Shown: in pieces, positions 1 to 64,000 of the stretch
Position numbering within the stretch: the stretch's first letter is position 1
Layout: each line of letters begins with the position of its first letter
Assembly (NCBI RefSeq): GCF_014635845.1
Contig: NZ_BMDP01000003.1
Coordinates: forward strand, 558,001 to 622,000
Source: Oxalicibacterium solurbis
GTDB taxonomy: Bacteria; Pseudomonadota; Gammaproteobacteria; Burkholderiales; Burkholderiaceae_D
DNA length: 64,000 nucleotides
Direction of reading: 5' to 3'
Notes under the pieces: generated by a model
The model's input: the letters and a program-made list of their open reading frames with translations, nothing else
Told to the model about the DNA's origin: nothing
The model's database searches: none
Made by a program: the position numbers and the translations under genes

Positions 1-98
1 AAGGAATTGGAATTCTCGGAGGCCGAAGCCAGCAGGAACAGCAGGATGCTGACGACGGCGCCGCCGACGATGAGGAGATACCGGAGCAGACGCGTCAC
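1..98 (-). CDS. ntrY: NtrY-type sensor histidine kinase, N-terminal fragment
   Basis: Only the first 32 codons lie in the window. From a GTG at 98 the complement reads MTRLLRYLLIVGGAVVSILL and onward, a positively charged start followed by a hydrophobic membrane segment, as expected for the first transmembrane helix of a sensor kinase. The start sits 3 bases after the stop of the DUF4390 gene, so the two are co-transcribed. The order rsmB-DUF4390-ntrY is conserved in Betaproteobacteria, where NtrY pairs with NtrX in nitrogen and redox control. The identification rests on context and the membrane helix; no kinase domain is visible. Confidence 0.7.
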   Translation of the reverse strand, partial: MTRLLRYLLIVGGAVVSILLFLLASASENSNS

Positions 99-101
99 GG
101 A

Positions 102-677
102 TCAGTCTGCCGTGTAATCGAAGCGTTCCCAGTCCGAGGACAATCGCCAGTCGCTGCTGTTGAGTGCGTGGATCTGGAAGGGTTTGGGAAGCTGCGCGAC
201 GTCCAGCTGCATGCGGACCGCGACTTCATAGGTGGTGCCGGGTTTGAGCGTGCCGTTGTCGGCAACTACCCAGCGGCTGGGGCGCCGTACCAGCGACAGA
301 GCATCGTCCAGCGAATCGAAACTTTGGTGCAGGCGATTGCCGATGGCGGCGTAATACTGCCGCGTCAGCACGTTGTACGAAATGCGGACGGTCTGGGAAT
401 TGACGACTTCCTTCGCATCGAACCAGTACCAGCGCGGTTTGGTGATCTCGATCTCGGTGGTGAAGTAAAGCGGAATGCCGCGCGACAGCGCATCTTCCAG
501 GCCGCGATTCAGATCGAAATTGTAAATGGCGGAAAGACGATAGCCTTCTTCGCTGCTTTCCAGGTGCGCTTCCTGGACGTCGATGCCGTCGGCATGCGCG
601 GTCCCGTGTTGCAGCGAGAACGCAAGCAGGAAGATGGCACACAGCCAGTGGAATGGAAAGAAGGCTTTTCTTTTCAC
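102..677 (-). CDS. DUF4390 family secreted protein
   Basis: A protein of 191 residues from a GTG at 677, chosen because it puts a signal peptide (VKRKAFFPFHWLCAIFLLAF then a small-residue end at THA) at the N-terminus. A longer reading from 782 would overlap rsmB and add a non-hydrophobic leader. The mature part starts DGIDVQEAHLE and has the mixed beta pattern of DUF4390, including RISYNVLTRQYY and KPRWYWFDAKEV. Family function is unknown; it consistently sits between rsmB and ntrY. It is probably periplasmic and may be linked to the NtrYX system, which is inference from neighbourhood only. Confidence 0.8.
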   Translation of the reverse strand: MKRKAFFPFHWLCAIFLLAFSLQHGTAHADGIDVQEAHLESSEEGYRLSAIYNFDLNRGLEDALSRGIPLYFTTEIEITKPRWYWFDAKEVVNSQTVRISYNVLTRQYYAAIGNRLHQSFDSLDDALSLVRRPSRWVVADNGTLKPGTTYEVAVRMQLDVAQLPKPFQIHALNSSDWRLSSDWERFDYTAD

Positions 678-726
678 GCATGTCGCGGCAGAGCCGCCGG
701 CAAAGTAGGTTGTTCGATCGACGGGA

Positions 727-2043
727 TCAGGCGGTCCTCTGGAACAGCGCGTAGAACAGTCCGTCGTGATCCTGCTGTCCATCGCTCACCGGCAACAACT
801 GGCCCGGTGCAGGCAGCCTCGTTGCGTTGTTGCGTTGCGCGAAGGCGGCCGCCTGTCGTTCCGATTCCTGCGGCCACAGCGAACAGGTCACAAACAGCAA
901 TTTACCATCCGGCTTCAACATCTGCCAAAGGTTGTCCAGGATTTTGGTTGAAATCGATGACAGTTGTGTTGCATCTTCCTTGCGGCGCAGCCAGCGGATG
1001 TCCGGATGCCGCCGCACGATGCCCGAAGCAGTGCAGGGCACGTCGGCCAGGATGCGATCGAACGGCTGGCCATCCCACCAGTCGCGCTGGCTGGCGTCGC
1101 CGGCCAGCAATGTCGCGCGCAATTGCAGGCGCTGCAGGTTTTCGGTGATGCGCTGCAGGCGGCGCGCGTCGCTGTCGAGCGCCCATAGATCCACGTCGGC
1201 GGCTTCCAGTATGTGGCCGCTCTTGCCGCCGGGGGCGGCGCAGGCGTCCAGTACACGCATGCCGTCACGCAAGTCGAGCAAGGGGGTGGCCAGTTGTGCG
1301 GCGGCGTCCTGTACCGAAGCCATGCCGTCGTCGAAACCGGGAATGCGATGCACGGGGATCGGCTGCGTCAGCCGGATCGCGTCGGCGCCGATGCCGATCC
1401 GTGTAGCGGCGATGCCGGCGTCGGCCAGCAGGGCCAGGTAATCGTCGACGGTGGTTTTGCGCCGGTTCACGCGCAGCGTCAGCGGTGGCGCTGCATTGCC
1501 TGCGCGCAGGATGGTTTGCCAGTCGTTCGGATAAGCCGACTGTGCATTCCTGATCCACCACGCCGGATAATTCCATTGCGCCACCGGATCGCGTGCGACC
1601 TGCTGTAACAGTGTGTCGCGTTCGCGCAGGAAGCGGCGCAGGACGGCATTGGCCATGCCTTTGGCGCGGGCCATGCTGTTGTCGGAGGCGGCAGCGGTCA
1701 CGGCCTGATCGACGACGGTGAAAGCGTTGTAACGCGGGTTGTCGCTATCGTCGACATCGATCAGCAGCGCCAGTGCGCAGCACAGCAGCGCATGCAGGGT
1801 GGGCGGTTCGACGTGCCGTGGCGTCATCGCGGAGAGCAGCGCTTCAGCGCAGCCCAGATGGCGCAGGCAGCAATAGGCAATATCCTGGATCGCTCCGCGT
1901 GCCTGCGGCGCGGCATCGGTTTTAGCGAATACCTGGGCCAGCGCCTGTGGCAGGGCCGTGCCGCGGCCGACGGCGGCTACCGCTGTGGCAGCGCCATGCA
2001 GGCTGAAGGAAAGGGAATCCGGTTTGAGGGTGAGTCGTGTCAC
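727..2043 (-). CDS. rsmB: 16S rRNA m5C967 methyltransferase RsmB
   Basis: A protein of 438 residues that transfers a methyl group from SAM to C967 of 16S rRNA. The N-terminal 150 residues form the NusB-like RNA-binding domain. The Rossmann methyltransferase domain follows, with motif I DACAAPGGKSG at about 265-276, the PCTASG motif (Cys337) and the TCS motif carrying Cys387; these two cysteines are the pair used by this enzyme class. The start is a GTG without an obvious Shine-Dalgarno. It ends 50 bases before the DUF4390 start and is the upstream gene of the rsmB-DUF4390-ntrY string. Confidence 0.95.
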   Translation of the reverse strand: MTRLTLKPDSLSFSLHGAATAVAAVGRGTALPQALAQVFAKTDAAPQARGAIQDIAYCCLRHLGCAEALLSAMTPRHVEPPTLHALLCCALALLIDVDDSDNPRYNAFTVVDQAVTAAASDNSMARAKGMANAVLRRFLRERDTLLQQVARDPVAQWNYPAWWIRNAQSAYPNDWQTILRAGNAAPPLTLRVNRRKTTVDDYLALLADAGIAATRIGIGADAIRLTQPIPVHRIPGFDDGMASVQDAAAQLATPLLDLRDGMRVLDACAAPGGKSGHILEAADVDLWALDSDARRLQRITENLQRLQLRATLLAGDASQRDWWDGQPFDRILADVPCTASGIVRRHPDIRWLRRKEDATQLSSISTKILDNLWQMLKPDGKLLFVTCSLWPQESERQAAAFAQRNNATRLPAPGQLLPVSDGQQDHDGLFYALFQRTA

Positions 2044-2197
2044 GTTATGCGGCGCAGCGGAAGTGCCGCGCGCAAATGGTTCGGGAACGTGATTGTAACG
2101 GGTGGAGAGGCGAGTCAGTCGGCAAACCGCATCCGCGCGGAGCGGATGCAGCAGTGTCGTCAGGAACGGGAGAGATCAGCGAAACGATGCGCGTGGG

Positions 2198-2542
2198 TCA
2201 GACGCCCCACAACACATCCTCGTTTTCCGCATGTGCCGCACGCAGCATTTCCAGCAACGGATAGGCACGGGAAGAGAAGCTGACGACTTCCGGATGCTCA
2301 TGTTCGTTATCGTCGCCGTCTTCGCCGTGATGCGCCAGCACGTCGCGCTGGATCGTGTCGGAAGGAATGTGCGCCTTGCTTATCGTGATCTCGCCTTCCA
2401 GCAGCTTGATCGCGTTGCCGGTTTCCGCAGCGGTGATGACGCCCAGTTTGTGATCCTTGTGCAGCAGATCGAGAATCCGGCTTGCATGTTCCTCGTACAT
2501 CAGTACGTCGGCGGCAGCTTTGGATTTGAACTTGATTAACAT
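2198..2542 (-). CDS. DUF1840 family cytoplasmic protein
   Basis: A 114-residue soluble protein beginning MLIKFKSKAAADVLMYEEHA, typical of DUF1840, a short family of Beta- and Gammaproteobacteria without known function. The start is supported by a strong GGAGG about 10 bases upstream. The middle has an acidic, histidine-containing stretch (HHGEDGDDNEHEHPE), followed by SFSSRAYPLLEMLRAA, the usual C-terminal helix. There is no signal peptide or membrane segment. It is separated from rsmB by about 150 bases on the same strand. Confidence 0.85.
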   Translation of the reverse strand: MLIKFKSKAAADVLMYEEHASRILDLLHKDHKLGVITAAETGNAIKLLEGEITISKAHIPSDTIQRDVLAHHGEDGDDNEHEHPEVVSFSSRAYPLLEMLRAAHAENEDVLWGV

Positions 2543-2679
2543 GAGCAGCCTCCTTCTTCTAGTAAATGCGAACTAACGATAGCACGATTTCGGCGCGTGT
2601 TCTAGCAAGGTAAAACGTCTTTCCTGCGTATATCCGGCGCATCTATCATCGCCATGATGTATGTCGAAATGCCAAGGTA

Positions 2680-3231
2680 TCAGTTGAACCGGAACGACGA
2701 AAAATAAGTGTCGACCGCATCGCGTTGCACGGCGTCTTCCCTGCCGGTGACGACGAGCTGATAAACGTGCCTGTCCTTGGCGAAGAAACGGGCGAACAGC
2801 ACGCGAGGTTGACCGTTCGTCGCAGCATCGGCTGCACCGGATGCCAGGATCTCCGTGTAGGCCAGCATGCCCGTGCCAGCATTTTGTGATTGCGGCATCG
2901 TCGCCGTTTTTTCGTGCCGGACCGTGCCGCGGATGTTGTTGACCATTGCCGTCTTCATTGCCACCAGCGAAGTTTGCGCTTGCGTCGCTTCGGGTAGTTC
3001 GGCGCTACCGATGGCAAAGGTGATGCCGTCGACTTCCGTTGCCGTCATCGTCATTGCCGTCGCTATGCCATTCAGATCGATGGGTCGGGTGAACACGGCC
3101 GGCTTGGCCGGCATGGCGATGATATAGGCGGCATTGTCGCTGCGGATTTCGCGCCAGTCGAACTTCGGCGAGCAGGCGGCTGTCAATGCCAGCACCGCAA
3201 TCAGGGGAAGGCGAAGAAGAAAAGGTTTCAT
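2680..3231 (-). CDS. putative lipoprotein of unknown function
   Basis: A 183-residue protein starting MKPFLLRLPLIAVLALTAAC. The lipobox LTAAC places the lipidated cysteine at residue 20, so it should be anchored in the membrane facing the periplasm. The start at 3231 is preferred over an in-frame ATG at 3255, which would put polar residues before the signal. The mature part has no motif I recognise; it contains alternating hydrophobic segments (ITFAIGSAELPE, VLFARFFAKDRHVYQLVVTG) that look beta-rich and ends YFSSFRFN. It is divergent from the exonuclease gene at 3395. Confidence 0.75.
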   Translation of the reverse strand: MKPFLLRLPLIAVLALTAACSPKFDWREIRSDNAAYIIAMPAKPAVFTRPIDLNGIATAMTMTATEVDGITFAIGSAELPEATQAQTSLVAMKTAMVNNIRGTVRHEKTATMPQSQNAGTGMLAYTEILASGAADAATNGQPRVLFARFFAKDRHVYQLVVTGREDAVQRDAVDTYFSSFRFN

Positions 3232-3394
3232 GTGATGGGGAACGGTAGCCGTCATCGGAATGGCTCATGTTACATCGCCTGCATCGTGCGCTGCCGTTTC
3301 TTCCATGCCGCCAGACGCGTAGAATCATCCGGTAATTGCCATATAACTGCTCTGACATTGCCACGAATGTCGAACGAGGAATGACGGAACGCTG

Positions 3395-4180
3395 ATGGGA
3401 AAACTGCTTGCGATCGACGGCATGAATATCGTGCGCCGCGTCTATGAAGCCAACGATGAAACGGAGCCGGCAGCCAAGGCCGAGCTTGCGTTGCGGCATG
3501 CATTGTCTTCGTTTCGCAAACTGCTGGCGACGCATGCGCCGACGCATGTGCTGCCCGTCTTCGATGCCGGTGGGCGAACGTGGCGCCACGATGTATATGC
3601 CGGCTATCGCGAACATCGCGAAGCGGTTCCGGCTGATTTGCAGGCAGGTATGCCCGGCTTTTGCGCGCAACTCGGCGAATGGGGCTTGACGTCCGTTTCG
3701 GTGCAGGGTGTGGAGGCAGATGATGTCATTGCCACAGCCGTGCTGCGCTGGCTGCAGGAGGCGCGCGGCGAGGCGATCGTTGCTTCCACTGATAAAGATC
3801 TGCACGGGCTGATCGCCGATGGTGCGTTGCTGTGGGACCACTTTCGCGGCGAGTGGCACGATGCGAAATGGGTGGAGACAAAATTCGGCGTATCGCCTGC
3901 GCTGTTGCCGGATCTTCTGGCATTGACCGGCGATGCGGCGGACGGCATTCCCGGCGTGCAGAAGGTCGGCGTGAAGACGGCGGCGAAATTGCTGCAGAAC
4001 TACGGCGACATCGATCGCATCATGTCCGGGGCTGGCATCCTGAAAGATGCGCTTGGAGAACGGTTACGGCAGGGCAGCGAGAATCTCGCGATCTCACGCC
4101 GTCTGGTGGCGCTGAAAACCGATGTGCGCATCGGCGTCAGCTGGAACATGCTGGCATTCGATATCGACAATCTGCGTTGA
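3395..4180 (+). CDS. 5'-3' exonuclease / flap endonuclease-like protein
   Basis: A 261-residue protein matching the stand-alone PIN-domain 5'-3' exonucleases related to the N-terminal domain of DNA polymerase I and to E. coli Xni. Acidic metal-ligand positions are visible in LLAIDGMNIVRR, PVFDAGGRTWRH, QGVEADDVIATA and ASTDKDLHGLI, followed by LLALTGDAADGIPGVQKVGVK, where a helix-hairpin-helix DNA-binding segment with its GVQKVGVKTA turn begins. It likely processes branched or flap DNA in replication and repair. Length fits a single-domain protein; it is not the N-terminus of a polymerase, because the stop at 4180 is followed by non-coding DNA. Confidence 0.85.
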   Translation: MGKLLAIDGMNIVRRVYEANDETEPAAKAELALRHALSSFRKLLATHAPTHVLPVFDAGGRTWRHDVYAGYREHREAVPADLQAGMPGFCAQLGEWGLTSVSVQGVEADDVIATAVLRWLQEARGEAIVASTDKDLHGLIADGALLWDHFRGEWHDAKWVETKFGVSPALLPDLLALTGDAADGIPGVQKVGVKTAAKLLQNYGDIDRIMSGAGILKDALGERLRQGSENLAISRRLVALKTDVRIGVSWNMLAFDIDNLR

Positions 4181-4237
4181 CGTGCGGCATGCCGTATCGA
4201 GGCCATGCGGAACCTCGACCATCGTAGAAGGTCCATT

Positions 4238-4324
4238 CCGCATCACCGCATCACCGCATCACCGCATCACCGCATCACCGCATCACCGCATCACCGCATC
4301 ACCGCATCACCGCATCACCGCATC
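4238..4324 (+). repeat. octanucleotide tandem repeat (CCGCATCA), 10 full copies plus 7 bases
   Basis: Perfect head-to-tail copies of the 8-base unit CCGCATCA run from 4238 to 4317, followed by a partial unit CCGCATC to 4324. No unit carries a substitution. The array lies in the 170-base gap between the exonuclease stop and the ATG at 4351, ending about 12 bases before the ribosome binding site (GAAAGGA, 4337-4343). A perfect array of this size is prone to slipped-strand copy-number change; each gain or loss would move upstream promoter elements by 8 bases. Confidence 0.97.
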
Positions 4325-4350
4325 GATCCACTTCGCGAAAGGAAAACATC

Positions 4351-4641
4351 ATGCGACGCATTCTTTTGACGGGTGTACTGGCTATGGCAGTCGGCGGCGT
4401 CTGGGCTTCCTCGCCGGAAGCCTGGCAGGCCTTGTACAACCAGACGGCGCAAGCCTGTCTGAAAAAAAGCGTGTTGAAGGATGCACGCATCGTCGATGGG
4501 CCGGTGGTGTTCAACAACGCGATCGTCTATCGGATCAAGGGCATCCAGCCGCAGGGCAACGGCCAGGTCAGCAGTGCCTACTGTCTGCATCCATATCCGG
4601 ACGGCTCGCCGGAAGTAGCGGAAAGTACTCGCAAGCGCTAG
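4351..4641 (+). CDS. small secreted protein of unknown function
   Basis: A 96-residue protein with a clear Sec signal peptide (MRRILLTGVLAMAVGGVWAS, cleavage near residue 19-20). The mature protein of about 76 residues has two cysteines (in AQACLKK and SSAYCLHP) that could form one disulfide in the periplasm. GAAAGGA 8 bases upstream is a good ribosome binding site. I do not recognise a characterised family. The perfect 8-bp repeat array immediately upstream suggests its expression may vary between cells. It converges on comM, with the two stops 1 base apart. Confidence 0.75.
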   Translation: MRRILLTGVLAMAVGGVWASSPEAWQALYNQTAQACLKKSVLKDARIVDGPVVFNNAIVYRIKGIQPQGNGQVSSAYCLHPYPDGSPEVAESTRKR

Positions 4642-4642
4642 A

Positions 4643-6166
4643 TCATTGCTCGCGCATCGCGCGGCGATATTGAATGGCTTCGGCCACGTGAGTCTGCGCA
4701 ATCGACGGTGCGTCGGCCAGATCGGCGATGGTGCGCGCAACCTTCAGTACGCGGTGGTAGGCGCGGGCCGACCAGTTCAAGCGCGTCATCGCCGTGCGCA
4801 ACAGCTGTTCGCCGCTGGCATCCGGGCGGCAATGCGTGTCGATCTCGCTGACGGTCAGCAGATTGTTATGTTTGCCCTGACGAGCATGTTGCCGCGAAGA
4901 GGCGTGTAATACGCGTTGTGCAACCGCATGTGACGATTCCCCCTCGGCCTGTCCGGCCAAATCGCCATGCGCTAGTGCGCCGACCTGGATCTGCATGTCG
5001 ATGCGATCCAGTAGCGGCCCGGAAATCCTTCCTTGGTAACGCGCGATGCTGTCCGGCGTGCAGCGGCATTTGTTGGATGCGTGGCCCAGGAAACCGCATG
5101 GGCACGGATTCATTGCGGCAATCAACTGGAAGTGCGCGGGGAAGTCCGCCTGTCGTGCCGCGCGCGAAATCGTGATGCGGCCGGATTCCAGCGGTTCACG
5201 CAGAACCTCCAGCACGGCACGGTTGAATTCAGGCAATTCATCGAGGAACAGTACGCCGCGATGGGCCAGCGAAATTTCGCCGGGCCGCGGCGCGCTGCCG
5301 CCGCCGACCAGCGCTACACCGGATGCTGTGTGGTGAGGTGCCCTATAGGGTCGTATTTTCCAGCGCGCCGTCGTAAAGCCGCTGGTCAGCGATTGCACGG
5401 CGGCCGATTCCAGCGCTTCGTCGTCGGTCATCGGCGGCAGGATGCCGGCGAAACGTGCCGCCAGCATCGATTTTCCGGTTCCCGGTGGGCCGATCATCAA
5501 CAGACTGTGCGAACCGGCGGCGGCCACTTCCAGTGCGCGCTTGGCTTGCGCCTGACCTTTTACATCTGCCAGATCGGGATAGGCGGGTGGCGTCGCCGCC
5601 GGCGTGGCTTGATGACGTGCCAATTTTGTCGTGCTGTCGCTTGCGGCGAAGTGGGTACAAACTTGTAACAATGAGTCGGCGGGCAGGATGGCCACATCGT
5701 TGACCAGTGCGGCTTCATCCGCATTGGCGCGCGGCAGGATGAACGCGCGATGTTTGCCGCTGTGGCCGCCGTCGCGATGCATGGCGAAGGTCATCGCCAG
5801 CGCGCCGCGAATCGGCCGCAGTTCGCCGGACAGCGACAGCTCGCCGGCGAATTCATATTGGTCCAGCGAGTCGGCCGGCATTTGCCCGGAAGCTGCCAGA
5901 ATACCGAGCGCAATCGGCAGGTCGAAGCGGCCGGACTCCTTGGGCAGATCGGCGGGCGCCAGGTTGACGGTGATCCTTCTTGCAGGAAATTCGAAGCCGG
6001 CGTTCTGCAGCGCCGCGCGCACGCGATCCTTGGATTCCTTGACCTCGGTTTCCGGCAGGCCGACGATGGTGAAGCTGGGCAGGCCGTTGGCCAGATGCAC
6101 TTCGACAAGAACTTCAGGCGCTTGCATGCCGGCCAGGGCACGGCTGGTCAGAACGGCGAGGCTCAT
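4643..6166 (-). CDS. comM: YifB/ComM family AAA+ Mg-chelatase-like ATPase
   Basis: A 507-residue protein starting MSLAVLTSRALAGMQAPEV. The N-terminal ChlI-like domain (about 20-140) is followed by an AAA+ ATPase with Walker A GPPGTGKS at 226-233, Walker B LFLDELPEF and a C-terminal Mg-chelatase domain (VSEIDTHCRPDASGEQLL). In naturally competent bacteria ComM is a hexameric helicase that extends branch migration of incoming DNA during transformation; the family is also present in non-competent species. An upstream GGGAGA supports the start. It is alone in its transcription unit, with 267 bases to ubiK in which I see no gene. Confidence 0.93.
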   Translation of the reverse strand: MSLAVLTSRALAGMQAPEVLVEVHLANGLPSFTIVGLPETEVKESKDRVRAALQNAGFEFPARRITVNLAPADLPKESGRFDLPIALGILAASGQMPADSLDQYEFAGELSLSGELRPIRGALAMTFAMHRDGGHSGKHRAFILPRANADEAALVNDVAILPADSLLQVCTHFAASDSTTKLARHQATPAATPPAYPDLADVKGQAQAKRALEVAAAGSHSLLMIGPPGTGKSMLAARFAGILPPMTDDEALESAAVQSLTSGFTTARWKIRPYRAPHHTASGVALVGGGSAPRPGEISLAHRGVLFLDELPEFNRAVLEVLREPLESGRITISRAARQADFPAHFQLIAAMNPCPCGFLGHASNKCRCTPDSIARYQGRISGPLLDRIDMQIQVGALAHGDLAGQAEGESSHAVAQRVLHASSRQHARQGKHNNLLTVSEIDTHCRPDASGEQLLRTAMTRLNWSARAYHRVLKVARTIADLADAPSIAQTHVAEAIQYRRAMREQ

Positions 6167-6433
6167 TGCTCTCCCTTGTTTTGCGGATATCTCTTTTACT
6201 TGTTATAGGCATCGGCAGCGGGTGCCGGATGTTTTGCAGCTACTGTGGCATTGCGGCCGGGGCGCGTCTTTCGCTACGGTTCGTTCGGTTTATTGCGAAG
6301 ACCGCGATCGGTTCGTTGGTCGGTGCGCGTTCAGGTGTGGCCGCGAATGCCGTTCACGGCGTCGGGACGTCTGATGTGCGCCGTTCGGTTTCCAGCGAGA
6401 CCGATGGCGGACGGCGCCGATCGGTAACGTCCG

Positions 6434-6673
6434 TCAACCTTTCAGCCGCGCTTCCAGTTCGGCGACCTGGGCTTCCAGCATTTCCAGTTTGGCGCGCGTG
6501 TTTGCCAGTACCTGCGCCTGTACGTCGAATTCTTCGCGCGTCACCAGATCCAGTTTGGCGAATCCCTGGCTCATCATGGCTTTCAGGTTTTTTTCGATGT
6601 CCTTTGCCGGTGAGTTTTCCAGCACTTGGTTGATCTTGTTCTGCATATCGTTGATAAAAGTGGATTTTTCCAT
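6434..6673 (-). CDS. ubiK: ubiquinone biosynthesis accessory factor UbiK
   Basis: A 79-residue protein (from MEKSTFINDMQ; an ATG three codons upstream is also possible) of the YqiC/UbiK family. The N-terminal amphipathic helix is followed by a C-terminal coiled coil (ANTRAKLEMLEAQVAELEAR), the family hallmark. UbiK helps ubiquinone hydroxylases such as UbiJ-associated enzymes in the aerobic pathway. Its start is only about 30 bases from the NtrC-like palindrome at 6701, so the intergenic region to 6915 is shared by two divergent genes. Confidence 0.88.
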   Translation of the reverse strand: MEKSTFINDMQNKINQVLENSPAKDIEKNLKAMMSQGFAKLDLVTREEFDVQAQVLANTRAKLEMLEAQVAELEARLKG

Positions 6674-6700
6674 CTGGGGCACCTATAAAAGTGAAAATTT

Positions 6701-6717
6701 GGCACCATTCAGGTGCA
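6701..6717. promoter_or_regulatory. NtrC-like operator palindrome
   Basis: GGCACCATTCAGGTGCA contains the perfect inverted repeat GCACC-N5-GGTGC, which fits the NtrC consensus TGCACC-N5-GGTGCA with one mismatch at the first base. It lies about 140 bases upstream of the sigma-54 promoter at 6840, a normal enhancer distance. Additional GGTGCA half sites occur near 6741 and 6759 and a TTGCACC near 6791. Operators of this type activate glnK-amtB under nitrogen limitation. Confidence 0.7.
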
Positions 6718-6839
6718 ATTTGGCGTGCATCGCCCGTGAACGGTGCAGGCCCATTAAGGTGCATGGGAAAGGTTATTTCCAAACTGCTTTTTGCACCGTG
6801 CTTCATGGTGAAAATGATAATACATCTGGAGAATCAAGC

Positions 6840-6855
6840 TGGCATGAGTCCTGCT
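6840..6855 (+). promoter_or_regulatory. sigma-54 (-24/-12) promoter of the porin-glnK-amtB operon
   Basis: TGGCATGAGTCCTGCT matches the sigma-54 consensus TGGCACGNNNNTTGCW with two mismatches and has the invariant GG (6841-6842) and GC (6853-6854) exactly 10 bases apart. Transcription would start near 6866, leaving a leader of about 50 bases before the ATG at 6915. Together with the NtrC-like palindrome upstream this indicates nitrogen-limitation control of the three-gene operon. Confidence 0.8.
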
Positions 6856-6914
6856 AAATGTAGTCTGAGGACATTCCAAAGTCTGGTTTCTACATTTACT
6901 TTAAAGGGAATATC

Positions 6915-8026
<1,112 letters not shown>

Positions 8027-8036
8027 GGGGAAAATA

Positions 8037-9431
8037 ATGAGTATCAAGAAAATGTTCGCAAGCGCCTTGGCGGCAGGCGCCTTGTTGATGGCAGCCGGTG
8101 CCGGCATGCCGGCGATGGCGGAAGAGGCTGCGGCGCCGGCTGTGGTTGCCGAAGCGCCTGCAGCAGCGGCACCTGCGGCGGAAGCGCCTGCTGCACCGGA
8201 AGCGCCTGCTGCGGCGCCGACGTTGAATTCCGGCGATACTGCCTGGATGCTGACGTCGACGATGCTCGTCATCCTGATGACGATCCCTGGCCTGGCATTG
8301 TTCTATGGTGGTCTCGGTCGTTCCAAGAACATGCTGTCCGTACTGATGCAAGTGCTCATGCTGTTCTCGTTGATCACCGTGTTGTGGGCGATCTACGGCT
8401 ACAGCCTGGTATTTGCAGGCGGCGGCTCCTTCTTCGGCACGTTCGACAAACTGTTCCTGAACGGCATCAAGCCGGATACGCTGTCCGGCACGATTCCGGA
8501 ATACGTGTTCGCATCGTTCCAGGCGACGTTTGCCGCGATTACCTGCGCACTGATCGTCGGTGCTTTCGCCGAGCGCATGAAGTTTGCTGCCGTGATGACT
8601 TTTGCCGTGTTGTGGTTCACCTTCAGCTACATCCCGATGGCACACATGGTGTGGGCGGCCGGCGGCCTGCTGTTTGAAGAGGGCGCACTGGATTTCGCAG
8701 GCGGCACCGTGGTTCACATCAACGCCGGTATCGCCGGTCTGGTGGGTGCCTACATGGTTGGCAAGCGTATCGGTTTCGGCAAGGAAGCCATGCCGCCGCA
8801 TTCGCTGACGATGACGATGATCGGCGCTTCGCTGCTGTGGGTGGGCTGGTTCGGTTTCAACGCCGGTTCTGCACTGAGTGCTGGCGGTGTTGCCGGCCTG
8901 GCATTCATCAACACGATTCTGGCAACGGGTGCTGCTGCCGTGTCATGGGTGGCTTGCGAATCGCTGTTCAAAGGCAAGGCATCGATGCTGGGTGCAGCTT
9001 CCGGCGCGGTTGCCGGCCTGGTTGCGGTGACGCCGGCTGCCGGTTTCGTCGGCCCGATGGGATCGATCGTGCTGGGCCTGCTGGCTGGCGTGGTCTGCCT
9101 GTGGGGTGTGAGCGGCCTGAAGCGCATGCTGGGCGTGGATGATGCGTTCGACGTGTTCGGCGTCCATGGCGTCGGCGGTATCCTGGGTGCGATCCTGACT
9201 GGCGTGTTTGCTGCGCCTGCGCTGGGCGGCACCGGTGCTGCCGACTATGCGATGGGCCATCAACTGATGGTGCAGATCAAGGGTGTGGTCATCACGCTGG
9301 TCTGGTCCGGCGTGGTAGCCTTCATCGCCTACAAACTGGTCGACATGACAATCGGTCTGCGCGTATCGGACGAAGCGGAACGCGAAGGTCTGGACATCAC
9401 CAGCCACGGCGAATCGGCTTACCACTCGTAA
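8037..9431 (+). CDS. amtB: ammonium transporter AmtB
   Basis: A 464-residue Amt/Rh channel from the ATG at 8037 (AAGGGG upstream). A signal-peptide-like segment (MSIKKMFASALAAGALLMAA) ends near AMAEE and is followed by an unusually Ala/Pro/Glu-rich linker of about 40 residues before the first pore helix (DTAWMLTSTMLVILMTIPG). The twin pore histidines are seen in PMAHMVWAAGG and FGVHGVGGILG. It carries ammonium across the inner membrane and is gated by GlnK. The Ala-Pro linker is longer than usual and would lie in the periplasm. It is followed by a strong terminator. Confidence 0.97.
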   Translation: MSIKKMFASALAAGALLMAAGAGMPAMAEEAAAPAVVAEAPAAAAPAAEAPAAPEAPAAAPTLNSGDTAWMLTSTMLVILMTIPGLALFYGGLGRSKNMLSVLMQVLMLFSLITVLWAIYGYSLVFAGGGSFFGTFDKLFLNGIKPDTLSGTIPEYVFASFQATFAAITCALIVGAFAERMKFAAVMTFAVLWFTFSYIPMAHMVWAAGGLLFEEGALDFAGGTVVHINAGIAGLVGAYMVGKRIGFGKEAMPPHSLTMTMIGASLLWVGWFGFNAGSALSAGGVAGLAFINTILATGAAAVSWVACESLFKGKASMLGAASGAVAGLVAVTPAAGFVGPMGSIVLGLLAGVVCLWGVSGLKRMLGVDDAFDVFGVHGVGGILGAILTGVFAAPALGGTGAADYAMGHQLMVQIKGVVITLVWSGVVAFIAYKLVDMTIGLRVSDEAEREGLDITSHGESAYHS

Positions 9432-9460
9432 TTATTCCTTCCCGCGCAAGCGGGATTTGC

Positions 9461-9495
9461 AAAAGCGCCTTCCGGATTCCGGCAGGCGCTTTTTT
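9461..9495 (+). terminator. intrinsic terminator of the porin-glnK-amtB operon
   Basis: AAGCGCCT (9463-9470) pairs with AGGCGCTT (9484-9491), with further T residues to 9495. It lies 30 bases after the amtB stop. Confidence 0.9.
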
Positions 9496-9624
9496 CATAT
9501 GGACCTTTAAAATTTGCATAACGACCCTAATCTGCATAGACCGGATCAATCGAATCCGGAGGCGCGATCGGAATTTCCGTTTAGAATCAAGCGCCTGCAA
9601 AGATAGTCAACGCCAAAGGTTTAT

Positions 9625-10923
9625 ATGGTTCCGCACCTCGTCACCGCCCTGAACGGCCCGCTGCTCGATCTGGAAAAGAAGATTCTCACCGCCACGCCGG
9701 CCATCGAGCGCTGGTTCCGCCTCGAATGGCAGGAACACACGCCGCCTTTTTACTGTTCGGTGGATTTGCGCAATGCGGGTTTCAAGCTGGCGCCGGTCGA
9801 TACCAACCTGTTCCCGGGCGGTTTCAACAATCTGTCGCCGGAAATGCTGCCGCTGGCCGTGCAGTCGGCGATGGCCGCCATCGAGAAATATTGCCCGGAT
9901 GCCAAGAATTTGCTGATGATTCCGGAAGGCCATACGCGCAACACCTTCTATCTGCAGAACGTCGCGCGGCTGATGCAGATCTTCCGCCAGACGGGATTGA
10001 ATGTGCGCCTCGGTTCGCTGTCGCCGGACGTCAAGAAACCGACGCCGATCGAATTGCCCGACGGCAGTACGCTGACGCTGGAACCGCTGGAACGCTCCGC
10101 CAACGGCCGCCGCGTCGGCCTGAAGAATTTCGATCCGTGCACGATCCTGCTGAACAACGACCTGTCGTCCGGCCTGCCATCCATCCTGGAAAACATTCAC
10201 GAACAGAACCTGCTGCCGCCGCTGCATGCCGGCTGGGCTGTGCGCCGCAAGACCAATCACTTCGCCGCCTACGATGAAGTGGTCAAGAAATTTGCCAAGC
10301 TGATCGACGTCGATCCGTGGATGCTCAATCCCTTCTTCATGAAATGTGACGGCATCGACTTCAACGACCATACCGGCGAGGAATGCCTGGCTGCCAACGT
10401 CGACACGCTGCTGGCGAAGATGCGCAAGAAGTACAAGGAATACGGCATCAAGGAAAAACCGTTCGTCGTCGTCAAGGCCAATGCCGGCACCTACGGCATG
10501 GGCATCATGACCGTGCACGATGCGGCCGAGGTCAAGGACCTGAATCGCAAGCAGCGTAACAAGATGGCCGTGCTGAAGGACGGGCTGGAAGTGACCGACG
10601 TCATCATCCAGGAAGGCGTGCCGACCTTCGAGCACATCAACGAATCGGTGGCCGAACCGGTGGTCTACATGATCGACCGCTACGTCGTCGGCGGTTTCTA
10701 CCGCGTGCACGCCGATCGCGGCAATCACGAGAACCTGAATGCGCCGGGTGCGCATTTCGTGCCGCTGGCGTTCGCGCACCAGCATGCGCTGCCGGATTAC
10801 CAGGCCAAGCCGGGCACGGCTGCGCCGAACCGCTTCTACATCTACGGCGTGGTGGCGCGGCTGGCGCTGCTGGCCGCTTCGCTGGAAATGGAAAAGACCG
10901 ATCCGAATCCGGAAGTGTATTGA
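9625..10923 (+). CDS. gshA: glutamate-cysteine ligase (proteobacterial GshA type)
   Basis: A 432-residue enzyme that joins glutamate and cysteine with ATP, the first step of glutathione synthesis. The sequence (MVPHLVTALNGPLLDLEKKI, PVDTNLFPGGFNN, VVKANAGTYGMGIMTV) belongs to the beta/acidithiobacillus-type GshA family and is unlike the E. coli enzyme; the KANAGTYGMG segment looks like an ATP-grasp-style nucleotide loop. AAAGG precedes the ATG. The next gene is gshB, so the pathway is encoded in sequence, 118 bases apart. Confidence 0.95.
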   Translation: MVPHLVTALNGPLLDLEKKILTATPAIERWFRLEWQEHTPPFYCSVDLRNAGFKLAPVDTNLFPGGFNNLSPEMLPLAVQSAMAAIEKYCPDAKNLLMIPEGHTRNTFYLQNVARLMQIFRQTGLNVRLGSLSPDVKKPTPIELPDGSTLTLEPLERSANGRRVGLKNFDPCTILLNNDLSSGLPSILENIHEQNLLPPLHAGWAVRRKTNHFAAYDEVVKKFAKLIDVDPWMLNPFFMKCDGIDFNDHTGEECLAANVDTLLAKMRKKYKEYGIKEKPFVVVKANAGTYGMGIMTVHDAAEVKDLNRKQRNKMAVLKDGLEVTDVIIQEGVPTFEHINESVAEPVVYMIDRYVVGGFYRVHADRGNHENLNAPGAHFVPLAFAHQHALPDYQAKPGTAAPNRFYIYGVVARLALLAASLEMEKTDPNPEVY

Positions 10924-11041
10924 GCCTAGCGATTCGGCATGCGGCAACGGGCCGCCGTATCGAACAATCCGCTTGATGGCACAATGGCATATTCCACGCC
11001 GGCGGTTTGAAACCGTCGCGAGATTTTCCGGGATGCATTGA

Positions 11042-11995
11042 ATGAAACTGGCTTTCATCGCCGATCCGCTGGACGGCTTCAAGATTTACAAGGACACCAC
11101 CTACGCGATGATGGCGGAGGCGGCGCGCCGCGGTCATGCGATCCATGTCCTGCAGCACAAGGACATGGCGTTCGAGGGCGGCCGCGTGGTGGCGAATGCG
11201 GCACGCGTGACGCTGACCGGCGATCCGGACGACTGGTATCGCATGGATGCGCCGCTGGAGCGCGAACTGACGTGGTTCGACGCGGTGCTGGAACGCACCG
11301 ATCCGCCGTTCAACATGGAATACATCTACGCGACCTATCTGCTGGAATTGGCGGAAAAGCAGGGCGCGCGCATTTTCAACAAGCCGGAAGCGATCCGCGA
11401 TTTCAACGAAAAGCTGGCGATCGCGCAATTCCCGCAATTCATCGCGCCGACGCTGGTGACCGCCGATGCGGCGCGCATTCGCGCTTTCCACCACCAGCAT
11501 CGCGACATCATCCTGAAGCCGCTGGACGGCATGGGCGGCATCGGCATCTTCCGCGTGAAGGACGATGCGATGAACCTTGGTTCCATCATCGAGACGCTCA
11601 CGCACAACGGCCGCCAGACCATCATGGTGCAGCGCTATATTCCGGAGATCACGCAGGGCGACAAGCGCATCCTGCTGATCGGCGGCGAAGTCGTGCCGTA
11701 TTGCCTGGCGCGCATTCCGCAGGGCACCGAGATCCGCGGCAATCTGGCTGTCGGCGGCATCGGCGTGGCGCGCGAGATTTCGGCGCGCGACCGCGAGATC
11801 GGTTCCGCGCTGGCGCCGGTTCTGCTGCAGCGCGGCCTGTTGCTGGTAGGATTGGACGCCATCGGCGACTGGATGACCGAATTGAACGTCACCAGCCCGA
11901 CCTGCTTCCAGGAAATCCGGCAGCAGACGGGGTTCGACGTCGCTGCGATGTTCGTCGATGCGCTGGAAAAACACGCCGCAACGTGGAATGCCTGA
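11042..11995 (+). CDS. gshB: glutathione synthase
   Basis: A 317-residue ATP-grasp enzyme that adds glycine to gamma-glutamylcysteine. The N-terminal domain starts MKLAFIADPLDGFKIYKDTT. The ATP-grasp core has ILKPLDGMGGIGIFRV (phosphate loop), QRYIPEI and the metal-binding end LLVGLDAIGDWMTELNVTSP. Length is normal for GshB. It follows gshA and precedes the PTS genes by 62 bases on the same strand. Confidence 0.97.
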   Translation: MKLAFIADPLDGFKIYKDTTYAMMAEAARRGHAIHVLQHKDMAFEGGRVVANAARVTLTGDPDDWYRMDAPLERELTWFDAVLERTDPPFNMEYIYATYLLELAEKQGARIFNKPEAIRDFNEKLAIAQFPQFIAPTLVTADAARIRAFHHQHRDIILKPLDGMGGIGIFRVKDDAMNLGSIIETLTHNGRQTIMVQRYIPEITQGDKRILLIGGEVVPYCLARIPQGTEIRGNLAVGGIGVAREISARDREIGSALAPVLLQRGLLLVGLDAIGDWMTELNVTSPTCFQEIRQQTGFDVAAMFVDALEKHAATWNA

Positions 11996-12057
11996 CGGCA
12001 TGTGCACGAAAACGGCATTGAAGCGTTAAGTTGAAGCGTTGAAGGGTAGGTAAACCG

Positions 12058-12465
12058 ATGGTCGGGATTCTGTTGTTGACGCATGCACCGCTCGGACAGG
12101 CATTCATTTCTGCGGCGACGCATGTGTTCCGTACCGCCCCGGAACGGCTGACGGCGCTCGACGTCGTCGCCGATCAGGATCCGCGCGAAGTGGAGCGGCT
12201 CGCAAAGGAGGCGATCGCGAAGCTGGATGACGGTTCCGGTGTGCTGGTGATCACCGACGTGATGGGCGGCACGCCGTCCAACTGCACGCTGGGTTTGTGC
12301 AATGCCGAGAACGTGGCAATCATCGCCGGCATCAGCCTGCCGATGCTGCTGCGAGCAATCACTTACCGCAACGATACGCTCGACGTCGTGGTGGAAATGG
12401 CGCTGGCCGGCGGCCAGGGAGGAGCGGTCCGGGTGGACAACCGCGTCCGGCTGGCGCCGAACTGA
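12058..12465 (+). CDS. PTS mannose/fructose-type EIIA domain protein
   Basis: A 135-residue single-domain EIIA of the mannose family. The phospho-acceptor is His9 in LLLTHAPLG, and the family signature TDVMGGTPSN is present. It receives phosphate from HPr. It is followed by ptsH (27 bases) and ptsI, but no EIIB, EIIC or EIID gene is in the neighbourhood, so this phosphorelay is probably regulatory and not a sugar uptake system. The ribosome binding site is AGGGTAGG before the ATG. The two genes upstream make glutathione, an arrangement repeated across Burkholderiales. Confidence 0.93.
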   Translation: MVGILLLTHAPLGQAFISAATHVFRTAPERLTALDVVADQDPREVERLAKEAIAKLDDGSGVLVITDVMGGTPSNCTLGLCNAENVAIIAGISLPMLLRAITYRNDTLDVVVEMALAGGQGGAVRVDNRVRLAPN

Positions 12466-12492
12466 ATTCGCAACATAAAGCTAGAAGAAAAA

Positions 12493-12762
12493 ATGATCGA
12501 ACAGGAAATCGAAATCATCAACAAGCTGGGCCTGCATGCACGCGCATCGGCCAAGCTGACGCAACTGGCAGCCAAGTACAAGAGCGAAGTCTGGATGACG
12601 CGCAACAAGCGCCGCGTCAACGCCAAATCCATCATGGGCGTGATGATGCTGGCCGCCGGCAAGGGTGCCAAGGTCACGCTGGAAACCAATGGCCCCGACG
12701 AGCAGGAATGTTTCGACGCGATCGAACTGCTGATCAAGGATAAATTCGGCGAAGGCGAATAA
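12493..12762 (+). CDS. ptsH: phosphocarrier protein HPr
   Basis: An 89-residue HPr. His15 in NKLGLHARAS is the phospho-acceptor from Enzyme I, and Ser46 in NAKSIMGVMML is the position modified by HPr kinase in bacteria that have one. It shuttles phosphate from PtsI to the EIIA protein encoded just upstream. An AGAAGA-type site lies before the ATG; ptsI follows after 79 bases. Confidence 0.97.
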   Translation: MIEQEIEIINKLGLHARASAKLTQLAAKYKSEVWMTRNKRRVNAKSIMGVMMLAAGKGAKVTLETNGPDEQECFDAIELLIKDKFGEGE

Positions 12763-12841
12763 AACCCGACGCTCGGCGCCGCTTGCATCAGCAATTGCGC
12801 GCATGTATTTACTGCACCACGTTCACCGAACAGACACTTCG

Positions 12842-14581
12842 ATGACATCATTCACGTTACACGGCATCCCGGTTTCGCGCGGCATCGCCATCGGCCGCGC
12901 GCACCTGCTTGCGCCCGCCGCGCTCGATGTCGAGCATTACCTGATTGCCGAAGACAAGGTCGAGGCCGAGGTCGCGCGCCTGCAATCCGCGCTGGCGGCC
13001 GTGCGCACAGAATTGCAGACGTTGTGGAGCGAATTGCCGAAGGAAGCGCCGGCCGAACTGGGCGCTTTCATCGACGTCCATGCGTTGATCCTGTCCGATC
13101 CGATGATTGCCGACGTGCCGCTCGACATCATTCGCACGCGCCACTACAACGCCGAATGGGCGCTGGTGACGCAGATCGAGGAGCTGTCGTCGCAGTTCGA
13201 GGAAATCGAGGATGCCTATCTGCGCGAACGCAAGGCCGATGTCGAACAGGTCGGCGAGCGTATCCTGAAGCAGCTGATGGGCAGCGCCAGCCTGTTGCCG
13301 AAGAATGTCGACGGCGACGGACCGCACATGATCGTCGTCTCGCACGACATCTCGCCGGCCGACATGCTGCAATTTCGTGATCGTGCATTCAGCGGCTTCA
13401 TCACCGATGTCGGCGGCCAGAACTCGCATACCGCGATCGTCGCGCGCAGCCTCGATATTCCGGCTACCGTCGGCGTGTCGTTCGCCTCCGCGCTGATCCG
13501 GCAGGGCGACTGGATCATCATCGACGGCGATGCCGGCGTGGTGGTGGTCGATCCGGCGCCCATTGTGCTCGACCAGTATCGCGATAGACAGGCGCGCCAG
13601 CTGCGCGAACGCAAGAAGCTCGGCAAGCTGAAGAAGATGCCGTCCGTCACGCTGGACGGCACGCCGGTCACGCTGCTGGCGAACATCGAATTCCCCGACG
13701 ATTGCGTACATGCGCTGGAAGGCAGCGCGCACGGCATCGGCCTGTTTCGTTCCGAATTCCTGTTCATGAATCGCGCGGCGAACGAGTTGCCGACCGAAGA
13801 AGAACAGTTTCATTCGTACAAGCAGGCGGTGATCGCAATGAAGGGGCGGCCGGTTACGATCCGCACGCTGGACATCGGTTCCGACAAGCCGATCGACGAG
13901 GACGAGCAGACGTCGCTTAACCCTGCACTCGGCTTGCGCGCGATTCGCTATTGCCTGGCCGAGCCGCAGATGTTCATGACGCAGCTGCGCGCGATCCTGC
14001 GCGCTTCCGCGTTCGGCCCGATCAAGCTGCTGATTCCGATGTTGTCGCATGCCTTCGAAATCGATCAGACGCTGGCGCTGATCGAGCAGGCCAAGGCGCA
14101 ATTGCGCACCGAGAAGATCAAGTTCGATGCCGAGATTCGGATCGGCGCAATGATCGAAGTGCCGGGCGCGGCGTTGGCGCTGCCGATGTTCATCAAGCGG
14201 CTGGATTTCCTGTCGATCGGCACTAACGACCTGATCCAGTACACGCTGGCGATCGATCGCGTCGATCACGAGGTCGCGCATCTGTACAACCCGCTGCATC
14301 CATCCGTGCTGTTCCTGCTGTCGACAACGATTGCGATGGCGGCCAAGGCGGAAGTGCCGATTTCGGTGTGCGGCGAGATGGCCGGCGACATCAAGATGAC
14401 GCGCTTGCTGCTGGGCATGGGTTTGCGGGAATTTTCGATGCATCCGGCACAATTGCTGTCGGTGAAGAACGAAATCCTCAACAGCGACCTGTCGGTGCTG
14501 GAGCCGGCCACGCGCAAGATTCTGCGCAGCTACGAACCGCAAGTGATCGCCGAGGCGGTCGAGCGCCTGCAGACGCTGTAA
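12842..14581 (+). CDS. ptsI: phosphoenolpyruvate-protein phosphotransferase (Enzyme I)
   Basis: A 579-residue Enzyme I from MTSFTLHGIPVSRG at 12842; an in-frame ATG at 12803 would add 13 residues not seen in the family. The active-site histidine is His196 in GGQNSHTAIVARS. The C-terminal PEP-binding barrel carries GIGLFRSEFLF, SIGTNDLIQYTLA and the catalytic cysteine in ISVCGEMAGD. It starts the phosphorelay EI-HPr-EIIA encoded by the three adjacent genes. No strong ribosome binding site is seen. Confidence 0.96.
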   Translation: MTSFTLHGIPVSRGIAIGRAHLLAPAALDVEHYLIAEDKVEAEVARLQSALAAVRTELQTLWSELPKEAPAELGAFIDVHALILSDPMIADVPLDIIRTRHYNAEWALVTQIEELSSQFEEIEDAYLRERKADVEQVGERILKQLMGSASLLPKNVDGDGPHMIVVSHDISPADMLQFRDRAFSGFITDVGGQNSHTAIVARSLDIPATVGVSFASALIRQGDWIIIDGDAGVVVVDPAPIVLDQYRDRQARQLRERKKLGKLKKMPSVTLDGTPVTLLANIEFPDDCVHALEGSAHGIGLFRSEFLFMNRAANELPTEEEQFHSYKQAVIAMKGRPVTIRTLDIGSDKPIDEDEQTSLNPALGLRAIRYCLAEPQMFMTQLRAILRASAFGPIKLLIPMLSHAFEIDQTLALIEQAKAQLRTEKIKFDAEIRIGAMIEVPGAALALPMFIKRLDFLSIGTNDLIQYTLAIDRVDHEVAHLYNPLHPSVLFLLSTTIAMAAKAEVPISVCGEMAGDIKMTRLLLGMGLREFSMHPAQLLSVKNEILNSDLSVLEPATRKILRSYEPQVIAEAVERLQTL

Positions 14582-14730
14582 TCCATTGCAGCGCAATGCA
14601 GGTGCCCCGATCGGCACTGTGCAGCCTGCGTTGCGGACTGTTCGCGCGATTGCCATTTTCATATTGCTTGCAGCATCGATGGCCGGCCTGGCCGTTTGAC
14701 GCGGCGGAGCGACTTGTTTATTCTTACGTC

Positions 14731-14783
14731 ATTGCGCCGATTTGACACCAGCTTGCGGGCGCACAACAAATACGGCTAAAGCG
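14731..14783 (+). promoter_or_regulatory. SAM-II-type riboswitch upstream of metX
   Basis: The leader reads TGCGCC (14733-14738), then GATTTGACACCAGCTTGCG, then GGCGCA (14758-14763), then CAACAAATACGGCTAAAG. TGCGCC and GGCGCA pair perfectly as P1. The conserved blocks GATTT-A (loop) and ATAAATG-AGCTAAA-like (here ACAAATACGGCTAAAG) match the known SAM-II aptamer of metX/metA leaders in order, spacing and sequence. SAM-II forms a pseudoknot when SAM binds. A terminator follows at 14808, so binding probably favours termination before metX. Confidence 0.85.
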
Positions 14784-14807
14784 CGTGCTCGAAACGAGTC
14801 CCGAATT

Positions 14808-14842
14808 AGCCCGAACGTCCAAGCGCCGTCGGGCTTTTTTGT
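14808..14842 (+). terminator. terminator in the metX leader (riboswitch expression platform)
   Basis: AGCCCGA (14808-14814) pairs with TCGGGCT (14829-14835), followed by a T run to about 14842 with more T-rich sequence after it. It lies between the SAM-II aptamer and metX, 73 bases before the ATG. Confidence 0.85.
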
Positions 14843-14914
14843 TTTTTGCGCAATTTTTTGCAAATCGGGAAACCGTGGCCTGCACGTCGAATGGCGTTTC
14901 TCCTGATGGATAAC

Positions 14915-16099
14915 ATGAGTTCTCTCGGAATCGTTTCCCCGCAATCGATGTTCTTCCCCGAACCGCTACCGTTGCAGAGCGGTGCGGAGATTGCCGATTA
15001 CACGCTCGTCTACGAAACCTACGGCACGCTGAATGCGGATCGCTCGAATGCCATTCTCATCTGCCATGCGCTGAATGCCTCGCATCACATCGCCGGCCGT
15101 TACGGCGAGGATGCAAGCAGCGTCGGTTGGTGGGACAACATGGTCGGCCCCGGCAAGCCGGTGGATACCGACAAATTCTTCGTCATCGGCGTCAACAATC
15201 TCGGTTCCTGTTTCGGCTCGACCGGCCCGATGCACACCAATCCGGCGACCGGCAAACCTTATGGTGCGCACTTCCCGGTCATCACGGTGGAAGACTGGGT
15301 GCAGGCGCAGGCGCGCCTGGCCGATCGTCTGGGCATCGAACAATTCGCGGCTGTGATGGGCGGTTCGCTCGGCGGCATGCAGGCGCTGAGCTGGAGCATC
15401 CTGTTTCCGCAGCGCCTGCGGCATTGCATCGTGATCGCATCGACGCCCAAATTGTCGACGCAGAACATCGCGTTTGACGACGTGGCGCGGCAGGCGATTC
15501 TGACCGATCCGGATTTTCATGGCGGCGATTTCTACGCGCACGGTGTGGTGCCGAAGAACGGCCTGCGCGTGGCGCGCATGATCGGCCATATCACCTATCT
15601 GTCGGACGATGTGATGGCCGCCAAGTTCGGCCGCGACCTGCGCTCCGGCAAATACCAGTTCGGTTACGGCATCGATTTCGAGATCGAATCGTATCTGCGC
15701 TATCAGGGCGACAAGTTTTCCGAATACTTCGATGCGAATACCTATCTGCTGATCACGAAGGCACTCGATTATTTCGATCCGGCCCGTGATTTCGGCGGCG
15801 ACCTGACGAAGACGCTGGAAAACACGCAAGCGGAATTCCTGCTCGTCTCGTTCACGACCGACTGGCGTTTTGCGCCCGAGCGCAGCCGCGAGATCGTCGA
15901 GGCACTGGTCAACAATCGCCGCAAGGTGAGCTACGCCGAGATCGATGCGCCGCACGGCCACGACGCCTTCCTGCTGGACGATGCGCGTTACATGAATGCT
16001 GTGCGTTCCTATTTCGGCAACATGTGGCAGCAGATGCAGCAGCAGCAACAGCAGCCGCAACTACAGCCGAAAAACACGACGGAAGGAGCGCGCGCATGA
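14915..16099 (+). CDS. metX: homoserine O-acyltransferase (acetyl/succinyl) MetX
   Basis: A 394-residue alpha/beta-hydrolase-fold enzyme that acylates homoserine for methionine synthesis. The triad is visible: Ser151 in [10 protein letters not shown], Asp316 in FTTDWRFAP and His349 in [10 protein letters not shown]. Start chosen at [11 protein letters not shown], the usual family start; ATGs at 14906 and 14891 are alternatives. The C-terminus carries an unusual glutamine-rich tail ([13 protein letters not shown]) encoded by CAG/CAA repeats. The gene is controlled by the riboswitch upstream and overlaps metW by 4 bases (ATGA). Confidence 0.95.
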
Positions 16100-16698
16100 A
16101 CTTCGGGGAATTGAGCGGCTTCCGTCCGGACCTTGCCTTCATCGCACACTGGGTGAAGAAGGAATCGCATGTGCTGGATCTCGGCTGCGGCGACGGTGTG
16201 ATGCTCGACTATCTGCAGACGGACAAGGACTGCAGCGGCTACGGCATCGAGATCGACGACGTGATGATTCCAAAATGCATCGCGCGCGGCGTGCAGGTCA
16301 TCCAGCGCGATCTGGAATCGGGCCTGTCCATCTTCGACGACAACGCCTTCGACACGGTGCTCTGCCTGTCCGCATTGCAGATGATGAAGAACGTGGAAGG
16401 CGTGCTGCGCGACATCGCGCGCGTCGGCCGCGATGCGATCGTGTCGTTCCCGAATTTTGCCTACTGGCCGCATCGCATTGCATTGCTGCGCGGCCGCATG
16501 CCGGTATCGAAAAGCCTGCCGTACGACTGGTACGACACGCCCAACCTGCGCTGCGCGACGATCCGCGATTTCGAAGAACTGGCAGCCGAAGTCGGCCTGC
16601 AGGTCGTCGAATGCGTGGCGCTGGATGACGGCAAGCCGGTACAATTTCTGCCGAACTGGCGCGGCAGCCTCGCGGTATTTCGTTTGCGGAAAATCTAG
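16096..16698 (+). CDS. metW: methionine biosynthesis protein MetW
   Basis: A 200-residue SAM-methyltransferase-fold protein starting [16 protein letters not shown], whose ATG overlaps the metX stop. Motif I is [12 protein letters not shown], and [11 protein letters not shown] and [11 protein letters not shown] are MetW signatures. MetW partners MetX; it is needed for full homoserine acylation activity in related bacteria, and a methyltransferase activity has not been shown. Translational coupling with metX fits a two-subunit complex. It converges on the AmpG-like gene. Confidence 0.94.
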
Positions 16699-16710
16699 GC
16701 GTTACTTCTT

Positions 16711-18093
16711 TTAAATCGGATCGCTGTCTTCTGCCGCATCGTTTTTCGCCGCATCGCCTTCCACCATTGCACTGGTAGAAGGAACGATACGCGAGGCAAG
16801 CCATAGCAGGATGATGACCGGCACGCCGAGCAGTGCGGTGCCGGTGAAGAAGTTGGCGTAGCCGAAGGCATCCACATAGACGCCCGAATAGCCGGCCAGG
16901 AATTTCGGCAGCAGCAGCATGATCGAGCTGAACAGCGCGTATTGCGTGGCCGAATAGCTGATGTTGGTCAGGCTCGACAGATAGGCGATGAAGGCGGCGC
17001 TGGCGATGCCGCTGGCCAGATTGTCTGCCGACACCACCGCCACCAGTGCCGTCACGTCATGGCCATGTCCCGCCAGCCACGCGAACAGCAGATTGGTCAG
17101 CGCACTCAGTACCGCACCCAGCGCGAGAATGCGCATCATGCCGAAGCGTATCGACAGTGCGCCGCCGATGAAGGCGCCGGCCAGCGTCATCACGATGCCG
17201 AACACCTTGGTCACGGCCGCCACTTCATCCTTCGTGTAACCCATGTCGACATAGAACGGATTGGCCATGATGCCCATCACCACGTCGCTGATGCGATAGA
17301 TCGCGATCAGCGCGAGGATGGTGACGGCCTGCCAGCGATAACGGACCAGGAAATCGCGGAACGGGCCGATGACGGCATCATCCAGCCAGGCCGCCGCATT
17401 CTTGGCTGGCGGCAGCAGCCGGCGCGCCGGTTCCGGCGACAGGAAAACCGTGATCGTGCCAACCAGCATCGAGGCTGCCATCGCCAGATAGGCGACGCGC
17501 CATGCACCTTGTTGATACCCGTCTATGCCGGCCACTTCGGCGCGCGCGGCAATCCACAGTACGCCGGCGCCGGCCCAGATCATCGCCAGCCGGTAGCCGG
17601 TCTGGTAGCTGGCCGCCAGCGCCGCCTGTTTGTCGGTAGCGGCCGATTCGATGCGAAAGGCGTCGAGCGCTATATCCTGCGTGGCGGAGCCAAAAGCCAC
17701 CATCAATGCGCACCAGACGACCGGCTCCAGTGCCGTATGCGGATCGTTGGTCGCCATGCCGACGAGCCCGGCCATGATCGCCAGTTGCGACAACAGCAGC
17801 CAGCTGCGGCGGCGGCCCATGGTGCGTGTCAGAAACGGTATCGGCAGGCGATCGACCAGCGGCGCCCATGCCCACTTGAACGCATAGGCGAGGCCGACCC
17901 AGCTCAGGTAGCCGATGGTGCTGCGGTCGATGCCGGCTTCGCGCAGCCAGAAGCTGAGCGTACCCAGCACCAGCATCAGCGGCAGGCCGGCGGAAAAGCC
18001 GAGGAACAGCATGCGCAGCGCGGCGGGTTCGCGGTAGACCTTCAGCGTGTCCCACCAGGCACGTCTTGCTGCGCCGCTGTTGCGAAAAATCAT
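16711..18093 (-). CDS. AmpG-type MFS muropeptide permease
   Basis: A 460-residue inner-membrane transporter, start chosen at MIFRNSGAARRAWWDTLKVY; longer in-frame readings add only non-membrane residues. The AmpG signatures SAGLPLMLVLGTLSFWLRE, IGYLSWVGLAYAFKWAWAP and ATQDIALDAFRIE are present and about 12-13 hydrophobic segments can be counted. AmpG imports anhydro-muropeptides for cell wall recycling and indirectly sets beta-lactamase induction. It is divergent from the molybdate/sulfate transporter gene, 253 bases away. Confidence 0.85.
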   Translation of the reverse strand: MIFRNSGAARRAWWDTLKVYREPAALRMLFLGFSAGLPLMLVLGTLSFWLREAGIDRSTIGYLSWVGLAYAFKWAWAPLVDRLPIPFLTRTMGRRRSWLLLSQLAIMAGLVGMATNDPHTALEPVVWCALMVAFGSATQDIALDAFRIESAATDKQAALAASYQTGYRLAMIWAGAGVLWIAARAEVAGIDGYQQGAWRVAYLAMAASMLVGTITVFLSPEPARRLLPPAKNAAAWLDDAVIGPFRDFLVRYRWQAVTILALIAIYRISDVVMGIMANPFYVDMGYTKDEVAAVTKVFGIVMTLAGAFIGGALSIRFGMMRILALGAVLSALTNLLFAWLAGHGHDVTALVAVVSADNLASGIASAAFIAYLSSLTNISYSATQYALFSSIMLLLPKFLAGYSGVYVDAFGYANFFTGTALLGVPVIILLWLASRIVPSTSAMVEGDAAKNDAAEDSDPI

Positions 18094-18346
18094 GTCTGCC
18101 TGTCCAGGGTCGAGTGCGGGATCGAATGAAGCGCCGGCATGTGGCCGGCAGTGTGCGATGCTGACACAAGCGCCGGGATGCGGCAAGCGAGCATGACCAT
18201 GGCCGCGCGGCTTGTCGTACGGGGGAGCCTGCGGGTTATTGCACGCCGGTCATTGCGTGCCGTTCATTACACGCGGCTCTTTACGATTTATCATGGCGCA
18301 TCCTTGGCATTTCCTTCACACCTTTCGCGAGGCAGCCAGCTTATCC

Positions 18347-19516
18347 ATGAGCGAACCGGATCTTCCTTCTTCTGCAGCACAGCCGCGGCGCAACCGTTTC
18401 GACCGCATGGAATGGGCCGGCGCCTTCGGCGATCTCGGCACGCTGATCCCGTTCGTCGCGGCCTACATCGGCGTGCTGAAGATGGATCCGTTCGGCGTGC
18501 TGTTCGCGTTCGGTGCCGCGATGCTGGTGTGCGGACTCTATTACCGCACGCCGTTCCCGGTGCAGCCGATGAAGGCGATCGGTGCGGTCGCTGCCCTGCA
18601 AGCGGTGCAGACGGCGACCGTCACGTCGGCGGCCGTCTACAGCGCGGCGCTGGCGACCGGTGTCATCTGGCTGTTTCTGGGGCTGAGCGGACTGGCTGCG
18701 CGCGTAGCGCGGCTGGTGCCGCCGACCGTGGTGACCGGCATCGTGTTCGGCCTCGGTTTCGGCTTCATGCTGGAAGGCGTGCGCATGATGCACAACGACT
18801 GGACGATTGCCGCGATCGGCGGCATCGGCACCGTGCTGCTGATGCGCAGTCGCAGCGTGCCGGCGATGTTCGTGCTGCTGACGTTCGGCATTGCCGTCGG
18901 CGCTTCCCGCGATCCGCAGGCACTGACGTCGCTGTTGCAAGCCGGCGCTGCCTTTCATGCGCCGAGCTTTGCGTTGACGGACCTGACGTGGAACCAGCTC
19001 TTCGTCGGCATCGTGCTGCTGGCCTTGCCGCAGGTGCCGCTGACGCTTGGCAATGCGGTGATCGCGATCAGGGAAGAGAACAACCGGCTGTTTCCGGATC
19101 GTCCGGTCAGCGAGAGCGGCGTCGCTGTTTCGACCGGCATCATGAATCTGTTCAGCGCAACGGTCGGCGGTGTGCCGATGTGCCACGGCGCCGGCGGCAT
19201 GGCCGGGCATATCGCGTTTGGCGCGCGCACCGGCGGCGCGCCGGTGATCCTCGGTTGCGTGCTGCTGGTGCTGGCTTTCTTCTTCAGCGGTTCGGTCGAG
19301 CTGCTGTTCCGCCTGTTTCCGATTGCCGTGCTGGGCGTGATCCTGTTCCTGACCGGCGCGCAACTGGCGCTGGGCAGCAGCGTCTTTCCGGAGGAACGCG
19401 GCGGCCGTGTCGTCGTGCTGCTGACGGCTGCGCTGTGCATGTGGAATGTCGGCATCGGCTTCGTGGCCGGCCTGGGATTGCATCACATGCAGCGCCGCGG
19501 CTGGCTGCATTTCTAG
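18347..19516 (+). CDS. MOT1-like molybdate/sulfate permease
   Basis: A 389-residue membrane protein from MSEPDLPSSAAQ (an upstream ATG at 18293 is possible). It carries the molybdate/sulfate transporter motifs: EWAGAFGDLGTLIPFV near the start, PFPVQPMKAIGAVAA, ALPQVPLTLGNAV and VPMCHGAGGMAGHIAFGARTG. About 10 transmembrane segments are evident. The family is related to SulP carriers and takes up molybdate or sulfate across the inner membrane; which anion cannot be told from sequence. It converges on the next MFS gene, leaving 11 bases between stops. Confidence 0.85.
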   Translation: MSEPDLPSSAAQPRRNRFDRMEWAGAFGDLGTLIPFVAAYIGVLKMDPFGVLFAFGAAMLVCGLYYRTPFPVQPMKAIGAVAALQAVQTATVTSAAVYSAALATGVIWLFLGLSGLAARVARLVPPTVVTGIVFGLGFGFMLEGVRMMHNDWTIAAIGGIGTVLLMRSRSVPAMFVLLTFGIAVGASRDPQALTSLLQAGAAFHAPSFALTDLTWNQLFVGIVLLALPQVPLTLGNAVIAIREENNRLFPDRPVSESGVAVSTGIMNLFSATVGGVPMCHGAGGMAGHIAFGARTGGAPVILGCVLLVLAFFFSGSVELLFRLFPIAVLGVILFLTGAQLALGSSVFPEERGGRVVVLLTAALCMWNVGIGFVAGLGLHHMQRRGWLHF

Positions 19517-19527
19517 ATAGCTTTCAA

Positions 19528-20655
19528 TTACTCCAGCCAGCGTGCCCGGCTGGCGGCAATCGCGATGGCCACGGCCAGTACGCCGATGAAAGCGATGCCG
19601 GCCTGCAATCCCCATCCCTGCGTGAGAAAGCCGACCACCGGCGGGCCGAGCAGGCCGCCGCTGTAGCTGAAGGTGGCGACCGCCGCCAGCGCCGTCGAGC
19701 CGTGCCGGCCGGCCGCGCTGAACGTGAACGGAAAGACGGCCGCCAGTCCCGAACCGGCCAGCGCGAAACCGGCGATCGTCAGCGGCACGTTCAATGCCAG
19801 CGTCGCGATGAAGATACCGAACGCCGCCAGCAGCGCGCCCAGCGACACCACGCGACGCGCGCCGAAGCGATCCTTCAGCGGATCGCAGACCAGCCGCGCC
19901 AGCAGCATCAGACAGGCGAAGCCGGCGAACGCCAGCGGCGCCACGCCATCGTGCACATGCAATTCGTCCGTCATGAATACGCCGCTCCAGTCGGCGATCG
20001 AGCCTTCTGCCACCGCGCCGCAGAAACCGATGAGGCCCAGCGCAATGACCGGCCCGTGCGCGATCGCGAACAAGGCATGTCCCGGTTCCGGCTCGACGCG
20101 ATCCGGCGGCAAGGCGCGGTAGGCGATCGTCAGCGGCGGCAACAGCAGCAGCGAGATTGCAAGGAAATGCACGGGCGGCGTGATCGCGAGGCCGGCCAGC
20201 AGGCTGCCCAGCAGCGCGCCCGACAGCGTACCGACGCAGAACCACGCGTGCAGCAGCGACATCGTCGAACGTCCGGCGGATTTTTCCTGTGCCGTGCCGA
20301 GCGCATTGATGGCAACGTCGAAACAGCCCGAACCGCCGCCCAGCACGACGACGGCCATCACCAGCAGCGGCATGTTGGGTGCCAGTGCCGTGCACGGCAG
20401 AACGGCGATCAGTGCGAGGCCGGCATACCAGGCGGCGCGCCGCGCACCGTAGCGCGCGACCATGCCGGCCGCCAGCGGGAACGAGGCGACGGCGCCGAAG
20501 CCACCGCCCAGCAGCACGATGCCCAGTTGCGCCGGCGTCAGTTGCAGGCCGTCGCGGATCGCCGGAATGCGTGCCGCCCACGATGCATAGATGATGCCGA
20601 GCAGGATGAAGAGGAAAGGTGTTGCGATTGTTCGCAAACGGGATGAAACGGGCAT
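19528..20655 (-). CDS. MFS transporter of unknown substrate
   Basis: A 375-residue major facilitator with about 11-12 transmembrane segments. The N-terminal half contains PFLFILLGIIYASWAARIPAI and the loop segment GARRAAWYAGLALIAVLPC; the central GGSGCFDVAINALG and MSLLHAWFCVGTLSGALLG are typical of the FucP/YbjJ-like branch. No gene nearby hints at its substrate. The lower-strand start is at 20655, 63 bases before the terminator of phoX. Confidence 0.8.
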   Translation of the reverse strand: MPVSSRLRTIATPFLFILLGIIYASWAARIPAIRDGLQLTPAQLGIVLLGGGFGAVASFPLAAGMVARYGARRAAWYAGLALIAVLPCTALAPNMPLLVMAVVVLGGGSGCFDVAINALGTAQEKSAGRSTMSLLHAWFCVGTLSGALLGSLLAGLAITPPVHFLAISLLLLPPLTIAYRALPPDRVEPEPGHALFAIAHGPVIALGLIGFCGAVAEGSIADWSGVFMTDELHVHDGVAPLAFAGFACLMLLARLVCDPLKDRFGARRVVSLGALLAAFGIFIATLALNVPLTIAGFALAGSGLAAVFPFTFSAAGRHGSTALAAVATFSYSGGLLGPPVVGFLTQGWGLQAGIAFIGVLAVAIAIAASRARWLE

Positions 20656-20717
20656 GAGGCGAAGCGTCCTGGTAAAGGAGGGATTGTAGTGCGGGACAGG
20701 CCGTGCTGCTGTCGATA

Positions 20718-20754
20718 AAGCAGCGCCCTTGACGTTGCATCAAGGGCGCTGCTT
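20718..20754 (-). terminator. strong hairpin terminator after phoX
   Basis: AAGCAGCGCCCTTGA (20718-20732) pairs perfectly with TCAAGGGCGCTGCTT (20740-20754), a 15-bp stem with a 7-base loop. On the lower strand it follows the phoX stop by 26 bases. The T tract after it is short (CTTTATC), so it may act as terminator or as a 3'-end stabilising stem. Confidence 0.7.
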
Positions 20755-20780
20755 CGGATGACGCGAAAACGAAGTTCGGT

Positions 20781-22787
20781 TCAGGACAATTTCGGTTGGA
20801 GCGGATCCGCGGTCAGGTAGCCGACGGCGGCCTGATATTTGTTGCCGTAGTTTTGGTCGATCGCGGTGACGACGTCGGCGCGCAGGCGTTTGTCCGCGAT
20901 GGCGGCTTTGGCGGTGCCTTCGCCCGGATGCTGGAAATTGCTCATGATGTAGGTCCAGCCGTTGATTTCGTCGACCGCATGCAGGCCGGTGGATTCGGCG
21001 CCGGCCGGCAGCGACATCAGGCGCGACAGTTTGCCGGTGTCGACGTGGTAGGCCCACAGGAAGTTGTTGGTATGGCGGCTGCTGTCTTCGCCGATGAAGA
21101 GCGTGCGCATCTTCTCGGAAAACTTCAGGTTATCCGGATTGCCGATCTTGTCCGGGTTCGATTTGTTGCCCAGTGCATCGGCGGCGATGTCTTCACCCAA
21201 CAGCAGCGCGCGCGTGCGGGCGGGTACCCATTCGCTGTCGATAGCCGCACCGTCGGTATCGTGCTGGCCGCCGGCCAGGTCGTGTGCGAATACGCCGCCG
21301 GAGCGCAAGGCTTGCGGCAAGGCGATGTTGGTCTCGGGGCGGTTGGCGGCGTGGCCGGCGATCATCGAATCCTGGATATTCTGCAGCGCCGAGTAGGCGA
21401 TCTTGTCCTTGATGTTGACGGTCGTGCCTTCCAGTTTCGTGAAGCCCATGCTGGCGCCTTTCAGGTTGGCGTAGCGATGGGTTTCGAGGAAGGCGGCGGC
21501 CTTCACCAGCCTGGCATCGGCGGGGTCGACCAGCTTCACCCAGTTGGCATTCTTGTCGGCAAAGATCTTCGTGTAGCCCGGATCGGCGCGCATGTCCGTA
21601 TCGGTCACATGCATGAAGTCGTCCAGCCGGATGCCGCTGTCGATCAGTGCTTCGATCTCGTCGCTGGTCGCGTGGCCGAGCTTGATCCAGCCGAGCGTCG
21701 CGCCGGCGGACGCGGTGTCCAGCGTCAGGCTGGAAGTCAGTTTGGCGACGTACAGCGTGCCGGCCGACAGATCTTTCTTTCTGTCGGCCACGAACATGAA
21801 CAGGCCGCCGTTCGTGTAGTCGTCGCCCATCAGTACGGTGCGCTCGTCCGGCATCACCTGGATCAGTTCGTGCGAGATGCGGCCCAGACAGTAATGCTTT
21901 TTGATGCTGCCGCTGCCGTCCGGATGGACGGTGACTTCCGGCACGTGACCGTAGTGGTACGGGTTGGCACCACCGGGCGTGCCGTAGGCGGCTTTGAACG
22001 TGTGCAGGCTGAAGCTGTTGAAATACGGCGAGGTGTTGTTGCGATTGCCGGCGGGTGCGTCGAGGAAGGGCACGTTCGGTTCGTATTCCTCGCTCGACAG
22101 GTGCGTGCCCCAGGGCGACAGGCTGGCGCCGCAGGTGATCCACAGGCCATGCACGCCGGAGGTATCGACATTGTGATACTGCACCAGCGTCAGCTTGCCG
22201 GTGGACTGATCCTGGTCCAGCGTCAGCACGGCGATCGGCGACGGCAGCTGGCCGTAGATGTCTTTGCCGGCCGCATCGCTGCTCGTGTATTCGAACTGCA
22301 CGACGGCGAACACGGCCTTGCCCTTGATGCCGGGTACGGTCGGATTCGGCAGGGCGAGCAGCGAGGTACCGTCCGGCGAATCGGAAAAATACTGGCGCGG
22401 CGTGGCGCCGGACGTATCCATGATCGGCTTGTTGTGAATGTCGTAGTAGCCGCCGGCAACGATGATACCGCCGCCCTGCTTCGGCACTTCGGTGCCGGTC
22501 AGGAAGAACGGCTGGTAGGCGAGTTTGTAGCGTCGCACCGTGTCGTCGCTGAAATGGACGTTCATGACGGAACCCACGGTCGTTGTCGCCATCGCGGCGG
22601 CATCCGTGGGCGCTGCCATCGCGGTGAAGGATGTGGCGGCGTAGCCGGCCGTACCGGAAGCGGCGCGGCCGATGTTGCTGCAGCCGGCAAGCAGCGAAGC
22701 GGTTGCCATCGATCCGAGCGGAAGCAATGGTACGGCAGAGAGCAGTTTCAGCGCTTTGCGACGTGAAGGGATGGCAAGGTCTGACAT
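20781..22787 (-). CDS. PhoX family (DUF839) alkaline phosphatase, Tat-exported
   Basis: A 668-residue protein starting MSDLAIPSRRKALKLLSAVP. It has a twin-arginine signal (SRRKALK) followed by a lipobox-like LLAGC, so it is probably a Tat-exported lipoprotein or periplasmic enzyme. The body matches PhoX-type beta-propeller phosphatases, with HGLWITCGASLSPWGTHLSSEEYEPN, HTFKAAYGT, PDERTVLMGDDYTNGG and EDSSRHTNNFLWAYHVDT holding the acidic and histidine residues expected for Ca/Fe binding. Such enzymes release phosphate from organic esters under phosphate starvation. Isolated gene with its own promoter-like -10 and terminator. Confidence 0.88.
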   Translation of the reverse strand: MSDLAIPSRRKALKLLSAVPLLPLGSMATASLLAGCSNIGRAASGTAGYAATSFTAMAAPTDAAAMATTTVGSVMNVHFSDDTVRRYKLAYQPFFLTGTEVPKQGGGIIVAGGYYDIHNKPIMDTSGATPRQYFSDSPDGTSLLALPNPTVPGIKGKAVFAVVQFEYTSSDAAGKDIYGQLPSPIAVLTLDQDQSTGKLTLVQYHNVDTSGVHGLWITCGASLSPWGTHLSSEEYEPNVPFLDAPAGNRNNTSPYFNSFSLHTFKAAYGTPGGANPYHYGHVPEVTVHPDGSGSIKKHYCLGRISHELIQVMPDERTVLMGDDYTNGGLFMFVADRKKDLSAGTLYVAKLTSSLTLDTASAGATLGWIKLGHATSDEIEALIDSGIRLDDFMHVTDTDMRADPGYTKIFADKNANWVKLVDPADARLVKAAAFLETHRYANLKGASMGFTKLEGTTVNIKDKIAYSALQNIQDSMIAGHAANRPETNIALPQALRSGGVFAHDLAGGQHDTDGAAIDSEWVPARTRALLLGEDIAADALGNKSNPDKIGNPDNLKFSEKMRTLFIGEDSSRHTNNFLWAYHVDTGKLSRLMSLPAGAESTGLHAVDEINGWTYIMSNFQHPGEGTAKAAIADKRLRADVVTAIDQNYGNKYQAAVGYLTADPLQPKLS

Positions 22788-22876
22788 AAGGGGTTCCGTT
22801 GGCTGGGAGCACATGTCTGGATGCGGGCCGGCCGCGGCCGACAGACGCTCAGGATAATCCGGGTTTGGGTGAGCGG

Positions 22877-22882
22877 ATTATA
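22877..22882 (-). promoter_or_regulatory. candidate -10 element of phoX
   Basis: On the lower strand TATAAT lies about 90 bases before the phoX ATG. The hexamer is perfect but no convincing -35 lies 16-18 bases upstream, which would fit a promoter needing an activator such as PhoB. A full pho box was not found. Confidence 0.4.
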
Positions 22883-22958
22883 GGAATGCGATATGACGAT
22901 TTGATGAAGTTGCTGCGCAGGAAGGCGCGCACACTCCAATGCGGCGTTGTGACGTGTT

Positions 22959-22999
22959 TTGAAGTGCGGAGATTGAGATGTAGAAATTGAAGTGCGGAG
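22959..22999. repeat. direct repeat of 13 bases in the phoX-xthA gap
   Basis: TTGAAGTGCGGAG occurs at 22959-22971 and again at 22987-22999, 28 bases apart start to start, in the 307-base gap upstream of phoX. The rest of the gap holds the -10 candidate at 22877 and the hairpin at 23034; no gene is seen. Confidence 0.6.
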
Positions 23000-23033
23000 G
23001 AAAATGGCGACGCGGTGAATGCCGTCATTGCCG

Positions 23034-23088
23034 CCGCCGCATCAGATCATGCAAGGTCAGCAGCGTGACTTGTGATCCGATGCGGCGG
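23034..23088. other. long stem-loop beyond the xthA 3' end
   Basis: CCGCCGCATC (23034-23043) pairs with GATGCGGCGG (23079-23088), then after one mismatch GATCA pairs with TGATC, giving a 15-bp interrupted stem with a 23-base loop. It lies just after the xthA stop on the lower strand. There is no T tract on either side, so it is a 3'-end stem and not a standard terminator. Confidence 0.5.
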
Positions 23089-23094
23089 GAATGC

Positions 23095-23868
23095 TCAAAG
23101 CTGCCAGTCGTAATCGATAGTCAGCGGCGCGTGATCGCTGAAGCGTTCGTCCTTGTAGATGGAGACGCTCTGCGCGGTGCCGGCGAAGTCCGGCGTGGCG
23201 ATCTGGTAATCGATGCGCCATCCGACGTTCTTGGCCCAGGCCTGGCCGCGGTTGCTCCACCACGTATATTGCTCGGGGCGCACGTCGATGCGGCGGAACA
23301 CGTCGACGAAGCCGACTTCGTCGAACAGGCGCGTCAGCCATGCGCGCTCTTCCGGCAGGAAGCCGGAATTCTTGCGGTTGCCCTTGTAGTTCTTCAGGTC
23401 GATTTCATTGTGCGCGATGTTCCAGTCGCCGCAGATGACGAACTCGCGTCCGCACGCCTTCAATTCGATCAGGTGCGGCAGGAACAGGTCCATGAAACGG
23501 AACTTTGCCTGCTGCCGTTCCTCGCTCGACGAGCCGGACGGGCAATAGACCGAGATCACGCTGAGTTTGCCGAAATCGCATTGCACGTAGCGACCCTCGG
23601 CATCGAATTCCGGGCAGTTGAAGCCGATCTGCACGTTGTCCGGCTCGCTGCGGCAATAGACGCCGGCGCCGGAATAGCCCTTTTTCTCCGCATAGTGGAA
23701 ATAGCCGCGATAGCCTTCCGGCGTCAGGAATTCTGTCGTCATGTCGGTCGCCTGCGCCTTCAGTTCCTGCACGCAGATGAAATCGGCATTCTGCTTGTCC
23801 ATCCACGGAAAGAAGCCTTTTCTGGCGGCCGAACGGATGCCGTTCAGGTTGGCGGAGATGATTTTCAT
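23095..23868 (-). CDS. xthA: exodeoxyribonuclease III
   Basis: A 257-residue member of the exonuclease III / AP endonuclease family from MKIISANLNGIRSAARKG (the ATG at 23868; the longer frame lacks homology). Catalytic motifs are CVQELKAQ (Glu metal ligand), CGDWNIAHNEIDLKN (Asp-Asn pair), YTWWSNRG with the RIDYQIATP segment and the terminal SDHAPL (Asp-His). It repairs abasic sites and degrades 3' ends. It is divergent from pyrE, separated by 179 bases. Confidence 0.95.
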   Translation of the reverse strand: MKIISANLNGIRSAARKGFFPWMDKQNADFICVQELKAQATDMTTEFLTPEGYRGYFHYAEKKGYSGAGVYCRSEPDNVQIGFNCPEFDAEGRYVQCDFGKLSVISVYCPSGSSSEERQQAKFRFMDLFLPHLIELKACGREFVICGDWNIAHNEIDLKNYKGNRKNSGFLPEERAWLTRLFDEVGFVDVFRRIDVRPEQYTWWSNRGQAWAKNVGWRIDYQIATPDFAGTAQSVSIYKDERFSDHAPLTIDYDWQL

Positions 23869-24047
23869 GGTGTCGTCGCAAAAATAGAGGGGCACAGGAT
23901 ACCCGATTCGGCGGCGGCGATGCGCTGGGCCGACAGGCACGGCCTTTGCATTGACAGCGAGAATCGTCCGATAACGATTTAAAATGTGGCCTTCGTCGCG
24001 GCAGTAGCGACAAATTTCGTCACTTTTTCTTTCGTCATGAGGTCGTC

Positions 24048-24713
24048 TTGAACAATTTGCGGCAGGAATTCATCAGATTTGCGGTCGACGCCGGCGTATT
24101 GCGCTTCGGCGAATTCGTCACCAAGGCGGGACGGACGTCGCCGTATTTTTTCAATGCCGGCTTGTTCAACCAGGGCGGCACGCTGGCGCGCATTGCGGAT
24201 TTCTACGCGCAGACGCTGATCGATTCCGGCCTGCAGTTCGACATGCTGTTCGGGCCGGCGTACAAGGGCATCACGCTGGCGTCGGCCACCGCGGTGGCGC
24301 TGGCGAATCGCGGCCGCGACGTGCCGTTTGCGTTCAACCGCAAGGAAGCCAAGGATCACGGCGAAGGCGGCACCATCGTCGGCGCCAGGCTGGAAGGCCG
24401 CGTGGTGATCATCGACGACGTGATTTCGGCGGGCACCTCGGTGCGCGAATCGGTCGACATGATCCGCGCGGCGGGCGCGACGCCATGTGCGGTGCTGATC
24501 GCGCTGGACCGCATGGAGCGTTCCGGCAAGGACGATGCGCTGTCCGCGCATTCGGCGGTGCAGGATGTCAGCAATACTTACGGCATGCCGGTGATTTCGA
24601 TCGGCAACCTGTCCGACCTGTTCGAATACATCTCGAACGCCGGCGCGGGAACGGAGCAGGCGCAGTACAAGGAAGCGATCGCGGCGTACCGCAGAAAGTA
24701 CGGCGTGAGTTGA
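24048..24713 (+). CDS. pyrE: orotate phosphoribosyltransferase
   Basis: A 221-residue enzyme that joins orotate and PRPP to OMP in pyrimidine synthesis. The PRPP loop [16 protein letters not shown] and the orotate-side segment [13 protein letters not shown] are intact. The start appears to be a TTG at 24048: a GAGG lies 5 bases upstream, and the ATG at 24037 runs into a stop after four codons. This makes it a rare-start gene. DUF4124 and DUF805 genes follow on the same strand. Confidence 0.95.
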
Positions 24714-24740
24714 TCGTCGTTTTTCTGTGGGAGGAGTGGA

Positions 24741-25385
24741 ATGCAAGCTGCGGTAAGAACGCTGCGTTTGTTGTCGTTGCTGTCGCTGTTTTGTGCGGCA
24801 TCGTCGCATGCCGGCACGTTCTACATGTGCAAGGACGCGAACGGCCGCACCTTCACGTCCGACCGTCCGATTTCGGAGTGTGCGAACCGGCCGTTGCGTG
24901 AATACGGCAGCAACGGCGTGCTGAAACGGGAAATCGCCGCGCCGCTGACGCCCGAGCAGAAACGCGCGCAAGCCTTGCAGGAACAGCAGCGCCAGGACGA
25001 ACTTGCCGCGCTCGAAGAACAGAAGCGCAGCGATCGCGCACTGCTGGCCCGCTACCGTAGCGAGGACGATATTGGCGTTGCACGCAAGCGCGCCGGTGCG
25101 GCAACGAACGAACAGATCGTGCAGCAGAAGAAGGAACTGGCTGCGGCAGAGACGGAATGGCAGGCGACCCAGGCCGCCGTCGATGCGCGGCAGGACAAGG
25201 GCAAGATACCGCCTGCCATGCGCGACAAACTGGCCAAGGCACTGGAAAACGTACGCGTGCAGAAAGCGGCATTGCGCGACAACGAGATCGCGCTGGCCCA
25301 GATCAATGCGAAGTACGATGCGGTGCTGCGGCGCTACCGGAAGATCGTCGGACAGTCGTTGCCGGCGGAATCGGCCAGCCGATAA
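24741..25385 (+). CDS. DUF4124 domain secreted protein
   Basis: A 214-residue protein with a signal peptide (MQAAVRTLRLLSLLSLFCAA, cleavage after SHA near residue 24). The DUF4124 domain follows: GTFYMCKDANGRTFTSDRPISEC, with a paired-cysteine pattern. Most of the remaining protein, about 70-190, is a charged alpha-helical coiled coil rich in Glu, Gln, Lys and Ala (QEQQRQDELAALEEQ). It is likely periplasmic. Function unknown; related proteins occur singly in Betaproteobacteria. An AGGAG site precedes the ATG by 8 bases. Confidence 0.85.
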   Translation: MQAAVRTLRLLSLLSLFCAASSHAGTFYMCKDANGRTFTSDRPISECANRPLREYGSNGVLKREIAAPLTPEQKRAQALQEQQRQDELAALEEQKRSDRALLARYRSEDDIGVARKRAGAATNEQIVQQKKELAAAETEWQATQAAVDARQDKGKIPPAMRDKLAKALENVRVQKAALRDNEIALAQINAKYDAVLRRYRKIVGQSLPAESASR

Positions 25386-25544
25386 TCAGGAATCCATCCG
25401 GCTCGCCGCGACCTTCCCGGCCTTCCCGAATTTCCCGCGAAAGCCGATTCTTCGAACTCTCATGCGCATGGGATGCCCTGCGGCGCCTTGCGCGTCGTAT
25501 TATGCGGAATCCCGGAACAGGTCCGGGCACAATGGAGGGCAACC

Positions 25545-25862
25545 ATGACATTCGCCGAATCGATTCGCACCTGTTTCAGGAAATACGCCGATTTCAATGG
25601 CCGCGCAACGCGGTCGGAATTCTGGTGGTGGGTCTTGTTCGTCATTGTCGTCGGCATCGTGCTCGGCAGCATCAACGAAAGGCTGGCGCAACTGTTCTCG
25701 CTGGCGATGATTCTGCCCAATATCGCCGTCACCGCACGGCGCCTGCATGACATCGACCGCAGTGGCTGGTGGCAACTGATCGGCCTGATTCCATTCATCG
25801 GCTGGATCATCGTCGTCTACTGGTGCGCGCAGCCAGGCAAGGAAACGACGCGTTTCGGTTGA
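25545..25862 (+). CDS. DUF805 family small membrane protein
   Basis: A 105-residue protein from MTFAESIRTCFRKYADFNGR, with a GGAGGG about 7 bases before the ATG. It has the DUF805 signature FNGRATRSEFWWWVLFV followed by three transmembrane segments (WVLFVIVVGIVLG, LFSLAMILPNIAVTARRLHDID and LIGLIPFIGWIIVVYW). The RRLHDIDRSGWW motif in the short cytoplasmic loop is typical. Role unknown, possibly stress related, as inferred from family distribution. A bidirectional terminator follows. Confidence 0.9.
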   Translation: MTFAESIRTCFRKYADFNGRATRSEFWWWVLFVIVVGIVLGSINERLAQLFSLAMILPNIAVTARRLHDIDRSGWWQLIGLIPFIGWIIVVYWCAQPGKETTRFG

Positions 25863-25886
25863 GCGCTGCTCACGGATTCGGATACA

Positions 25887-25916
25887 AAAAAAGCGCACCC
25901 TCGGGTGCGCTTTTTT
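25887..25916. terminator. bidirectional terminator between the DUF805 gene and gatB
   Basis: AAGCGCACCC (25891-25900) pairs with GGGTGCGCTT (25903-25912); an A tract precedes and a T tract follows, so it can serve both convergent genes. Confidence 0.92.
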
Positions 25917-25934
25917 CATGGAGCGGTGCCTTGC

Positions 25935-27395
25935 TCAACCGGCCAGTTTTTTCTTTAGCAGTTCAGTCAGCTGCGCCGGATTGGCCTTGCCGCGGCTGGC
26001 TTTCATCGCTTGTCCCATCAGCGCGTTGATGGCCTGTTCCTTGCCGGCGCGGTATTCCGCCACCGATTTGGCATTGGCGGCCAATACGTCGTCGACGATT
26101 TTTTCCAATGCGCCGCTATCGGAAATCTGCTTCAGACCCTTGGCTTCGATGATCTCGTCGGCCAGCGTCGCGCTGTCCGATTTCGCTTCCCACATGCCGC
26201 CGAACACTTCCTTCGCGATCTTGTTCGAGATCGTGCCGTCGGCGATGCGTTTGAGCAGCAGCGCGAATTGTGCCGGTGCGACCGGTGACGCGTCGATCTC
26301 GATGCCTTCGCGGTTCAGCGTTGACGAGACGTCACCCATCAGCCAGTTGGCGGCGGGTTTGGCCTGCTCGTTGCCGGCAGCGGCGACGACCTGTTCGAAG
26401 TAGTTCGCCATCGCCTTCGATTGTGTCAGCACCGAAGCATCGTAGTCGGACAGGCCGTAGTCGCGCACGAAGCGTTCGCGCATCGCTCCCGGCAGTTCCG
26501 GCATCGCGGCTTTCACGCGCGCGATCCATTCGTCGGCGATGACCAGCGGCGGCAGGTCGGGGTCGGGGAAGTAGCGGTAATCCTGCGCATCTTCCTTGCT
26601 GCGCATCTCGCGCGTTTCGCGCTTGTCGGGATCATACAGGCGCGTGGCCTGCACCACGCGGCCGCCATCCTCGATCAGTTCGATCTGGCGGCGCACTTCG
26701 TAGTTGATCGCGTCTTCGAGGAAGCGGAACGAGTTCAGGTTCTTGATCTCGCAGCGCGTGCCGTATTCCTTCTGGCCCATCGGGCGCACCGAGACGTTGG
26801 CGTCGCAGCGGAACGAGCCTTCCTGCATGTTGCCGTCGCAGATGCCAAGCCAGGTCACCAGCGTGTGCAATGCCTTCGCATAGGCGACCGCTTCGGCGGC
26901 GCTGCGCATGTCCGGCTCGGTGACGATTTCCAGCAGCGGCGTGCCGGCGCGGTTCAGGTCGATGCCGCTCATGCCGTGGTAATCCTCGTGCAGCGATTTA
27001 CCTGCATCTTCTTCCAGATGCGCGCGCGTCAGCGTGACGGATTTGATCTCGGTCTTGCCGTCGATCTCCAGCGGGAACGAGATGGTGCCGCCCTGCACGA
27101 CAGGCAGATCCATCTGGCTGATCTGGTAGCCCTTGGGCAGGTCAGGGTAGAAATAATTCTTGCGCGCGAACACCGACGTCGGCGCGATGTGCGCGCCAAT
27201 CGCCAGGCCGAACTGAATTGCGCGTTCGACGGCAGTGCGGTTCATCACCGGCAATGCGCCCGGCAGCGCCAGGTCGACCGGCGACGTCTGTGTATTCGGC
27301 TCGGCGCCGAACTGCGTCGGCGAACCGCTGAAGATCTTGCTGTTGGTCGTCAACTGCGCGTGCGTTTCCAGACCGATCACTACTTCCCACTGCAT
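25935..27395 (-). CDS. gatB: aspartyl/glutamyl-tRNA amidotransferase subunit B
   Basis: A 486-residue subunit that activates Glu-tRNAGln or Asp-tRNAAsn in the GatCAB complex. The conserved start [15 protein letters not shown], the kinase-like segment [19 protein letters not shown], the zinc and tRNA region [12 protein letters not shown] and the C-terminal YqeY-like tRNA-binding domain (about 330-486) are all present. Third gene of the gatC-gatA-gatB unit, 43 bases after gatA. Its presence implies the organism lacks one of the direct tRNA synthetases (GlnRS or AsnRS), which is a general rule for the family. Confidence 0.96.
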
Positions 27396-27438
27396 GTTTT
27401 CCTCACTCGCTGATTTGCGTGTCTCATTCGGATGCCGA

Positions 27439-28899
27439 TCAGGCGTCGGCCGGCTGGCGCAGATGCCAGTCGGTCGCCTGCTGGTACTGGTGTGCGACGT
27501 TCAGCAGTTTCGCTTCGGCGAAATAGTTGCCGATCAACTGCAGGCCGACCGGGCGCTTGCCGTTCTTGTCGCCCTGGCCGAAGCCGCAGGGAATCGACAT
27601 GCCCGGCAGGCCAGCCAGGCTGGTCGACAGCGTGTAGATGTCGGCCAGATAGTTGGCGACCGGATCGTCGGCCTTGTCGCCGAGGTCCCAGGCGACGGTT
27701 GGCGTGACCGGTCCCATGATGACGTCGCACTGCGTGAATGCATTGCGGAAATCGTCGGCGATCAGGCGGCGCAGCTTTTGCGCCTGCAGGTAGTAGGCAT
27801 CGTAGTAGCCGTGCGACAGCACGTAGGCACCGACCAGGATGCGGCGCTTGACTTCGTCGCCGAAGCCTTCGGCGCGCGTCTTGCGATACATGTCGACCAG
27901 ATCCTTGTATTCCTTGGCGCGATGGCCGTAGCGCACGCCGTCGAAGCGGGACAGGTTGGACGACGCTTCGGCCGGTGCGATCACGTAGTAGGTAGGGATC
28001 GACAGCTTGGTTTTCGGCAGCGAAATGTCGACCAGCGTCGCGCCCAGTTTTTCGTATTCGGCCAGCGCAGCACGCACTGCCTGTTCGACGTCGGATGCGA
28101 GGCCTTCGCCGAAGTATTCGCGCGGCACGCCGATCTTCAGGCCTTTCAGGCTGGCGTTCAGGTCGCGCGTGAAATCTTCCTGCGGACGTTCCACGCTGGT
28201 CGAATCGCGTTCGTCGAAGCCGACCATCGCGTTCAGCAGCAGCGCGCAATCCTCGGCCGTCTTGGCCATCGGGCCGCCTTGATCGAGCGACGAGGCGAAC
28301 GCGATCATGCCGAAGCGCGACACGCTGCCGTAGGTCGGCTTGATGCCGGTGATGCCGCACAGCGCGGACGGCTGACGGATCGAGCCGCCGGTATCGGTGC
28401 CGGTGGCGGCCGGCGCCAGGCGCGCGGCGACGGCGGCGGCGGAACCGCCGGACGAACCACCCGGAATCGCTGCCTTGTCCCACGGATTTTTCACTGCGCC
28501 GAAATGCGAATTCTCGTTCGACGAACCCATCGCGAACTCGTCGCAATTCAGTTTGCCGAGCGTGACGGCGCCGGCCTGGTTGAAGCGCTCGACCACGGTG
28601 GCGTCGAACGGGCTGACGTAGTTCTCCAGCATCTTCGATGCGGCGGTCGAACGCCAGTGGCGCGTGACGAAAATGTCCTTGTGCGCGATCGGAATGCCGG
28701 TCAGCGCGGTCGCGGTGCCGTCGGCCAGGCGCGCGTCGGCGGCCTTTGCCTGCTGCAGCGTGAAGTCGCGGTCGACGTGAAGGAAGGCGTTGAGATCGCT
28801 TTTTTCGATGCGCAGCAGAAACAGTTCGGCGAGCTCGGCGGCAGAGATTTCCTTGGCCTGCAGCAGCGCGGAGAGTTCCTTGAGAGTCTTGTTATGCAT
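27439..28899 (-). CDS. gatA: aspartyl/glutamyl-tRNA amidotransferase subunit A
   Basis: A 486-residue amidase subunit starting [14 protein letters not shown] (ATG at 28899; six in-frame codons upstream are not typical). It releases ammonia from glutamine for transamidation. The Ser-cisSer-Lys triad region is seen in [29 protein letters not shown] and [16 protein letters not shown]. It lies between gatC and gatB in the usual order. Confidence 0.96.
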
Positions 28900-28969
28900 G
28901 GTGATGTCTGTGTACATGGCGCAAGGCGCCGGTCGGAAATGCGCGGTTGTTCTGGACCTTATCCGGGTG

Positions 28970-29272
28970 TTATTCGATCACCTTGGGCACCAGGTAGAGA
29001 CCGTCCTGCGTGGCAGGGGCGACCTGCTGGTAATCGTCGCGGCGGTTCGGCTGGCTGGCAACGTCGTCGCGCAGGCGCAGCGACAGTGCGGGCTGGGCGG
29101 CGGCGATCGGATGGTTCAGCGGCGCGATGCTGGTGGTGTCGACTGCGCGCAGTTCCTCGACCAGCGAGAAGATGCCATTGAGCTTGTCCAGCGTACGGGC
29201 GGATTCGGCTTCGGTCAGCTCGATCTGCGCGAGCGTGGATAGGCGTTTGACATCGGAAAGGTCGAGGGACAT
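28970..29272 (-). CDS. gatC: aspartyl/glutamyl-tRNA amidotransferase subunit C
   Basis: A 100-residue small subunit that wraps and stabilises GatA. The typical start [21 protein letters not shown] and the later [20 protein letters not shown] fit GatC. First gene of gatCAB, divergent from mreB with a 262-base gap carrying the mreB promoter. Confidence 0.93.
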
Positions 29273-29312
29273 GGCGAAAAAGCGGTCGGGCCGCCGGTCA
29301 AAAAGGGGTTGA

Positions 29313-30578
<1,266 letters not shown>

Positions 30579-30654
30579 TTTCCCCGTAATACTTCTCCAT
30601 CAGACGCCACACCATGCATGATGCGATGAAGACAGCAGCAACCGAGGCAGGATG

Positions 30655-30695
30655 CGCCGCGGCCGGGGAGGTTTCCCCGACGCGGCGTTTTGTTT
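30655..30695 (+). terminator. intrinsic terminator between mreB and mreC
   Basis: CGCCGCG (30655-30661) pairs with CGCGGCG (30681-30687) and the inner CGGGGA (30664-30669) pairs with TCCCCG (30674-30679), followed by TTTTGTTT. It lies 77 bases after the mreB stop and 57 bases before mreC. Confidence 0.85.
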
Positions 30696-30751
30696 CAGAT
30701 TGCGTTTTGGGCTTTCCCCGCAGACTCGTCAGGCAATTCGTCAGTCAATAA

Positions 30752-31732
30752 ATGGAATACAGTCCGCCACCACTTTTCAAGCAGGGCGCCTCGGCCCGCG
30801 CAAAGATGGTGTTCTTCGCCCTGATTGCCCTGATTTTGCTGACGGTCGATTCGCATGTGCGCGCGCTCAGCGTCGTGCGTCAGGTCGTTTCCACAGCGCT
30901 GTATCCGCTGCAGGTCGTGGCGCTGGCGCCGCGCGACGGCTTTCGCTACGTGGCCGGCTATTTCACATCGGTATCCGATCTGCAGCACGAGAACGCCCAG
31001 TTGCGGTTGCAGCAGACGACGGATGCCCGCGCATTGCAGCAGGGCCAACAGTTGCTGGCCGAGAACGAGCAATTGCGCAATCTGCTGGGCATGAGCCAGC
31101 AATTGCCGGTGAAATCCGTGCTGGGTGAAATCCTGTACGACGCACGCGATCCCTTCACCCGCAAGATCCTGCTGGATCGCGGCAGCCAGAATGGCGATGT
31201 CGAACCGGGCGAACCGGTCATCGACCATGTCGGCGTCGTCGGACAGGTCACGCGCGTGTTTCCGTTTACTTCCGAAGTCACGCTGCTGACCGACAAGGAG
31301 CAGGTCATTCCGGTCCAGGTGGTGCGCAACGGGTTGCGCAGCGTGGCCTACGGGCGCGGGCAATCCAATCTGCTGGAACTGCGTTTCATGCCGACCAGTG
31401 CCGATATCCAGGAAGGCGACGTACTGGTGACGTCGGGCATCGACGGCGTCTACCCGCCGGGACTGGCGGTGGCGACGGTGACGCATGTCGAGAACAAGTC
31501 CGATTCGTTTGCGCGCATCATCTGCGTGCCGGCTGCCGGCATCGATCGGCACCGCCATCTGCTGATCCTGCAGACCGAGCAAAAATTCGTGCCACGGCCG
31601 CCCAGCGAATCCAGGCCGGCCACCCGCAAGCAGGGCTTGCTGCAGCACGCGACCAATCGCGGCGGCGAGCCGGTGATCAAGCAACCCGAAGCGGAACAGC
31701 CCGCGCCGGCATCCGGAAAGGTACAGCGATGA
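30752..31732 (+). CDS. mreC: rod-shape determining protein MreC
   Basis: A 326-residue bitopic membrane protein. One transmembrane helix (MVFFALIALILLTVDSHV), then a periplasmic coiled coil (DLQHENAQLRLQQTTD), then the two beta-barrel domains (EPVIDHVGVVGQVTRV, GDVLVTSGIDGVYPPGLAVA). A proline/glutamate-rich tail ends the protein. It links MreB to PBP2 outside the membrane. Its stop overlaps the mreD start by 4 bases. Confidence 0.96.
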   Translation: MEYSPPPLFKQGASARAKMVFFALIALILLTVDSHVRALSVVRQVVSTALYPLQVVALAPRDGFRYVAGYFTSVSDLQHENAQLRLQQTTDARALQQGQQLLAENEQLRNLLGMSQQLPVKSVLGEILYDARDPFTRKILLDRGSQNGDVEPGEPVIDHVGVVGQVTRVFPFTSEVTLLTDKEQVIPVQVVRNGLRSVAYGRGQSNLLELRFMPTSADIQEGDVLVTSGIDGVYPPGLAVATVTHVENKSDSFARIICVPAAGIDRHRHLLILQTEQKFVPRPPSESRPATRKQGLLQHATNRGGEPVIKQPEAEQPAPASGKVQR

Positions 31733-32247
31733 ACCCGCGCAATTCCGATGACATCCTGTTGCCTGTCAGTCCGCTGTTCATCGCGGCGAGCCTGTGCGGC
31801 GCCTTTCTGCTGAATCTGCTGCCGTGGGGCCAGTGGATCGGCATTCCCGATTTTGTCGCGCTGATCCTGGTGTTCTGGAGCATGCATCAGCCGCGCAAGG
31901 TAGGCATCGGCATTGCCTTCTTCATGGGCCTGCTGATGGATGTGCACGATGCGGCAGTGCTGGGTGAGAATGCGCTGGCTTACACGCTGCTGTCCTATTT
32001 CGCGATCACGATTCACCGTCGCGTGCTGTGGTTTCCGCTGCGTACGCAGGCCCTGCACGTATTCATCCTGCTGTTGCTGACGCAGATCGTCGGCGTGGTG
32101 GTACGCGTGGTGATCGGCGGCAAATTCCCCGGCGTACTGTATTTCGCCGAAAGCGCCGTTGCTGCCTGCCTGTGGCCGGTCGTCACCTGGGTGCTGCTGG
32201 CGCCGCAGCGCAGGGCGGTCGACCGGGACGACACGCGGCCGATCTGA
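31729..32247 (+). CDS. mreD: rod-shape determining protein MreD
   Basis: A 172-residue integral membrane protein with five hydrophobic segments, starting MNPRNSDDILLPVSPLFIAA. The ATG overlaps the mreC stop (ATGA). It contains the family-type RKVGIGIAFFMGLLMDV and ENALAYTLLSYFAI segments. It is part of the elongasome with MreC. Confidence 0.93.
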   Translation: MNPRNSDDILLPVSPLFIAASLCGAFLLNLLPWGQWIGIPDFVALILVFWSMHQPRKVGIGIAFFMGLLMDVHDAAVLGENALAYTLLSYFAITIHRRVLWFPLRTQALHVFILLLLTQIVGVVVRVVIGGKFPGVLYFAESAVAACLWPVVTWVLLAPQRRAVDRDDTRPI

Positions 32248-32329
32248 CGATGACTCCGAATGCATTCACCAGGCGGCGCATCGACGGTCTTCCCGTCGCC
32301 ATTGGCCGGATGTCGGGCATGGGCGGCGC

Positions 32330-34243
32330 ATGACTGAACTGAAAGATACCGAACGCGAACTGCATCGCTTCCGTGTGCGCCTGTCGGTGGCCGGCATGGT
32401 CGTGTTCGTATTCTTTTCCTGCCTGCTTGCGCGCTTCGTCTGGCTGCAGGTCTTCAAGCACAACGATTATGTCGCGCAGGCGGAGGAAAACCGGATATCG
32501 GTGGTGCCCATCGTGCCGAACCGCGGCCTGATCCTGGATCGCAACGGCGTCGTGCTTGCGCGCAATTATTCCGCCTACACGCTGGAAATCACGCCGAGCA
32601 AGATCAACGGCAATCTCAACGACCTCATCGACGAATTGTCGACGCTGGTGGAGATCACGCCGCGCGACCGCAGCCGTTTCAAGAAGCTGCGGGAAGAGTC
32701 GCGCAATCTCGGCAGTTCGCCGATTCGGGTACGCCTGACCGACGAGGAAGTGGCGCGCTTTTCGGCGCAGCATTATCGGTTCCCCGGTGTAGAAATTCAG
32801 GCACGCCTGTTCCGCCAGTATCCGCTGGGCGAAACAGCCTCGCATGTGATCGGCTATATCGGCCGCATCAGCCAGCGCGACGAGAAGGAAATCGAGGACA
32901 GCGACGACGCGACCAATTACCGCGGCACCGAGCACATCGGCAAGGAAGGGCTGGAGCGCAGCTATGAACGGCAGCTGCATGGCAAAACCGGCTACGAAGA
33001 AGTCGAGGTTTCCGCCGGTGGGCGGCCGGTGCGCACGCTGTCGCGCACGCCGGCCATTCCCGGCGACAACCTGATCCTGTCGGTCGATATCGAATTGCAG
33101 AAAGTGGTCGAACAAGCCTTCGGCAACCGGCGCGGCGCGCTGATCGCGATCGAGCCGTCGACCGGCGACATTCTCGCCTATGTCTCGATGCCCAATTTCG
33201 ATCCCAACCTGTTCATCGAAGGCATCGATCAGCAGAGCTGGGATGCGCTGAACAATTCACCTGATCATCCGCTGCTGAACCGGCCGCTGTCGGGTACCTA
33301 TCCGCCGGGTTCAACCTTCAAGCCTTTCATGGCGCTGGCGGCGCTGGAACTGGGCAAGCGCAAGCCGAGCGATGCGATTGCCGATCCCGGCTATTTCATT
33401 TTCGGCGGCCACCGCTTCCGCGATGACAAGGAAGGCGGCCACGGCATGGTCGACATGTACAAGTCCATCGTCGAATCGTGCGATACCTATTACTACATGC
33501 TGGCCAACGATCTCGGTGTCGATGCGATTCACGATTTCATGGCGCCGTTCGGTTTCGGCCAGAAGACCGGCGTCGATCTAAAGTACGAGCGCACCGGCGT
33601 ATTGCCGTCCACGCAATGGAAGCGGGAAGCCTACCGCCGGCCTGAACAGCAGAAATGGTATGCCGGCGAAACGATTTCGATCGGCATCGGCCAGGGTTAT
33701 AACGCCTTTACGCCGCTGCAGCTGGCGCATGCAACAGCGACGCTGGCGAACAACGGCATCGTGATGAAGCCGCATCTGGTGAAGCTGATTGAAGATGGCG
33801 CCACGCGCGAGCGCACGCTGACGGTACCGAAGGAAAGCTACCGCATTCCGCTGAAACAGGAAAACATCGATTTCATCAAGCGTGCGATGGTCGGTGTGAC
33901 GAAGGAAGGCACGTCGGCGCGCGTGTTTGCCAACGCAGGTTACGTATCGGCCGGCAAGACCGGCACCGCACAGGTGATCGGCATCAAGAAGAACGAGAAG
34001 TACGATGCATCCAAGCTGTGGGATCGTCATCACGATCACGCGTTATATACGGCATTTGCGCCGGCCGACAATCCGCGTATCGCCATCGCGTTGATCGTCG
34101 AGAACGGTGGCTTTGGCGGGGTGGCGGCGGCGCCGATCGCGAAGGCGGCGATGGATTACTATCTGCTCGGCAAGCGGCCCGAGGTCAAGCCTGCCGACAA
34201 GAAGGAAGCCAAGCCGGTGCCGGCAGAGGAACCTGAGGATTGA
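32330..34243 (+). CDS. mrdA: penicillin-binding protein 2 (elongation transpeptidase)
   Basis: A 637-residue transpeptidase from MTELKDTERELHRFRVR. A cytoplasmic start and one membrane helix (SVAGMVVFVFFSCLLARFVW) precede the pedestal domain and the transpeptidase domain, with SxxK in PPGSTFKPFMAL, SxN-type SCDTYYYM and KTG in AGKTGTAQV. It cross-links peptidoglycan in the side wall together with RodA encoded next. The tail after the transpeptidase domain is short and charged. Gap to rodA 62 bases. Confidence 0.96.
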   Translation: MTELKDTERELHRFRVRLSVAGMVVFVFFSCLLARFVWLQVFKHNDYVAQAEENRISVVPIVPNRGLILDRNGVVLARNYSAYTLEITPSKINGNLNDLIDELSTLVEITPRDRSRFKKLREESRNLGSSPIRVRLTDEEVARFSAQHYRFPGVEIQARLFRQYPLGETASHVIGYIGRISQRDEKEIEDSDDATNYRGTEHIGKEGLERSYERQLHGKTGYEEVEVSAGGRPVRTLSRTPAIPGDNLILSVDIELQKVVEQAFGNRRGALIAIEPSTGDILAYVSMPNFDPNLFIEGIDQQSWDALNNSPDHPLLNRPLSGTYPPGSTFKPFMALAALELGKRKPSDAIADPGYFIFGGHRFRDDKEGGHGMVDMYKSIVESCDTYYYMLANDLGVDAIHDFMAPFGFGQKTGVDLKYERTGVLPSTQWKREAYRRPEQQKWYAGETISIGIGQGYNAFTPLQLAHATATLANNGIVMKPHLVKLIEDGATRERTLTVPKESYRIPLKQENIDFIKRAMVGVTKEGTSARVFANAGYVSAGKTGTAQVIGIKKNEKYDASKLWDRHHDHALYTAFAPADNPRIAIALIVENGGFGGVAAAPIAKAAMDYYLLGKRPEVKPADKKEAKPVPAEEPED

Positions 34244-34305
34244 CCGGCGCGTGTTGCGCCGGATGAAATCGAATGATGCGGTGCATGCGCCGCAATGAGG
34301 TAAAG

Positions 34306-35409
34306 ATGGACAAGCGTTCGCTGCTGCAACTGGTGCGACCCTATGTGCAGGTCTTCGACGGCCCGCTGTTCCTGATCGTCTGCCTGATCCTGCTGGTTGG
34401 GTCCATCACGCTGTATTCCGCCGGCATCGATTTTCCCGGGCGCTTCGAAGATCACATGCGCAACATCATGATCTCGCTGTTCATCATGTGGCTGGCGGCG
34501 CTGGTGCCGCCGCAGACGATGATGCGTTTTGCGGTGCCGCTGTATACGCTGGGCGTTGCGCTGCTGATCGGCGTGGCGATGTTCGGTCTGATCCGCAACG
34601 GCGCGCGGCGCTGGATCGACCTTGGCGTCATCATCCAGCCGTCCGAGATCATGAAAATCGCGATGCCGATGATGCTGGCGTGGTTCTTCCAGAAGCGCGA
34701 AGGCATCACGCGCTGGAGCGAGTTCCTGGTGGCGGGCGTGCTGCTGGTGATCCCGATCGGCCTGATCATGCGGCAACCCGATCTGGGCACGTCGCTGCTG
34801 GTGCTGGCGGCGGGGTTTTATGTGATCTTCTTCGCCGGCTTGTCGTGGAAAGTGCTGGCGGCGGGCGTGGTTGCCGCACTGGCCAGCCTGCCGGTCGCGT
34901 GGTCGATGTTGCACGACTACCAGCGCGAGCGCGTGATGACGCTGATCGATCCGACCACCGATCCGCTCGGCAAGGGCTTCCATATCATCCAGTCGACGAT
35001 TGCCATTGGTTCTGGCGGCATTGCCGGCAAAGGCTGGCTGCACGGCACGCAGGCGCATCTGGAATTCATCCCCGAACGTACGACCGATTTCATCTTCGCC
35101 GTGTTTTCGGAAGAGTTCGGCCTGATCGGCAACGGCATCCTGTTGCTGCTGTATCTGTTGCTGATCGGGCGCGGCATGATAATCGCGGCCAATGCGCCGA
35201 CATTGTTTACGCGCCTGATGGCGGGCGCGATCACGATGATTTTCTTCACCTATGCATTCGTCAACATGGGTATGGTCAGCGGTATCCTGCCGGTTGTCGG
35301 CGTGCCGCTGCCCTTCGTCAGCTACGGCGGCACCGCCTTTGTGACGCTCGGCCTCGGCGTCGGCATCCTGATGAGCATCCAGCGCCACAGGAAGTTGATG
35401 CAGAGCTGA
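34306..35409 (+). CDS. rodA: peptidoglycan glycosyltransferase RodA (SEDS)
   Basis: A 367-residue SEDS polymerase from MDKRSLLQLVRPYVQVFDGP (an upstream in-frame ATG at 34273 is less likely; ATGAGGTAAAG precedes the chosen start). About ten membrane segments. Conserved SEDS motifs are NGARRWIDLG, QPSEIMKIAMP, RQPDLGTSLL, PERTTDFIFAVFSEEFG and PLPFVSYGGTA. It polymerises glycan strands with PBP2 as transpeptidase partner. Confidence 0.96.
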   Translation: MDKRSLLQLVRPYVQVFDGPLFLIVCLILLVGSITLYSAGIDFPGRFEDHMRNIMISLFIMWLAALVPPQTMMRFAVPLYTLGVALLIGVAMFGLIRNGARRWIDLGVIIQPSEIMKIAMPMMLAWFFQKREGITRWSEFLVAGVLLVIPIGLIMRQPDLGTSLLVLAAGFYVIFFAGLSWKVLAAGVVAALASLPVAWSMLHDYQRERVMTLIDPTTDPLGKGFHIIQSTIAIGSGGIAGKGWLHGTQAHLEFIPERTTDFIFAVFSEEFGLIGNGILLLLYLLLIGRGMIIAANAPTLFTRLMAGAITMIFFTYAFVNMGMVSGILPVVGVPLPFVSYGGTAFVTLGLGVGILMSIQRHRKLMQS

Positions 35410-35455
35410 CGACCGTTGATTGTTGACTTGCATGCCGATTTTTCAGGAGAAGCCG

Positions 35456-36589
35456 ATGCAGTTTCGTACTCTGGATGCCGTCCGCGGATGGAAAGTTACA
35501 TTGCCGGTCGCATCGTGTCTGGCATTGTTGCTGGCGTTGGCCGGTTGCAGTAGCACGCCGGTTGCGCCGTCCACATCGGCCACCTCGTCGACGTCATCGC
35601 AGCCTGCGGCCAGGTCGTCCGGATCGGCTTATCCTGCATTGCCGCCGGCCGGTTCGGGGCGCGGCGGTTACTACCTCGATGACGGTCCCGGCGATGCGAT
35701 TCCTGCAGGATTGATGGATGTGCCGGATGCCGATCCGCGCGTCGAGCCGTATTCGCGTACCGGCAACAAGCCCTACGTCGTGTTCGGCAAGCGCTATGTG
35801 CCGATCACCGACGATCGCCCTTATAGCGTGAAGGGGTACGGCAGCTGGTACGGCAAGAAATTCCACGGACAGAAGACTTCATCCGGTGAGCTGTACGACA
35901 TGTACAAGATGACAGCGGCCAGTCCGGTATTGCCGATTCCTTCGTATGCACGCGTTACCAATCTGAGTAATGGCAGGCAGGTGATCGTGCGCGTCAACGA
36001 TCGCGGCCCGTTCCGTTCCGACCGCGTGATCGACCTGTCCTATACGGCGGCGTTGAAGCTGGGTTATGTCGGTCATGGCAGCGCGAAGCTGCAGGTCGAT
36101 CGCCTGCTGCCGGCCGATATCGAACGTATTTTGGCAGCCAAGGCGAATGCGCAGCAGGCAGCTGCTGCACCGGAACCGACCGATATCGCGATGCCAGCCG
36201 TGCAAACGATGGCACTGCCGGCGCTGCAGACGACTACGGTTTCGGCGAATCAGGCGCCTGATGCGCAAACTTCCAATGCGCAGGTTGCGACAGCGCTTGC
36301 CGAATCGTCTCCGGCATCTGAAACGACAGCAATCGCGTCATCCGAGCCCATCGTTCCGGCAAAAGGGTTTTACCTGCAGTTCGGTGCCTATTCGCAGGCG
36401 GCCAATGCGGAAGCCTTGCGTGCGCGATTGTTGCAGAATGCCGGTGCGCCGCTTCCGTCATTGACGGTGGAATCGTCGAACAATCTGTACCGGCTCTACA
36501 GCGGTCCGTTCGCCAGCCGCGAGGCGGCTGCTGCTGCGGCGGCACAGGCGGAGCGCGACGGCATCAAGCCGTTCATCGTGCAGCGGTAA
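35456..36589 (+). CDS. rlpA: septal ring lytic transglycosylase RlpA
   Basis: A 377-residue lipoprotein (lipobox LAGC around residue 30) from the ATG at 35456 with CAGGAG upstream. A low-complexity Ser/Thr/Pro stretch is followed by the double-psi beta-barrel (GSWYGKKFHGQKTSSGELYDM, RVNDRGPFRSDRVIDLSYTAA) and, after an Ala-rich linker, a C-terminal SPOR domain (YLQFGAYSQAANAEALRARL) that binds denuded glycan at the septum. RlpA of Pseudomonas cleaves such glycan; the catalytic residues are in the barrel. Last gene of the rod cluster, converging on rsmI. Confidence 0.92.
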   Translation: MQFRTLDAVRGWKVTLPVASCLALLLALAGCSSTPVAPSTSATSSTSSQPAARSSGSAYPALPPAGSGRGGYYLDDGPGDAIPAGLMDVPDADPRVEPYSRTGNKPYVVFGKRYVPITDDRPYSVKGYGSWYGKKFHGQKTSSGELYDMYKMTAASPVLPIPSYARVTNLSNGRQVIVRVNDRGPFRSDRVIDLSYTAALKLGYVGHGSAKLQVDRLLPADIERILAAKANAQQAAAAPEPTDIAMPAVQTMALPALQTTTVSANQAPDAQTSNAQVATALAESSPASETTAIASSEPIVPAKGFYLQFGAYSQAANAEALRARLLQNAGAPLPSLTVESSNNLYRLYSGPFASREAAAAAAAQAERDGIKPFIVQR

Positions 36590-36592
36590 CGA

Positions 36593-37522
36593 TCAGTTTT
36601 TGTTCGCTTCGTCCGTTGCGGACGATTTCAGTTGCAACGCGCGCTCGTAGAGCGCGTTTTTCTTGCTGCCTGTGATCTGTGCGGCCAGTGTGGCTGCCTG
36701 TTTCACCGGACATTCCTGCAGCAGGATGCGCAATACCCTTTCCGCTTCCTGCGCTTCGGCGTCGATGCTGTCGGGGGCGCCTTCCAGCAGGATCACGAAT
36801 TCGCCTTTCTGCCGATTCGCATCGGCAGCAATCCATGCGGCAGCGTCGCTTAATACACAGCGATGCGTTTCCTCGAACAGTTTCGTCAGCTCGCGTGCCA
36901 GCACGATCTGCCGCGAAGGTTCGAATGCAGTGGCCAGTGCAGTCACGGTTTCCGCGATCCGGTGCGGTGCTTCGTAGAATACCAGCGTGGCGCGCATGCG
37001 TTTCAGCGATGCCAGCACGGTATCGCGCTGGCCGGCTTTGCTCGGCAGGAAACCGACGAAATGGAAGGCATCGTCGGGCAGTCCGGCGGCAGACAATGCC
37101 GTCACGACTGCCGACGCGCCGGGCAGCGGCACCACGCGCAGGCCGGCATTGCGCACGGCATCGACGATGCGCGCGCCGGGATCGGAAACGGCCGGTGTGC
37201 CGGCATCGGAAACCAGCGCAATGCGTTCGCCGGCCTGCAGGCGCGCGATCAGTTTTTCGGCGATTTCGCGTTCATTGTGCTGATGCGCGGCGATCAGCGG
37301 TTTCGACAGGCCGTAGCGCGACAGCAGATGTGCGGTATTGCGCGTGTCTTCGCAGGCGATGGCGTCGACCGTCGTCATAATGTGCAGGGCGCGCAACGAT
37401 ATATCGGCTGCATTTCCGATCGGCGTGGCCACCACATATAATGTCGCGGCAGGATACGTCTGTCGCAACACGTCGTGCATGAGCGGCGCAAGTGCGGACA
37501 GGGATTGGTCGGATTCAGTCAT
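36593..37522 (-). CDS. rsmI: 16S rRNA 2'-O-ribose C1402 methyltransferase RsmI
   Basis: A tetrapyrrole-methylase-fold enzyme of up to 309 residues. Motifs TLYVVATPIGNAADISLRAL, ACEDTRNTAHLL, ALVSDAGTPAVSDPG and FYEAPHRI are characteristic. It methylates C1402 of 16S rRNA with SAM. The first ATG gives a 15-residue N-terminal extension; an internal ATG at 37480 is an alternative start. It is divergent from lpoA with only 12 bases between the starts, so the promoters must overlap the coding regions. Confidence 0.94.
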   Translation of the reverse strand: MTESDQSLSALAPLMHDVLRQTYPAATLYVVATPIGNAADISLRALHIMTTVDAIACEDTRNTAHLLSRYGLSKPLIAAHQHNEREIAEKLIARLQAGERIALVSDAGTPAVSDPGARIVDAVRNAGLRVVPLPGASAVVTALSAAGLPDDAFHFVGFLPSKAGQRDTVLASLKRMRATLVFYEAPHRIAETVTALATAFEPSRQIVLARELTKLFEETHRCVLSDAAAWIAADANRQKGEFVILLEGAPDSIDAEAQEAERVLRILLQECPVKQAATLAAQITGSKKNALYERALQLKSSATDEANKN

Positions 37523-37534
37523 TGGGGGTACCGG

Positions 37535-38803
37535 ATGTTGGGAAATCTCGCGAGGATATGTGCGCTAGCAGGATTGATCGGAGGATTGTGCCTGCCTGTC
37601 TCGGCGATGACAACCGCAAACACGACAGGCGGCGTCGTCGCCTCGGCACAGTATTCCCTCGATGGCGTGCAACTGGCGCAGACCGATCTGACGCTGCAGG
37701 GCGATTCCGCCGATCTCAGCTACGGCCCCGTCACGGAAGCTGTCGAACAGCCGGCCGTAACGCCGATCAAGCCGCCGACACGCATTGCGCTGCTGCTGCC
37801 CACGCTGTCCGATTCGCTGAAACAGGTCGCCAACGCGGTGCAGGCCGGTTTCACGGCCGCCTATCAGTACGAGCCTGCAAACATCACCGTCAACCTGATC
37901 GAAACCGGCGATGCCGCGCAGGACGTGCTCACCGCCTATCAGCAGGCGGCAGCCGACAACGACATCGTGGTCGGCCCGCTGACGCGCAGCGGTGCGACCG
38001 CCATCGTGCAGAACCATGCCGTCATCAAGCCGACCATCGCGCTGACCCAGCTGGATGCTGCCGAATCGGGGCCGATCTCGTCCAACATGCTGATGATGGG
38101 CCTGTCGGTGGAAGACGAGGCGCGCCAGGATGCGACATGGATGTCGGTCGGCCAGCCGCATGGATTGCGGGCCATGGCGATTTCGACATCCGTCTCGTGG
38201 CAGCGTCGCGCTGCCGGTGCGTTTGCCGCCAAGTGGCAGGCGCTCGGCATGCGATCGGATACGGTCGAACTGGAAACCGGCAGCGGCTTCATCAGCGCCA
38301 ACGGCCTGCTCGAATTGCGCAAGCGCATCCAGTCCGAGCAGCCCGCGCTGCTGTTCCTCGCGCTCGATGCGGCGCAAGCCATCCAGTTGCGCATGGCGAT
38401 CGGCAATGACGTGCCGATGGTCGGTACTTCGCAACTCAATCCGGTCGCACTGGACGACTGGCCGAACGCCACCCGCCTGAACGATCTGGAAGGCGTGATG
38501 CTGGTCGACGTGCCGTGGCAACTGCAGCCGGATCATGCCGCCGTGATGGCCTATCCGCATCTGCCGCCCAACCCTGATCAGCGCCGCAGTCCCGACATCG
38601 AACGGCTGTATGCGCTCGGCATCGACGCCTATCGCGTCGCTCACAACCTCGCGCTGCAGGAAGACGACTTCCAGCTCGACGGCGTGACAGGCCGCCTGGC
38701 GATCCGTTTCGGCAACGGCCGCACTTCCTTCGACCGCATCATGCCGACGGCGGTTTACCGTGATGGCATGGTGCAGCCGCTGGCGACGCCGGTTACGCCG
38801 TAA
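37535..38803 (+). CDS. lpoA: penicillin-binding protein activator (LpoA-like)
   Basis: A 422-residue protein with a signal peptide (MLGNLARICALAGLIGGLCL, cleavage after VSA). Unlike E. coli LpoA there is no proper lipobox, so it may be soluble in the periplasm. The body matches the C-terminal periplasmic-binding-like domain of LpoA (RIALLLPTLSDSLKQVANAV, VVGPLTRSGATAIVQ, LFLALDAAQAIQL); the TPR-like N-terminal domain is missing. LpoA stimulates PBP1a. A GGGGG lies upstream of the ATG. Gene order lpoA-yraN-diaA-dolP with divergent rsmI matches the E. coli locus. Confidence 0.88.
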   Translation: MLGNLARICALAGLIGGLCLPVSAMTTANTTGGVVASAQYSLDGVQLAQTDLTLQGDSADLSYGPVTEAVEQPAVTPIKPPTRIALLLPTLSDSLKQVANAVQAGFTAAYQYEPANITVNLIETGDAAQDVLTAYQQAAADNDIVVGPLTRSGATAIVQNHAVIKPTIALTQLDAAESGPISSNMLMMGLSVEDEARQDATWMSVGQPHGLRAMAISTSVSWQRRAAGAFAAKWQALGMRSDTVELETGSGFISANGLLELRKRIQSEQPALLFLALDAAQAIQLRMAIGNDVPMVGTSQLNPVALDDWPNATRLNDLEGVMLVDVPWQLQPDHAAVMAYPHLPPNPDQRRSPDIERLYALGIDAYRVAHNLALQEDDFQLDGVTGRLAIRFGNGRTSFDRIMPTAVYRDGMVQPLATPVTP

Positions 38804-38831
38804 CCGGCGCGTCATCAAAGCCACGTAAGCT

Positions 38832-39203
38832 GTGCCGCTATCGAATTTCCTTCGTCCGCGTACGGCAAGGCAGGATGCCGGCCAGCGCGGAGAAGATGCG
38901 GCGTGCGATTATCTTCGACAGCGCGGCCTGGCACTGGTCGAGCGCAATTTTCGCTGCAAGGGCGGCGAGATCGATCTGGTCATGCAGGAGGGTGACGTGC
39001 TGGTTTTCGTCGAAGTGCGCCTGCGCGCCGATCGCAGCCATGGCGGTGCGGCCGCCAGTGTGACGCCGGCCAAGCAGCGCAAACTGATTCTCGCCGCCCA
39101 GCATTATCTGCAGCGTTACCGGATGCCGCCGGCTTGCCGCTTCGACGTGATCGCAATCGACGGCAATGAAACGGCATGGATCCGGGATGCGATTGTCACG
39201 TGA
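38832..39203 (+). CDS. yraN: YraN/UPF0102 family putative nuclease-fold protein
   Basis: A 123-residue protein from a GTG at 38832. Family signatures ARQDAGQRGEDAACDYLRQRG, ARGGEIDLV-like CKGGEIDLVMQEGDVLVFVEVR with the Asp-Glu-x-Val-like catalytic pattern of restriction-endonuclease folds and RFDVIAID are present. Activity is unproven. It lies between lpoA and diaA as in E. coli. Confidence 0.93.
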   Translation: MPLSNFLRPRTARQDAGQRGEDAACDYLRQRGLALVERNFRCKGGEIDLVMQEGDVLVFVEVRLRADRSHGGAAASVTPAKQRKLILAAQHYLQRYRMPPACRFDVIAIDGNETAWIRDAIVT

Positions 39204-39274
39204 GCAGCTTGAGCCATTTGCGCTTCGATCCGGTTTTGTAAAGATTGGTAACGGTTTGTACATGATGGCTGCTC

Positions 39275-39280
39275 TATAAT
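39275..39280 (+). promoter_or_regulatory. candidate -10 element before the SIS-domain gene
   Basis: A perfect TATAAT whose last base lies 10 bases before the ATG at 39291; the -35 region (GGTTTG about 17 bases upstream) is weak. A start site 6-7 bases after it would make the mRNA nearly leaderless, in keeping with the absence of a Shine-Dalgarno before the ATG. Confidence 0.45.
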
Positions 39281-39290
39281 CCGGTACACC

Positions 39291-39887
39291 ATGAATACGC
39301 AACGCATCCTCAGTCATTTCCACGAAAGCGCCGAATTGAAGATCCAGTCGGCGGCGCAACTGTCGCATGCGATCGAAGAGGCGGTGGAACTAATGTTTGC
39401 CGCTCTGTCTAACGGAAGCAGGATTCTCGCGTGCGGCAACGGCGGTTCGGCCGCCGATTGCCAGCATTTTTCGGCGCAGCTGGTCGGCCGCTTCGAACGC
39501 GAACGATTGCCGCTGCCGGTGCTGGCGCTGACGACCGATACCTCGATACTGACTGCCATCGGCAATGACTACAGTTATCAGGAAATCTTCAGCAAACAGG
39601 TACAGGCCTTCGGCCAGCCCGGCGACGTGTTGCTGGCGCTGTCGACATCCGGCAATTCGGCCAACATCGTCGCGGCCATCGATGCTGCGCTGGAGCGCGA
39701 CATGCGCGTCGTGGCGCTGACCGGAAAAGGCGGCGGCGCAATCGGCAAACTGCTTACCGACGCAGATGTTCACATCTGCGTTCCCCATGACCGCACGGCC
39801 CGTATCAAGGAAGTGCATTTATTGACCTTGCATTGTCTGTGCGACGGCATTGACGTTGCACTCTTCGGAGGAGATGAACATGATTGA
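39291..39887 (+). CDS. diaA: SIS-domain protein, DiaA / phosphoheptose isomerase type
   Basis: A 198-residue SIS-fold protein. Motifs [24 protein letters not shown] and [14 protein letters not shown] are shared by GmhA (heptose isomerase) and DiaA, which binds DnaA and times replication. The neighbourhood (lpoA-yraN on one side, dolP on the other) matches DiaA in E. coli, but sequence alone cannot separate the two. It overlaps dolP by 8 bases. Confidence 0.85.
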
Positions 39888-40545
39888 CCTGAATCGTTAC
39901 TTTGTCGCGGCACGCCGCCCGCTTGCGCTGGCATTGATCGTCGGTGCTGCAACCGTCAGTTTGCAGGGCTGTTTTGCCCTCGTGGCCGGCGGCACGGTGG
40001 CGGGTACGCTGGCCGCGACCGACCGTCGCACGCTGGGTGCGCAAACCGAAGACAAGGCGATCGTGGTCAAGGGCGAAAGCCGCATTCCTGGCGTGGCAGG
40101 GCCGAACGATCACGTCAACGTGACGGCTTTCAATCGCAAGGTATTGCTGACCGGCGAGGTGCGCGACGAATCGGCGAAGGCCGCAGCCGAGCGTGAAGCC
40201 GCTTCCATCGAAGGCGTGCAATCCGTCGTCAACGAGCTGGCGATCCTCGGCCCCTCCAGCTTCACGTCGCGTTCGAACGACGCGCTGATCACCGGTAAGG
40301 TCAAGGCTTCGTTCGTCGATGACAAGGCGTTGTATTCGAACGCATTCAAGATCACGACCGAGCGCGGTATCGTCTACCTGATGGGTCGTGTGACGCAATC
40401 CGAAGGCGACCGTGCGGCCGAGATCGCGCGTGGTGTCAGCGGCGTGGTGAAGGTCGTCAAGATCTTCGAATACATCAGCGACGAAGAATATCGCCAGCTG
40501 ACGACGACGCCGGATACGTCGAACAAGCCGAGCACGCAGCAGTAA
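39880..40545 (+). CDS. dolP: BON-domain outer-membrane lipoprotein DolP
   Basis: A 221-residue lipoprotein. Start chosen at the ATG at 39880, 6 bases after a GGAGGAG, inside the end of the preceding gene. The signal [17 protein letters not shown] ends with the lipobox LQGC. Two BON domains follow ([20 protein letters not shown] and [22 protein letters not shown]). DolP (YraP) supports outer-membrane integrity and BAM function at the division site. Followed by a terminator. Confidence 0.93.
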
Positions 40546-40566
40546 GCCCAAGGCCCGGAGAAACGA

Positions 40567-40594
40567 AAAGACCGCACATTGTGCGGTCTTTTTT
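40567..40594 (+). terminator. intrinsic terminator after dolP
   Basis: AAGACCGCAC (40568-40577) pairs with GTGCGGTCTT (40581-40590), followed by TTTT to about 40594. Ends the lpoA-yraN-diaA-dolP unit. Confidence 0.93.
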
Positions 40595-40626
40595 CATGGC
40601 GGCCGGATGCCTTCCGGCTATCTGAC

Positions 40627-40632
40627 TATAAT
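40627..40632 (+). promoter_or_regulatory. candidate -10 element of the TlpA-like gene
   Basis: Perfect TATAAT in CTGACTATAATGG, 35 bases before the ATG at 40667 and just after the dolP terminator. No good -35 is seen. Confidence 0.45.
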
Positions 40633-40666
40633 GGGGCGCATCTGCCTTCCGACCCGGATTTCGAAC

Positions 40667-41182
40667 ATGTCAGCTTCCATCGCTTCCCGCAGCTGGTTCA
40701 GGATTCTGCTGGCGCTTGTCGTCGCGGCGATCGCTGCCGTCGGCTATCTGTCGGTAACGAAGAAGGAAACGATCCCGGACGTGACCTTCGTCGACCTGCA
40801 AGGGCAGAAGATCACCTCGCAGGATTTGCGCGGCAAGGTGGTGATGATCAATTTCTGGGCGACGTCCTGCACGACCTGCGTGAAGGAAATGCCGGAGATG
40901 GTCGATACCTACAACAAGTACAAGGCAGCCGGCCTGGAATTCATCGCGGTGGCGATGGCCTACGATCCGCCAAACTATGTGCTGAATTTCGTCGAGACGC
41001 GCAAGCTGCCGTTCACGGTGGCGCTGGACACACAGGGTGGCCTGGCGAAATCCTTCGGCGATGTCCAGTTGACGCCAACCACGCTGGTGATCGACAAGCG
41101 CGGCCAGGTGCTCAAGCGCTACGTGGGCGAACCGGATTTTGCGGCGTTGCATCGCCTGCTGGAAAAGGAACTGGCGGCCTGA
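40667..41182 (+). CDS. TlpA/ResA-type membrane-anchored thioredoxin-like protein
   Basis: A 171-residue protein with an N-terminal membrane anchor (SWFRILLALVVAAIAAVGYL) and a periplasmic thioredoxin domain. The redox pair Cys68 and Cys71 sits in FWATSCTTCVKEMPEM, the cis-proline in VQLTPTTLVID. The family reduces cytochrome c apoprotein or other periplasmic disulfides. It stands alone between two terminated units and converges on prmC. Confidence 0.92.
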   Translation: MSASIASRSWFRILLALVVAAIAAVGYLSVTKKETIPDVTFVDLQGQKITSQDLRGKVVMINFWATSCTTCVKEMPEMVDTYNKYKAAGLEFIAVAMAYDPPNYVLNFVETRKLPFTVALDTQGGLAKSFGDVQLTPTTLVIDKRGQVLKRYVGEPDFAALHRLLEKELAA

Positions 41183-41283
41183 TCGTCAGCTGTTCGGCCG
41201 GACTTCATTCGGTCGCTTTCCCATCTTTATTTCATCGCCGCCTTTGTTTCATCGCGTCTTCATCACGCATTGCGTCGTTCGCT

Positions 41284-42123
41284 TCAACGCTTCCGGCCGC
41301 CGCTGACGCGCTCGATGCCGGCCAGATCCTGCCAGCTTTGCACTTCCTCGAACCCCGCTGCCGTCAATAGCTGACGCACGGCGGCCGACTGGTTGTATCC
41401 GTGCTCCATCAGCAGCCAGCCGTTTGCCTGCAGATAGTCGCCTGCATGGCGGCACAGCGTGCGCAATGCCGACAGTCCGTCTGCATGGTCGGTCAGTGCA
41501 TCGATCGGCTCGAAGCGCAGATCGCCCTCGGAAAGATGGGTATCGCCGGCGACTATATAAGGCGGATTGGAAACGATCAGGTCGAAGCGTTCGTCGGTTT
41601 GCAAGGCAGAAAACCAGTCGCTCTGGCGGAAGCGGACGCTGCAGCGATTGCGTTCGGCGTTTTTTCGGGCCACGGCCAGCGCTTCTTCGCTGATGTCGAG
41701 TGCGGCGACGCTGGCATCGGGACGCGTGTGCGCAATGGCGACGGCAATGGCGCCGGAACCTGTTCCCATGTCGAGCACGCGGCCGCCTTGCGGCAGGCGC
41801 TGCATCGCCAGTTCCACCAGCAGTTCCGTTTCGGGGCGCGGAATCAGTACGGAAGCATTCACGCAGAACGGCAAGCCGAAGAATTCGCGCTCGCCGATCA
41901 GGTAGGCGACCGGTTCGCCGGCAATGCGACGTGCCACTAGTTCGTTCAGGCGCGCCGCTTCTTCATCGGTCAGCGTACGTTCGGATTGCGTCAGCAGCTG
42001 CACATGCGACAGCTGCATCACATGCTGGACCAGCATGCGCAGTTCGAGCCGGGGCAGCGCGGTACGCACGCCGTGCAATACGCCGGCCAGCGTCTCGCCG
42101 CTCCGGAAGACGGATGACGGCAT
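41284..42123 (-). CDS. prmC: peptide chain release factor N5-glutamine methyltransferase PrmC
   Basis: A 279-residue enzyme that methylates the Gln of the GGQ motif in release factors. The SAM site is VLDMGTGSGAIAVAIAH and the catalytic NPPY is at residues 186-189 (LIVSNPPYIV). N-terminal helical domain GEPVAYLIGEREFFGLPF recognises the release factor. Its substrate PrfA is encoded upstream, with dsbB in between (4 bases from the dsbB stop). Confidence 0.96.
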   Translation of the reverse strand: MPSSVFRSGETLAGVLHGVRTALPRLELRMLVQHVMQLSHVQLLTQSERTLTDEEAARLNELVARRIAGEPVAYLIGEREFFGLPFCVNASVLIPRPETELLVELAMQRLPQGGRVLDMGTGSGAIAVAIAHTRPDASVAALDISEEALAVARKNAERNRCSVRFRQSDWFSALQTDERFDLIVSNPPYIVAGDTHLSEGDLRFEPIDALTDHADGLSALRTLCRHAGDYLQANGWLLMEHGYNQSAAVRQLLTAAGFEEVQSWQDLAGIERVSGGRKR

Positions 42124-42126
42124 GGA

Positions 42127-42603
42127 TCAGCGGCTGCGTTGCAAGGCGGTGCGCAGCAGCACGACGGCGAAGATGGCGTACCAGACCAGCGTCCATTGCG
42201 GCAGCGACAGACCCAGTATCGGTGCATATTCGGTCGCGCACAGGCCGTCCGCCTTGAACAGGAAAGGCAGCCAGTCGGCGAACGGCAGGCGGTTCATTGC
42301 CGTTTCCAGCGGATCGATGCCGCAGGAAACCGTCGGATGCGCCTTCACGTACAGATGCCAGCCGGCGATGCCGGCACCGGCCATCGAAGCGAATGCGGCC
42401 AGTAGCGCACCGACCTTGACGGCGGCGCGCGGTAGCCAGGCGACGACGAGACAGATGATGGCGATGGCGGCGAAGGCATAGCGCTGCATCACGCACAGCG
42501 GGCAGGGCAGCATGTCTTCGAAGAATTGCAGATACAGCGCGATGCCCAGCAGCGCGATCGAAATGAAGGCGATGCTGAGCAGGGTTGTGCGGTAATTGTT
42601 CAT
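42127..42603 (-). CDS. dsbB: disulfide bond formation protein DsbB
   Basis: A 158-residue inner-membrane quinone reductase that reoxidises DsbA. Four membrane segments; the first periplasmic pair is Cys34-x-x-Cys37 in MLPCPLCVMQR and the second pair is Cys94 and Cys122. Start at MNNYRTTLLSIAF. It is inserted between prfA and prmC, a less usual location. Confidence 0.94.
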   Translation of the reverse strand: MNNYRTTLLSIAFISIALLGIALYLQFFEDMLPCPLCVMQRYAFAAIAIICLVVAWLPRAAVKVGALLAAFASMAGAGIAGWHLYVKAHPTVSCGIDPLETAMNRLPFADWLPFLFKADGLCATEYAPILGLSLPQWTLVWYAIFAVVLLRTALQRSR

Positions 42604-42679
42604 GTCCGGCTTTCGAAATGCGATCGTGAAAATGAAATCGATGGATGAACGGCGTGGCGGAAGCCTACAGTAATTCCGT

Positions 42680-43762
42680 TCAGGCCGCTTCAGCCAGCGA
42701 GGCCAGCAACTCGGCCTGGTGTTCGGCCGCCAGTGCATTGGTTAGTTCCGTCAGGTCGCCGTCCATGATGAAGTCCAGCTTGTAGAGCGTCAGGTTGATG
42801 CGGTGATCGGTCATGCGGCCCTGCGGGAAATTGTAGGTACGGATGCGTTCGCTGCGGTCGCCGGAGCCGATCAGCGATTTGCGTGTGGCCGCTTCCTTCG
42901 ATTGCTGTTCGCGCAGTTGTATGTCCTTGATGCGCGCGGCCAGCACCTTCATCGCCTGCGCCTTGTTCTTGTGCTGGCTACGGTCGTCCTGGCATTCGAC
43001 GACGATGCCGGTCGGAAGATGTGTGAGACGCACGGCCGAATCGGTCTTGTTGATGTGCTGGCCGCCGGCGCCGGAGGCGCGGAAGGTATCGATGCGCAGA
43101 TCGGCCGGATTGATATCGACATCCTCGACCTCGTCGGCTTCCGGCATCACCGCGACCGTGCAGGCCGACGTGTGGATGCGCCCCTGGGTTTCGGTGACGG
43201 GCACGCGCTGCACGCGATGGCCGCCGGATTCGAACTTCAGTTTCGAATAGGCACCGTGGCCGATGATACGTGCGATCACTTCGCGGTAGCCGCCGAGCTC
43301 CGATTCTGAGGCGGAAACGATCTCGACCTGCCAGCGATTGCGTTCGGCAAAGCGTGTGTACATGCGCAGCAGGTCGGCGGCGAACAGCGCCGATTCGTCG
43401 CCGCCGGTACCGGCGCGGATTTCGAGAAAGATGTTGCGTTCGTCGTTAGGGTCTTTCGGCAGCAGCATCATCTGCAGGTCGTGTTCGAACTGTTCGATGC
43501 GCGCTTTCGCGTTCGAGATTTCTTCCTGTGCGAATTCCTTCATGTCCGGATCGGACAGCATGCCTTGCGCGGCTTCGATGTCGTTGCCGGCCTGCTGGTA
43601 ATCCTGATACAGCGCGACCAGCGGGCCGAGTTCGGCATGTTCGCGCGTCATCTTGCGATAGTTGTCCATGTCGGACGTCGCGTTTTCCTGTATCAGCAGC
43701 AGGTTCAGTTCGGCCAGGCGTTCCGTCAGCTGGTCGAGTTTGGCAAGCATCGATGGTTTCAT
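42680..43762 (-). CDS. prfA: peptide chain release factor 1
   Basis: A 360-residue RF1. The stop-codon recognition tripeptide P-x-T is PVT at 188-190, and the GGQ loop ([13 protein letters not shown]) is at 233-235. Start at [12 protein letters not shown], the common betaproteobacterial start. It reads UAA and UAG. Located 100 bases after hemA on the same strand, in the usual hemA-prfA-prmC order with dsbB added. Confidence 0.97.
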
Positions 43763-43862
43763 CTTGATAGCGAATCGAAAAAATCGGGAGAGGAGGCCGC
43801 ATCGCAGGGCGATGCGGCGAGCGGATGCTGCATGCGAATCATGCAGCGGCGACAGGGCGTCG

Positions 43863-45152
43863 CTAGCGTTTGGTGCGGAACAGTTGCGGCAGCAGCGAGG
43901 CCAGGCGTGCGCGTTCGTCACCCTGTGCATGATGCAGCGCCTGTTGCGGACCGTGCAGGAACTTGGCGGTCAGGCCTTTCGACAAGGCTTCGAGAACGGC
44001 ATCGACATCCTCGCCCTTGGCAAGCAGCTTGCGGGCGCGATCGAGTTCGGCCATTCGCATCGCTTCGCTGGTTTCATGCAGATCCTGGATCAGCGGTACG
44101 ACGGAGCGCGAATCGACCCAGTGCATGAACGACTGCACGCGGGTTTCGATGATGGCTTCGGCCTGTGCCACGGCAGCCTGGCGATTTTCGACGCCGGTCT
44201 GCACGAAGGTGCCGAGATCGTCGACGGTGTACAGATAGGCGTCGTTCAGGCGACCGATTTCTTCCTCGATGTCGCGCGGCACGGCCAGATCGACCATGAA
44301 CATCGGTTTGTGACGGCGCGTCTTGATTGCGCGTTCGACCATGCCGAGGCCGATGATGGGCAGCGACGAGGCGGTCGACGAAATGACGACGTCGTACTGC
44401 GCCAATTGGTCCGGCAATTCTGCCAGCCGGATCGCGCGGCCGTTGAGGCGGTGTGCGAGCGCTTCGCCGCGCTCCTGTGTGCGGTTGGCGATCGTCAGCG
44501 ATTTCGGATTTTGCGCGGCGAAGTGCGTGGCACACAGTTCGATCATTTCGCCGGCGCCGATGAACAGCACGTGCTGCTCGGACAGCTTGTCGAAGATGCG
44601 CTGCGAAAGCCGCACAGCGGCAGCCGCCATCGACACGCTGTGCGCACCGATCTCGGTCGTGCTGCGCACTTCCTTGGCAACGGCGAAGGTGCGCTGGAAC
44701 ATCTGGTGCAGATAGGTGCCGAGCCCGCCGGCCGCTTCGGCCTGGCGCACCGCATCCTTCATCTGGCCGAGAATCTGCGGCTCGCCCAGCACCATCGAAT
44801 CGAGTCCGGAGGCGACGCGGAAGGCGTGGCGCACGGCGTTGTCCTGCGGCAGCGCGTACAGATACGGCCGCAGTTCGGGATAGGAGAGCTTGTGATAGTC
44901 GGCGAGAAAATGCGCGGTCAGGTCGAGCGCTTCGTCGATGCCGCCGGGCACGTCGCTGGCCGCATACAGCTCGGTGCGGTTGCAGGTCGACAGGATGGCC
45001 GCTTCGTCGCTGTAGGCCTTGCTCAGGCTGCGCGCATACCACGAGCGTGCGGAGGCCACCGCCTGACCGAGCTGGTCGGCGGGAAAAGCGACCTTTTCGC
45101 GCAGGGAAACCGGCGCGGTAGTGTGGTTGATGCCGACGGCGACGAGTTGCAT
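43863..45152 (-). CDS. hemA: glutamyl-tRNA reductase
   Basis: A 429-residue enzyme that reduces Glu-tRNA to glutamate semialdehyde, first step of C5 tetrapyrrole synthesis. The active-site Cys57 is in [11 protein letters not shown], with [15 protein letters not shown] and the NADPH-binding [14 protein letters not shown]. Start at [12 protein letters not shown]; a GTG 3 codons upstream is possible. A promoter-like sequence lies just upstream. Confidence 0.95.
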
Positions 45153-45188
45153 TTTTTGCACAAATATTCAGCGCATGAATAGCACATT

Positions 45189-45215
45189 ATTATAGCCTGA
45201 CGGCCCGTTTGCCAA
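45189..45215 (-). promoter_or_regulatory. candidate hemA promoter
   Basis: On the lower strand TTGGCA (45215-45210) and TATAAT (45194-45189) are separated by 15 bases; the -10 is perfect. It lies in the gap between the CHASE2 kinase stop and the hemA start, about 37 bases before the ATG. Confidence 0.5.
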
Positions 45216-45236
45216 GGGCGCAGGCTGTTTGGCCGG

Positions 45237-47615
45237 CTACGCGATCTGGCAGCAGGGAAGCGCCAGCGTGAATGTCGTGCCTTCGCCGAGCTGGCTGGTG
45301 CAGGCGATGCTGCCCTGATGCCGCTCGACCACGGTTTTCACGAAGACCAGGCCCAGGCCGACGCCGTCGTGCCGGGCGCGTGTCGAAGTTTCCGCGTGCT
45401 GGAAGCGCCGGAACAGCTTGACCTGATCGGCCGGCGCGATGCCGTAGCCATGATCGCGTATCGCGCAGGCGACGTGCGGCTGGTCGTTGCGCTGTTCGGT
45501 CCAGACCGTGCAGACGATGTTCGTGTGTTCGGGACTGTAGTTGATGGCGTTGGACAGCAGGTTGTTCAGCGCGCGCGTCATCAGCGTGCGGTCGACGTTG
45601 ACCGGATAGTTGCCTGCCTCGCCTTCGACCTGCACCACGATATGCTTGCTTTTCGCCAGCGACCAGATTTCGTCGGCGGCATCGAACAGCAGGTCGTGGA
45701 AGTCGACGATCTCCAGCCGGTATTCGTGCGATTCGGCACGCGCCAGCTGCACGAAGTTGTCTGCCAGACCGAGCGTCTTGCGCGATGCCTTTTCGATGCG
45801 TGCGAAGAATTCTTCCTGCGGCAATGCCGACGATTCCTCGTTCTGCAGTTCCAGCAATGCAAGGATGGAAGCCTGCGGTGCACGCATGTCGTGCGACAGA
45901 AAGCGCAGCGTTTCATCCCGGCTGCGTTCGGCGGCACGGATGGCGGAGATATCGATGATGTTGACGATCCAGCCGATCAGCTGGCTGGATGACGCATAGC
46001 ACGGTGCACTCTTGATCAGCAGGTCGCGCCCTTTCGGATCCTGCACCGAGACGCCGTTGGAGAAAGCATCGGCGTATTTCGGATCGAACAGCTCCGTCCA
46101 TTCGAACGATGACATGACCGATTGGTCCAGCGGTTGCGGCGCGTTCAGATGCAGCAGCAGGTGATGGATGCACAGGCCGATGACATCGTTGAAGCCGACC
46201 GAGCGGTAATAGTCGGTCGCATGCTTGTTGGCCAGCAGCACGCGGCCTTCCATCGTGGTGATCAGCGTGGCATCGGGCAGGCTGTTCAGGCTGTCGGAAA
46301 CGAACTGACGCAGGTCGCGCACGCGCCGTGTTGCCTTCTCCATGGCGATGATCCGCTGTTCGAGCACGTCGGCGATTTCTTCCTGTTGCGATGCATTACG
46401 TTCTTCCGGCAGTAGATGCGGTTCCTTGTCGAGGCGAATGAATTCCTGTCCCAGATAGGTGATGGCCGCTTCCAGCCTGCGCCAGCTCCACAGCGGGTAG
46501 GACAGCATCAGCACGATGATGGCGGCCGACGGCGCCATCCATACGTCCATGTGCAGGCCGATGCAGCTGGCGATCAGCGTCGCCGCCAGGCAGCCGCCGG
46601 TCGCCAGCAGCGACATGCGCGGTGACAGGGCCAGATAGCCGAACAACACCAGCAGCACGGGCAGGGCATTGAACAGGGCAGTCTGCCAGGGCAGCGCAAT
46701 CACGATGCGTTTTCCGTTCAACAGACTGGCGAGCACATGCGCATTGATCTCGATGCCGGGCATCGCGCCCGACGAACCCGAAACAGGCGTGGGATAGGAG
46801 TCGGCCATGCCGAGCGCGGTGGCGCCGACCAGCACGTACTTGTCGGTGAAGAATGTATCCGGAACTTCGCCGCGCAGTACCGACACGTATGGTACCGACT
46901 GGAAGTGGCCGATGCCGCCTTTGAACGGAATGTGGATCTGGTCGTCGCGCTGCCAGTCGTCCGGACGATCGGCATGCAACTTCACGGGCGCTCTGGTGGC
47001 GGACATGTCTTCGCCGCGCCCGGTGGCGAGCAGCGCAGCGGCGAAATGCGGCCACCATCGGCCGTTCTGTCCTTCACGCAGATAGACGCTGCGTACGACC
47101 CCGTCGCTGTCGTGCTCCAGATCGATGTGGCCGAGTGCGTGTGCGGCTTGCGCCAAGGCCGGAATCGGCGTGCTGATCATCAATCCCTGGCCGGCGCTTG
47201 ACATCAACGCCGGCAGCACCGTGCGATCGTTTTGCCGGATCGCTTTGACCAGTTGTGCATCGTCATCGTCGTTACCGGTTTTTCCGGACTCCGCTTCCGA
47301 AAGAATGATGTCGAGGCCGAGCGCGCGCGGATGCGCATGATTGATGCGGTCGACCAGTTGCGCATGCAGATGGCGCGGCCACGGCCAGCGCCCGAGCTGG
47401 GAAATGCTGTAGTCGTCGATGGCGACGATGATGATGTCGTCGCGTGCCTGGCTGTTGTTGAAGGACAGGAAGAAGTCGTAGATCGATTGATCGAGACGCC
47501 CCAGCCCGTTCTGCCAGCCCAGTGTCGCCGCCAGCATCAGCAGGCCGACGAACAGCATCAGCCATTCGCGCAGGGCCAGTCGTCGCACGAAGGGGGAAAG
47601 CCAGCGTGTGTTCAT
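45237..47615 (-). CDS. CHASE2-domain sensor histidine kinase
   Basis: A 792-residue kinase. After a first membrane helix (about 16-33) an extracytoplasmic CHASE2 domain runs to about 300 (IIIVAIDDYSISQLGRWPWPR, LGLDIILSE, KYVLVGATALGMADSYPTP), followed by three membrane segments (about 305-375), a short coiled coil, a PAS-like domain (about 440-560) and the kinase core: His575 in FLSHDMRAPQASI, Asn in NNLLSNAINYS, DHGYGIAP and GVGLGLVFVK. It is the last gene of a regulator-FecR/LysM-kinase unit, 15 bases after the middle gene, so it probably acts with both. The signal is unknown. Confidence 0.92.
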   Translation of the reverse strand: MNTRWLSPFVRRLALREWLMLFVGLLMLAATLGWQNGLGRLDQSIYDFFLSFNNSQARDDIIIVAIDDYSISQLGRWPWPRHLHAQLVDRINHAHPRALGLDIILSEAESGKTGNDDDDAQLVKAIRQNDRTVLPALMSSAGQGLMISTPIPALAQAAHALGHIDLEHDSDGVVRSVYLREGQNGRWWPHFAAALLATGRGEDMSATRAPVKLHADRPDDWQRDDQIHIPFKGGIGHFQSVPYVSVLRGEVPDTFFTDKYVLVGATALGMADSYPTPVSGSSGAMPGIEINAHVLASLLNGKRIVIALPWQTALFNALPVLLVLFGYLALSPRMSLLATGGCLAATLIASCIGLHMDVWMAPSAAIIVLMLSYPLWSWRRLEAAITYLGQEFIRLDKEPHLLPEERNASQQEEIADVLEQRIIAMEKATRRVRDLRQFVSDSLNSLPDATLITTMEGRVLLANKHATDYYRSVGFNDVIGLCIHHLLLHLNAPQPLDQSVMSSFEWTELFDPKYADAFSNGVSVQDPKGRDLLIKSAPCYASSSQLIGWIVNIIDISAIRAAERSRDETLRFLSHDMRAPQASILALLELQNEESSALPQEEFFARIEKASRKTLGLADNFVQLARAESHEYRLEIVDFHDLLFDAADEIWSLAKSKHIVVQVEGEAGNYPVNVDRTLMTRALNNLLSNAINYSPEHTNIVCTVWTEQRNDQPHVACAIRDHGYGIAPADQVKLFRRFQHAETSTRARHDGVGLGLVFVKTVVERHQGSIACTSQLGEGTTFTLALPCCQIA

Positions 47616-47630
47616 GCAGGCGATCTGCGC

Positions 47631-49040
47631 TTAGCGGGAAGCGTTATGCGTCGACTGGCCGGGACGCAGCGGATGGCCATCGTTGATGATCCACTGATCG
47701 GTGACGATCATGCTTTGCGGATACGAGAAGGTGCGGGTGCTGCCATCTTCGTTGACGCGCTGGACGCGTGCGTAATAGGTACCGAATGCCGGTCGCGGAA
47801 AGCGCGCTTCCGTGCCCGTTACGGTGGTCGAATAGATGAGCCAGCTGAATTCTGCATCGCGCGCGACCTGGATGTTGTATCGCGCATCGGCCACGCCTTG
47901 CCAGCGCAGGATGAGTTCGCCGGGGTCGCTGCTGGCGACGGCGGGCGCCGGTTGCGGAGGTTCGTTGATTGCCGCAGCACTGCGATTGCGGATCGAGACG
48001 GCGACGACACGCGGCAGGCCTTCCAGACCGAGTACATCGATGGCTGACAGGCGGGCGAAATAATGGCCTTCGGCGATGTTGTCGAGCGGGATGCTGGTCG
48101 TGTTGGCGGTGGCTTCCGCCAGCAGGTTCAGCATCTCGGCGTCCTGCGCCAGTTCCACGTGATAGCCGCGCGCGCCGCTCACCGGTTTCAGCGTGAACTG
48201 TGCCGCGCCTCCCTGCCGGTAAGGCATGTCGCTCAATTGCGGTGGCGGCAGCAGATCGATGGCGGGGCCGACATTGCTGCTGTTGATGATGTTGCCTTTG
48301 GCGGGCGGCAGCAGACGCGTTTCCTGGGTACGGGAAGAGCTGGTGGCGACATGTCCGTCGAGTACTTCGGTCGATGCCCTGGTGCCGTCGTAGTTGGCGC
48401 GGAAGTAGGTGCCGCGCACGCCTGCGACCGACAGCGGCGTACGGACTTCGTAGCGGCCCTTGTTGGTATCCAGCGGCGAGACGCGCGACAACACGCGGCC
48501 GCGCAGCAGCGTGACTTCGACGCGTGGGCTGCCGGTGTATAGGGCGCGACGCAGTTTGGTCATCTGCATGCCGCTGTTGGAAGGCAGCGAGATGCGCGAG
48601 GCGTCCGGCAGTGAAATCGTCAGGAAACTGTTGATGCCGGTCTGGATCTTCATGCCTTCGACGATGCGGCTGCCCACGTTGAGCAGGCTGCTGCTGCCGT
48701 CGGGGTAGGTGGCGGTGATGGCGCCGTTGCGGGCGATGACGGTGGCTTCGCTGGGCTCGTCGGTCAACAGGTCGGCGGGAATGGCGATGCCGGCGCCGAT
48801 CGGGATGCTGGTGTCCTGGGAGATGCGATTGATATCGCCGAGCGCAGCCCAGTTCGCAGCCTTGGCGGTGAAGCGGTGCGCGATCGATATCAGCGTATCG
48901 CCAGCCTGTGCATAGTAGACGATGCCGGATGGGTTGACGGCGATGCTGCCGGGTGTCTGCGCGGCAGAACCCGACCAGGCGCACGGCAAGCCGAACGCCA
49001 GCACTGCAACGAGAATCAGTTTATGGAGGGTGATGCGCAT
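47631..49040 (-). CDS. LysM-FecR domain periplasmic protein
   Basis: A 469-residue exported protein with a signal peptide ending near AWSGSAA. A LysM domain (IVYYAQAGDTLISIAHRFTA, about 41-90) should bind peptidoglycan. A FecR-type domain follows (about 125-235, KIQTGINSFLTISLPDAS, RTPLSVAGVRGTYFRA). The C-terminal half has two fibronectin-like or beta-sandwich repeats (GYHVELAQDAEMLNLLAEAT and RYNIQVARDAEFSWLIYSTT). It may present a wall-related cue to the CHASE2 kinase encoded next. FecR domains usually signal to sigma factors, so pairing with a kinase is of interest. Confidence 0.88.
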   Translation of the reverse strand: MRITLHKLILVAVLAFGLPCAWSGSAAQTPGSIAVNPSGIVYYAQAGDTLISIAHRFTAKAANWAALGDINRISQDTSIPIGAGIAIPADLLTDEPSEATVIARNGAITATYPDGSSSLLNVGSRIVEGMKIQTGINSFLTISLPDASRISLPSNSGMQMTKLRRALYTGSPRVEVTLLRGRVLSRVSPLDTNKGRYEVRTPLSVAGVRGTYFRANYDGTRASTEVLDGHVATSSSRTQETRLLPPAKGNIINSSNVGPAIDLLPPPQLSDMPYRQGGAAQFTLKPVSGARGYHVELAQDAEMLNLLAEATANTTSIPLDNIAEGHYFARLSAIDVLGLEGLPRVVAVSIRNRSAAAINEPPQPAPAVASSDPGELILRWQGVADARYNIQVARDAEFSWLIYSTTVTGTEARFPRPAFGTYYARVQRVNEDGSTRTFSYPQSMIVTDQWIINDGHPLRPGQSTHNASR

Positions 49041-49076
49041 CTGTCCTCTCCGCGCAACCCTGTAAGGCGCGACTTG

Positions 49077-49766
49077 CTAACCTGTCATCTGCTCCAGCCG
49101 GTAGCCGTAGCTGTACACCGGAGCCAAGCGGAAACCATGTTCCGGGCGCAATTGTAACTTGCTGCGTACGCGCGAAACATGCGTGTCCATCGTCCGCGAC
49201 GGAATTTCGACATCGCGCGCCCATACCGCTTCCAGAATGTAGGCACGCGACAACGGACGGCCCAGGTTGCGGAAGAACAGCAGCGCGAGATCGAATTCCT
49301 TCTGCGTTACTTCGACTGGCGTGCCGGATACCGTCAGGCGGCCGGTGCGCGCTTCGAATACGTAATTGCCGAACTGGATCTGCTCGATCGGGTTCTGGCT
49401 CGGGTAGGCGCGTCGCAACAGGGCTTGCACCCGTGCCAGCAGTTCACCGCGCCGGATCGGCTTGATCATGTAATCGTCCGCGCCTGCGGCCAGGCCGGCA
49501 ACGATGTCGTCTTCGCCCGAGCGGCTGGTCATGAACAGCACCGGCAGGTTGGTCGGCAATTTCTCGCGCGCCCAGCGCAGCACATCGGCACCGCTCAAGT
49601 CGGGGACCTGCCAATCGATGATCAGCATGTCGAAGCTCTCACGGCGCAACTGGTTCAGCAGTTCTTTCCCGCTCTGGAACGGATGACAGAAGTGACCGGC
49701 TGCATTCAGCACCTGACAGACTAAATCTGTCTGGCTGCGGTCATCATCAAGTACGGCAATTCGCAT
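49077..49766 (-). CDS. OmpR-family response regulator
   Basis: A 229-residue two-domain regulator. The receiver domain has the acidic pocket DDD at 7-9, phospho-acceptor Asp51 in LIIDWQVPDLSG and the conserved Lys in MIKPIRRGEL. The C-terminal winged-helix domain ends VSRVRSKLQLRPEHGFRLAPVYSYGYRL. It is the first gene of the unit and likely receives phosphate from the CHASE2 kinase two genes downstream, inferred from operon structure. Confidence 0.93.
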   Translation of the reverse strand: MRIAVLDDDRSQTDLVCQVLNAAGHFCHPFQSGKELLNQLRRESFDMLIIDWQVPDLSGADVLRWAREKLPTNLPVLFMTSRSGEDDIVAGLAAGADDYMIKPIRRGELLARVQALLRRAYPSQNPIEQIQFGNYVFEARTGRLTVSGTPVEVTQKEFDLALLFFRNLGRPLSRAYILEAVWARDVEIPSRTMDTHVSRVRSKLQLRPEHGFRLAPVYSYGYRLEQMTG

Positions 49767-50298
49767 ATTTTTGACGCTTGATCAGCAGGTAGTACATCGT
49801 GGTCCTAATTTAACAAACTATTCCCGCGCTGAACCTTCGACAGTTGCGATGTGACAATATTTCACAAATCCGAGAGCTATATATCGGATTTTTATGGCTT
49901 TTTCGCATCATGTCGGTGTTTGGCTTACTTTGTTTGCTGACAAAATTTACCGGGTCCGATATCTCTTCGCATAAGGAAAAGGCAAGATTGTCTGTACTTT
50001 TCTTGCCGATCCGCCTGCATGATCATGCAGTTTGTTGGTAATTTAACTACAAGCTCTGTGGACTGCTGCCGGATTTCACATTGTTTTGCAAATTCGCTTG
50101 TCAGGAAACGCGGCATCAATTTTTCCTCGTTTCATTGGGCGATTGAGTTTGTAAACGGCAAAAATCTCCGGAAATTTAGACAAGGAATTTCACGATTTAT
50201 CCCGCTGTTGGCGGCTGTGATGCGCCAAAACAAAAAAGCCCCATGCTCAATCGCATGGGGCTGTGCGCAGGGATGGCCTTGCTGGCTGGACGGTTGCT
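49767..50298. other. AT-rich intergenic region with several inverted repeats
   Basis: No credible protein gene is seen in these 532 bases, which are much richer in A and T than the flanks. Structures: TGTGA-N7-TCACA at 49850-49866; AAATCCGA/TCGGATTT at 49866-49891 followed by T residues; GGCAAGA (49981-49987) with TCTTGCC (50001-50007), preceded by an A tract so that on the lower strand it looks like a terminator; a perfect 16-base palindrome CTGCATGATCATGCAG at 50015-50030; and the hydrolase terminator at 50237. It must hold the promoter of the regulator operon and could encode a small RNA. Confidence 0.6.
50237..50262 (-). terminator. terminator of the alpha/beta hydrolase gene
   Basis: AGCCCCATGC (50237-50246) pairs with GCATGGGGCT (50253-50262); on the lower strand the stem is followed by TTTTTTGTTTT. 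It lies about 37 bases after the hydrolase stop. Confidence 0.92.
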
Positions 50299-51360
50299 TC
50301 AAACCGGGAATCTGTCGACATCCATGATCGCCTGCGCAAATGCTGCGGGCGCCTCCTGCGGAAGGTTGTGTCCGATGCCGCCGGTAATCAGGCGATGCGC
50401 ATAAGGGCCGGAGAATTTCGCCGCATAGGCAGCCGGTTCCGGATGCGGGGCGCCATTGGCATCGCCTTCCATCGTGATGGTCGGAATGGCGATGGCCGGG
50501 CGTTGCGCGAGCACGGCTTCCAGGCGGTCGTATTTCGCTTCTCCTTCGATGAGACCTAGTCTCCAGCGGTAATTGCTGATGGCGATGGCGACCTGGTCCG
50601 GATTGTCGAGAGAGGCGGCGGAGCGGTTGAAGGTGGCGTCGTCGAATGCCCATTTCGGGGAAGCCAGTTCCCAGATAAGACGCGCGAAATCGTGCGTGTA
50701 GGCCCGGTAGCCTGCCTCGCCGCGTTCGGTGGCGAAGTAGTACTGATACCACCATTGCAATTCGGCTTTCGGCGGCAGCGGCTTGCGGTTGGCTTCCTGC
50801 GTGCCGATCAGGTAGCCGCTGACCGATACCATCGCCTTGCAGCGCTCCGGCCACAGGACGGCCAGCGTATTGGCGATGCGCGCGCCCCAGTCGAATCCGG
50901 CGATGATCGCCTTCTGAATGTGCAGCGCATCCATGAAGGCCAGAAGGTCGACGGCAAAGACGGACTGCTGGCCGTTGCGCAACGTGTTTTCGGAGAGAAA
51001 GCGCGTGGTGCCGTAACCGCGCAGATGAGGAACGAGAACGCGGTATCCGGCTGCCGCCAGAATGGGCGCAACGTCGACGAAACTGTGGATGTCGTATGGC
51101 CAGCCATGCAGCAGGATGACGGGCGGCCCGTCTGCCGGGCCGTCTTCCGCATAGCCGACATCGAGCAGGCCGGCCCTGATTTGTTTCAACGATGCGAAAG
51201 AGGTGTGGCCGCCTGCCTTGCGAGCGGTTTGAGCGGGAGAACTCAGCGCGGCTCCGGCATGGCTTGCCAGGCCCATCTGCGCGGCGGCCAGGCCCAGGGC
51301 GGCGGTATTGAAGAATCGGCGGCGATGCTGGTTGATCGGTTCGGACATGTTTTGCTCCAC
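50299..51360 (-). CDS. Tat-exported alpha/beta hydrolase (epoxide hydrolase-like)
   Basis: A 353-residue protein with a twin-arginine signal (QHRRRFFNTAALGLAAAQMG, cleavage around SHAGA). The hydrolase fold has the oxyanion motif LLHGWPYD and the nucleophile motif GFDWGARIA with Asp157 where serine hydrolases have Ser, plus the histidine His331 in GGIGHNLPQEAP. An Asp nucleophile points to the epoxide hydrolase / haloalkane dehalogenase branch. Export by Tat means it acts in the periplasm. Single-gene unit with its own terminator and a palindromic operator upstream. Confidence 0.87.
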   Translation of the reverse strand: MEQNMSEPINQHRRRFFNTAALGLAAAQMGLASHAGAALSSPAQTARKAGGHTSFASLKQIRAGLLDVGYAEDGPADGPPVILLHGWPYDIHSFVDVAPILAAAGYRVLVPHLRGYGTTRFLSENTLRNGQQSVFAVDLLAFMDALHIQKAIIAGFDWGARIANTLAVLWPERCKAMVSVSGYLIGTQEANRKPLPPKAELQWWYQYYFATERGEAGYRAYTHDFARLIWELASPKWAFDDATFNRSAASLDNPDQVAIAISNYRWRLGLIEGEAKYDRLEAVLAQRPAIAIPTITMEGDANGAPHPEPAAYAAKFSGPYAHRLITGGIGHNLPQEAPAAFAQAIMDVDRFPV

Positions 51361-51495
51361 GGTACGGATGGGCCTGCTTCAGGCCGTTTAAAGGGCGCTG
51401 CCAGCGTCGCAGCGGTCGGTATCGAAAGTCTCGTCAACGGTTTCGTTGTGGACAGATGGATTTATACCGAAGCCGTTCGCGGTGTTTGTGTCGGA

Positions 51496-51522
51496 ATGTA
51501 TCCGTCGTTGCGACAGATACAT
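51496..51522. promoter_or_regulatory. 27-bp palindromic operator upstream of the hydrolase
   Basis: ATGTATC-C-GTCG-TTG-CGAC-A-GATACAT: the arms ATGTATC/GATACAT and GTCG/CGAC pair perfectly; only the two single spacer bases differ. Size and symmetry resemble TetR-family operators. It lies 136 bases before the hydrolase ATG. The rest of 51361-51825 holds no gene I can support; the terminator of the XapX gene lies at 51727. Confidence 0.7.
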
Positions 51523-51726
51523 AACATTGCATTTTTGTCGTTTTAAATACGTTTTCAGCGTGCTTTTCAGTACGTTGCGAGTGCATTCCTGCGTCGTGTG
51601 ATTGATTTTTTTGTCGCATGGGAAGGGTGGTGACGCGCGTATGCAGCGCTGCTTGTGCAGGAAGGGAACGAGTGCCGGCCGGCTTTCGAAAATGCCGTGA
51701 GCTTTGTTTTGAATGGCGGAAATAAC

Positions 51727-51753
51727 AAGAACCCCACGCAAGGTGGGGTTCTT
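51727..51753 (-). terminator. terminator of the formamidase-XapX operon
   Basis: CAAGAACCCCAC (51727-51738) pairs with GTGGGGTTCTTG (51742-51753). On the lower strand the stem is followed by TTATTT. It lies about 70 bases after the last XapX gene. Confidence 0.8.
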
Positions 51754-51825
51754 GTTCTGCGTGCGAAGTGATGGCTGTCAGGACACCATCACGGCAGTGT
51801 GATGCAAGGTGAACCTTGCTGACGA

Positions 51826-52020
51826 TCAGCCTACAAAAACCACCTGGCCGCGCATTGCGGCGACGGCGAGATAGCCGATGAAGGTTCCCAGAATGGCGAA
51901 GATGCCGCCAAGCACATTGGGTGCCGGAATCGGTGCACGCACCGATGTATAGAGCAGGCCGGTTACCAGTCCGACGCCGGATGCCAGCAATTCAGTTGCG
52001 CCAAAACCGATTTCGATCAT
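51826..52020 (-). CDS. XapX-domain small membrane protein, copy 1
   Basis: A 64-residue protein with two hydrophobic helices (ELLASGVGLVTGLLYTSV and VLGGIFAILGTFIGYLAVAA) separated by the conserved loop RAPIPAPNVLGG, the XapX/DUF1427 signature. An AGGAG precedes the ATG by 6 bases. No activity is known for the family. It is the third gene of the formamidase operon, 41 bases after copy 2, and about half of its residues match copy 2 in the core. Confidence 0.88.
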   Translation of the reverse strand: MIEIGFGATELLASGVGLVTGLLYTSVRAPIPAPNVLGGIFAILGTFIGYLAVAAMRGQVVFVG

Positions 52021-52061
52021 GAGTGTCTCCTGTTATATGAATGATTGATTCGAAAGATGGA

Positions 52062-52271
52062 TCACTCTTTTGGCGGACCGAAGACGACAGCCTTGCGGAT
52101 CACCTGTACGATCAGGTAACCGATGTACGTGAAGATGATCGCCATGATGCCGCCGAGGACAGGCGGTGCGGGAATCGGCAGGTTCAGCCACGTGTACAGC
52201 GAGCCTGTAATCAGGCCGACGATTAGCGCCACGATCTCGTTTCTACCTACATAAACGTGTTCCGGTTTCAT
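52062..52271 (-). CDS. XapX-domain small membrane protein, copy 2
   Basis: A 69-residue protein from MKPEHVYVGRNEIVALIVG; the start is fixed by GGAGGAG just upstream, and a longer frame to 52340 would ignore that site. Two membrane helices flank the signature LPIPAPPVLGGIMAI. It ends VVFGPPKE. It lies between fmdA (92 bases) and copy 1. A pair of two-helix proteins could form a hetero-oligomeric membrane component for formamide, ammonium or urea-like solutes, which is inference from linkage. Confidence 0.88.
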   Translation of the reverse strand: MKPEHVYVGRNEIVALIVGLITGSLYTWLNLPIPAPPVLGGIMAIIFTYIGYLIVQVIRKAVVFGPPKE

Positions 52272-52326
52272 CTCTACTCCTCCTTGTAAAAGCACTTCGG
52301 TAAGTTTTTCCTCTGATTCTGAAAGC

Positions 52327-52350
52327 GCGCCGGCGACCATTCACCGGCGC
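52327..52350 (-). other. intercistronic stem-loop between fmdA and XapX
   Basis: GCGCCGG (52327-52333) pairs with CCGGCGC (52344-52350), a 7-bp GC stem with a 10-base loop, just after the fmdA stop. No T tract follows, so it may protect or set the 3' end of the fmdA message and does not look like a terminator. Confidence 0.5.
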
Positions 52351-52363
52351 GATGTCATATCGA

Positions 52364-53794
52364 TTATTTTGGGAAGATGCTTTTCTTGATGATGGCGTGC
52401 ACGCCCCAGTTGCCGTCCACGACCTGCGTAATGCCGAAGTCGACCGAAACCGAAATCAGCGAAATGGCCTCGTCTTCCGACAGGTTGCGCGTATTCATGA
52501 AGAAACGGCGCGTCTTGTTGAAGGCATCGGTCATTGCCGTGTTGAGCGAAGCGCGGCTGCAGACTTCTGCGACCGGATCTGCGCTATTGGCAAATTCCTT
52601 GAGGTAGTTCGGGCAACTGAAGCCGTGAACGATCAGTTCGCTTTCGGTTTCGAGCAGCGGATAGTCGAGGTCGTAAAGCTTGGTGCCCGGCAGATCCGCT
52701 TTCTTGTGCAGAATGAACTGGAACAGGCCGGTCAGCGAGCACTCGATTGCGGTACCGCAGAGTTCTGCGTCGCCTTGCGAAGCGTGCGGATCGCCGACCG
52801 TGAACATCGCGCCTTTGACCGAGACCGGGAAGAAGGCCGTCGCACCTCTGCCCATGCGCCAGTTGTCGAAATTGCCGCCGGTGTAGCTAGGCGGATTCGA
52901 CGAAGCCATTTCCACTTCTGCAGGAGCCACGCCGATCAGGCCGAAGTGCGGACGCACAGGAATTTCGTATCCCTTCAGGACGTCGTAGTTCTTCTGGATG
53001 GTGGAGTGATCGACCGGAACGCCCGGGTAGTCGATGATCGGGTGGACGACGCCGAACGGGTCGGTTTGCGGCGTCCAGCGGTAGTTGTAGACCGCCTTTG
53101 CCGAAGTATGGTCGCCCTTGGCATCCACTTCGTAGACGGTGACGACTTCACGCGTCTTCGGTTCGGTGATCAGGTTGTTGTACTGGAAGCCCCAGTTGGC
53201 GGCTGCGTTGATGCCAAAGGTCTTGCCATGGAATTCCGGGTTGCCGGACGGACGTTGCATGGTGTCGATGCAGCGCACTTCCAGCACGTCGCCCGGTTCG
53301 GCGCCATTGATGAAGATCGGGCCGGTGCAAACGTGCACGCCCATGCCGCCGCCGGCGCCCAGCGGGTGGTCCATCGGACCCATGCCGCGACGATCGATGT
53401 TCTTGCCCTTGGCATCCCAGTGGAAAATGCTCTCGGCGCCCGGGTCACCCTTGATCATGCGATCGAAATCATCGTTCGAATGGTGCGTGACGGTTTCGAT
53501 CGTCGCGTAATCGCCGGATTCGACTTTCAGCAGCGGTTCGATGGACTTGCTGAAATAACCCCAGTGCACGGTCTTGTCGTTGGCTGGAACGTAGTAATGG
53601 CTGAAGTTCTCACCGGCCTTCTTGGACGGCAGCGGGCGTTGCGTAACACCAGCCTTTCCTGCGGCTCCGGTAGTGGGTTTGCCTCCTATGCTGGCACGCA
53701 AACTGCGGCGGGCTTCCGCAAATTCTCCTTGCAGATCCGCATCATTCAGATGGGAAGAATGGGTGCATCCAGCGCTGCAAATGTGATCCGACAT
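52364..53794 (-). CDS. fmdA: acetamidase/formamidase family amidohydrolase
   Basis: A 476-residue enzyme of the FmdA/AmdA family that hydrolyses formamide (or acetamide) to ammonium and the acid. Start at MSDHICSAGCTHSSHL with AGGAG 5 bases upstream. The conserved core has VETVTHHSNDD-like THHSNDDF, GPIFINGAEPGDVLEV, PHFGLIGVAPAE, FPVSVKGAMFTVGDPHASQGDAELCGTAIE. The N-terminal 60 residues, Cys/His-containing and low complexity (GKPTTGAAGKAG), are an extension beyond the usual 410-residue family members. First gene of a unit with two XapX genes. Confidence 0.9.
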   Translation of the reverse strand: MSDHICSAGCTHSSHLNDADLQGEFAEARRSLRASIGGKPTTGAAGKAGVTQRPLPSKKAGENFSHYYVPANDKTVHWGYFSKSIEPLLKVESGDYATIETVTHHSNDDFDRMIKGDPGAESIFHWDAKGKNIDRRGMGPMDHPLGAGGGMGVHVCTGPIFINGAEPGDVLEVRCIDTMQRPSGNPEFHGKTFGINAAANWGFQYNNLITEPKTREVVTVYEVDAKGDHTSAKAVYNYRWTPQTDPFGVVHPIIDYPGVPVDHSTIQKNYDVLKGYEIPVRPHFGLIGVAPAEVEMASSNPPSYTGGNFDNWRMGRGATAFFPVSVKGAMFTVGDPHASQGDAELCGTAIECSLTGLFQFILHKKADLPGTKLYDLDYPLLETESELIVHGFSCPNYLKEFANSADPVAEVCSRASLNTAMTDAFNKTRRFFMNTRNLSEDEAISLISVSVDFGITQVVDGNWGVHAIIKKSIFPK

Positions 53795-54010
53795 ATGTCT
53801 CCTAATCTCTCTAAGGCTCCACTTGATTGTGGTCTGTCGCAAATCATAGGAGCGCGGGATTTTTGGTTTTTGTTTGGAGGCGCACTACTTATTGTCATTT
53901 GGGCGCGAGTTCGCAGCCCTGAAAAGTGGACGGATCGACAATGATGTGCGGGAAGGAGGGAATGCTTCGGCTTGAGGATCAAATTGGCCGATGGAAGCAG
54001 AAAAGCAAAA

Positions 54011-54031
54011 AGCCCAGCGCAAGGCCGGGCT
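54011..54031 (-). terminator. terminator after tRNA-Phe
   Basis: On the lower strand AGCCCGGC pairs with GCTGGGCT (one G-U), followed by TTTTTGCTTTT. It lies 15 bases after the tRNA 3' end. Confidence 0.85.
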
Positions 54032-54045
54032 AAGTGCTTGATTCT

Positions 54046-54121
54046 TGGTGGCCCGGGGCGGAATCGAACCACCGACACAAGGATTTTCAATCCTCTGCTC
54101 TACCAACTGAGCTACCAGGCC
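54046..54121 (-). tRNA. tRNA-Phe (GAA anticodon)
   Basis: Reading the lower strand, a 76-base tRNA with encoded CCA end. Acceptor GGCCTGG pairs with CCGGGCC (one U-G pair), the D arm is GCTC-AGTTGGTA-GAGC, the anticodon loop is TTGAAAA with GAA, and the T arm reads GTTCGATTC. Phenylalanine identity follows from the GAA anticodon. It is followed by its own terminator, so it is a single-gene unit. Confidence 0.97.
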
Positions 54122-54191
54122 AAGGCGGGCAAGTATAGCAAACTTGCGGCAATATGCAAGCGCAATTATGTGTGACGCCAAAGCGCGCCGC

Positions 54192-54197
54192 TATAAT
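54192..54197 (+). promoter_or_regulatory. candidate -10 element of the UbiH-family gene
   Basis: Perfect TATAAT in CCGCTATAATGC, 34 bases before the ATG at 54231. The -35 region (TGTGAC around 54171) is weak. Confidence 0.45.
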
Positions 54198-54230
54198 GCA
54201 GGCATATTTTTGCGAATGCGGTGTCGGAAC

Positions 54231-55418
54231 ATGCAGGTACGAAGCGAAATTTGCATCATCGGCGACGGCGTGATCGGCAAGACGGCTGCGCTGGCGTTTG
54301 CGCAGGCCGGATTGAAGGTGACGCTGCTGCGCCCTGCCGCTGCAGGTCCTTCTGCATCGGCGGCTGATGCGTGGGATGTGCGCGTCTATGCGCTCAATCA
54401 CGCGGCGCATGCATTGCTGTCGCCTCTCAAGGTGTGGGATGCGCTGGACGTTTCCCGTGTTGCGCCGGTGGATGCGATGTCGGTCAATGGCGATGCGGCC
54501 GGTGCGCTGGCATTCGATGCCTATGGCGCACGTGTAGGAACGCTGGCCTGGATTGTCGAGGACGCCAATCTCAATCGTGCGCTGGATGCTGCGCTGAAGT
54601 TTGCTTCCAATGTCCGCATCGTGGCCGGCCGTGCGAGCGCATTGCAGTCGAAGCAGGACGGCGTCGTCGTGCAGCTGGAGAATGGCGATGTACTCGATGC
54701 CGATCTACTGGTCGGTGCTGACGGCGGCCAGTCCTGGGTGCGTTCGCATTGCGATATCGGATTCGATTATCGTGCCTACGGCCAGCGTGCGATCGTCGCC
54801 AATTTCAGTTGCGAGAAACCGCACCGTCATGTCGCGCACCAATGGTTCACTGCCGACGAAGGCATCATTGCATTGCTTCCCTTGCCGGGCGAGCGTGTGT
54901 CGCTGGTCTGGTCCGCGCCGGATGCGCTGGCGACGGAATTGCTGCAGCAAACGCCGGCGTCTCTGGCAGCGCGTCTGGCTGCGTATGCGTTGCCGGAGCT
55001 GGGTAATTTGACGCCTCTGCAACCGGAAGCGATGAAATCGTTTCCATTGGCATTGGTGCGGCCACATGCGATCACTGCGCCGCGCGTCGCATTGATCGGC
55101 GATGCAGCGCATGTGATCCATCCATTGGCCGGGCATGGCATGAATCTCGGGTTTGCCGATATCGCCGCGCTGGTCGAGGCGGTTGCCGGTCGCGATGCTT
55201 ATCGCGATTGCGGCGATGCGCGCGTGCTGTCGCGTTACGCCCGTTCCCGCAAGGAAGAGATATTGCTGATGCAACTGGCAACCGACGGTCTGGCGCGCTT
55301 GTTTACCGTCGATCTGGAGCCGTTGCGCATGGTGCGCAATCTCGGATTGAACCTCGTGAACCGACTGCCTGTCTTAAAGCGGCGGCTGATCGGCCATGCG
55401 CTTGGAAAAAAGCTGTAA
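54231..55418 (+). CDS. UbiH/UbiF/COQ6-family FAD monooxygenase
   Basis: A 395-residue flavin hydroxylase from MQVRSEICIIGDGVIGKTAA (an ATG at 54216 would add five residues). It has the FAD Rossmann motif ICIIGDGVIGKTAALAFAQAG, the DG-type LLVGADGGQSWVR and the FAD-ribityl motif LIGDAAHVIHPLAGHGMNLGF. These enzymes hydroxylate the ubiquinone ring (UbiH, UbiI, UbiF or UbiM); which position this one uses is not visible. Downstream lies dsbC on the same strand. Confidence 0.88.
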   Translation: MQVRSEICIIGDGVIGKTAALAFAQAGLKVTLLRPAAAGPSASAADAWDVRVYALNHAAHALLSPLKVWDALDVSRVAPVDAMSVNGDAAGALAFDAYGARVGTLAWIVEDANLNRALDAALKFASNVRIVAGRASALQSKQDGVVVQLENGDVLDADLLVGADGGQSWVRSHCDIGFDYRAYGQRAIVANFSCEKPHRHVAHQWFTADEGIIALLPLPGERVSLVWSAPDALATELLQQTPASLAARLAAYALPELGNLTPLQPEAMKSFPLALVRPHAITAPRVALIGDAAHVIHPLAGHGMNLGFADIAALVEAVAGRDAYRDCGDARVLSRYARSRKEEILLMQLATDGLARLFTVDLEPLRMVRNLGLNLVNRLPVLKRRLIGHALGKKL

Positions 55419-55492
55419 CGCCACACTTGGTGCCGCCAACGTCGTGCTGCAATGTTGTGTCACGACGACCTGAAAACGAACGAAAGATTGAA

Positions 55493-56230
55493 ATGAACAT
55501 GAGCAGAATGGCCGGCGTGATGCTGACTGGATTGATGGGAATGGTCGGCGCCATGGCGCATGCGGAAACGGCGCAGGAAGCGGCCGTGCGCAAGGCAGTC
55601 GCTCCCCGCCTGGGCGAGGATGCAAAGATCGAATCGGTGACGAAGACACCGTACTCCGGCTTGTACGAAATCCAGGTCAACGGCGACATCATCTATACCG
55701 ACGCCAACGCGCAATACCTGTTCGTCGGTCGTATTGTCGATACGCGTACTTATCAGGACTATACGAAAGCGCGATTGGATGAAATCAACGCGGTGCCGTT
55801 TGCCGATCTGCCGCTGGATCTGGCGATGAAGCGAGTAAAAGGCAACGGCAAGCGCAAGATCGCCGTGTTCGAGGATCCGAACTGCGGTTACTGCAAGCGT
55901 TTTCATCAGACGCTGCAGGGCATCGACAACATCACCGTCTATACCTTCCAGTACAACATTCTGTCGCCGGATTCGATCGCCAAGTCGCGCGACATCTGGT
56001 GTGCAGCCGATCGCAACAAGGCCTGGAGCGACTGGATGCTGAACGGCAAACTGCCGCCGGCTGCCAATGCCGATTGTTCTGCGCCGCACGAGAAGGTGCT
56101 GGAACTGGGCAAGCGTCTGCGTGTGACCGGCACGCCGACGATCTTCTTCGTCGATGGTTCGCGCATCCCGGGCGCGATCGATGCCAAGGGGCTTGAAGCG
56201 AAACTGGCAACGGTTGGCGGCGGAAAGTAA
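55493..56230 (+). CDS. dsbC: periplasmic disulfide isomerase DsbC
   Basis: A 245-residue protein with a signal peptide (MNMSRMAGVMLTGLMGMVGA, cleavage after AHA). The N-terminal dimerisation domain (to about 85) is followed by a thioredoxin domain with Cys131-Gly-Tyr-Cys134 in DPNCGYCKRF and the cis-proline in VTGTPTIFFVDG. A second cysteine pair, in IWCAAD and ADCSAP, matches DsbC. It corrects wrong disulfides in the periplasm. A terminator follows. Confidence 0.94.
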   Translation: MNMSRMAGVMLTGLMGMVGAMAHAETAQEAAVRKAVAPRLGEDAKIESVTKTPYSGLYEIQVNGDIIYTDANAQYLFVGRIVDTRTYQDYTKARLDEINAVPFADLPLDLAMKRVKGNGKRKIAVFEDPNCGYCKRFHQTLQGIDNITVYTFQYNILSPDSIAKSRDIWCAADRNKAWSDWMLNGKLPPAANADCSAPHEKVLELGKRLRVTGTPTIFFVDGSRIPGAIDAKGLEAKLATVGGGK

Positions 56231-56268
56231 GCACACCGGAAACGCTATCGATAGCGAAATCATGCATG

Positions 56269-56297
56269 AATGGCCGCGCAGGGTGCGCGGCCATTTT
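56269..56297 (+). terminator. terminator after dsbC
   Basis: AATGGCCGCGC (56269-56279) pairs perfectly with GCGCGGCCATT (56285-56295), followed by TT and a T-rich tail. An 11-bp GC-rich stem with a 5-base loop. Confidence 0.88.
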
Positions 56298-56368
56298 CAT
56301 ATGCGGTGACGCGATGCAACCGATACGCGATGCCGTTACACTGACACATTCACAAGACGAGAATTCGC

Positions 56369-58162
56369 ATGAAAAATACCGTGCATTACACGATCGTTCC
56401 ACATGACCCGGCTGCACATCTGTTCGGTGTCACCGTGACCGTCGATCGTCCTGACCTGAACGGACAATTGTTCACCTTGCCAGCGTGGATACCCGGCAGC
56501 TACATGATCCGCGAATTCGCGAAGAACATTGTGCAGATTGCCGCGATGGCCGGCGAGGAGCGCGTGGCATTAACCAAACTCGACAAGCATACGTGGCGCG
56601 CGGCGCCGTGCAAGGGACCGCTGACGCTGTATTACGAAGTCTATGCCTGGGACTTGTCGGTGCGGACGGCGCATCTGGATCGCACGCACGGTTTCTTCAA
56701 CGGCACCAGCGTTTTCCTGCGCGCCGAAGGATACGAACATGGTGCGCATGTGGTGGATATCGTCGCGCCGGACGGCGAGTCTTATGCAGACTGGCGCGTC
56801 GCCACGGCGATGCGGCAGATCAAGGGGCGGCGTTACGGCTTCGGCCGTTATGCCGCGGCGAATTACGACGAACTGATCGATCATCCGGTCGAGATGGGCG
56901 CGTTTGCGCTGGCGACATTCAAGGCGCACGGCGTGCCGCATGACGTGGTGTTCACCGGCGTCATTCCGCATCTGGATCTGCCGCGCATCACGGCCGATCT
57001 GAAGCGCATCTGCGAATCGCAGATCGCGCTGTTCGAACCGCAGTCGAAACGCGCGCCGATGGATCGCTACGTCTTCATGACGATGGTGGTCGGCGATGGC
57101 TATGGCGGCCTCGAGCATCGTGCGTCGACCGCATTGATCTGTTCGCGCGCCGATCTGCCGGTGGCGGGGCAGAAGGAAATGACGGACGGCTATCGCACCT
57201 TCCTCGGACTGTGCAGCCACGAATATTTTCACACATGGAACGTCAAGCGCATCAAGCCGGCGGCTTTTGCGCCATACGACCTGTCGCGCGAAAATTACAC
57301 GCCGTTGCTGTGGCTGTTCGAAGGTTTCACCAGCTATTACGACGATTTGATTCTGGTGCGCAGCGGCGTCATCACGCAGGAAGCCTATCTGAAGCTGGTC
57401 TCGAAAACGATCAACGGCGTGCTGCGCGGCAGCGGACGGCACAAGCAGAGCGTGGCGGAATCCAGCTTCGAGGCGTGGACCAAGTATTACCGCCAGGACG
57501 AAAATTCGACCAATGCCATCGTCAGTTACTACACAAAAGGCTCGCTGGTCGCGTTGGCGCTGGATCTGACGATCCGAGCAGAAACCAAAGGACGCAAGTC
57601 GCTGGACGACGTGATGCGTGCCTTGTGGCAGCGTTATGGCCGCGATTTCTATGCCGACGGTGAAGCGGGCCGCGGCGTGACGGAAGCGGAAGTCGATGCG
57701 CTGTTCGACAGCGTGACAGGCTTGCGGCTCAAGCGCCTGCTCGATCGCTGGGTGCGCGGCACCGGCGATCTGCCGCTGGAAAAACTGCTTGCGCCGTTCG
57801 GCATTGCCTATTTCGATCAGCGCAAGCGCGGCAAGCCCATCCTGGGTGTGCGTACCGTACGCGACAACGGGGATTGCAAGGTGGCCGCCGTCTATGAAAA
57901 CGGTGTAGCGCATCTGGCGGGCGTATCGGCTGGCGATGTACTGGTTGCGATCGATGGTTTGCGCGTCACCAGCATGAATCTGGAGAACGTGTTGAGTCGA
58001 TATCGTGTCGGTGATGCTATTGCATTGCATGTATTCCGCCGTGATGAACTGCTGTCGCTGGCATTGATGCTCGGTAGTGACGATACGCCTGCCGTCACGC
58101 TGAAAGCGGAAGAGCGGCCGGCCGCCGCCATGCGTTTGCGCACGGCTTGGCTGGGCCAGTGA
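56369..58162 (+). CDS. M61 family metallopeptidase with PDZ domain
   Basis: A 597-residue peptidase. N-terminal beta domain (PAWIPGSYMIREFAKNI, a family signature), then the zinc site HEYFH at 284-288 in LCSHEYFHTWNVKRIKP, with the third ligand Glu318 in WLFEGFTSYY. A PDZ domain occupies about 490-575 (VYENGVAHLAGVSAGDVLVAIDG). No signal peptide is seen, so it is probably cytoplasmic. M61 enzymes include glycyl aminopeptidase; substrate here is unknown. Shares a bidirectional terminator with trpC. Confidence 0.92.
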   Translation: MKNTVHYTIVPHDPAAHLFGVTVTVDRPDLNGQLFTLPAWIPGSYMIREFAKNIVQIAAMAGEERVALTKLDKHTWRAAPCKGPLTLYYEVYAWDLSVRTAHLDRTHGFFNGTSVFLRAEGYEHGAHVVDIVAPDGESYADWRVATAMRQIKGRRYGFGRYAAANYDELIDHPVEMGAFALATFKAHGVPHDVVFTGVIPHLDLPRITADLKRICESQIALFEPQSKRAPMDRYVFMTMVVGDGYGGLEHRASTALICSRADLPVAGQKEMTDGYRTFLGLCSHEYFHTWNVKRIKPAAFAPYDLSRENYTPLLWLFEGFTSYYDDLILVRSGVITQEAYLKLVSKTINGVLRGSGRHKQSVAESSFEAWTKYYRQDENSTNAIVSYYTKGSLVALALDLTIRAETKGRKSLDDVMRALWQRYGRDFYADGEAGRGVTEAEVDALFDSVTGLRLKRLLDRWVRGTGDLPLEKLLAPFGIAYFDQRKRGKPILGVRTVRDNGDCKVAAVYENGVAHLAGVSAGDVLVAIDGLRVTSMNLENVLSRYRVGDAIALHVFRRDELLSLALMLGSDDTPAVTLKAEERPAAAMRLRTAWLGQ

Positions 58163-58182
58163 ATCGTTTCGCAGACATGAAA

Positions 58183-58202
58183 AAGCCCGCAATAGCGGGC
58201 TT
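58183..58202. terminator. bidirectional terminator between M61 peptidase and trpC
   Basis: AAGCCCGC (58183-58190) pairs with GCGGGCTT (58195-58202); A tract before and T tract after suit both convergent genes. Confidence 0.93.
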
Positions 58203-58225
58203 TTTTGTTGGGTGAATGGTAAGGA

Positions 58226-59026
58226 TTATTGAAAGAGCCGTGCCAGTTCCACGCCTGGATCGGACGCGCGCATGAATGCCTCGCCGACGAGGAAGGCATG
58301 CACATTGGCATCGCGCATCTTCTTCACGTCGTCCGGCGCCAGGATGCCGGATTCGGTGATGACCAGTTTGTCGGCCGGGATGCGCGGCAGCAAGCCGATC
58401 GTCGTCTGCAGCGATGTTTCGAACGTGCGCAGGTTGCGGTTGTTGATGCCGAGCAGCGCTGTCTTCAGCTTCAGTGCGGCATCGAGTTCCGCCGCATCGT
58501 GCACTTCGACCAGCACGTTCATGCCGAGATCGTGGGCGCAGGCTTCCAGCTCCGCCATCAAGCCGTGGTCGAGCGCTGCGACGATCAGCAGGATGCAATC
58601 CGCGCCCCACGAACGCGCCTCATAGACCTGATACGGATCGACGATGAAATCCTTGCGCAGTACCGGCAATGCGCAGGCCGCACGTGCCTGTTTCAGGTAA
58701 TCCGGGGCGCCCTGGAAAAATTGCACATCGGTCAGCACGGACAGGCAGGCCGCGCCATGTTGCGCATAGCTGGCGGCGATGTCGGCCGGACGAAAATCGG
58801 CGCGCAGCACACCTTTGGACGGCGACGCCTTTTTCACTTCGGCGATCACGCCCGCCTGGCCGGCAGCGATCTTCGCGCGCAGCGATGCTTCGAAGCCGCG
58901 CAACGCAGCGCGCGCTTCCTTGTCGCTTTCGACTTCGCCGCGCAGGCTGGCGAGGCTGCGTGCTTTTTTCGCAGCGGCGATTTCTTCGGCCTTGACCGCG
59001 AGAATCTTGTTGAGAATGTCGGACAT
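58226..59026 (-). CDS. trpC: indole-3-glycerol phosphate synthase
   Basis: A 266-residue TIM-barrel enzyme starting [19 protein letters not shown]. Motifs [67 protein letters not shown] and ITESGIL are conserved; catalytic lysines lie in [10 protein letters not shown] and LRKDF. It cyclises CdRP to indole glycerol phosphate in tryptophan synthesis. Last gene of the local trp unit, 40 bases after trpD. Confidence 0.97.
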
Positions 59027-59066
59027 GATGTTTCGATTCCGGTATGGGATGTGAGTGTGAATCGGC

Positions 59067-60098
59067 TCAGGTCTTGCCGAGTTCCTGCGTGACGCGGACG
59101 AACTGTTCGAGCTTCGCACGGGCTGCGCCGGAAGCAATGGTTTCGCGTGCCTTGGCGAGACCGTCGGCAATCGACGAGACGATGCCGGCCGCGTACAGCG
59201 CAGTCGCGGCATTCAGGGCGACGATATCGCGTGCAGGGCCGTTGACGTTGTCCAGCGCCTCGAAAATCTTGGTCTTTGATTCGATTGCATTGTCGACTTT
59301 CAGATTGCGGCTGGCGATCATCTGCAGGCCGAAATCTTCCGGATGGATTTCGTATTCGCGAATTTCGCCATTGACCAGTTCGCCTACCATGGTGGCGGCG
59401 CCCAGCGATACTTCGTCCATGTTGTCGCGGCCCCAGACGACGATCGCATGCTGTGCGCCGAGACGTTGCAGCACACGTACCTGGATGCCGACCAGATCCG
59501 GATGAAACACGCCCATCAGGATGTTCGGCGCGCCGGCCGGATTCGTCAGCGGGCCGAGGATGTTGAAGATGGTGCGTACGCCGAGTTCCTTGCGTACCGG
59601 AGCGGCATGTTTCATCGCCGCGTGATGGTTAGGCGCGAACATGAAGCCGATGCCGGTCTGTGCGATCGATTCGGCAACCTGTGCCGGCTGCAGGTCGATC
59701 TTCGCGCCCAGCGACTCCAGTACGTCGGCGCTGCCGGAAGACGACGACACGCTGCGGCCGCCGTGCTTGGCGACACGTGCGCCGGCCGCAGCGGCGACGA
59801 ACATGGAGGCGGTCGAGATGTTGAAGGTATTGGCGCCATCGCCGCCGGTGCCGACGATGTCGAGCAGGCCGGTGGTGTCGGCCAGCTCGACCTTGGTCGA
59901 GAACTCGCGCATCACCTGCGCGGCGGCAGCGATTTCGCCGATGCTTTCCTTCTTCACGCGCAGGCCCATCGTCAGCGCCGCGATCATGACCGGCGACATT
60001 TCGCCGCGCATGATGCGGCGGAACAGCGCCAGCATTTCATCGTGAAAGATTTCGCGATGTTCGATGCAGCGCAGCAGGGCTTCCTGGTTGGTGATCAT
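59067..60098 (-). CDS. trpD: anthranilate phosphoribosyltransferase
   Basis: A 343-residue enzyme that transfers phosphoribose from PRPP to anthranilate. The glycine-rich PRPP loop [17 protein letters not shown] and [18 protein letters not shown] are intact, with [23 protein letters not shown]. It starts 12 bases after the trpG stop. Confidence 0.97.
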
Positions 60099-60110
60099 CG
60101 TATACCTCTG

Positions 60111-60671
60111 TCAGACGAGGAAGTTTTTCAATAGCGTGTGGCCGTGTTCGGACAGGATGGATTCCGGATGGAATTGCACGCCCTGAATGTCGAACTGCTT
60201 GTGGCGCACACCCATGATCTCGCCGTCTTCGGTCCAGGCGGTCACTTCCAGGCAATCCGGCAGCGATGCGCGCTCGATCGCCAACGAATGATAACGAATG
60301 ATCGTGTACGGGCTAGGCAGATCCTTGAAGACGCCGACGCCGGTATGTTCGATCGTCGAAGTCTTGCCGTGCATGACTTGCTTGGAGCGCACGACGTTGC
60401 CGCCGAATGCCGCGCCGATTGCCTGATGGCCGAGGCAGACGCCGAGGATGGGCAGTTTGCCGGCGAAATGCTGCAGGATGGGAATCGAAACGCCGGCTTC
60501 GTGCGGCGTGCACGGGCCCGGCGAAATGCAGATGCGTTCCGGATTCAGCGCGGCGATTTCTTCCAGCGTGATTTCGTCGTTGCGCACGGTGTGCACGTCC
60601 TGGCCGAGTTCGCCGAAGTATTGCACCAGGTTGTAGGTGAATGAATCGTAGTTGTCGATCATGAGCAGCAT
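60111..60671 (-). CDS. trpG: anthranilate synthase glutamine amidotransferase subunit
   Basis: A 186-residue class I amidotransferase. The catalytic cysteine is in [10 protein letters not shown] and the His/Glu pair in VQFHPESIL. It supplies ammonia to TrpE. The same subunit may serve PabB, as often in Burkholderiales. In this genome it is separated from trpE by a membrane-protein gene. Confidence 0.97.
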
Positions 60672-60702
60672 AGGGCACCCGATAATGGTGAGTGGGATGA
60701 AA

Positions 60703-61377
60703 TCACCCCGAATGAAACGAGAATTGCAGTTGCTTCAGACATCGTGCGACGCGCCATTGCGCGCATATCAGGAGCAGGTAGCCGCACAGTTCCACCAGTT
60801 CCTCGAAATTCTGTGCGCCGGCTTCGCCAAGTTCGTCCAGATTCATGCCCATGTGGCCTTCCGCTATGGCGGAAGCAAACAGTACGAAAACGAACAGCGC
60901 AATTTGCAGCAGCGGCAGACTGCGCGATCGCCAAAGCTCGCTGACGGTCAGCGTCTGCCGGTTGCGGATGAACGAGCCGATGCCCAGCAGCAGCAACAGC
61001 AGTAGCGCGGGAGCAATGGCCGGTTTGTACCAGAGCTGTTTCGTCGATGAAAACACCGGGCCGGTAATGGCCGATACGTCCAGCGGCTGAAGCAGCACGG
61101 CGCCCCAGCTTAACTCGCGGGCGAACATCGCCAGCCAGATCGGTGCGATCAGCAGCCAGAATTTGCGATAGCGCGGTTCCGTCGACGCGGCACGCAAGCG
61201 GAATGCCCAGAGACCGCCGACGAGCAGCAGGGCAGCCTGCAGATTTTCGATCGGCCCGTTCTCCCAGCCGAAAGTCGCCGGCAGGCGCGGTGCGATGAAA
61301 TAACTGGCGATCAGAGCAGCGAGGAAACAGAAAACGAGTGGCAGCGAAAACCTGCGGGAAGCTATATATGCGGACAT
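60703..61377 (-). CDS. unrecognised six-helix membrane protein inside the trp unit
   Basis: A 224-residue integral membrane protein. Hydrophobic segments include [68 protein letters not shown] and [19 protein letters not shown], plus one more near the end. The charged motif [16 protein letters not shown] and the acidic [29 protein letters not shown] are in the loops. I do not recognise a characterised family. It is 31 bases from trpG and 108 from trpE, so it is probably co-transcribed with them. Confidence 0.75.
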
Positions 61378-61485
61378 TCGGACTACATGAAAAACGGGTG
61401 AGGCCGGGCGACGCAGTATCGTCAGGCAAATAAGGGGGCAACAACAATCGAGGGGAGGACATGGAAATTCTCCTTGCGCCAGCCG

Positions 61486-62982
61486 TCAGGCTTCGCCGTC
61501 CAGACCGTCCTGTACCTGCTCCGCGGCGCGCAGCACGGCACGCGCCTTGTTCTCGGTTTCCTGCCACTCCATTTCCGGAACCGAATCGGCGACGATGCCG
61601 GCGGCGGCCTGTACATACAGCGTGCCGTCCTTGATGACGCCGGTGCGAATCGCGATCGCCAGGTCCATCTCGCCGCCGAACGACAGATAGCCACAGGCGC
61701 CGCCGTAGATGCCGCGCTTGGTCGGCTCCAGTTCGTCGATGATTTCCATCGCACGGACTTTCGGTGCGCCGGACAGCGTGCCGGCCGGGAAGGTCGCTTT
61801 CAGCACGTCGAGGTTCGACAGGCCATCCTTCAAGGTGCCTTCAACGTTGGAAACGATGTGCTGCACGTGCGAATACTTTTCGATGACCAGTTTGTCGGTG
61901 ACCTTGACGCTGCCGATGTCGGCGATGCGGCCGATGTCGTTGCGTGCCAGGTCGATCAGCATCACGTGCTCGGCGATTTCCTTCGGGTCGGCCAGCAGTT
62001 CCTTCGCCAGTGCCGCATCCTTTTCCGGTGTTTCGCCGCGCGGGCGCGTACCGGCCAGCGGACGGATCGTGATTTTCTTCTTGCCGTCTGCAGTCGCCTC
62101 GTTGCGCACCAGGATTTCCGGCGACGAGCCGACGATCTGCATGTCGCCGAAGTTGTAGAAGTACATGTACGGCGACGGGTTCAGCGAACGCAGCGCGCGG
62201 TACAGCGTCAGCGGCGCATCGACGTAGGGCTTCTTGATGCGCTGGCCGATCTGCACCTGCATCAGGTCGCCGGCCATGACGTATTCCTTGGCTTTGGCGA
62301 CGGCATCCAGATAATCCTTCTTGTCGAATTCGCGGATGGCTTCGGTGCGTACGGAACCGCTGGTGACCGGCACATCGACCGCGCGGTGCAGCTTTGCGCG
62401 CAAGTCTTTCAGGCGCTGGCGGCCTTTTGCAAACGCTTCCGACTGCGTCGGATCGACGTAGACGATCAGATAGAGTTTGCCGGACAGATTGTCGATGACG
62501 GCTAGTTCTTCGGTCAGCAGCAGCTGGATTTCCGGCAGGCCCAGGTCGTCCTTCGGTGCGGTGTTCGCCAGGCGTTTTTCGACATGGCGCACGGTGTCGT
62601 AGCTGAAGTAACCGGCGAGGCCACCGCAAAAGCGCGGCATGCCCGGAGCGATCGCAACCTTGTAGCGCGACTGGAACTGCGCGATGAAATCGAGTGGATT
62701 GCCGTTGAAGGTTTCGATGACGGCATCGTCGCGTACCACTTCGACGCGGTTGCCGTAGCTGCGCATCAGTGTGTTGGCGGGCAGGCCGATGAAGGAGTAG
62801 CGGCCGAAGCGTTCGCCGCCGACGACGGATTCCAGCAGGAAGGTGTTCTTGCCGCCGTTCTGGGTCTGCGCCAGTTTCAGGTACAGCGACAACGGGGTTT
62901 CGAGATCGGCAAAGGCTTCAGCGACCAGCGGAATGCGGTTGTAGCCTTGCGCGGCCAGCGATTTGAATTCGAGTTCAGTCAT
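61486..62982 (-). CDS. trpE: anthranilate synthase component I
   Basis: A 498-residue enzyme starting [24 protein letters not shown] upstream supports the ATG at 62982. It makes anthranilate from chorismate. The tryptophan feedback site near the N-terminus ([11 protein letters not shown] with the LLES-type [17 protein letters not shown]) is intact. The chorismate motifs [47 protein letters not shown] and [11 protein letters not shown] are present. Its expression is probably attenuated by the leader peptide and terminator upstream. Confidence 0.97.
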
Positions 62983-63038
62983 GGTTTTCTCCCGGACCGC
63001 TATTGTAGTCGAGCGGTTCGTCACAGTAGACGGTGTTC

Positions 63039-63075
63039 AAAAAACGTTGCCGACCGCGCACAGGCGATCAGCGGC
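63039..63075 (-). terminator. trp attenuator terminator
   Basis: On the lower strand GCCG and CTG (63075-63069) pair with CGG and CGGC (63056-63049) around one bulged T, followed after four bases by TTTTTT (63044-63039). It lies between the leader peptide and trpE, 57 bases before the trpE ATG. An upstream stem CTGGTG/CACCAG spans the leader stop codon at 63078-63094, and the segment 63071-63081 can also pair with 63099-63108, which would disrupt the terminator. Confidence 0.7.
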
Positions 63076-63084
63076 AGCTGGTGG

Positions 63085-63165
63085 TTAGCACCAGAATTGC
63101 CAGCGTCGCCAGAGCCAGGCCTCATGCGTGCCGGGTGTCGCGAATCGTTTTTTGCCGAGAGACAT
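63085..63165 (-). CDS. trpL: trp leader peptide
   Basis: A 26-codon reading frame on the lower strand that begins MSLGKKRFATP and ends AWLWRRWQFWC. Four of the last ten codons are tryptophan (positions 17, 19, 22 and 25), far above chance, and a terminator hairpin with T run follows. This is the arrangement of a transcription attenuator: ribosome stalling at Trp codons when charged tRNA-Trp is scarce lets RNA polymerase read into trpE. The ATG lies 8 bases after the gph stop and has no clear Shine-Dalgarno, so reinitiation after gph is possible. Confidence 0.85.
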   Translation of the reverse strand: MSLGKKRFATPGTHEAWLWRRWQFWC

Positions 63166-63173
63166 GAATGGAT

Positions 63174-63869
63174 TCAGGGATTGATCAGTTGCGCTGCACA
63201 GAGCAGCGAGGAAACTATACCATCGCTGTCGACTTCTTGTATAGATTGCCCGTGGTTGTAGCCATACGGGACATTCAGCACGCGGCAGCCGGCCGCGCGC
63301 GCTGCCTGCGAATCGTTGATCGAATCGCCGATGGCGACGACTTCCTGCGGTTGCAGCGCGAAATCCTTGCAGACTTGCAGTAATGGCATCGGGTCGGGTT
63401 TTTTCTTTGCGAACGAATCACCGCCGTAGATGATCTCGAAATAGTCGTGCAGGCCGGTTTTCTGCATCAGCGGGATCGTGAAGGCCAGCGGCTTGTTGGT
63501 CACGCAAGCCAGCCGCAAGTCCTTGGCGCGCATGGCCTGCAGGCCTTCGTGCACTTCCGGGTAGGCGGTCGCGTAGTCGCCGTTGATGTCGTGGTAGTGC
63601 CGGTTGAATGCCTGCATGGCATTGGCGAAATGCTGTTCGAGCTGTTCCGGCGAAAAATTCATGCGCAATGCACTGCGCACCAGATTCTCGGCGCCCTTGC
63701 CGACGAAGGAAACCACCGTTTGCCGATCGAGCGGCGCCAGATGCAGATCGCGGCGCACGCGGTTGACGGTTTCATGCAGATCCTGCGCGGTATCCAGCAT
63801 GGTGCCATCGAGGTCGACGATGACGCCGCGAATACCATGCAGCGGCTGCACTGCGGTGTTTCCCGTCAT
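63174..63869 (-). CDS. gph: phosphoglycolate phosphatase
   Basis: A 231-residue HAD-family phosphatase. Motif I is GVIVDLDGTMLDT with the nucleophile Asp, motif II CVTNKP, motif III with FAKKKPDP, and motif IV VAIGDSINDSQAA. It removes phosphate from 2-phosphoglycolate formed by DNA repair or oxygenase side reactions. Its ATG overlaps the rpe stop by one base (TGATG), and the trp leader follows its stop by 8 bases. Confidence 0.93.
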   Translation of the reverse strand: MTGNTAVQPLHGIRGVIVDLDGTMLDTAQDLHETVNRVRRDLHLAPLDRQTVVSFVGKGAENLVRSALRMNFSPEQLEQHFANAMQAFNRHYHDINGDYATAYPEVHEGLQAMRAKDLRLACVTNKPLAFTIPLMQKTGLHDYFEIIYGGDSFAKKKPDPMPLLQVCKDFALQPQEVVAIGDSINDSQAARAAGCRVLNVPYGYNHGQSIQEVDSDGIVSSLLCAAQLINP

Positions 63870-64000
63870 CAGACTTTTGCCAGTTCGCCGCGCATGGCGT
63901 CGATGACGGCTTTGTAATCCGGCTTGCCGAAAATAGCGGAGCCGGCCACGAAAGTATCGGCGCCGGCCTTTGCCGCGGCGGCAATATTGTCGACCTTGAT
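63869..64000 (-). CDS. rpe: ribulose-phosphate 3-epimerase, C-terminal fragment
   Basis: The last 43 codons of the gene, cut by the window end. The reading [20 protein letters not shown] and then [17 protein letters not shown] is the C-terminal phosphate-binding part of the Rpe barrel. The stop overlaps the gph start by one base. The order rpe-gph-trpE is common in Burkholderiales. Confidence 0.92.

Follow-up and report, generated by a model that had tools for sequence, protein, structure and literature searches.

A likely ribosome-mediated trp attenuator upstream of trpE, with a probable promoter of its own, in Oxalicibacterium solurbis

The trpL attenuator of Escherichia coli provides the mechanism that the trpE leader described here is proposed to follow. 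Among the literature matches listed, which leave aside the older comparative surveys of attenuators (those by Vitreschak in 2004 and by Merino in 2008), no account of this leader element in Burkholderiales has been found. The locus described here lies in a window of 64,000 nucleotides, the whole stretch of the Oxalicibacterium solurbis contig NZ_BMDP01000003.1 that was analyzed. It resembles E. coli trpL in that a Trp-rich leader ORF, a terminator with a U tract and a candidate mutually exclusive hairpin stand upstream of trpE, and it differs from it in several respects: the leader has no Shine-Dalgarno sequence (SD), the promoter motif is placed inside the neighboring gene, the candidate antiterminator wraps the stop codon, no separate protector appears in the ribosome-free folds, and TrpR has no match in the own genome. 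PF02081, by which TRAP-type regulation would be recognized, likewise finds no match there, and a search of Rfam has returned no match at E ≤ 5 within 62000-64000 of the window and no gathering-level match in 16 relatives. For a genome in which neither TrpR nor TRAP is matched, the leader would be a definite point at which control of tryptophan synthesis can be tested. A Trp leader upstream of trpE that is similarly free of an SD has been described for rnTrpL/trpL of Sinorhizobium meliloti, with no transcriptional repression by Trp reported (PMC7298713). There the RNA starts at the ATG and is leaderless (PMC7298713), unlike here, where the probable start lies ∼42 nt upstream, and the two leader peptides are dissimilar. 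The TrpL of Campylobacter jejuni is also encoded by a short ORF preceding the trp genes and has Trp close to its C-terminus, yet it has a single Trp codon and belongs to a different lineage (PMC3847290).

The features of the locus, all on the minus strand, are the following:

63174..63869, minus strand: gph, phosphoglycolate phosphatase-like ORF, named after an earlier reading; its 3' end carries the putative promoter
63238..63243, minus strand: -35-like TATACA within gph codons, with an 18-nt spacer, from the promoter scan
63214..63222, minus strand: extended -10 motif TGGTATAGT, in the gph codons D-G-I-V
63165-63085, minus strand: leader ORF with ATG start and 26 codons, MSLGKKRFATPGTHEAWLWRRWQFWC, without SD
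63064..63109, minus strand: candidate antiterminator, one long hairpin that takes in the terminator 5' arm as well as the stop-codon stem, from folding and genus comparison
63078..63094, minus strand: stop-codon stem CUGGUG-CUAAC-CACCAG, the inner part of the candidate antiterminator and compatible with the terminator
63072-63049, minus strand: predicted intrinsic terminator hairpin, GCUGAUCGC/GCGGUCGGC
63044-63039, minus strand: T6 tract, 4 nt (AACG) past the stem, read from the sequence
61486..62982, minus strand: trpE ORF, with a PF04715 match in the own genome

As a preliminary description of this DNA had read from the letters and the list of open reading frames, the 26-codon frame holds four Trp codons, all in its last ten codons (17, 19, 22 and 25, beginning at 63117, 63111, 63102 and 63093), and its ATG stands 8 nt past the stop of gph (63869-63174). 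The same holds for the stem over the stop codon, in which CUGGUG (63094-63089) pairs with CACCAG (63083-63078) and the TAA (63087-63085) lies between them, and for the terminator with its six-T tract, the stem being separated from the tract by AACG. The locus shows one mark of ribosome-mediated trp transcription attenuators, namely a leader ORF of few codons in which Trp codons cluster and which precedes a trp gene. trpE itself is preceded by an SD (GGGAG, at 62993-62989), immediately 5' of which the window can form a hairpin ACCGCU...AGCGGU (63017-62996, minus strand); the last 55 nt before trpE contain other complementary arms, e.g., CCGCC...GGCGG, in many relatives, with a mean z of -1.48 and values below -2 in 25 of 76.

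The reading as Trp attenuation, which the preliminary description had put forward, is supported by a leader that is conserved together with its Trp codons, by a terminator conserved in the genus, and by a folding trend that follows the position of the ribosome, and we regard the locus as a likely ribosome-mediated attenuator that acts on trpE transcription from a promoter of its own. RNA polymerase would start near 63207, within the 3' end of gph, and produce the leader RNA, on which a ribosome would begin the leader peptide at 63165 without the help of an SD. When Trp-tRNA is short, the ribosome would stall at Trp17 and leave the RNA from about Trp19 on exposed, the long hairpin 63109-63064 would form first and capture the 5' arm of the terminator, and the polymerase would continue into trpE. 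When Trp-tRNA is plentiful, the ribosome would reach the stop codon in the middle of this hairpin and open it, upon which the terminator 63072-63049 could form and the RNA would end near 63040.

Conservation of the leader has been followed in the best 80 loci of a scan for trpE relatives, which together with the window make 81 loci. A first rule, calling only for an ORF whose last 14 residues include two Trp and which lies no more than 400 nt from trpE, has yielded a leader with A-W-x-W-R in 79 of the 80 relatives, that of L079 lying farther off, and on this ground Trp17 and Trp19 are taken as conserved. A second search keyed to the motif A-W-x-W-R within 700 nt of trpE has found the leader in all 80, the distance from its stop codon to trpE ranging from 84 to 363 nt; the occurrence of Trp17, Trp19 and Arg20 in 73/73 leaders is circular and not evidence, as these leaders were found by A-W-x-W-R. 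Trp22 has been lost in four of the 73 distinct leaders (window included), to a stop in three (L059, L064 and L071, whose leaders end directly after WLWRR) and to Arg in one. A sequence-only leader model (R1), for which 43 of the 73 distinct leaders were used, matches the own genome once. It also matches 13/13 genomes of the genus and, under stricter filters, 264 of the 294 genomes of the family, in 33 of 44 genera. The 30 of 294 family genomes in which R1 has no match under these filters count against the attenuator reading, and one of them (G013, locus L115) has neither a uORF nor the promoter motif upstream of trpE. Elsewhere in the order R1 has matched 25 of 200 at E ≤ 0.01, mostly weakly, and additional weak matches in several genomes (E about 0.001-0.01) look like noise.

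Among the relatives a leader peptide of the form M(F)LxKKR...EAWLWRR recurs, and pN/pS has been lower in codons 2-7 (0.55) than in the middle (0.82) of 69 leaders. Both would suit a terminated leader RNA or peptide that also acts in trans, for which rnTrpL and peTrpL of Sinorhizobium offer a precedent (PMC7298713). Such an action would be compatible with attenuation, yet we hold it to be unlikely, given that the pN/pS contrast is modest, with neither tree nor codon effects corrected for, and that conservation of the start may serve initiation and that of the core RNA pairing.

With regard to the origin of the leader RNA, a sigma-70-like TATACA-18-TATAGT with TGG before the -10 has been found in the 3' end of gph (one found, 0.4 expected in the scan). 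The extended -10 is exact in 77 of the 81 loci and has one mismatch in the remaining four. In 59 of the 78 loci having gph, the gene could be aligned via its D-x-D-G-I motif, and the Ile codon at the -10 is ATA in 59/59 of them; in the same loci, trpE uses ATA for 70 of its 2396 Ile codons and the rest of gph for 95 of 885. A count of 76/76 ATA 'at the site' is circular and not evidence, as the site was located by the motif itself. The -35-like element of the relatives reads TRTACA, which requires ATA or GTA, and this Ile/Val codon ends in A in 78 of 81 loci, bases 0-8 of the comparison being the anchor itself and not counted as evidence. Third codon positions vary in the adjacent YGYNHG stretch of gph. 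A tblastn match to gph lies upstream of the leader in 77 of the 80 relatives and is absent in L017, L054 and L071, in which an Rpe-like frame, resembling the one upstream of gph in the window, ends 61 to 104 nt before the promoter motif. In these loci the motif stays (exact in L071, with one mismatch in L017 and L054), and so does the leader in all three. Because motif and codon bias are conserved and the motif persists without gph, it is very likely that the 3' end of gph contains a promoter of the leader's own, from which transcription would start near 63207 and give a 5' UTR of ∼42 nt. Such a promoter would clearly illustrate how a second signal can bias the choice of codons, with the three loci lacking gph as natural controls. 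At the probable start site, inside gph codons, the window can form a hairpin CGCUGC-UCUGU-GCAGCG (63208-63192, minus strand), and the start-proximal 26 nt have a mean z of -1.36 over 72 loci.

The preliminary description had assumed instead that the attenuator acts on RNA reading through from rpe-gph and that the leader may be translated by ribosomes reinitiating after gph. The distance of 8 nt from the gph stop and the missing SD would fit this, as would the short gaps between gph and leader in many relatives. The gph-to-leader distance, however, ranges from -14 to 121 nt (78 measurable loci), and both the conserved promoter motif within gph and its retention, together with the leader, behind an Rpe-like frame in the three loci without gph argue against such a dependence, which we consider quite improbable and not the main route. 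Since the motif persists without gph, the leader need not depend on read-through or reinitiation, and transcripts from rpe-gph may add to those from the putative promoter of the attenuator.

That the leader has no SD, another point of the preliminary description, has been seen throughout: SD-like words, when looked for upstream of the leader, turned up in L054 alone of the 81 loci, and not in the window. Duplex energies have been calculated with the anti-SD nonamer. Upstream of the leader their median is +0.4 kcal/mol, with -4 or below reached in 1/81 loci, compared with -6.4 kcal/mol and 75/81 for trpE and with -2.1 kcal/mol and 17% for random coding stretches. G makes up 9.9% of the bases upstream of the leader, and the surroundings of its ATG are predicted to be slightly more open than those of the trpE start (unpaired 0.62 vs 0.55, 81 loci). 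Judging by the weak anti-SD pairing upstream of the leaders, SD-free initiation would be a conserved trait of the family. Owing to the conserved lack of an SD, the leader would allow initiation of this kind to be tested directly at a regulatory ORF; the same lack also weakens the predicted translation of the leader as an element of the attenuator. In L117 and L119, a -10-like TACACT stands 9 nt before the leader ATG and suggests a nearly or fully leaderless RNA, resembling that of S. meliloti.

The terminator hairpin of the window has an energy of -13.7 kcal/mol, and the minimum free energy (MFE) fold of 63170-63030 contains both the stop-codon stem and the terminator, in line with the preliminary description. 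Two properties count against the attenuator reading, namely the 4-nt spacer between the terminator stem and T6, and the fold of the whole leader region, which is not unusual in comparison with shuffles (z -1.77). In the genus, each of the nine pairs between the terminator arms forms in 11 to 13 of 13 genomes. A terminator-like hairpin with U tract, as expected of an intrinsic terminator, is present in the window, in the genus and altogether in 63 of the 81 loci, by a rule that allows a gap of up to 4 nt between stem and T tract and has picked doubtful hairpins in some loci. From these 63 loci a set of 50 sequences was derived by leaving out L021, L023, L027, L039, L046, L052, L061 and repeated leaders, and 31 of the 50 were aligned for viewing only. 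By the same rule no terminator has been found in 18/81 loci, including seven of Cupriavidus/Ralstonia type. These seven (L073, L075, L077-L081) keep the leader and the promoter motif, have no rule-defined terminator within 125 nt and a gap of 267-363 nt to trpE, and another mode of termination is possible there. In the window, CAAAAAACG of the early leader (63154-63146, minus strand) is perfectly complementary to CGTTTTTTG at the T tract (63046-63038, minus strand), and the two pair in the window fold.

For the antiterminator, the preliminary description had drawn a pairing of 63071-63081 with 63099-63108. The notion of a hairpin alternative to the terminator is partly supported, and the pairing as drawn has not stood; folding and genus comparison point to one long hairpin round the stop codon, consisting of the pairs 63109-63106:63067-63064, 63104-63103:63072-63071 and 63101-63098:63076-63073 together with the stop-codon stem, with an A-C at 63097:63075 in the window. 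A stretch of 48 nt that begins at Trp19 and closes with the terminator 5' arm aligns gap-free in the 13 genus genomes, and 90.5% of the cells are paired (n=13), compared with at most 59.9% when the pairing is slid. The pair 63090:63082 is U-A in eight genomes, C-G in four and unpaired in one; it is the only antiterminator pair with a two-sided change, and the outermost C-G pair 63094:63078 forms in just 2/13. Of 500 shuffles, 2 have equaled the number of cells paired, 2 that of two-sided cells and 1 the covariation score. The number of pairs with two-sided change (1, reached by 420/500 shuffles) and that of further pair types (5, reached by 490/500) show no excess. The 48-mer of the window has an MFE of -20.1 kcal/mol and a z of -3.08, and z ranges from -1.17 to -3.08 across the six folded of the 13 genus members. 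Family-wide, complementarity of the Trp22 region to the 5' side of the terminator is weak (p ≤ 0.05 in 12/76 loci; 0.44 for the window), its mean being -11.9 compared with -10.2 for shuffles and -7.8 for the stretch past the T tract. The long hairpin is accordingly claimed for the genus, where it is partly supported by these comparisons, and is weakly supported across the family, in which complementarity hardly beats shuffles. A single A:B helix of GGCAATC with GATTGCC has been rejected as a family-wide antiterminator, its complementarity being just modestly above that of shuffles.

The effect of the ribosome has been modeled with two assumed footprints, as the probability that the 5' arm of the terminator is sequestered before the 3' arm exists. 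With no ribosome this amounts to 0.80 in the window and 0.67 as genus mean. For a stall at Trp17, the two footprints give 0.74 or 0.24 in the window and 0.52 or 0.24 in the genus, for a stall at Trp19 0.04 or 0.25 and 0.04 or 0.09, and for a ribosome at the stop codon 0.16 or 0.02 and 0.04 or 0.03. With the larger footprint the Trp17 and Trp19 stalls are thus alike in the window (0.24, 0.25), which counts against the attenuator reading, and with a stall at Trp22 or Trp25 the window still shows 0.28 to 0.45, the genus means being 0.06 to 0.12. Over the 63 terminator loci, mean sequestration declines from 0.36 (Trp17) to 0.22 (Trp19) and 0.07 (stop codon, 62 loci). At equilibrium the terminator has a probability of about 1.0 in the window and about 0.9 as genus mean under a Trp17 stall, and of 0.48 and 0.87 in ribosome-free RNA; since it wins at equilibrium in all stalled states, antitermination would have to be kinetic. 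The ribosome-free folds contain no separate protector that restores termination before the 3' arm exists, and on thermodynamic grounds an untranslated leader would therefore be predicted to read through. Whether this amounts to a distinct type throughout Burkholderiales, with a promoter in gph codons, an SD-free leader, no protector and expression ON by default, the opposite of the E. coli design, is a tentative and rather doubtful proposition. If it were true, weak or failed leader translation would raise, not lower, trp expression.

Beyond the family, 72 distant loci upstream of trpE have been compared within the order, 70 of them chosen by TrpE out of 99 and two by the leader model. Under a rule that was set after the distant sequences had been viewed (ATG start, clustered Trp codons in the last 12), a Trp-cluster uORF precedes trpE in 39/72 loci and 26 of 47 families, and none is found by it in the other 33 loci. 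On the opposite strand the count is 0/72, and about 1.5/72 would be expected from single-base shuffling; Trp leaders are accordingly common upstream of trpE within the order. The distant uORFs differ in look from the family leader; their anti-SD median is -1.1, with -4 or below in 4/39, and TGnTATA[AG]T occurs upstream in 19/72 loci (0.6 expected). In TnaC, the nascent peptide stalls its own ribosome on free tryptophan, and a W-x-W-R peptide might be imagined to work as a sensor of this kind, with W-x-W-R-like cores recurring across the order and the Arg20 codon being CGA in 68/73 leaders. The cores, however, vary among families (WLWRR, WPWRK, WRWWR, TTWWRW), so that a fixed arrest peptide appears very improbable and a counter of Trp-tRNA, as in the attenuator reading, fits better. 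That the gap between gph and trpE holds no more than an ordinary terminator and an ORF arisen by chance, as the overall unexceptional fold of the leader region in the window might suggest, is scarcely credible in view of the conserved ORF and Trp codons. At one further locus, L205 (G111 contig C25, 16823-17132, minus strand), a tandem duplication has placed a second leader 235 nt from the first; T6 follows both copies, and a piece of a trpE start lies between them. The GGTATAGT motif is present in the first copy only, and the second copy (MLLVKEHNAPQTGPLEAWLWRRWQSCSK) has kept W-L-W-R-R-W and also lies in frame behind the duplicated trpE start.
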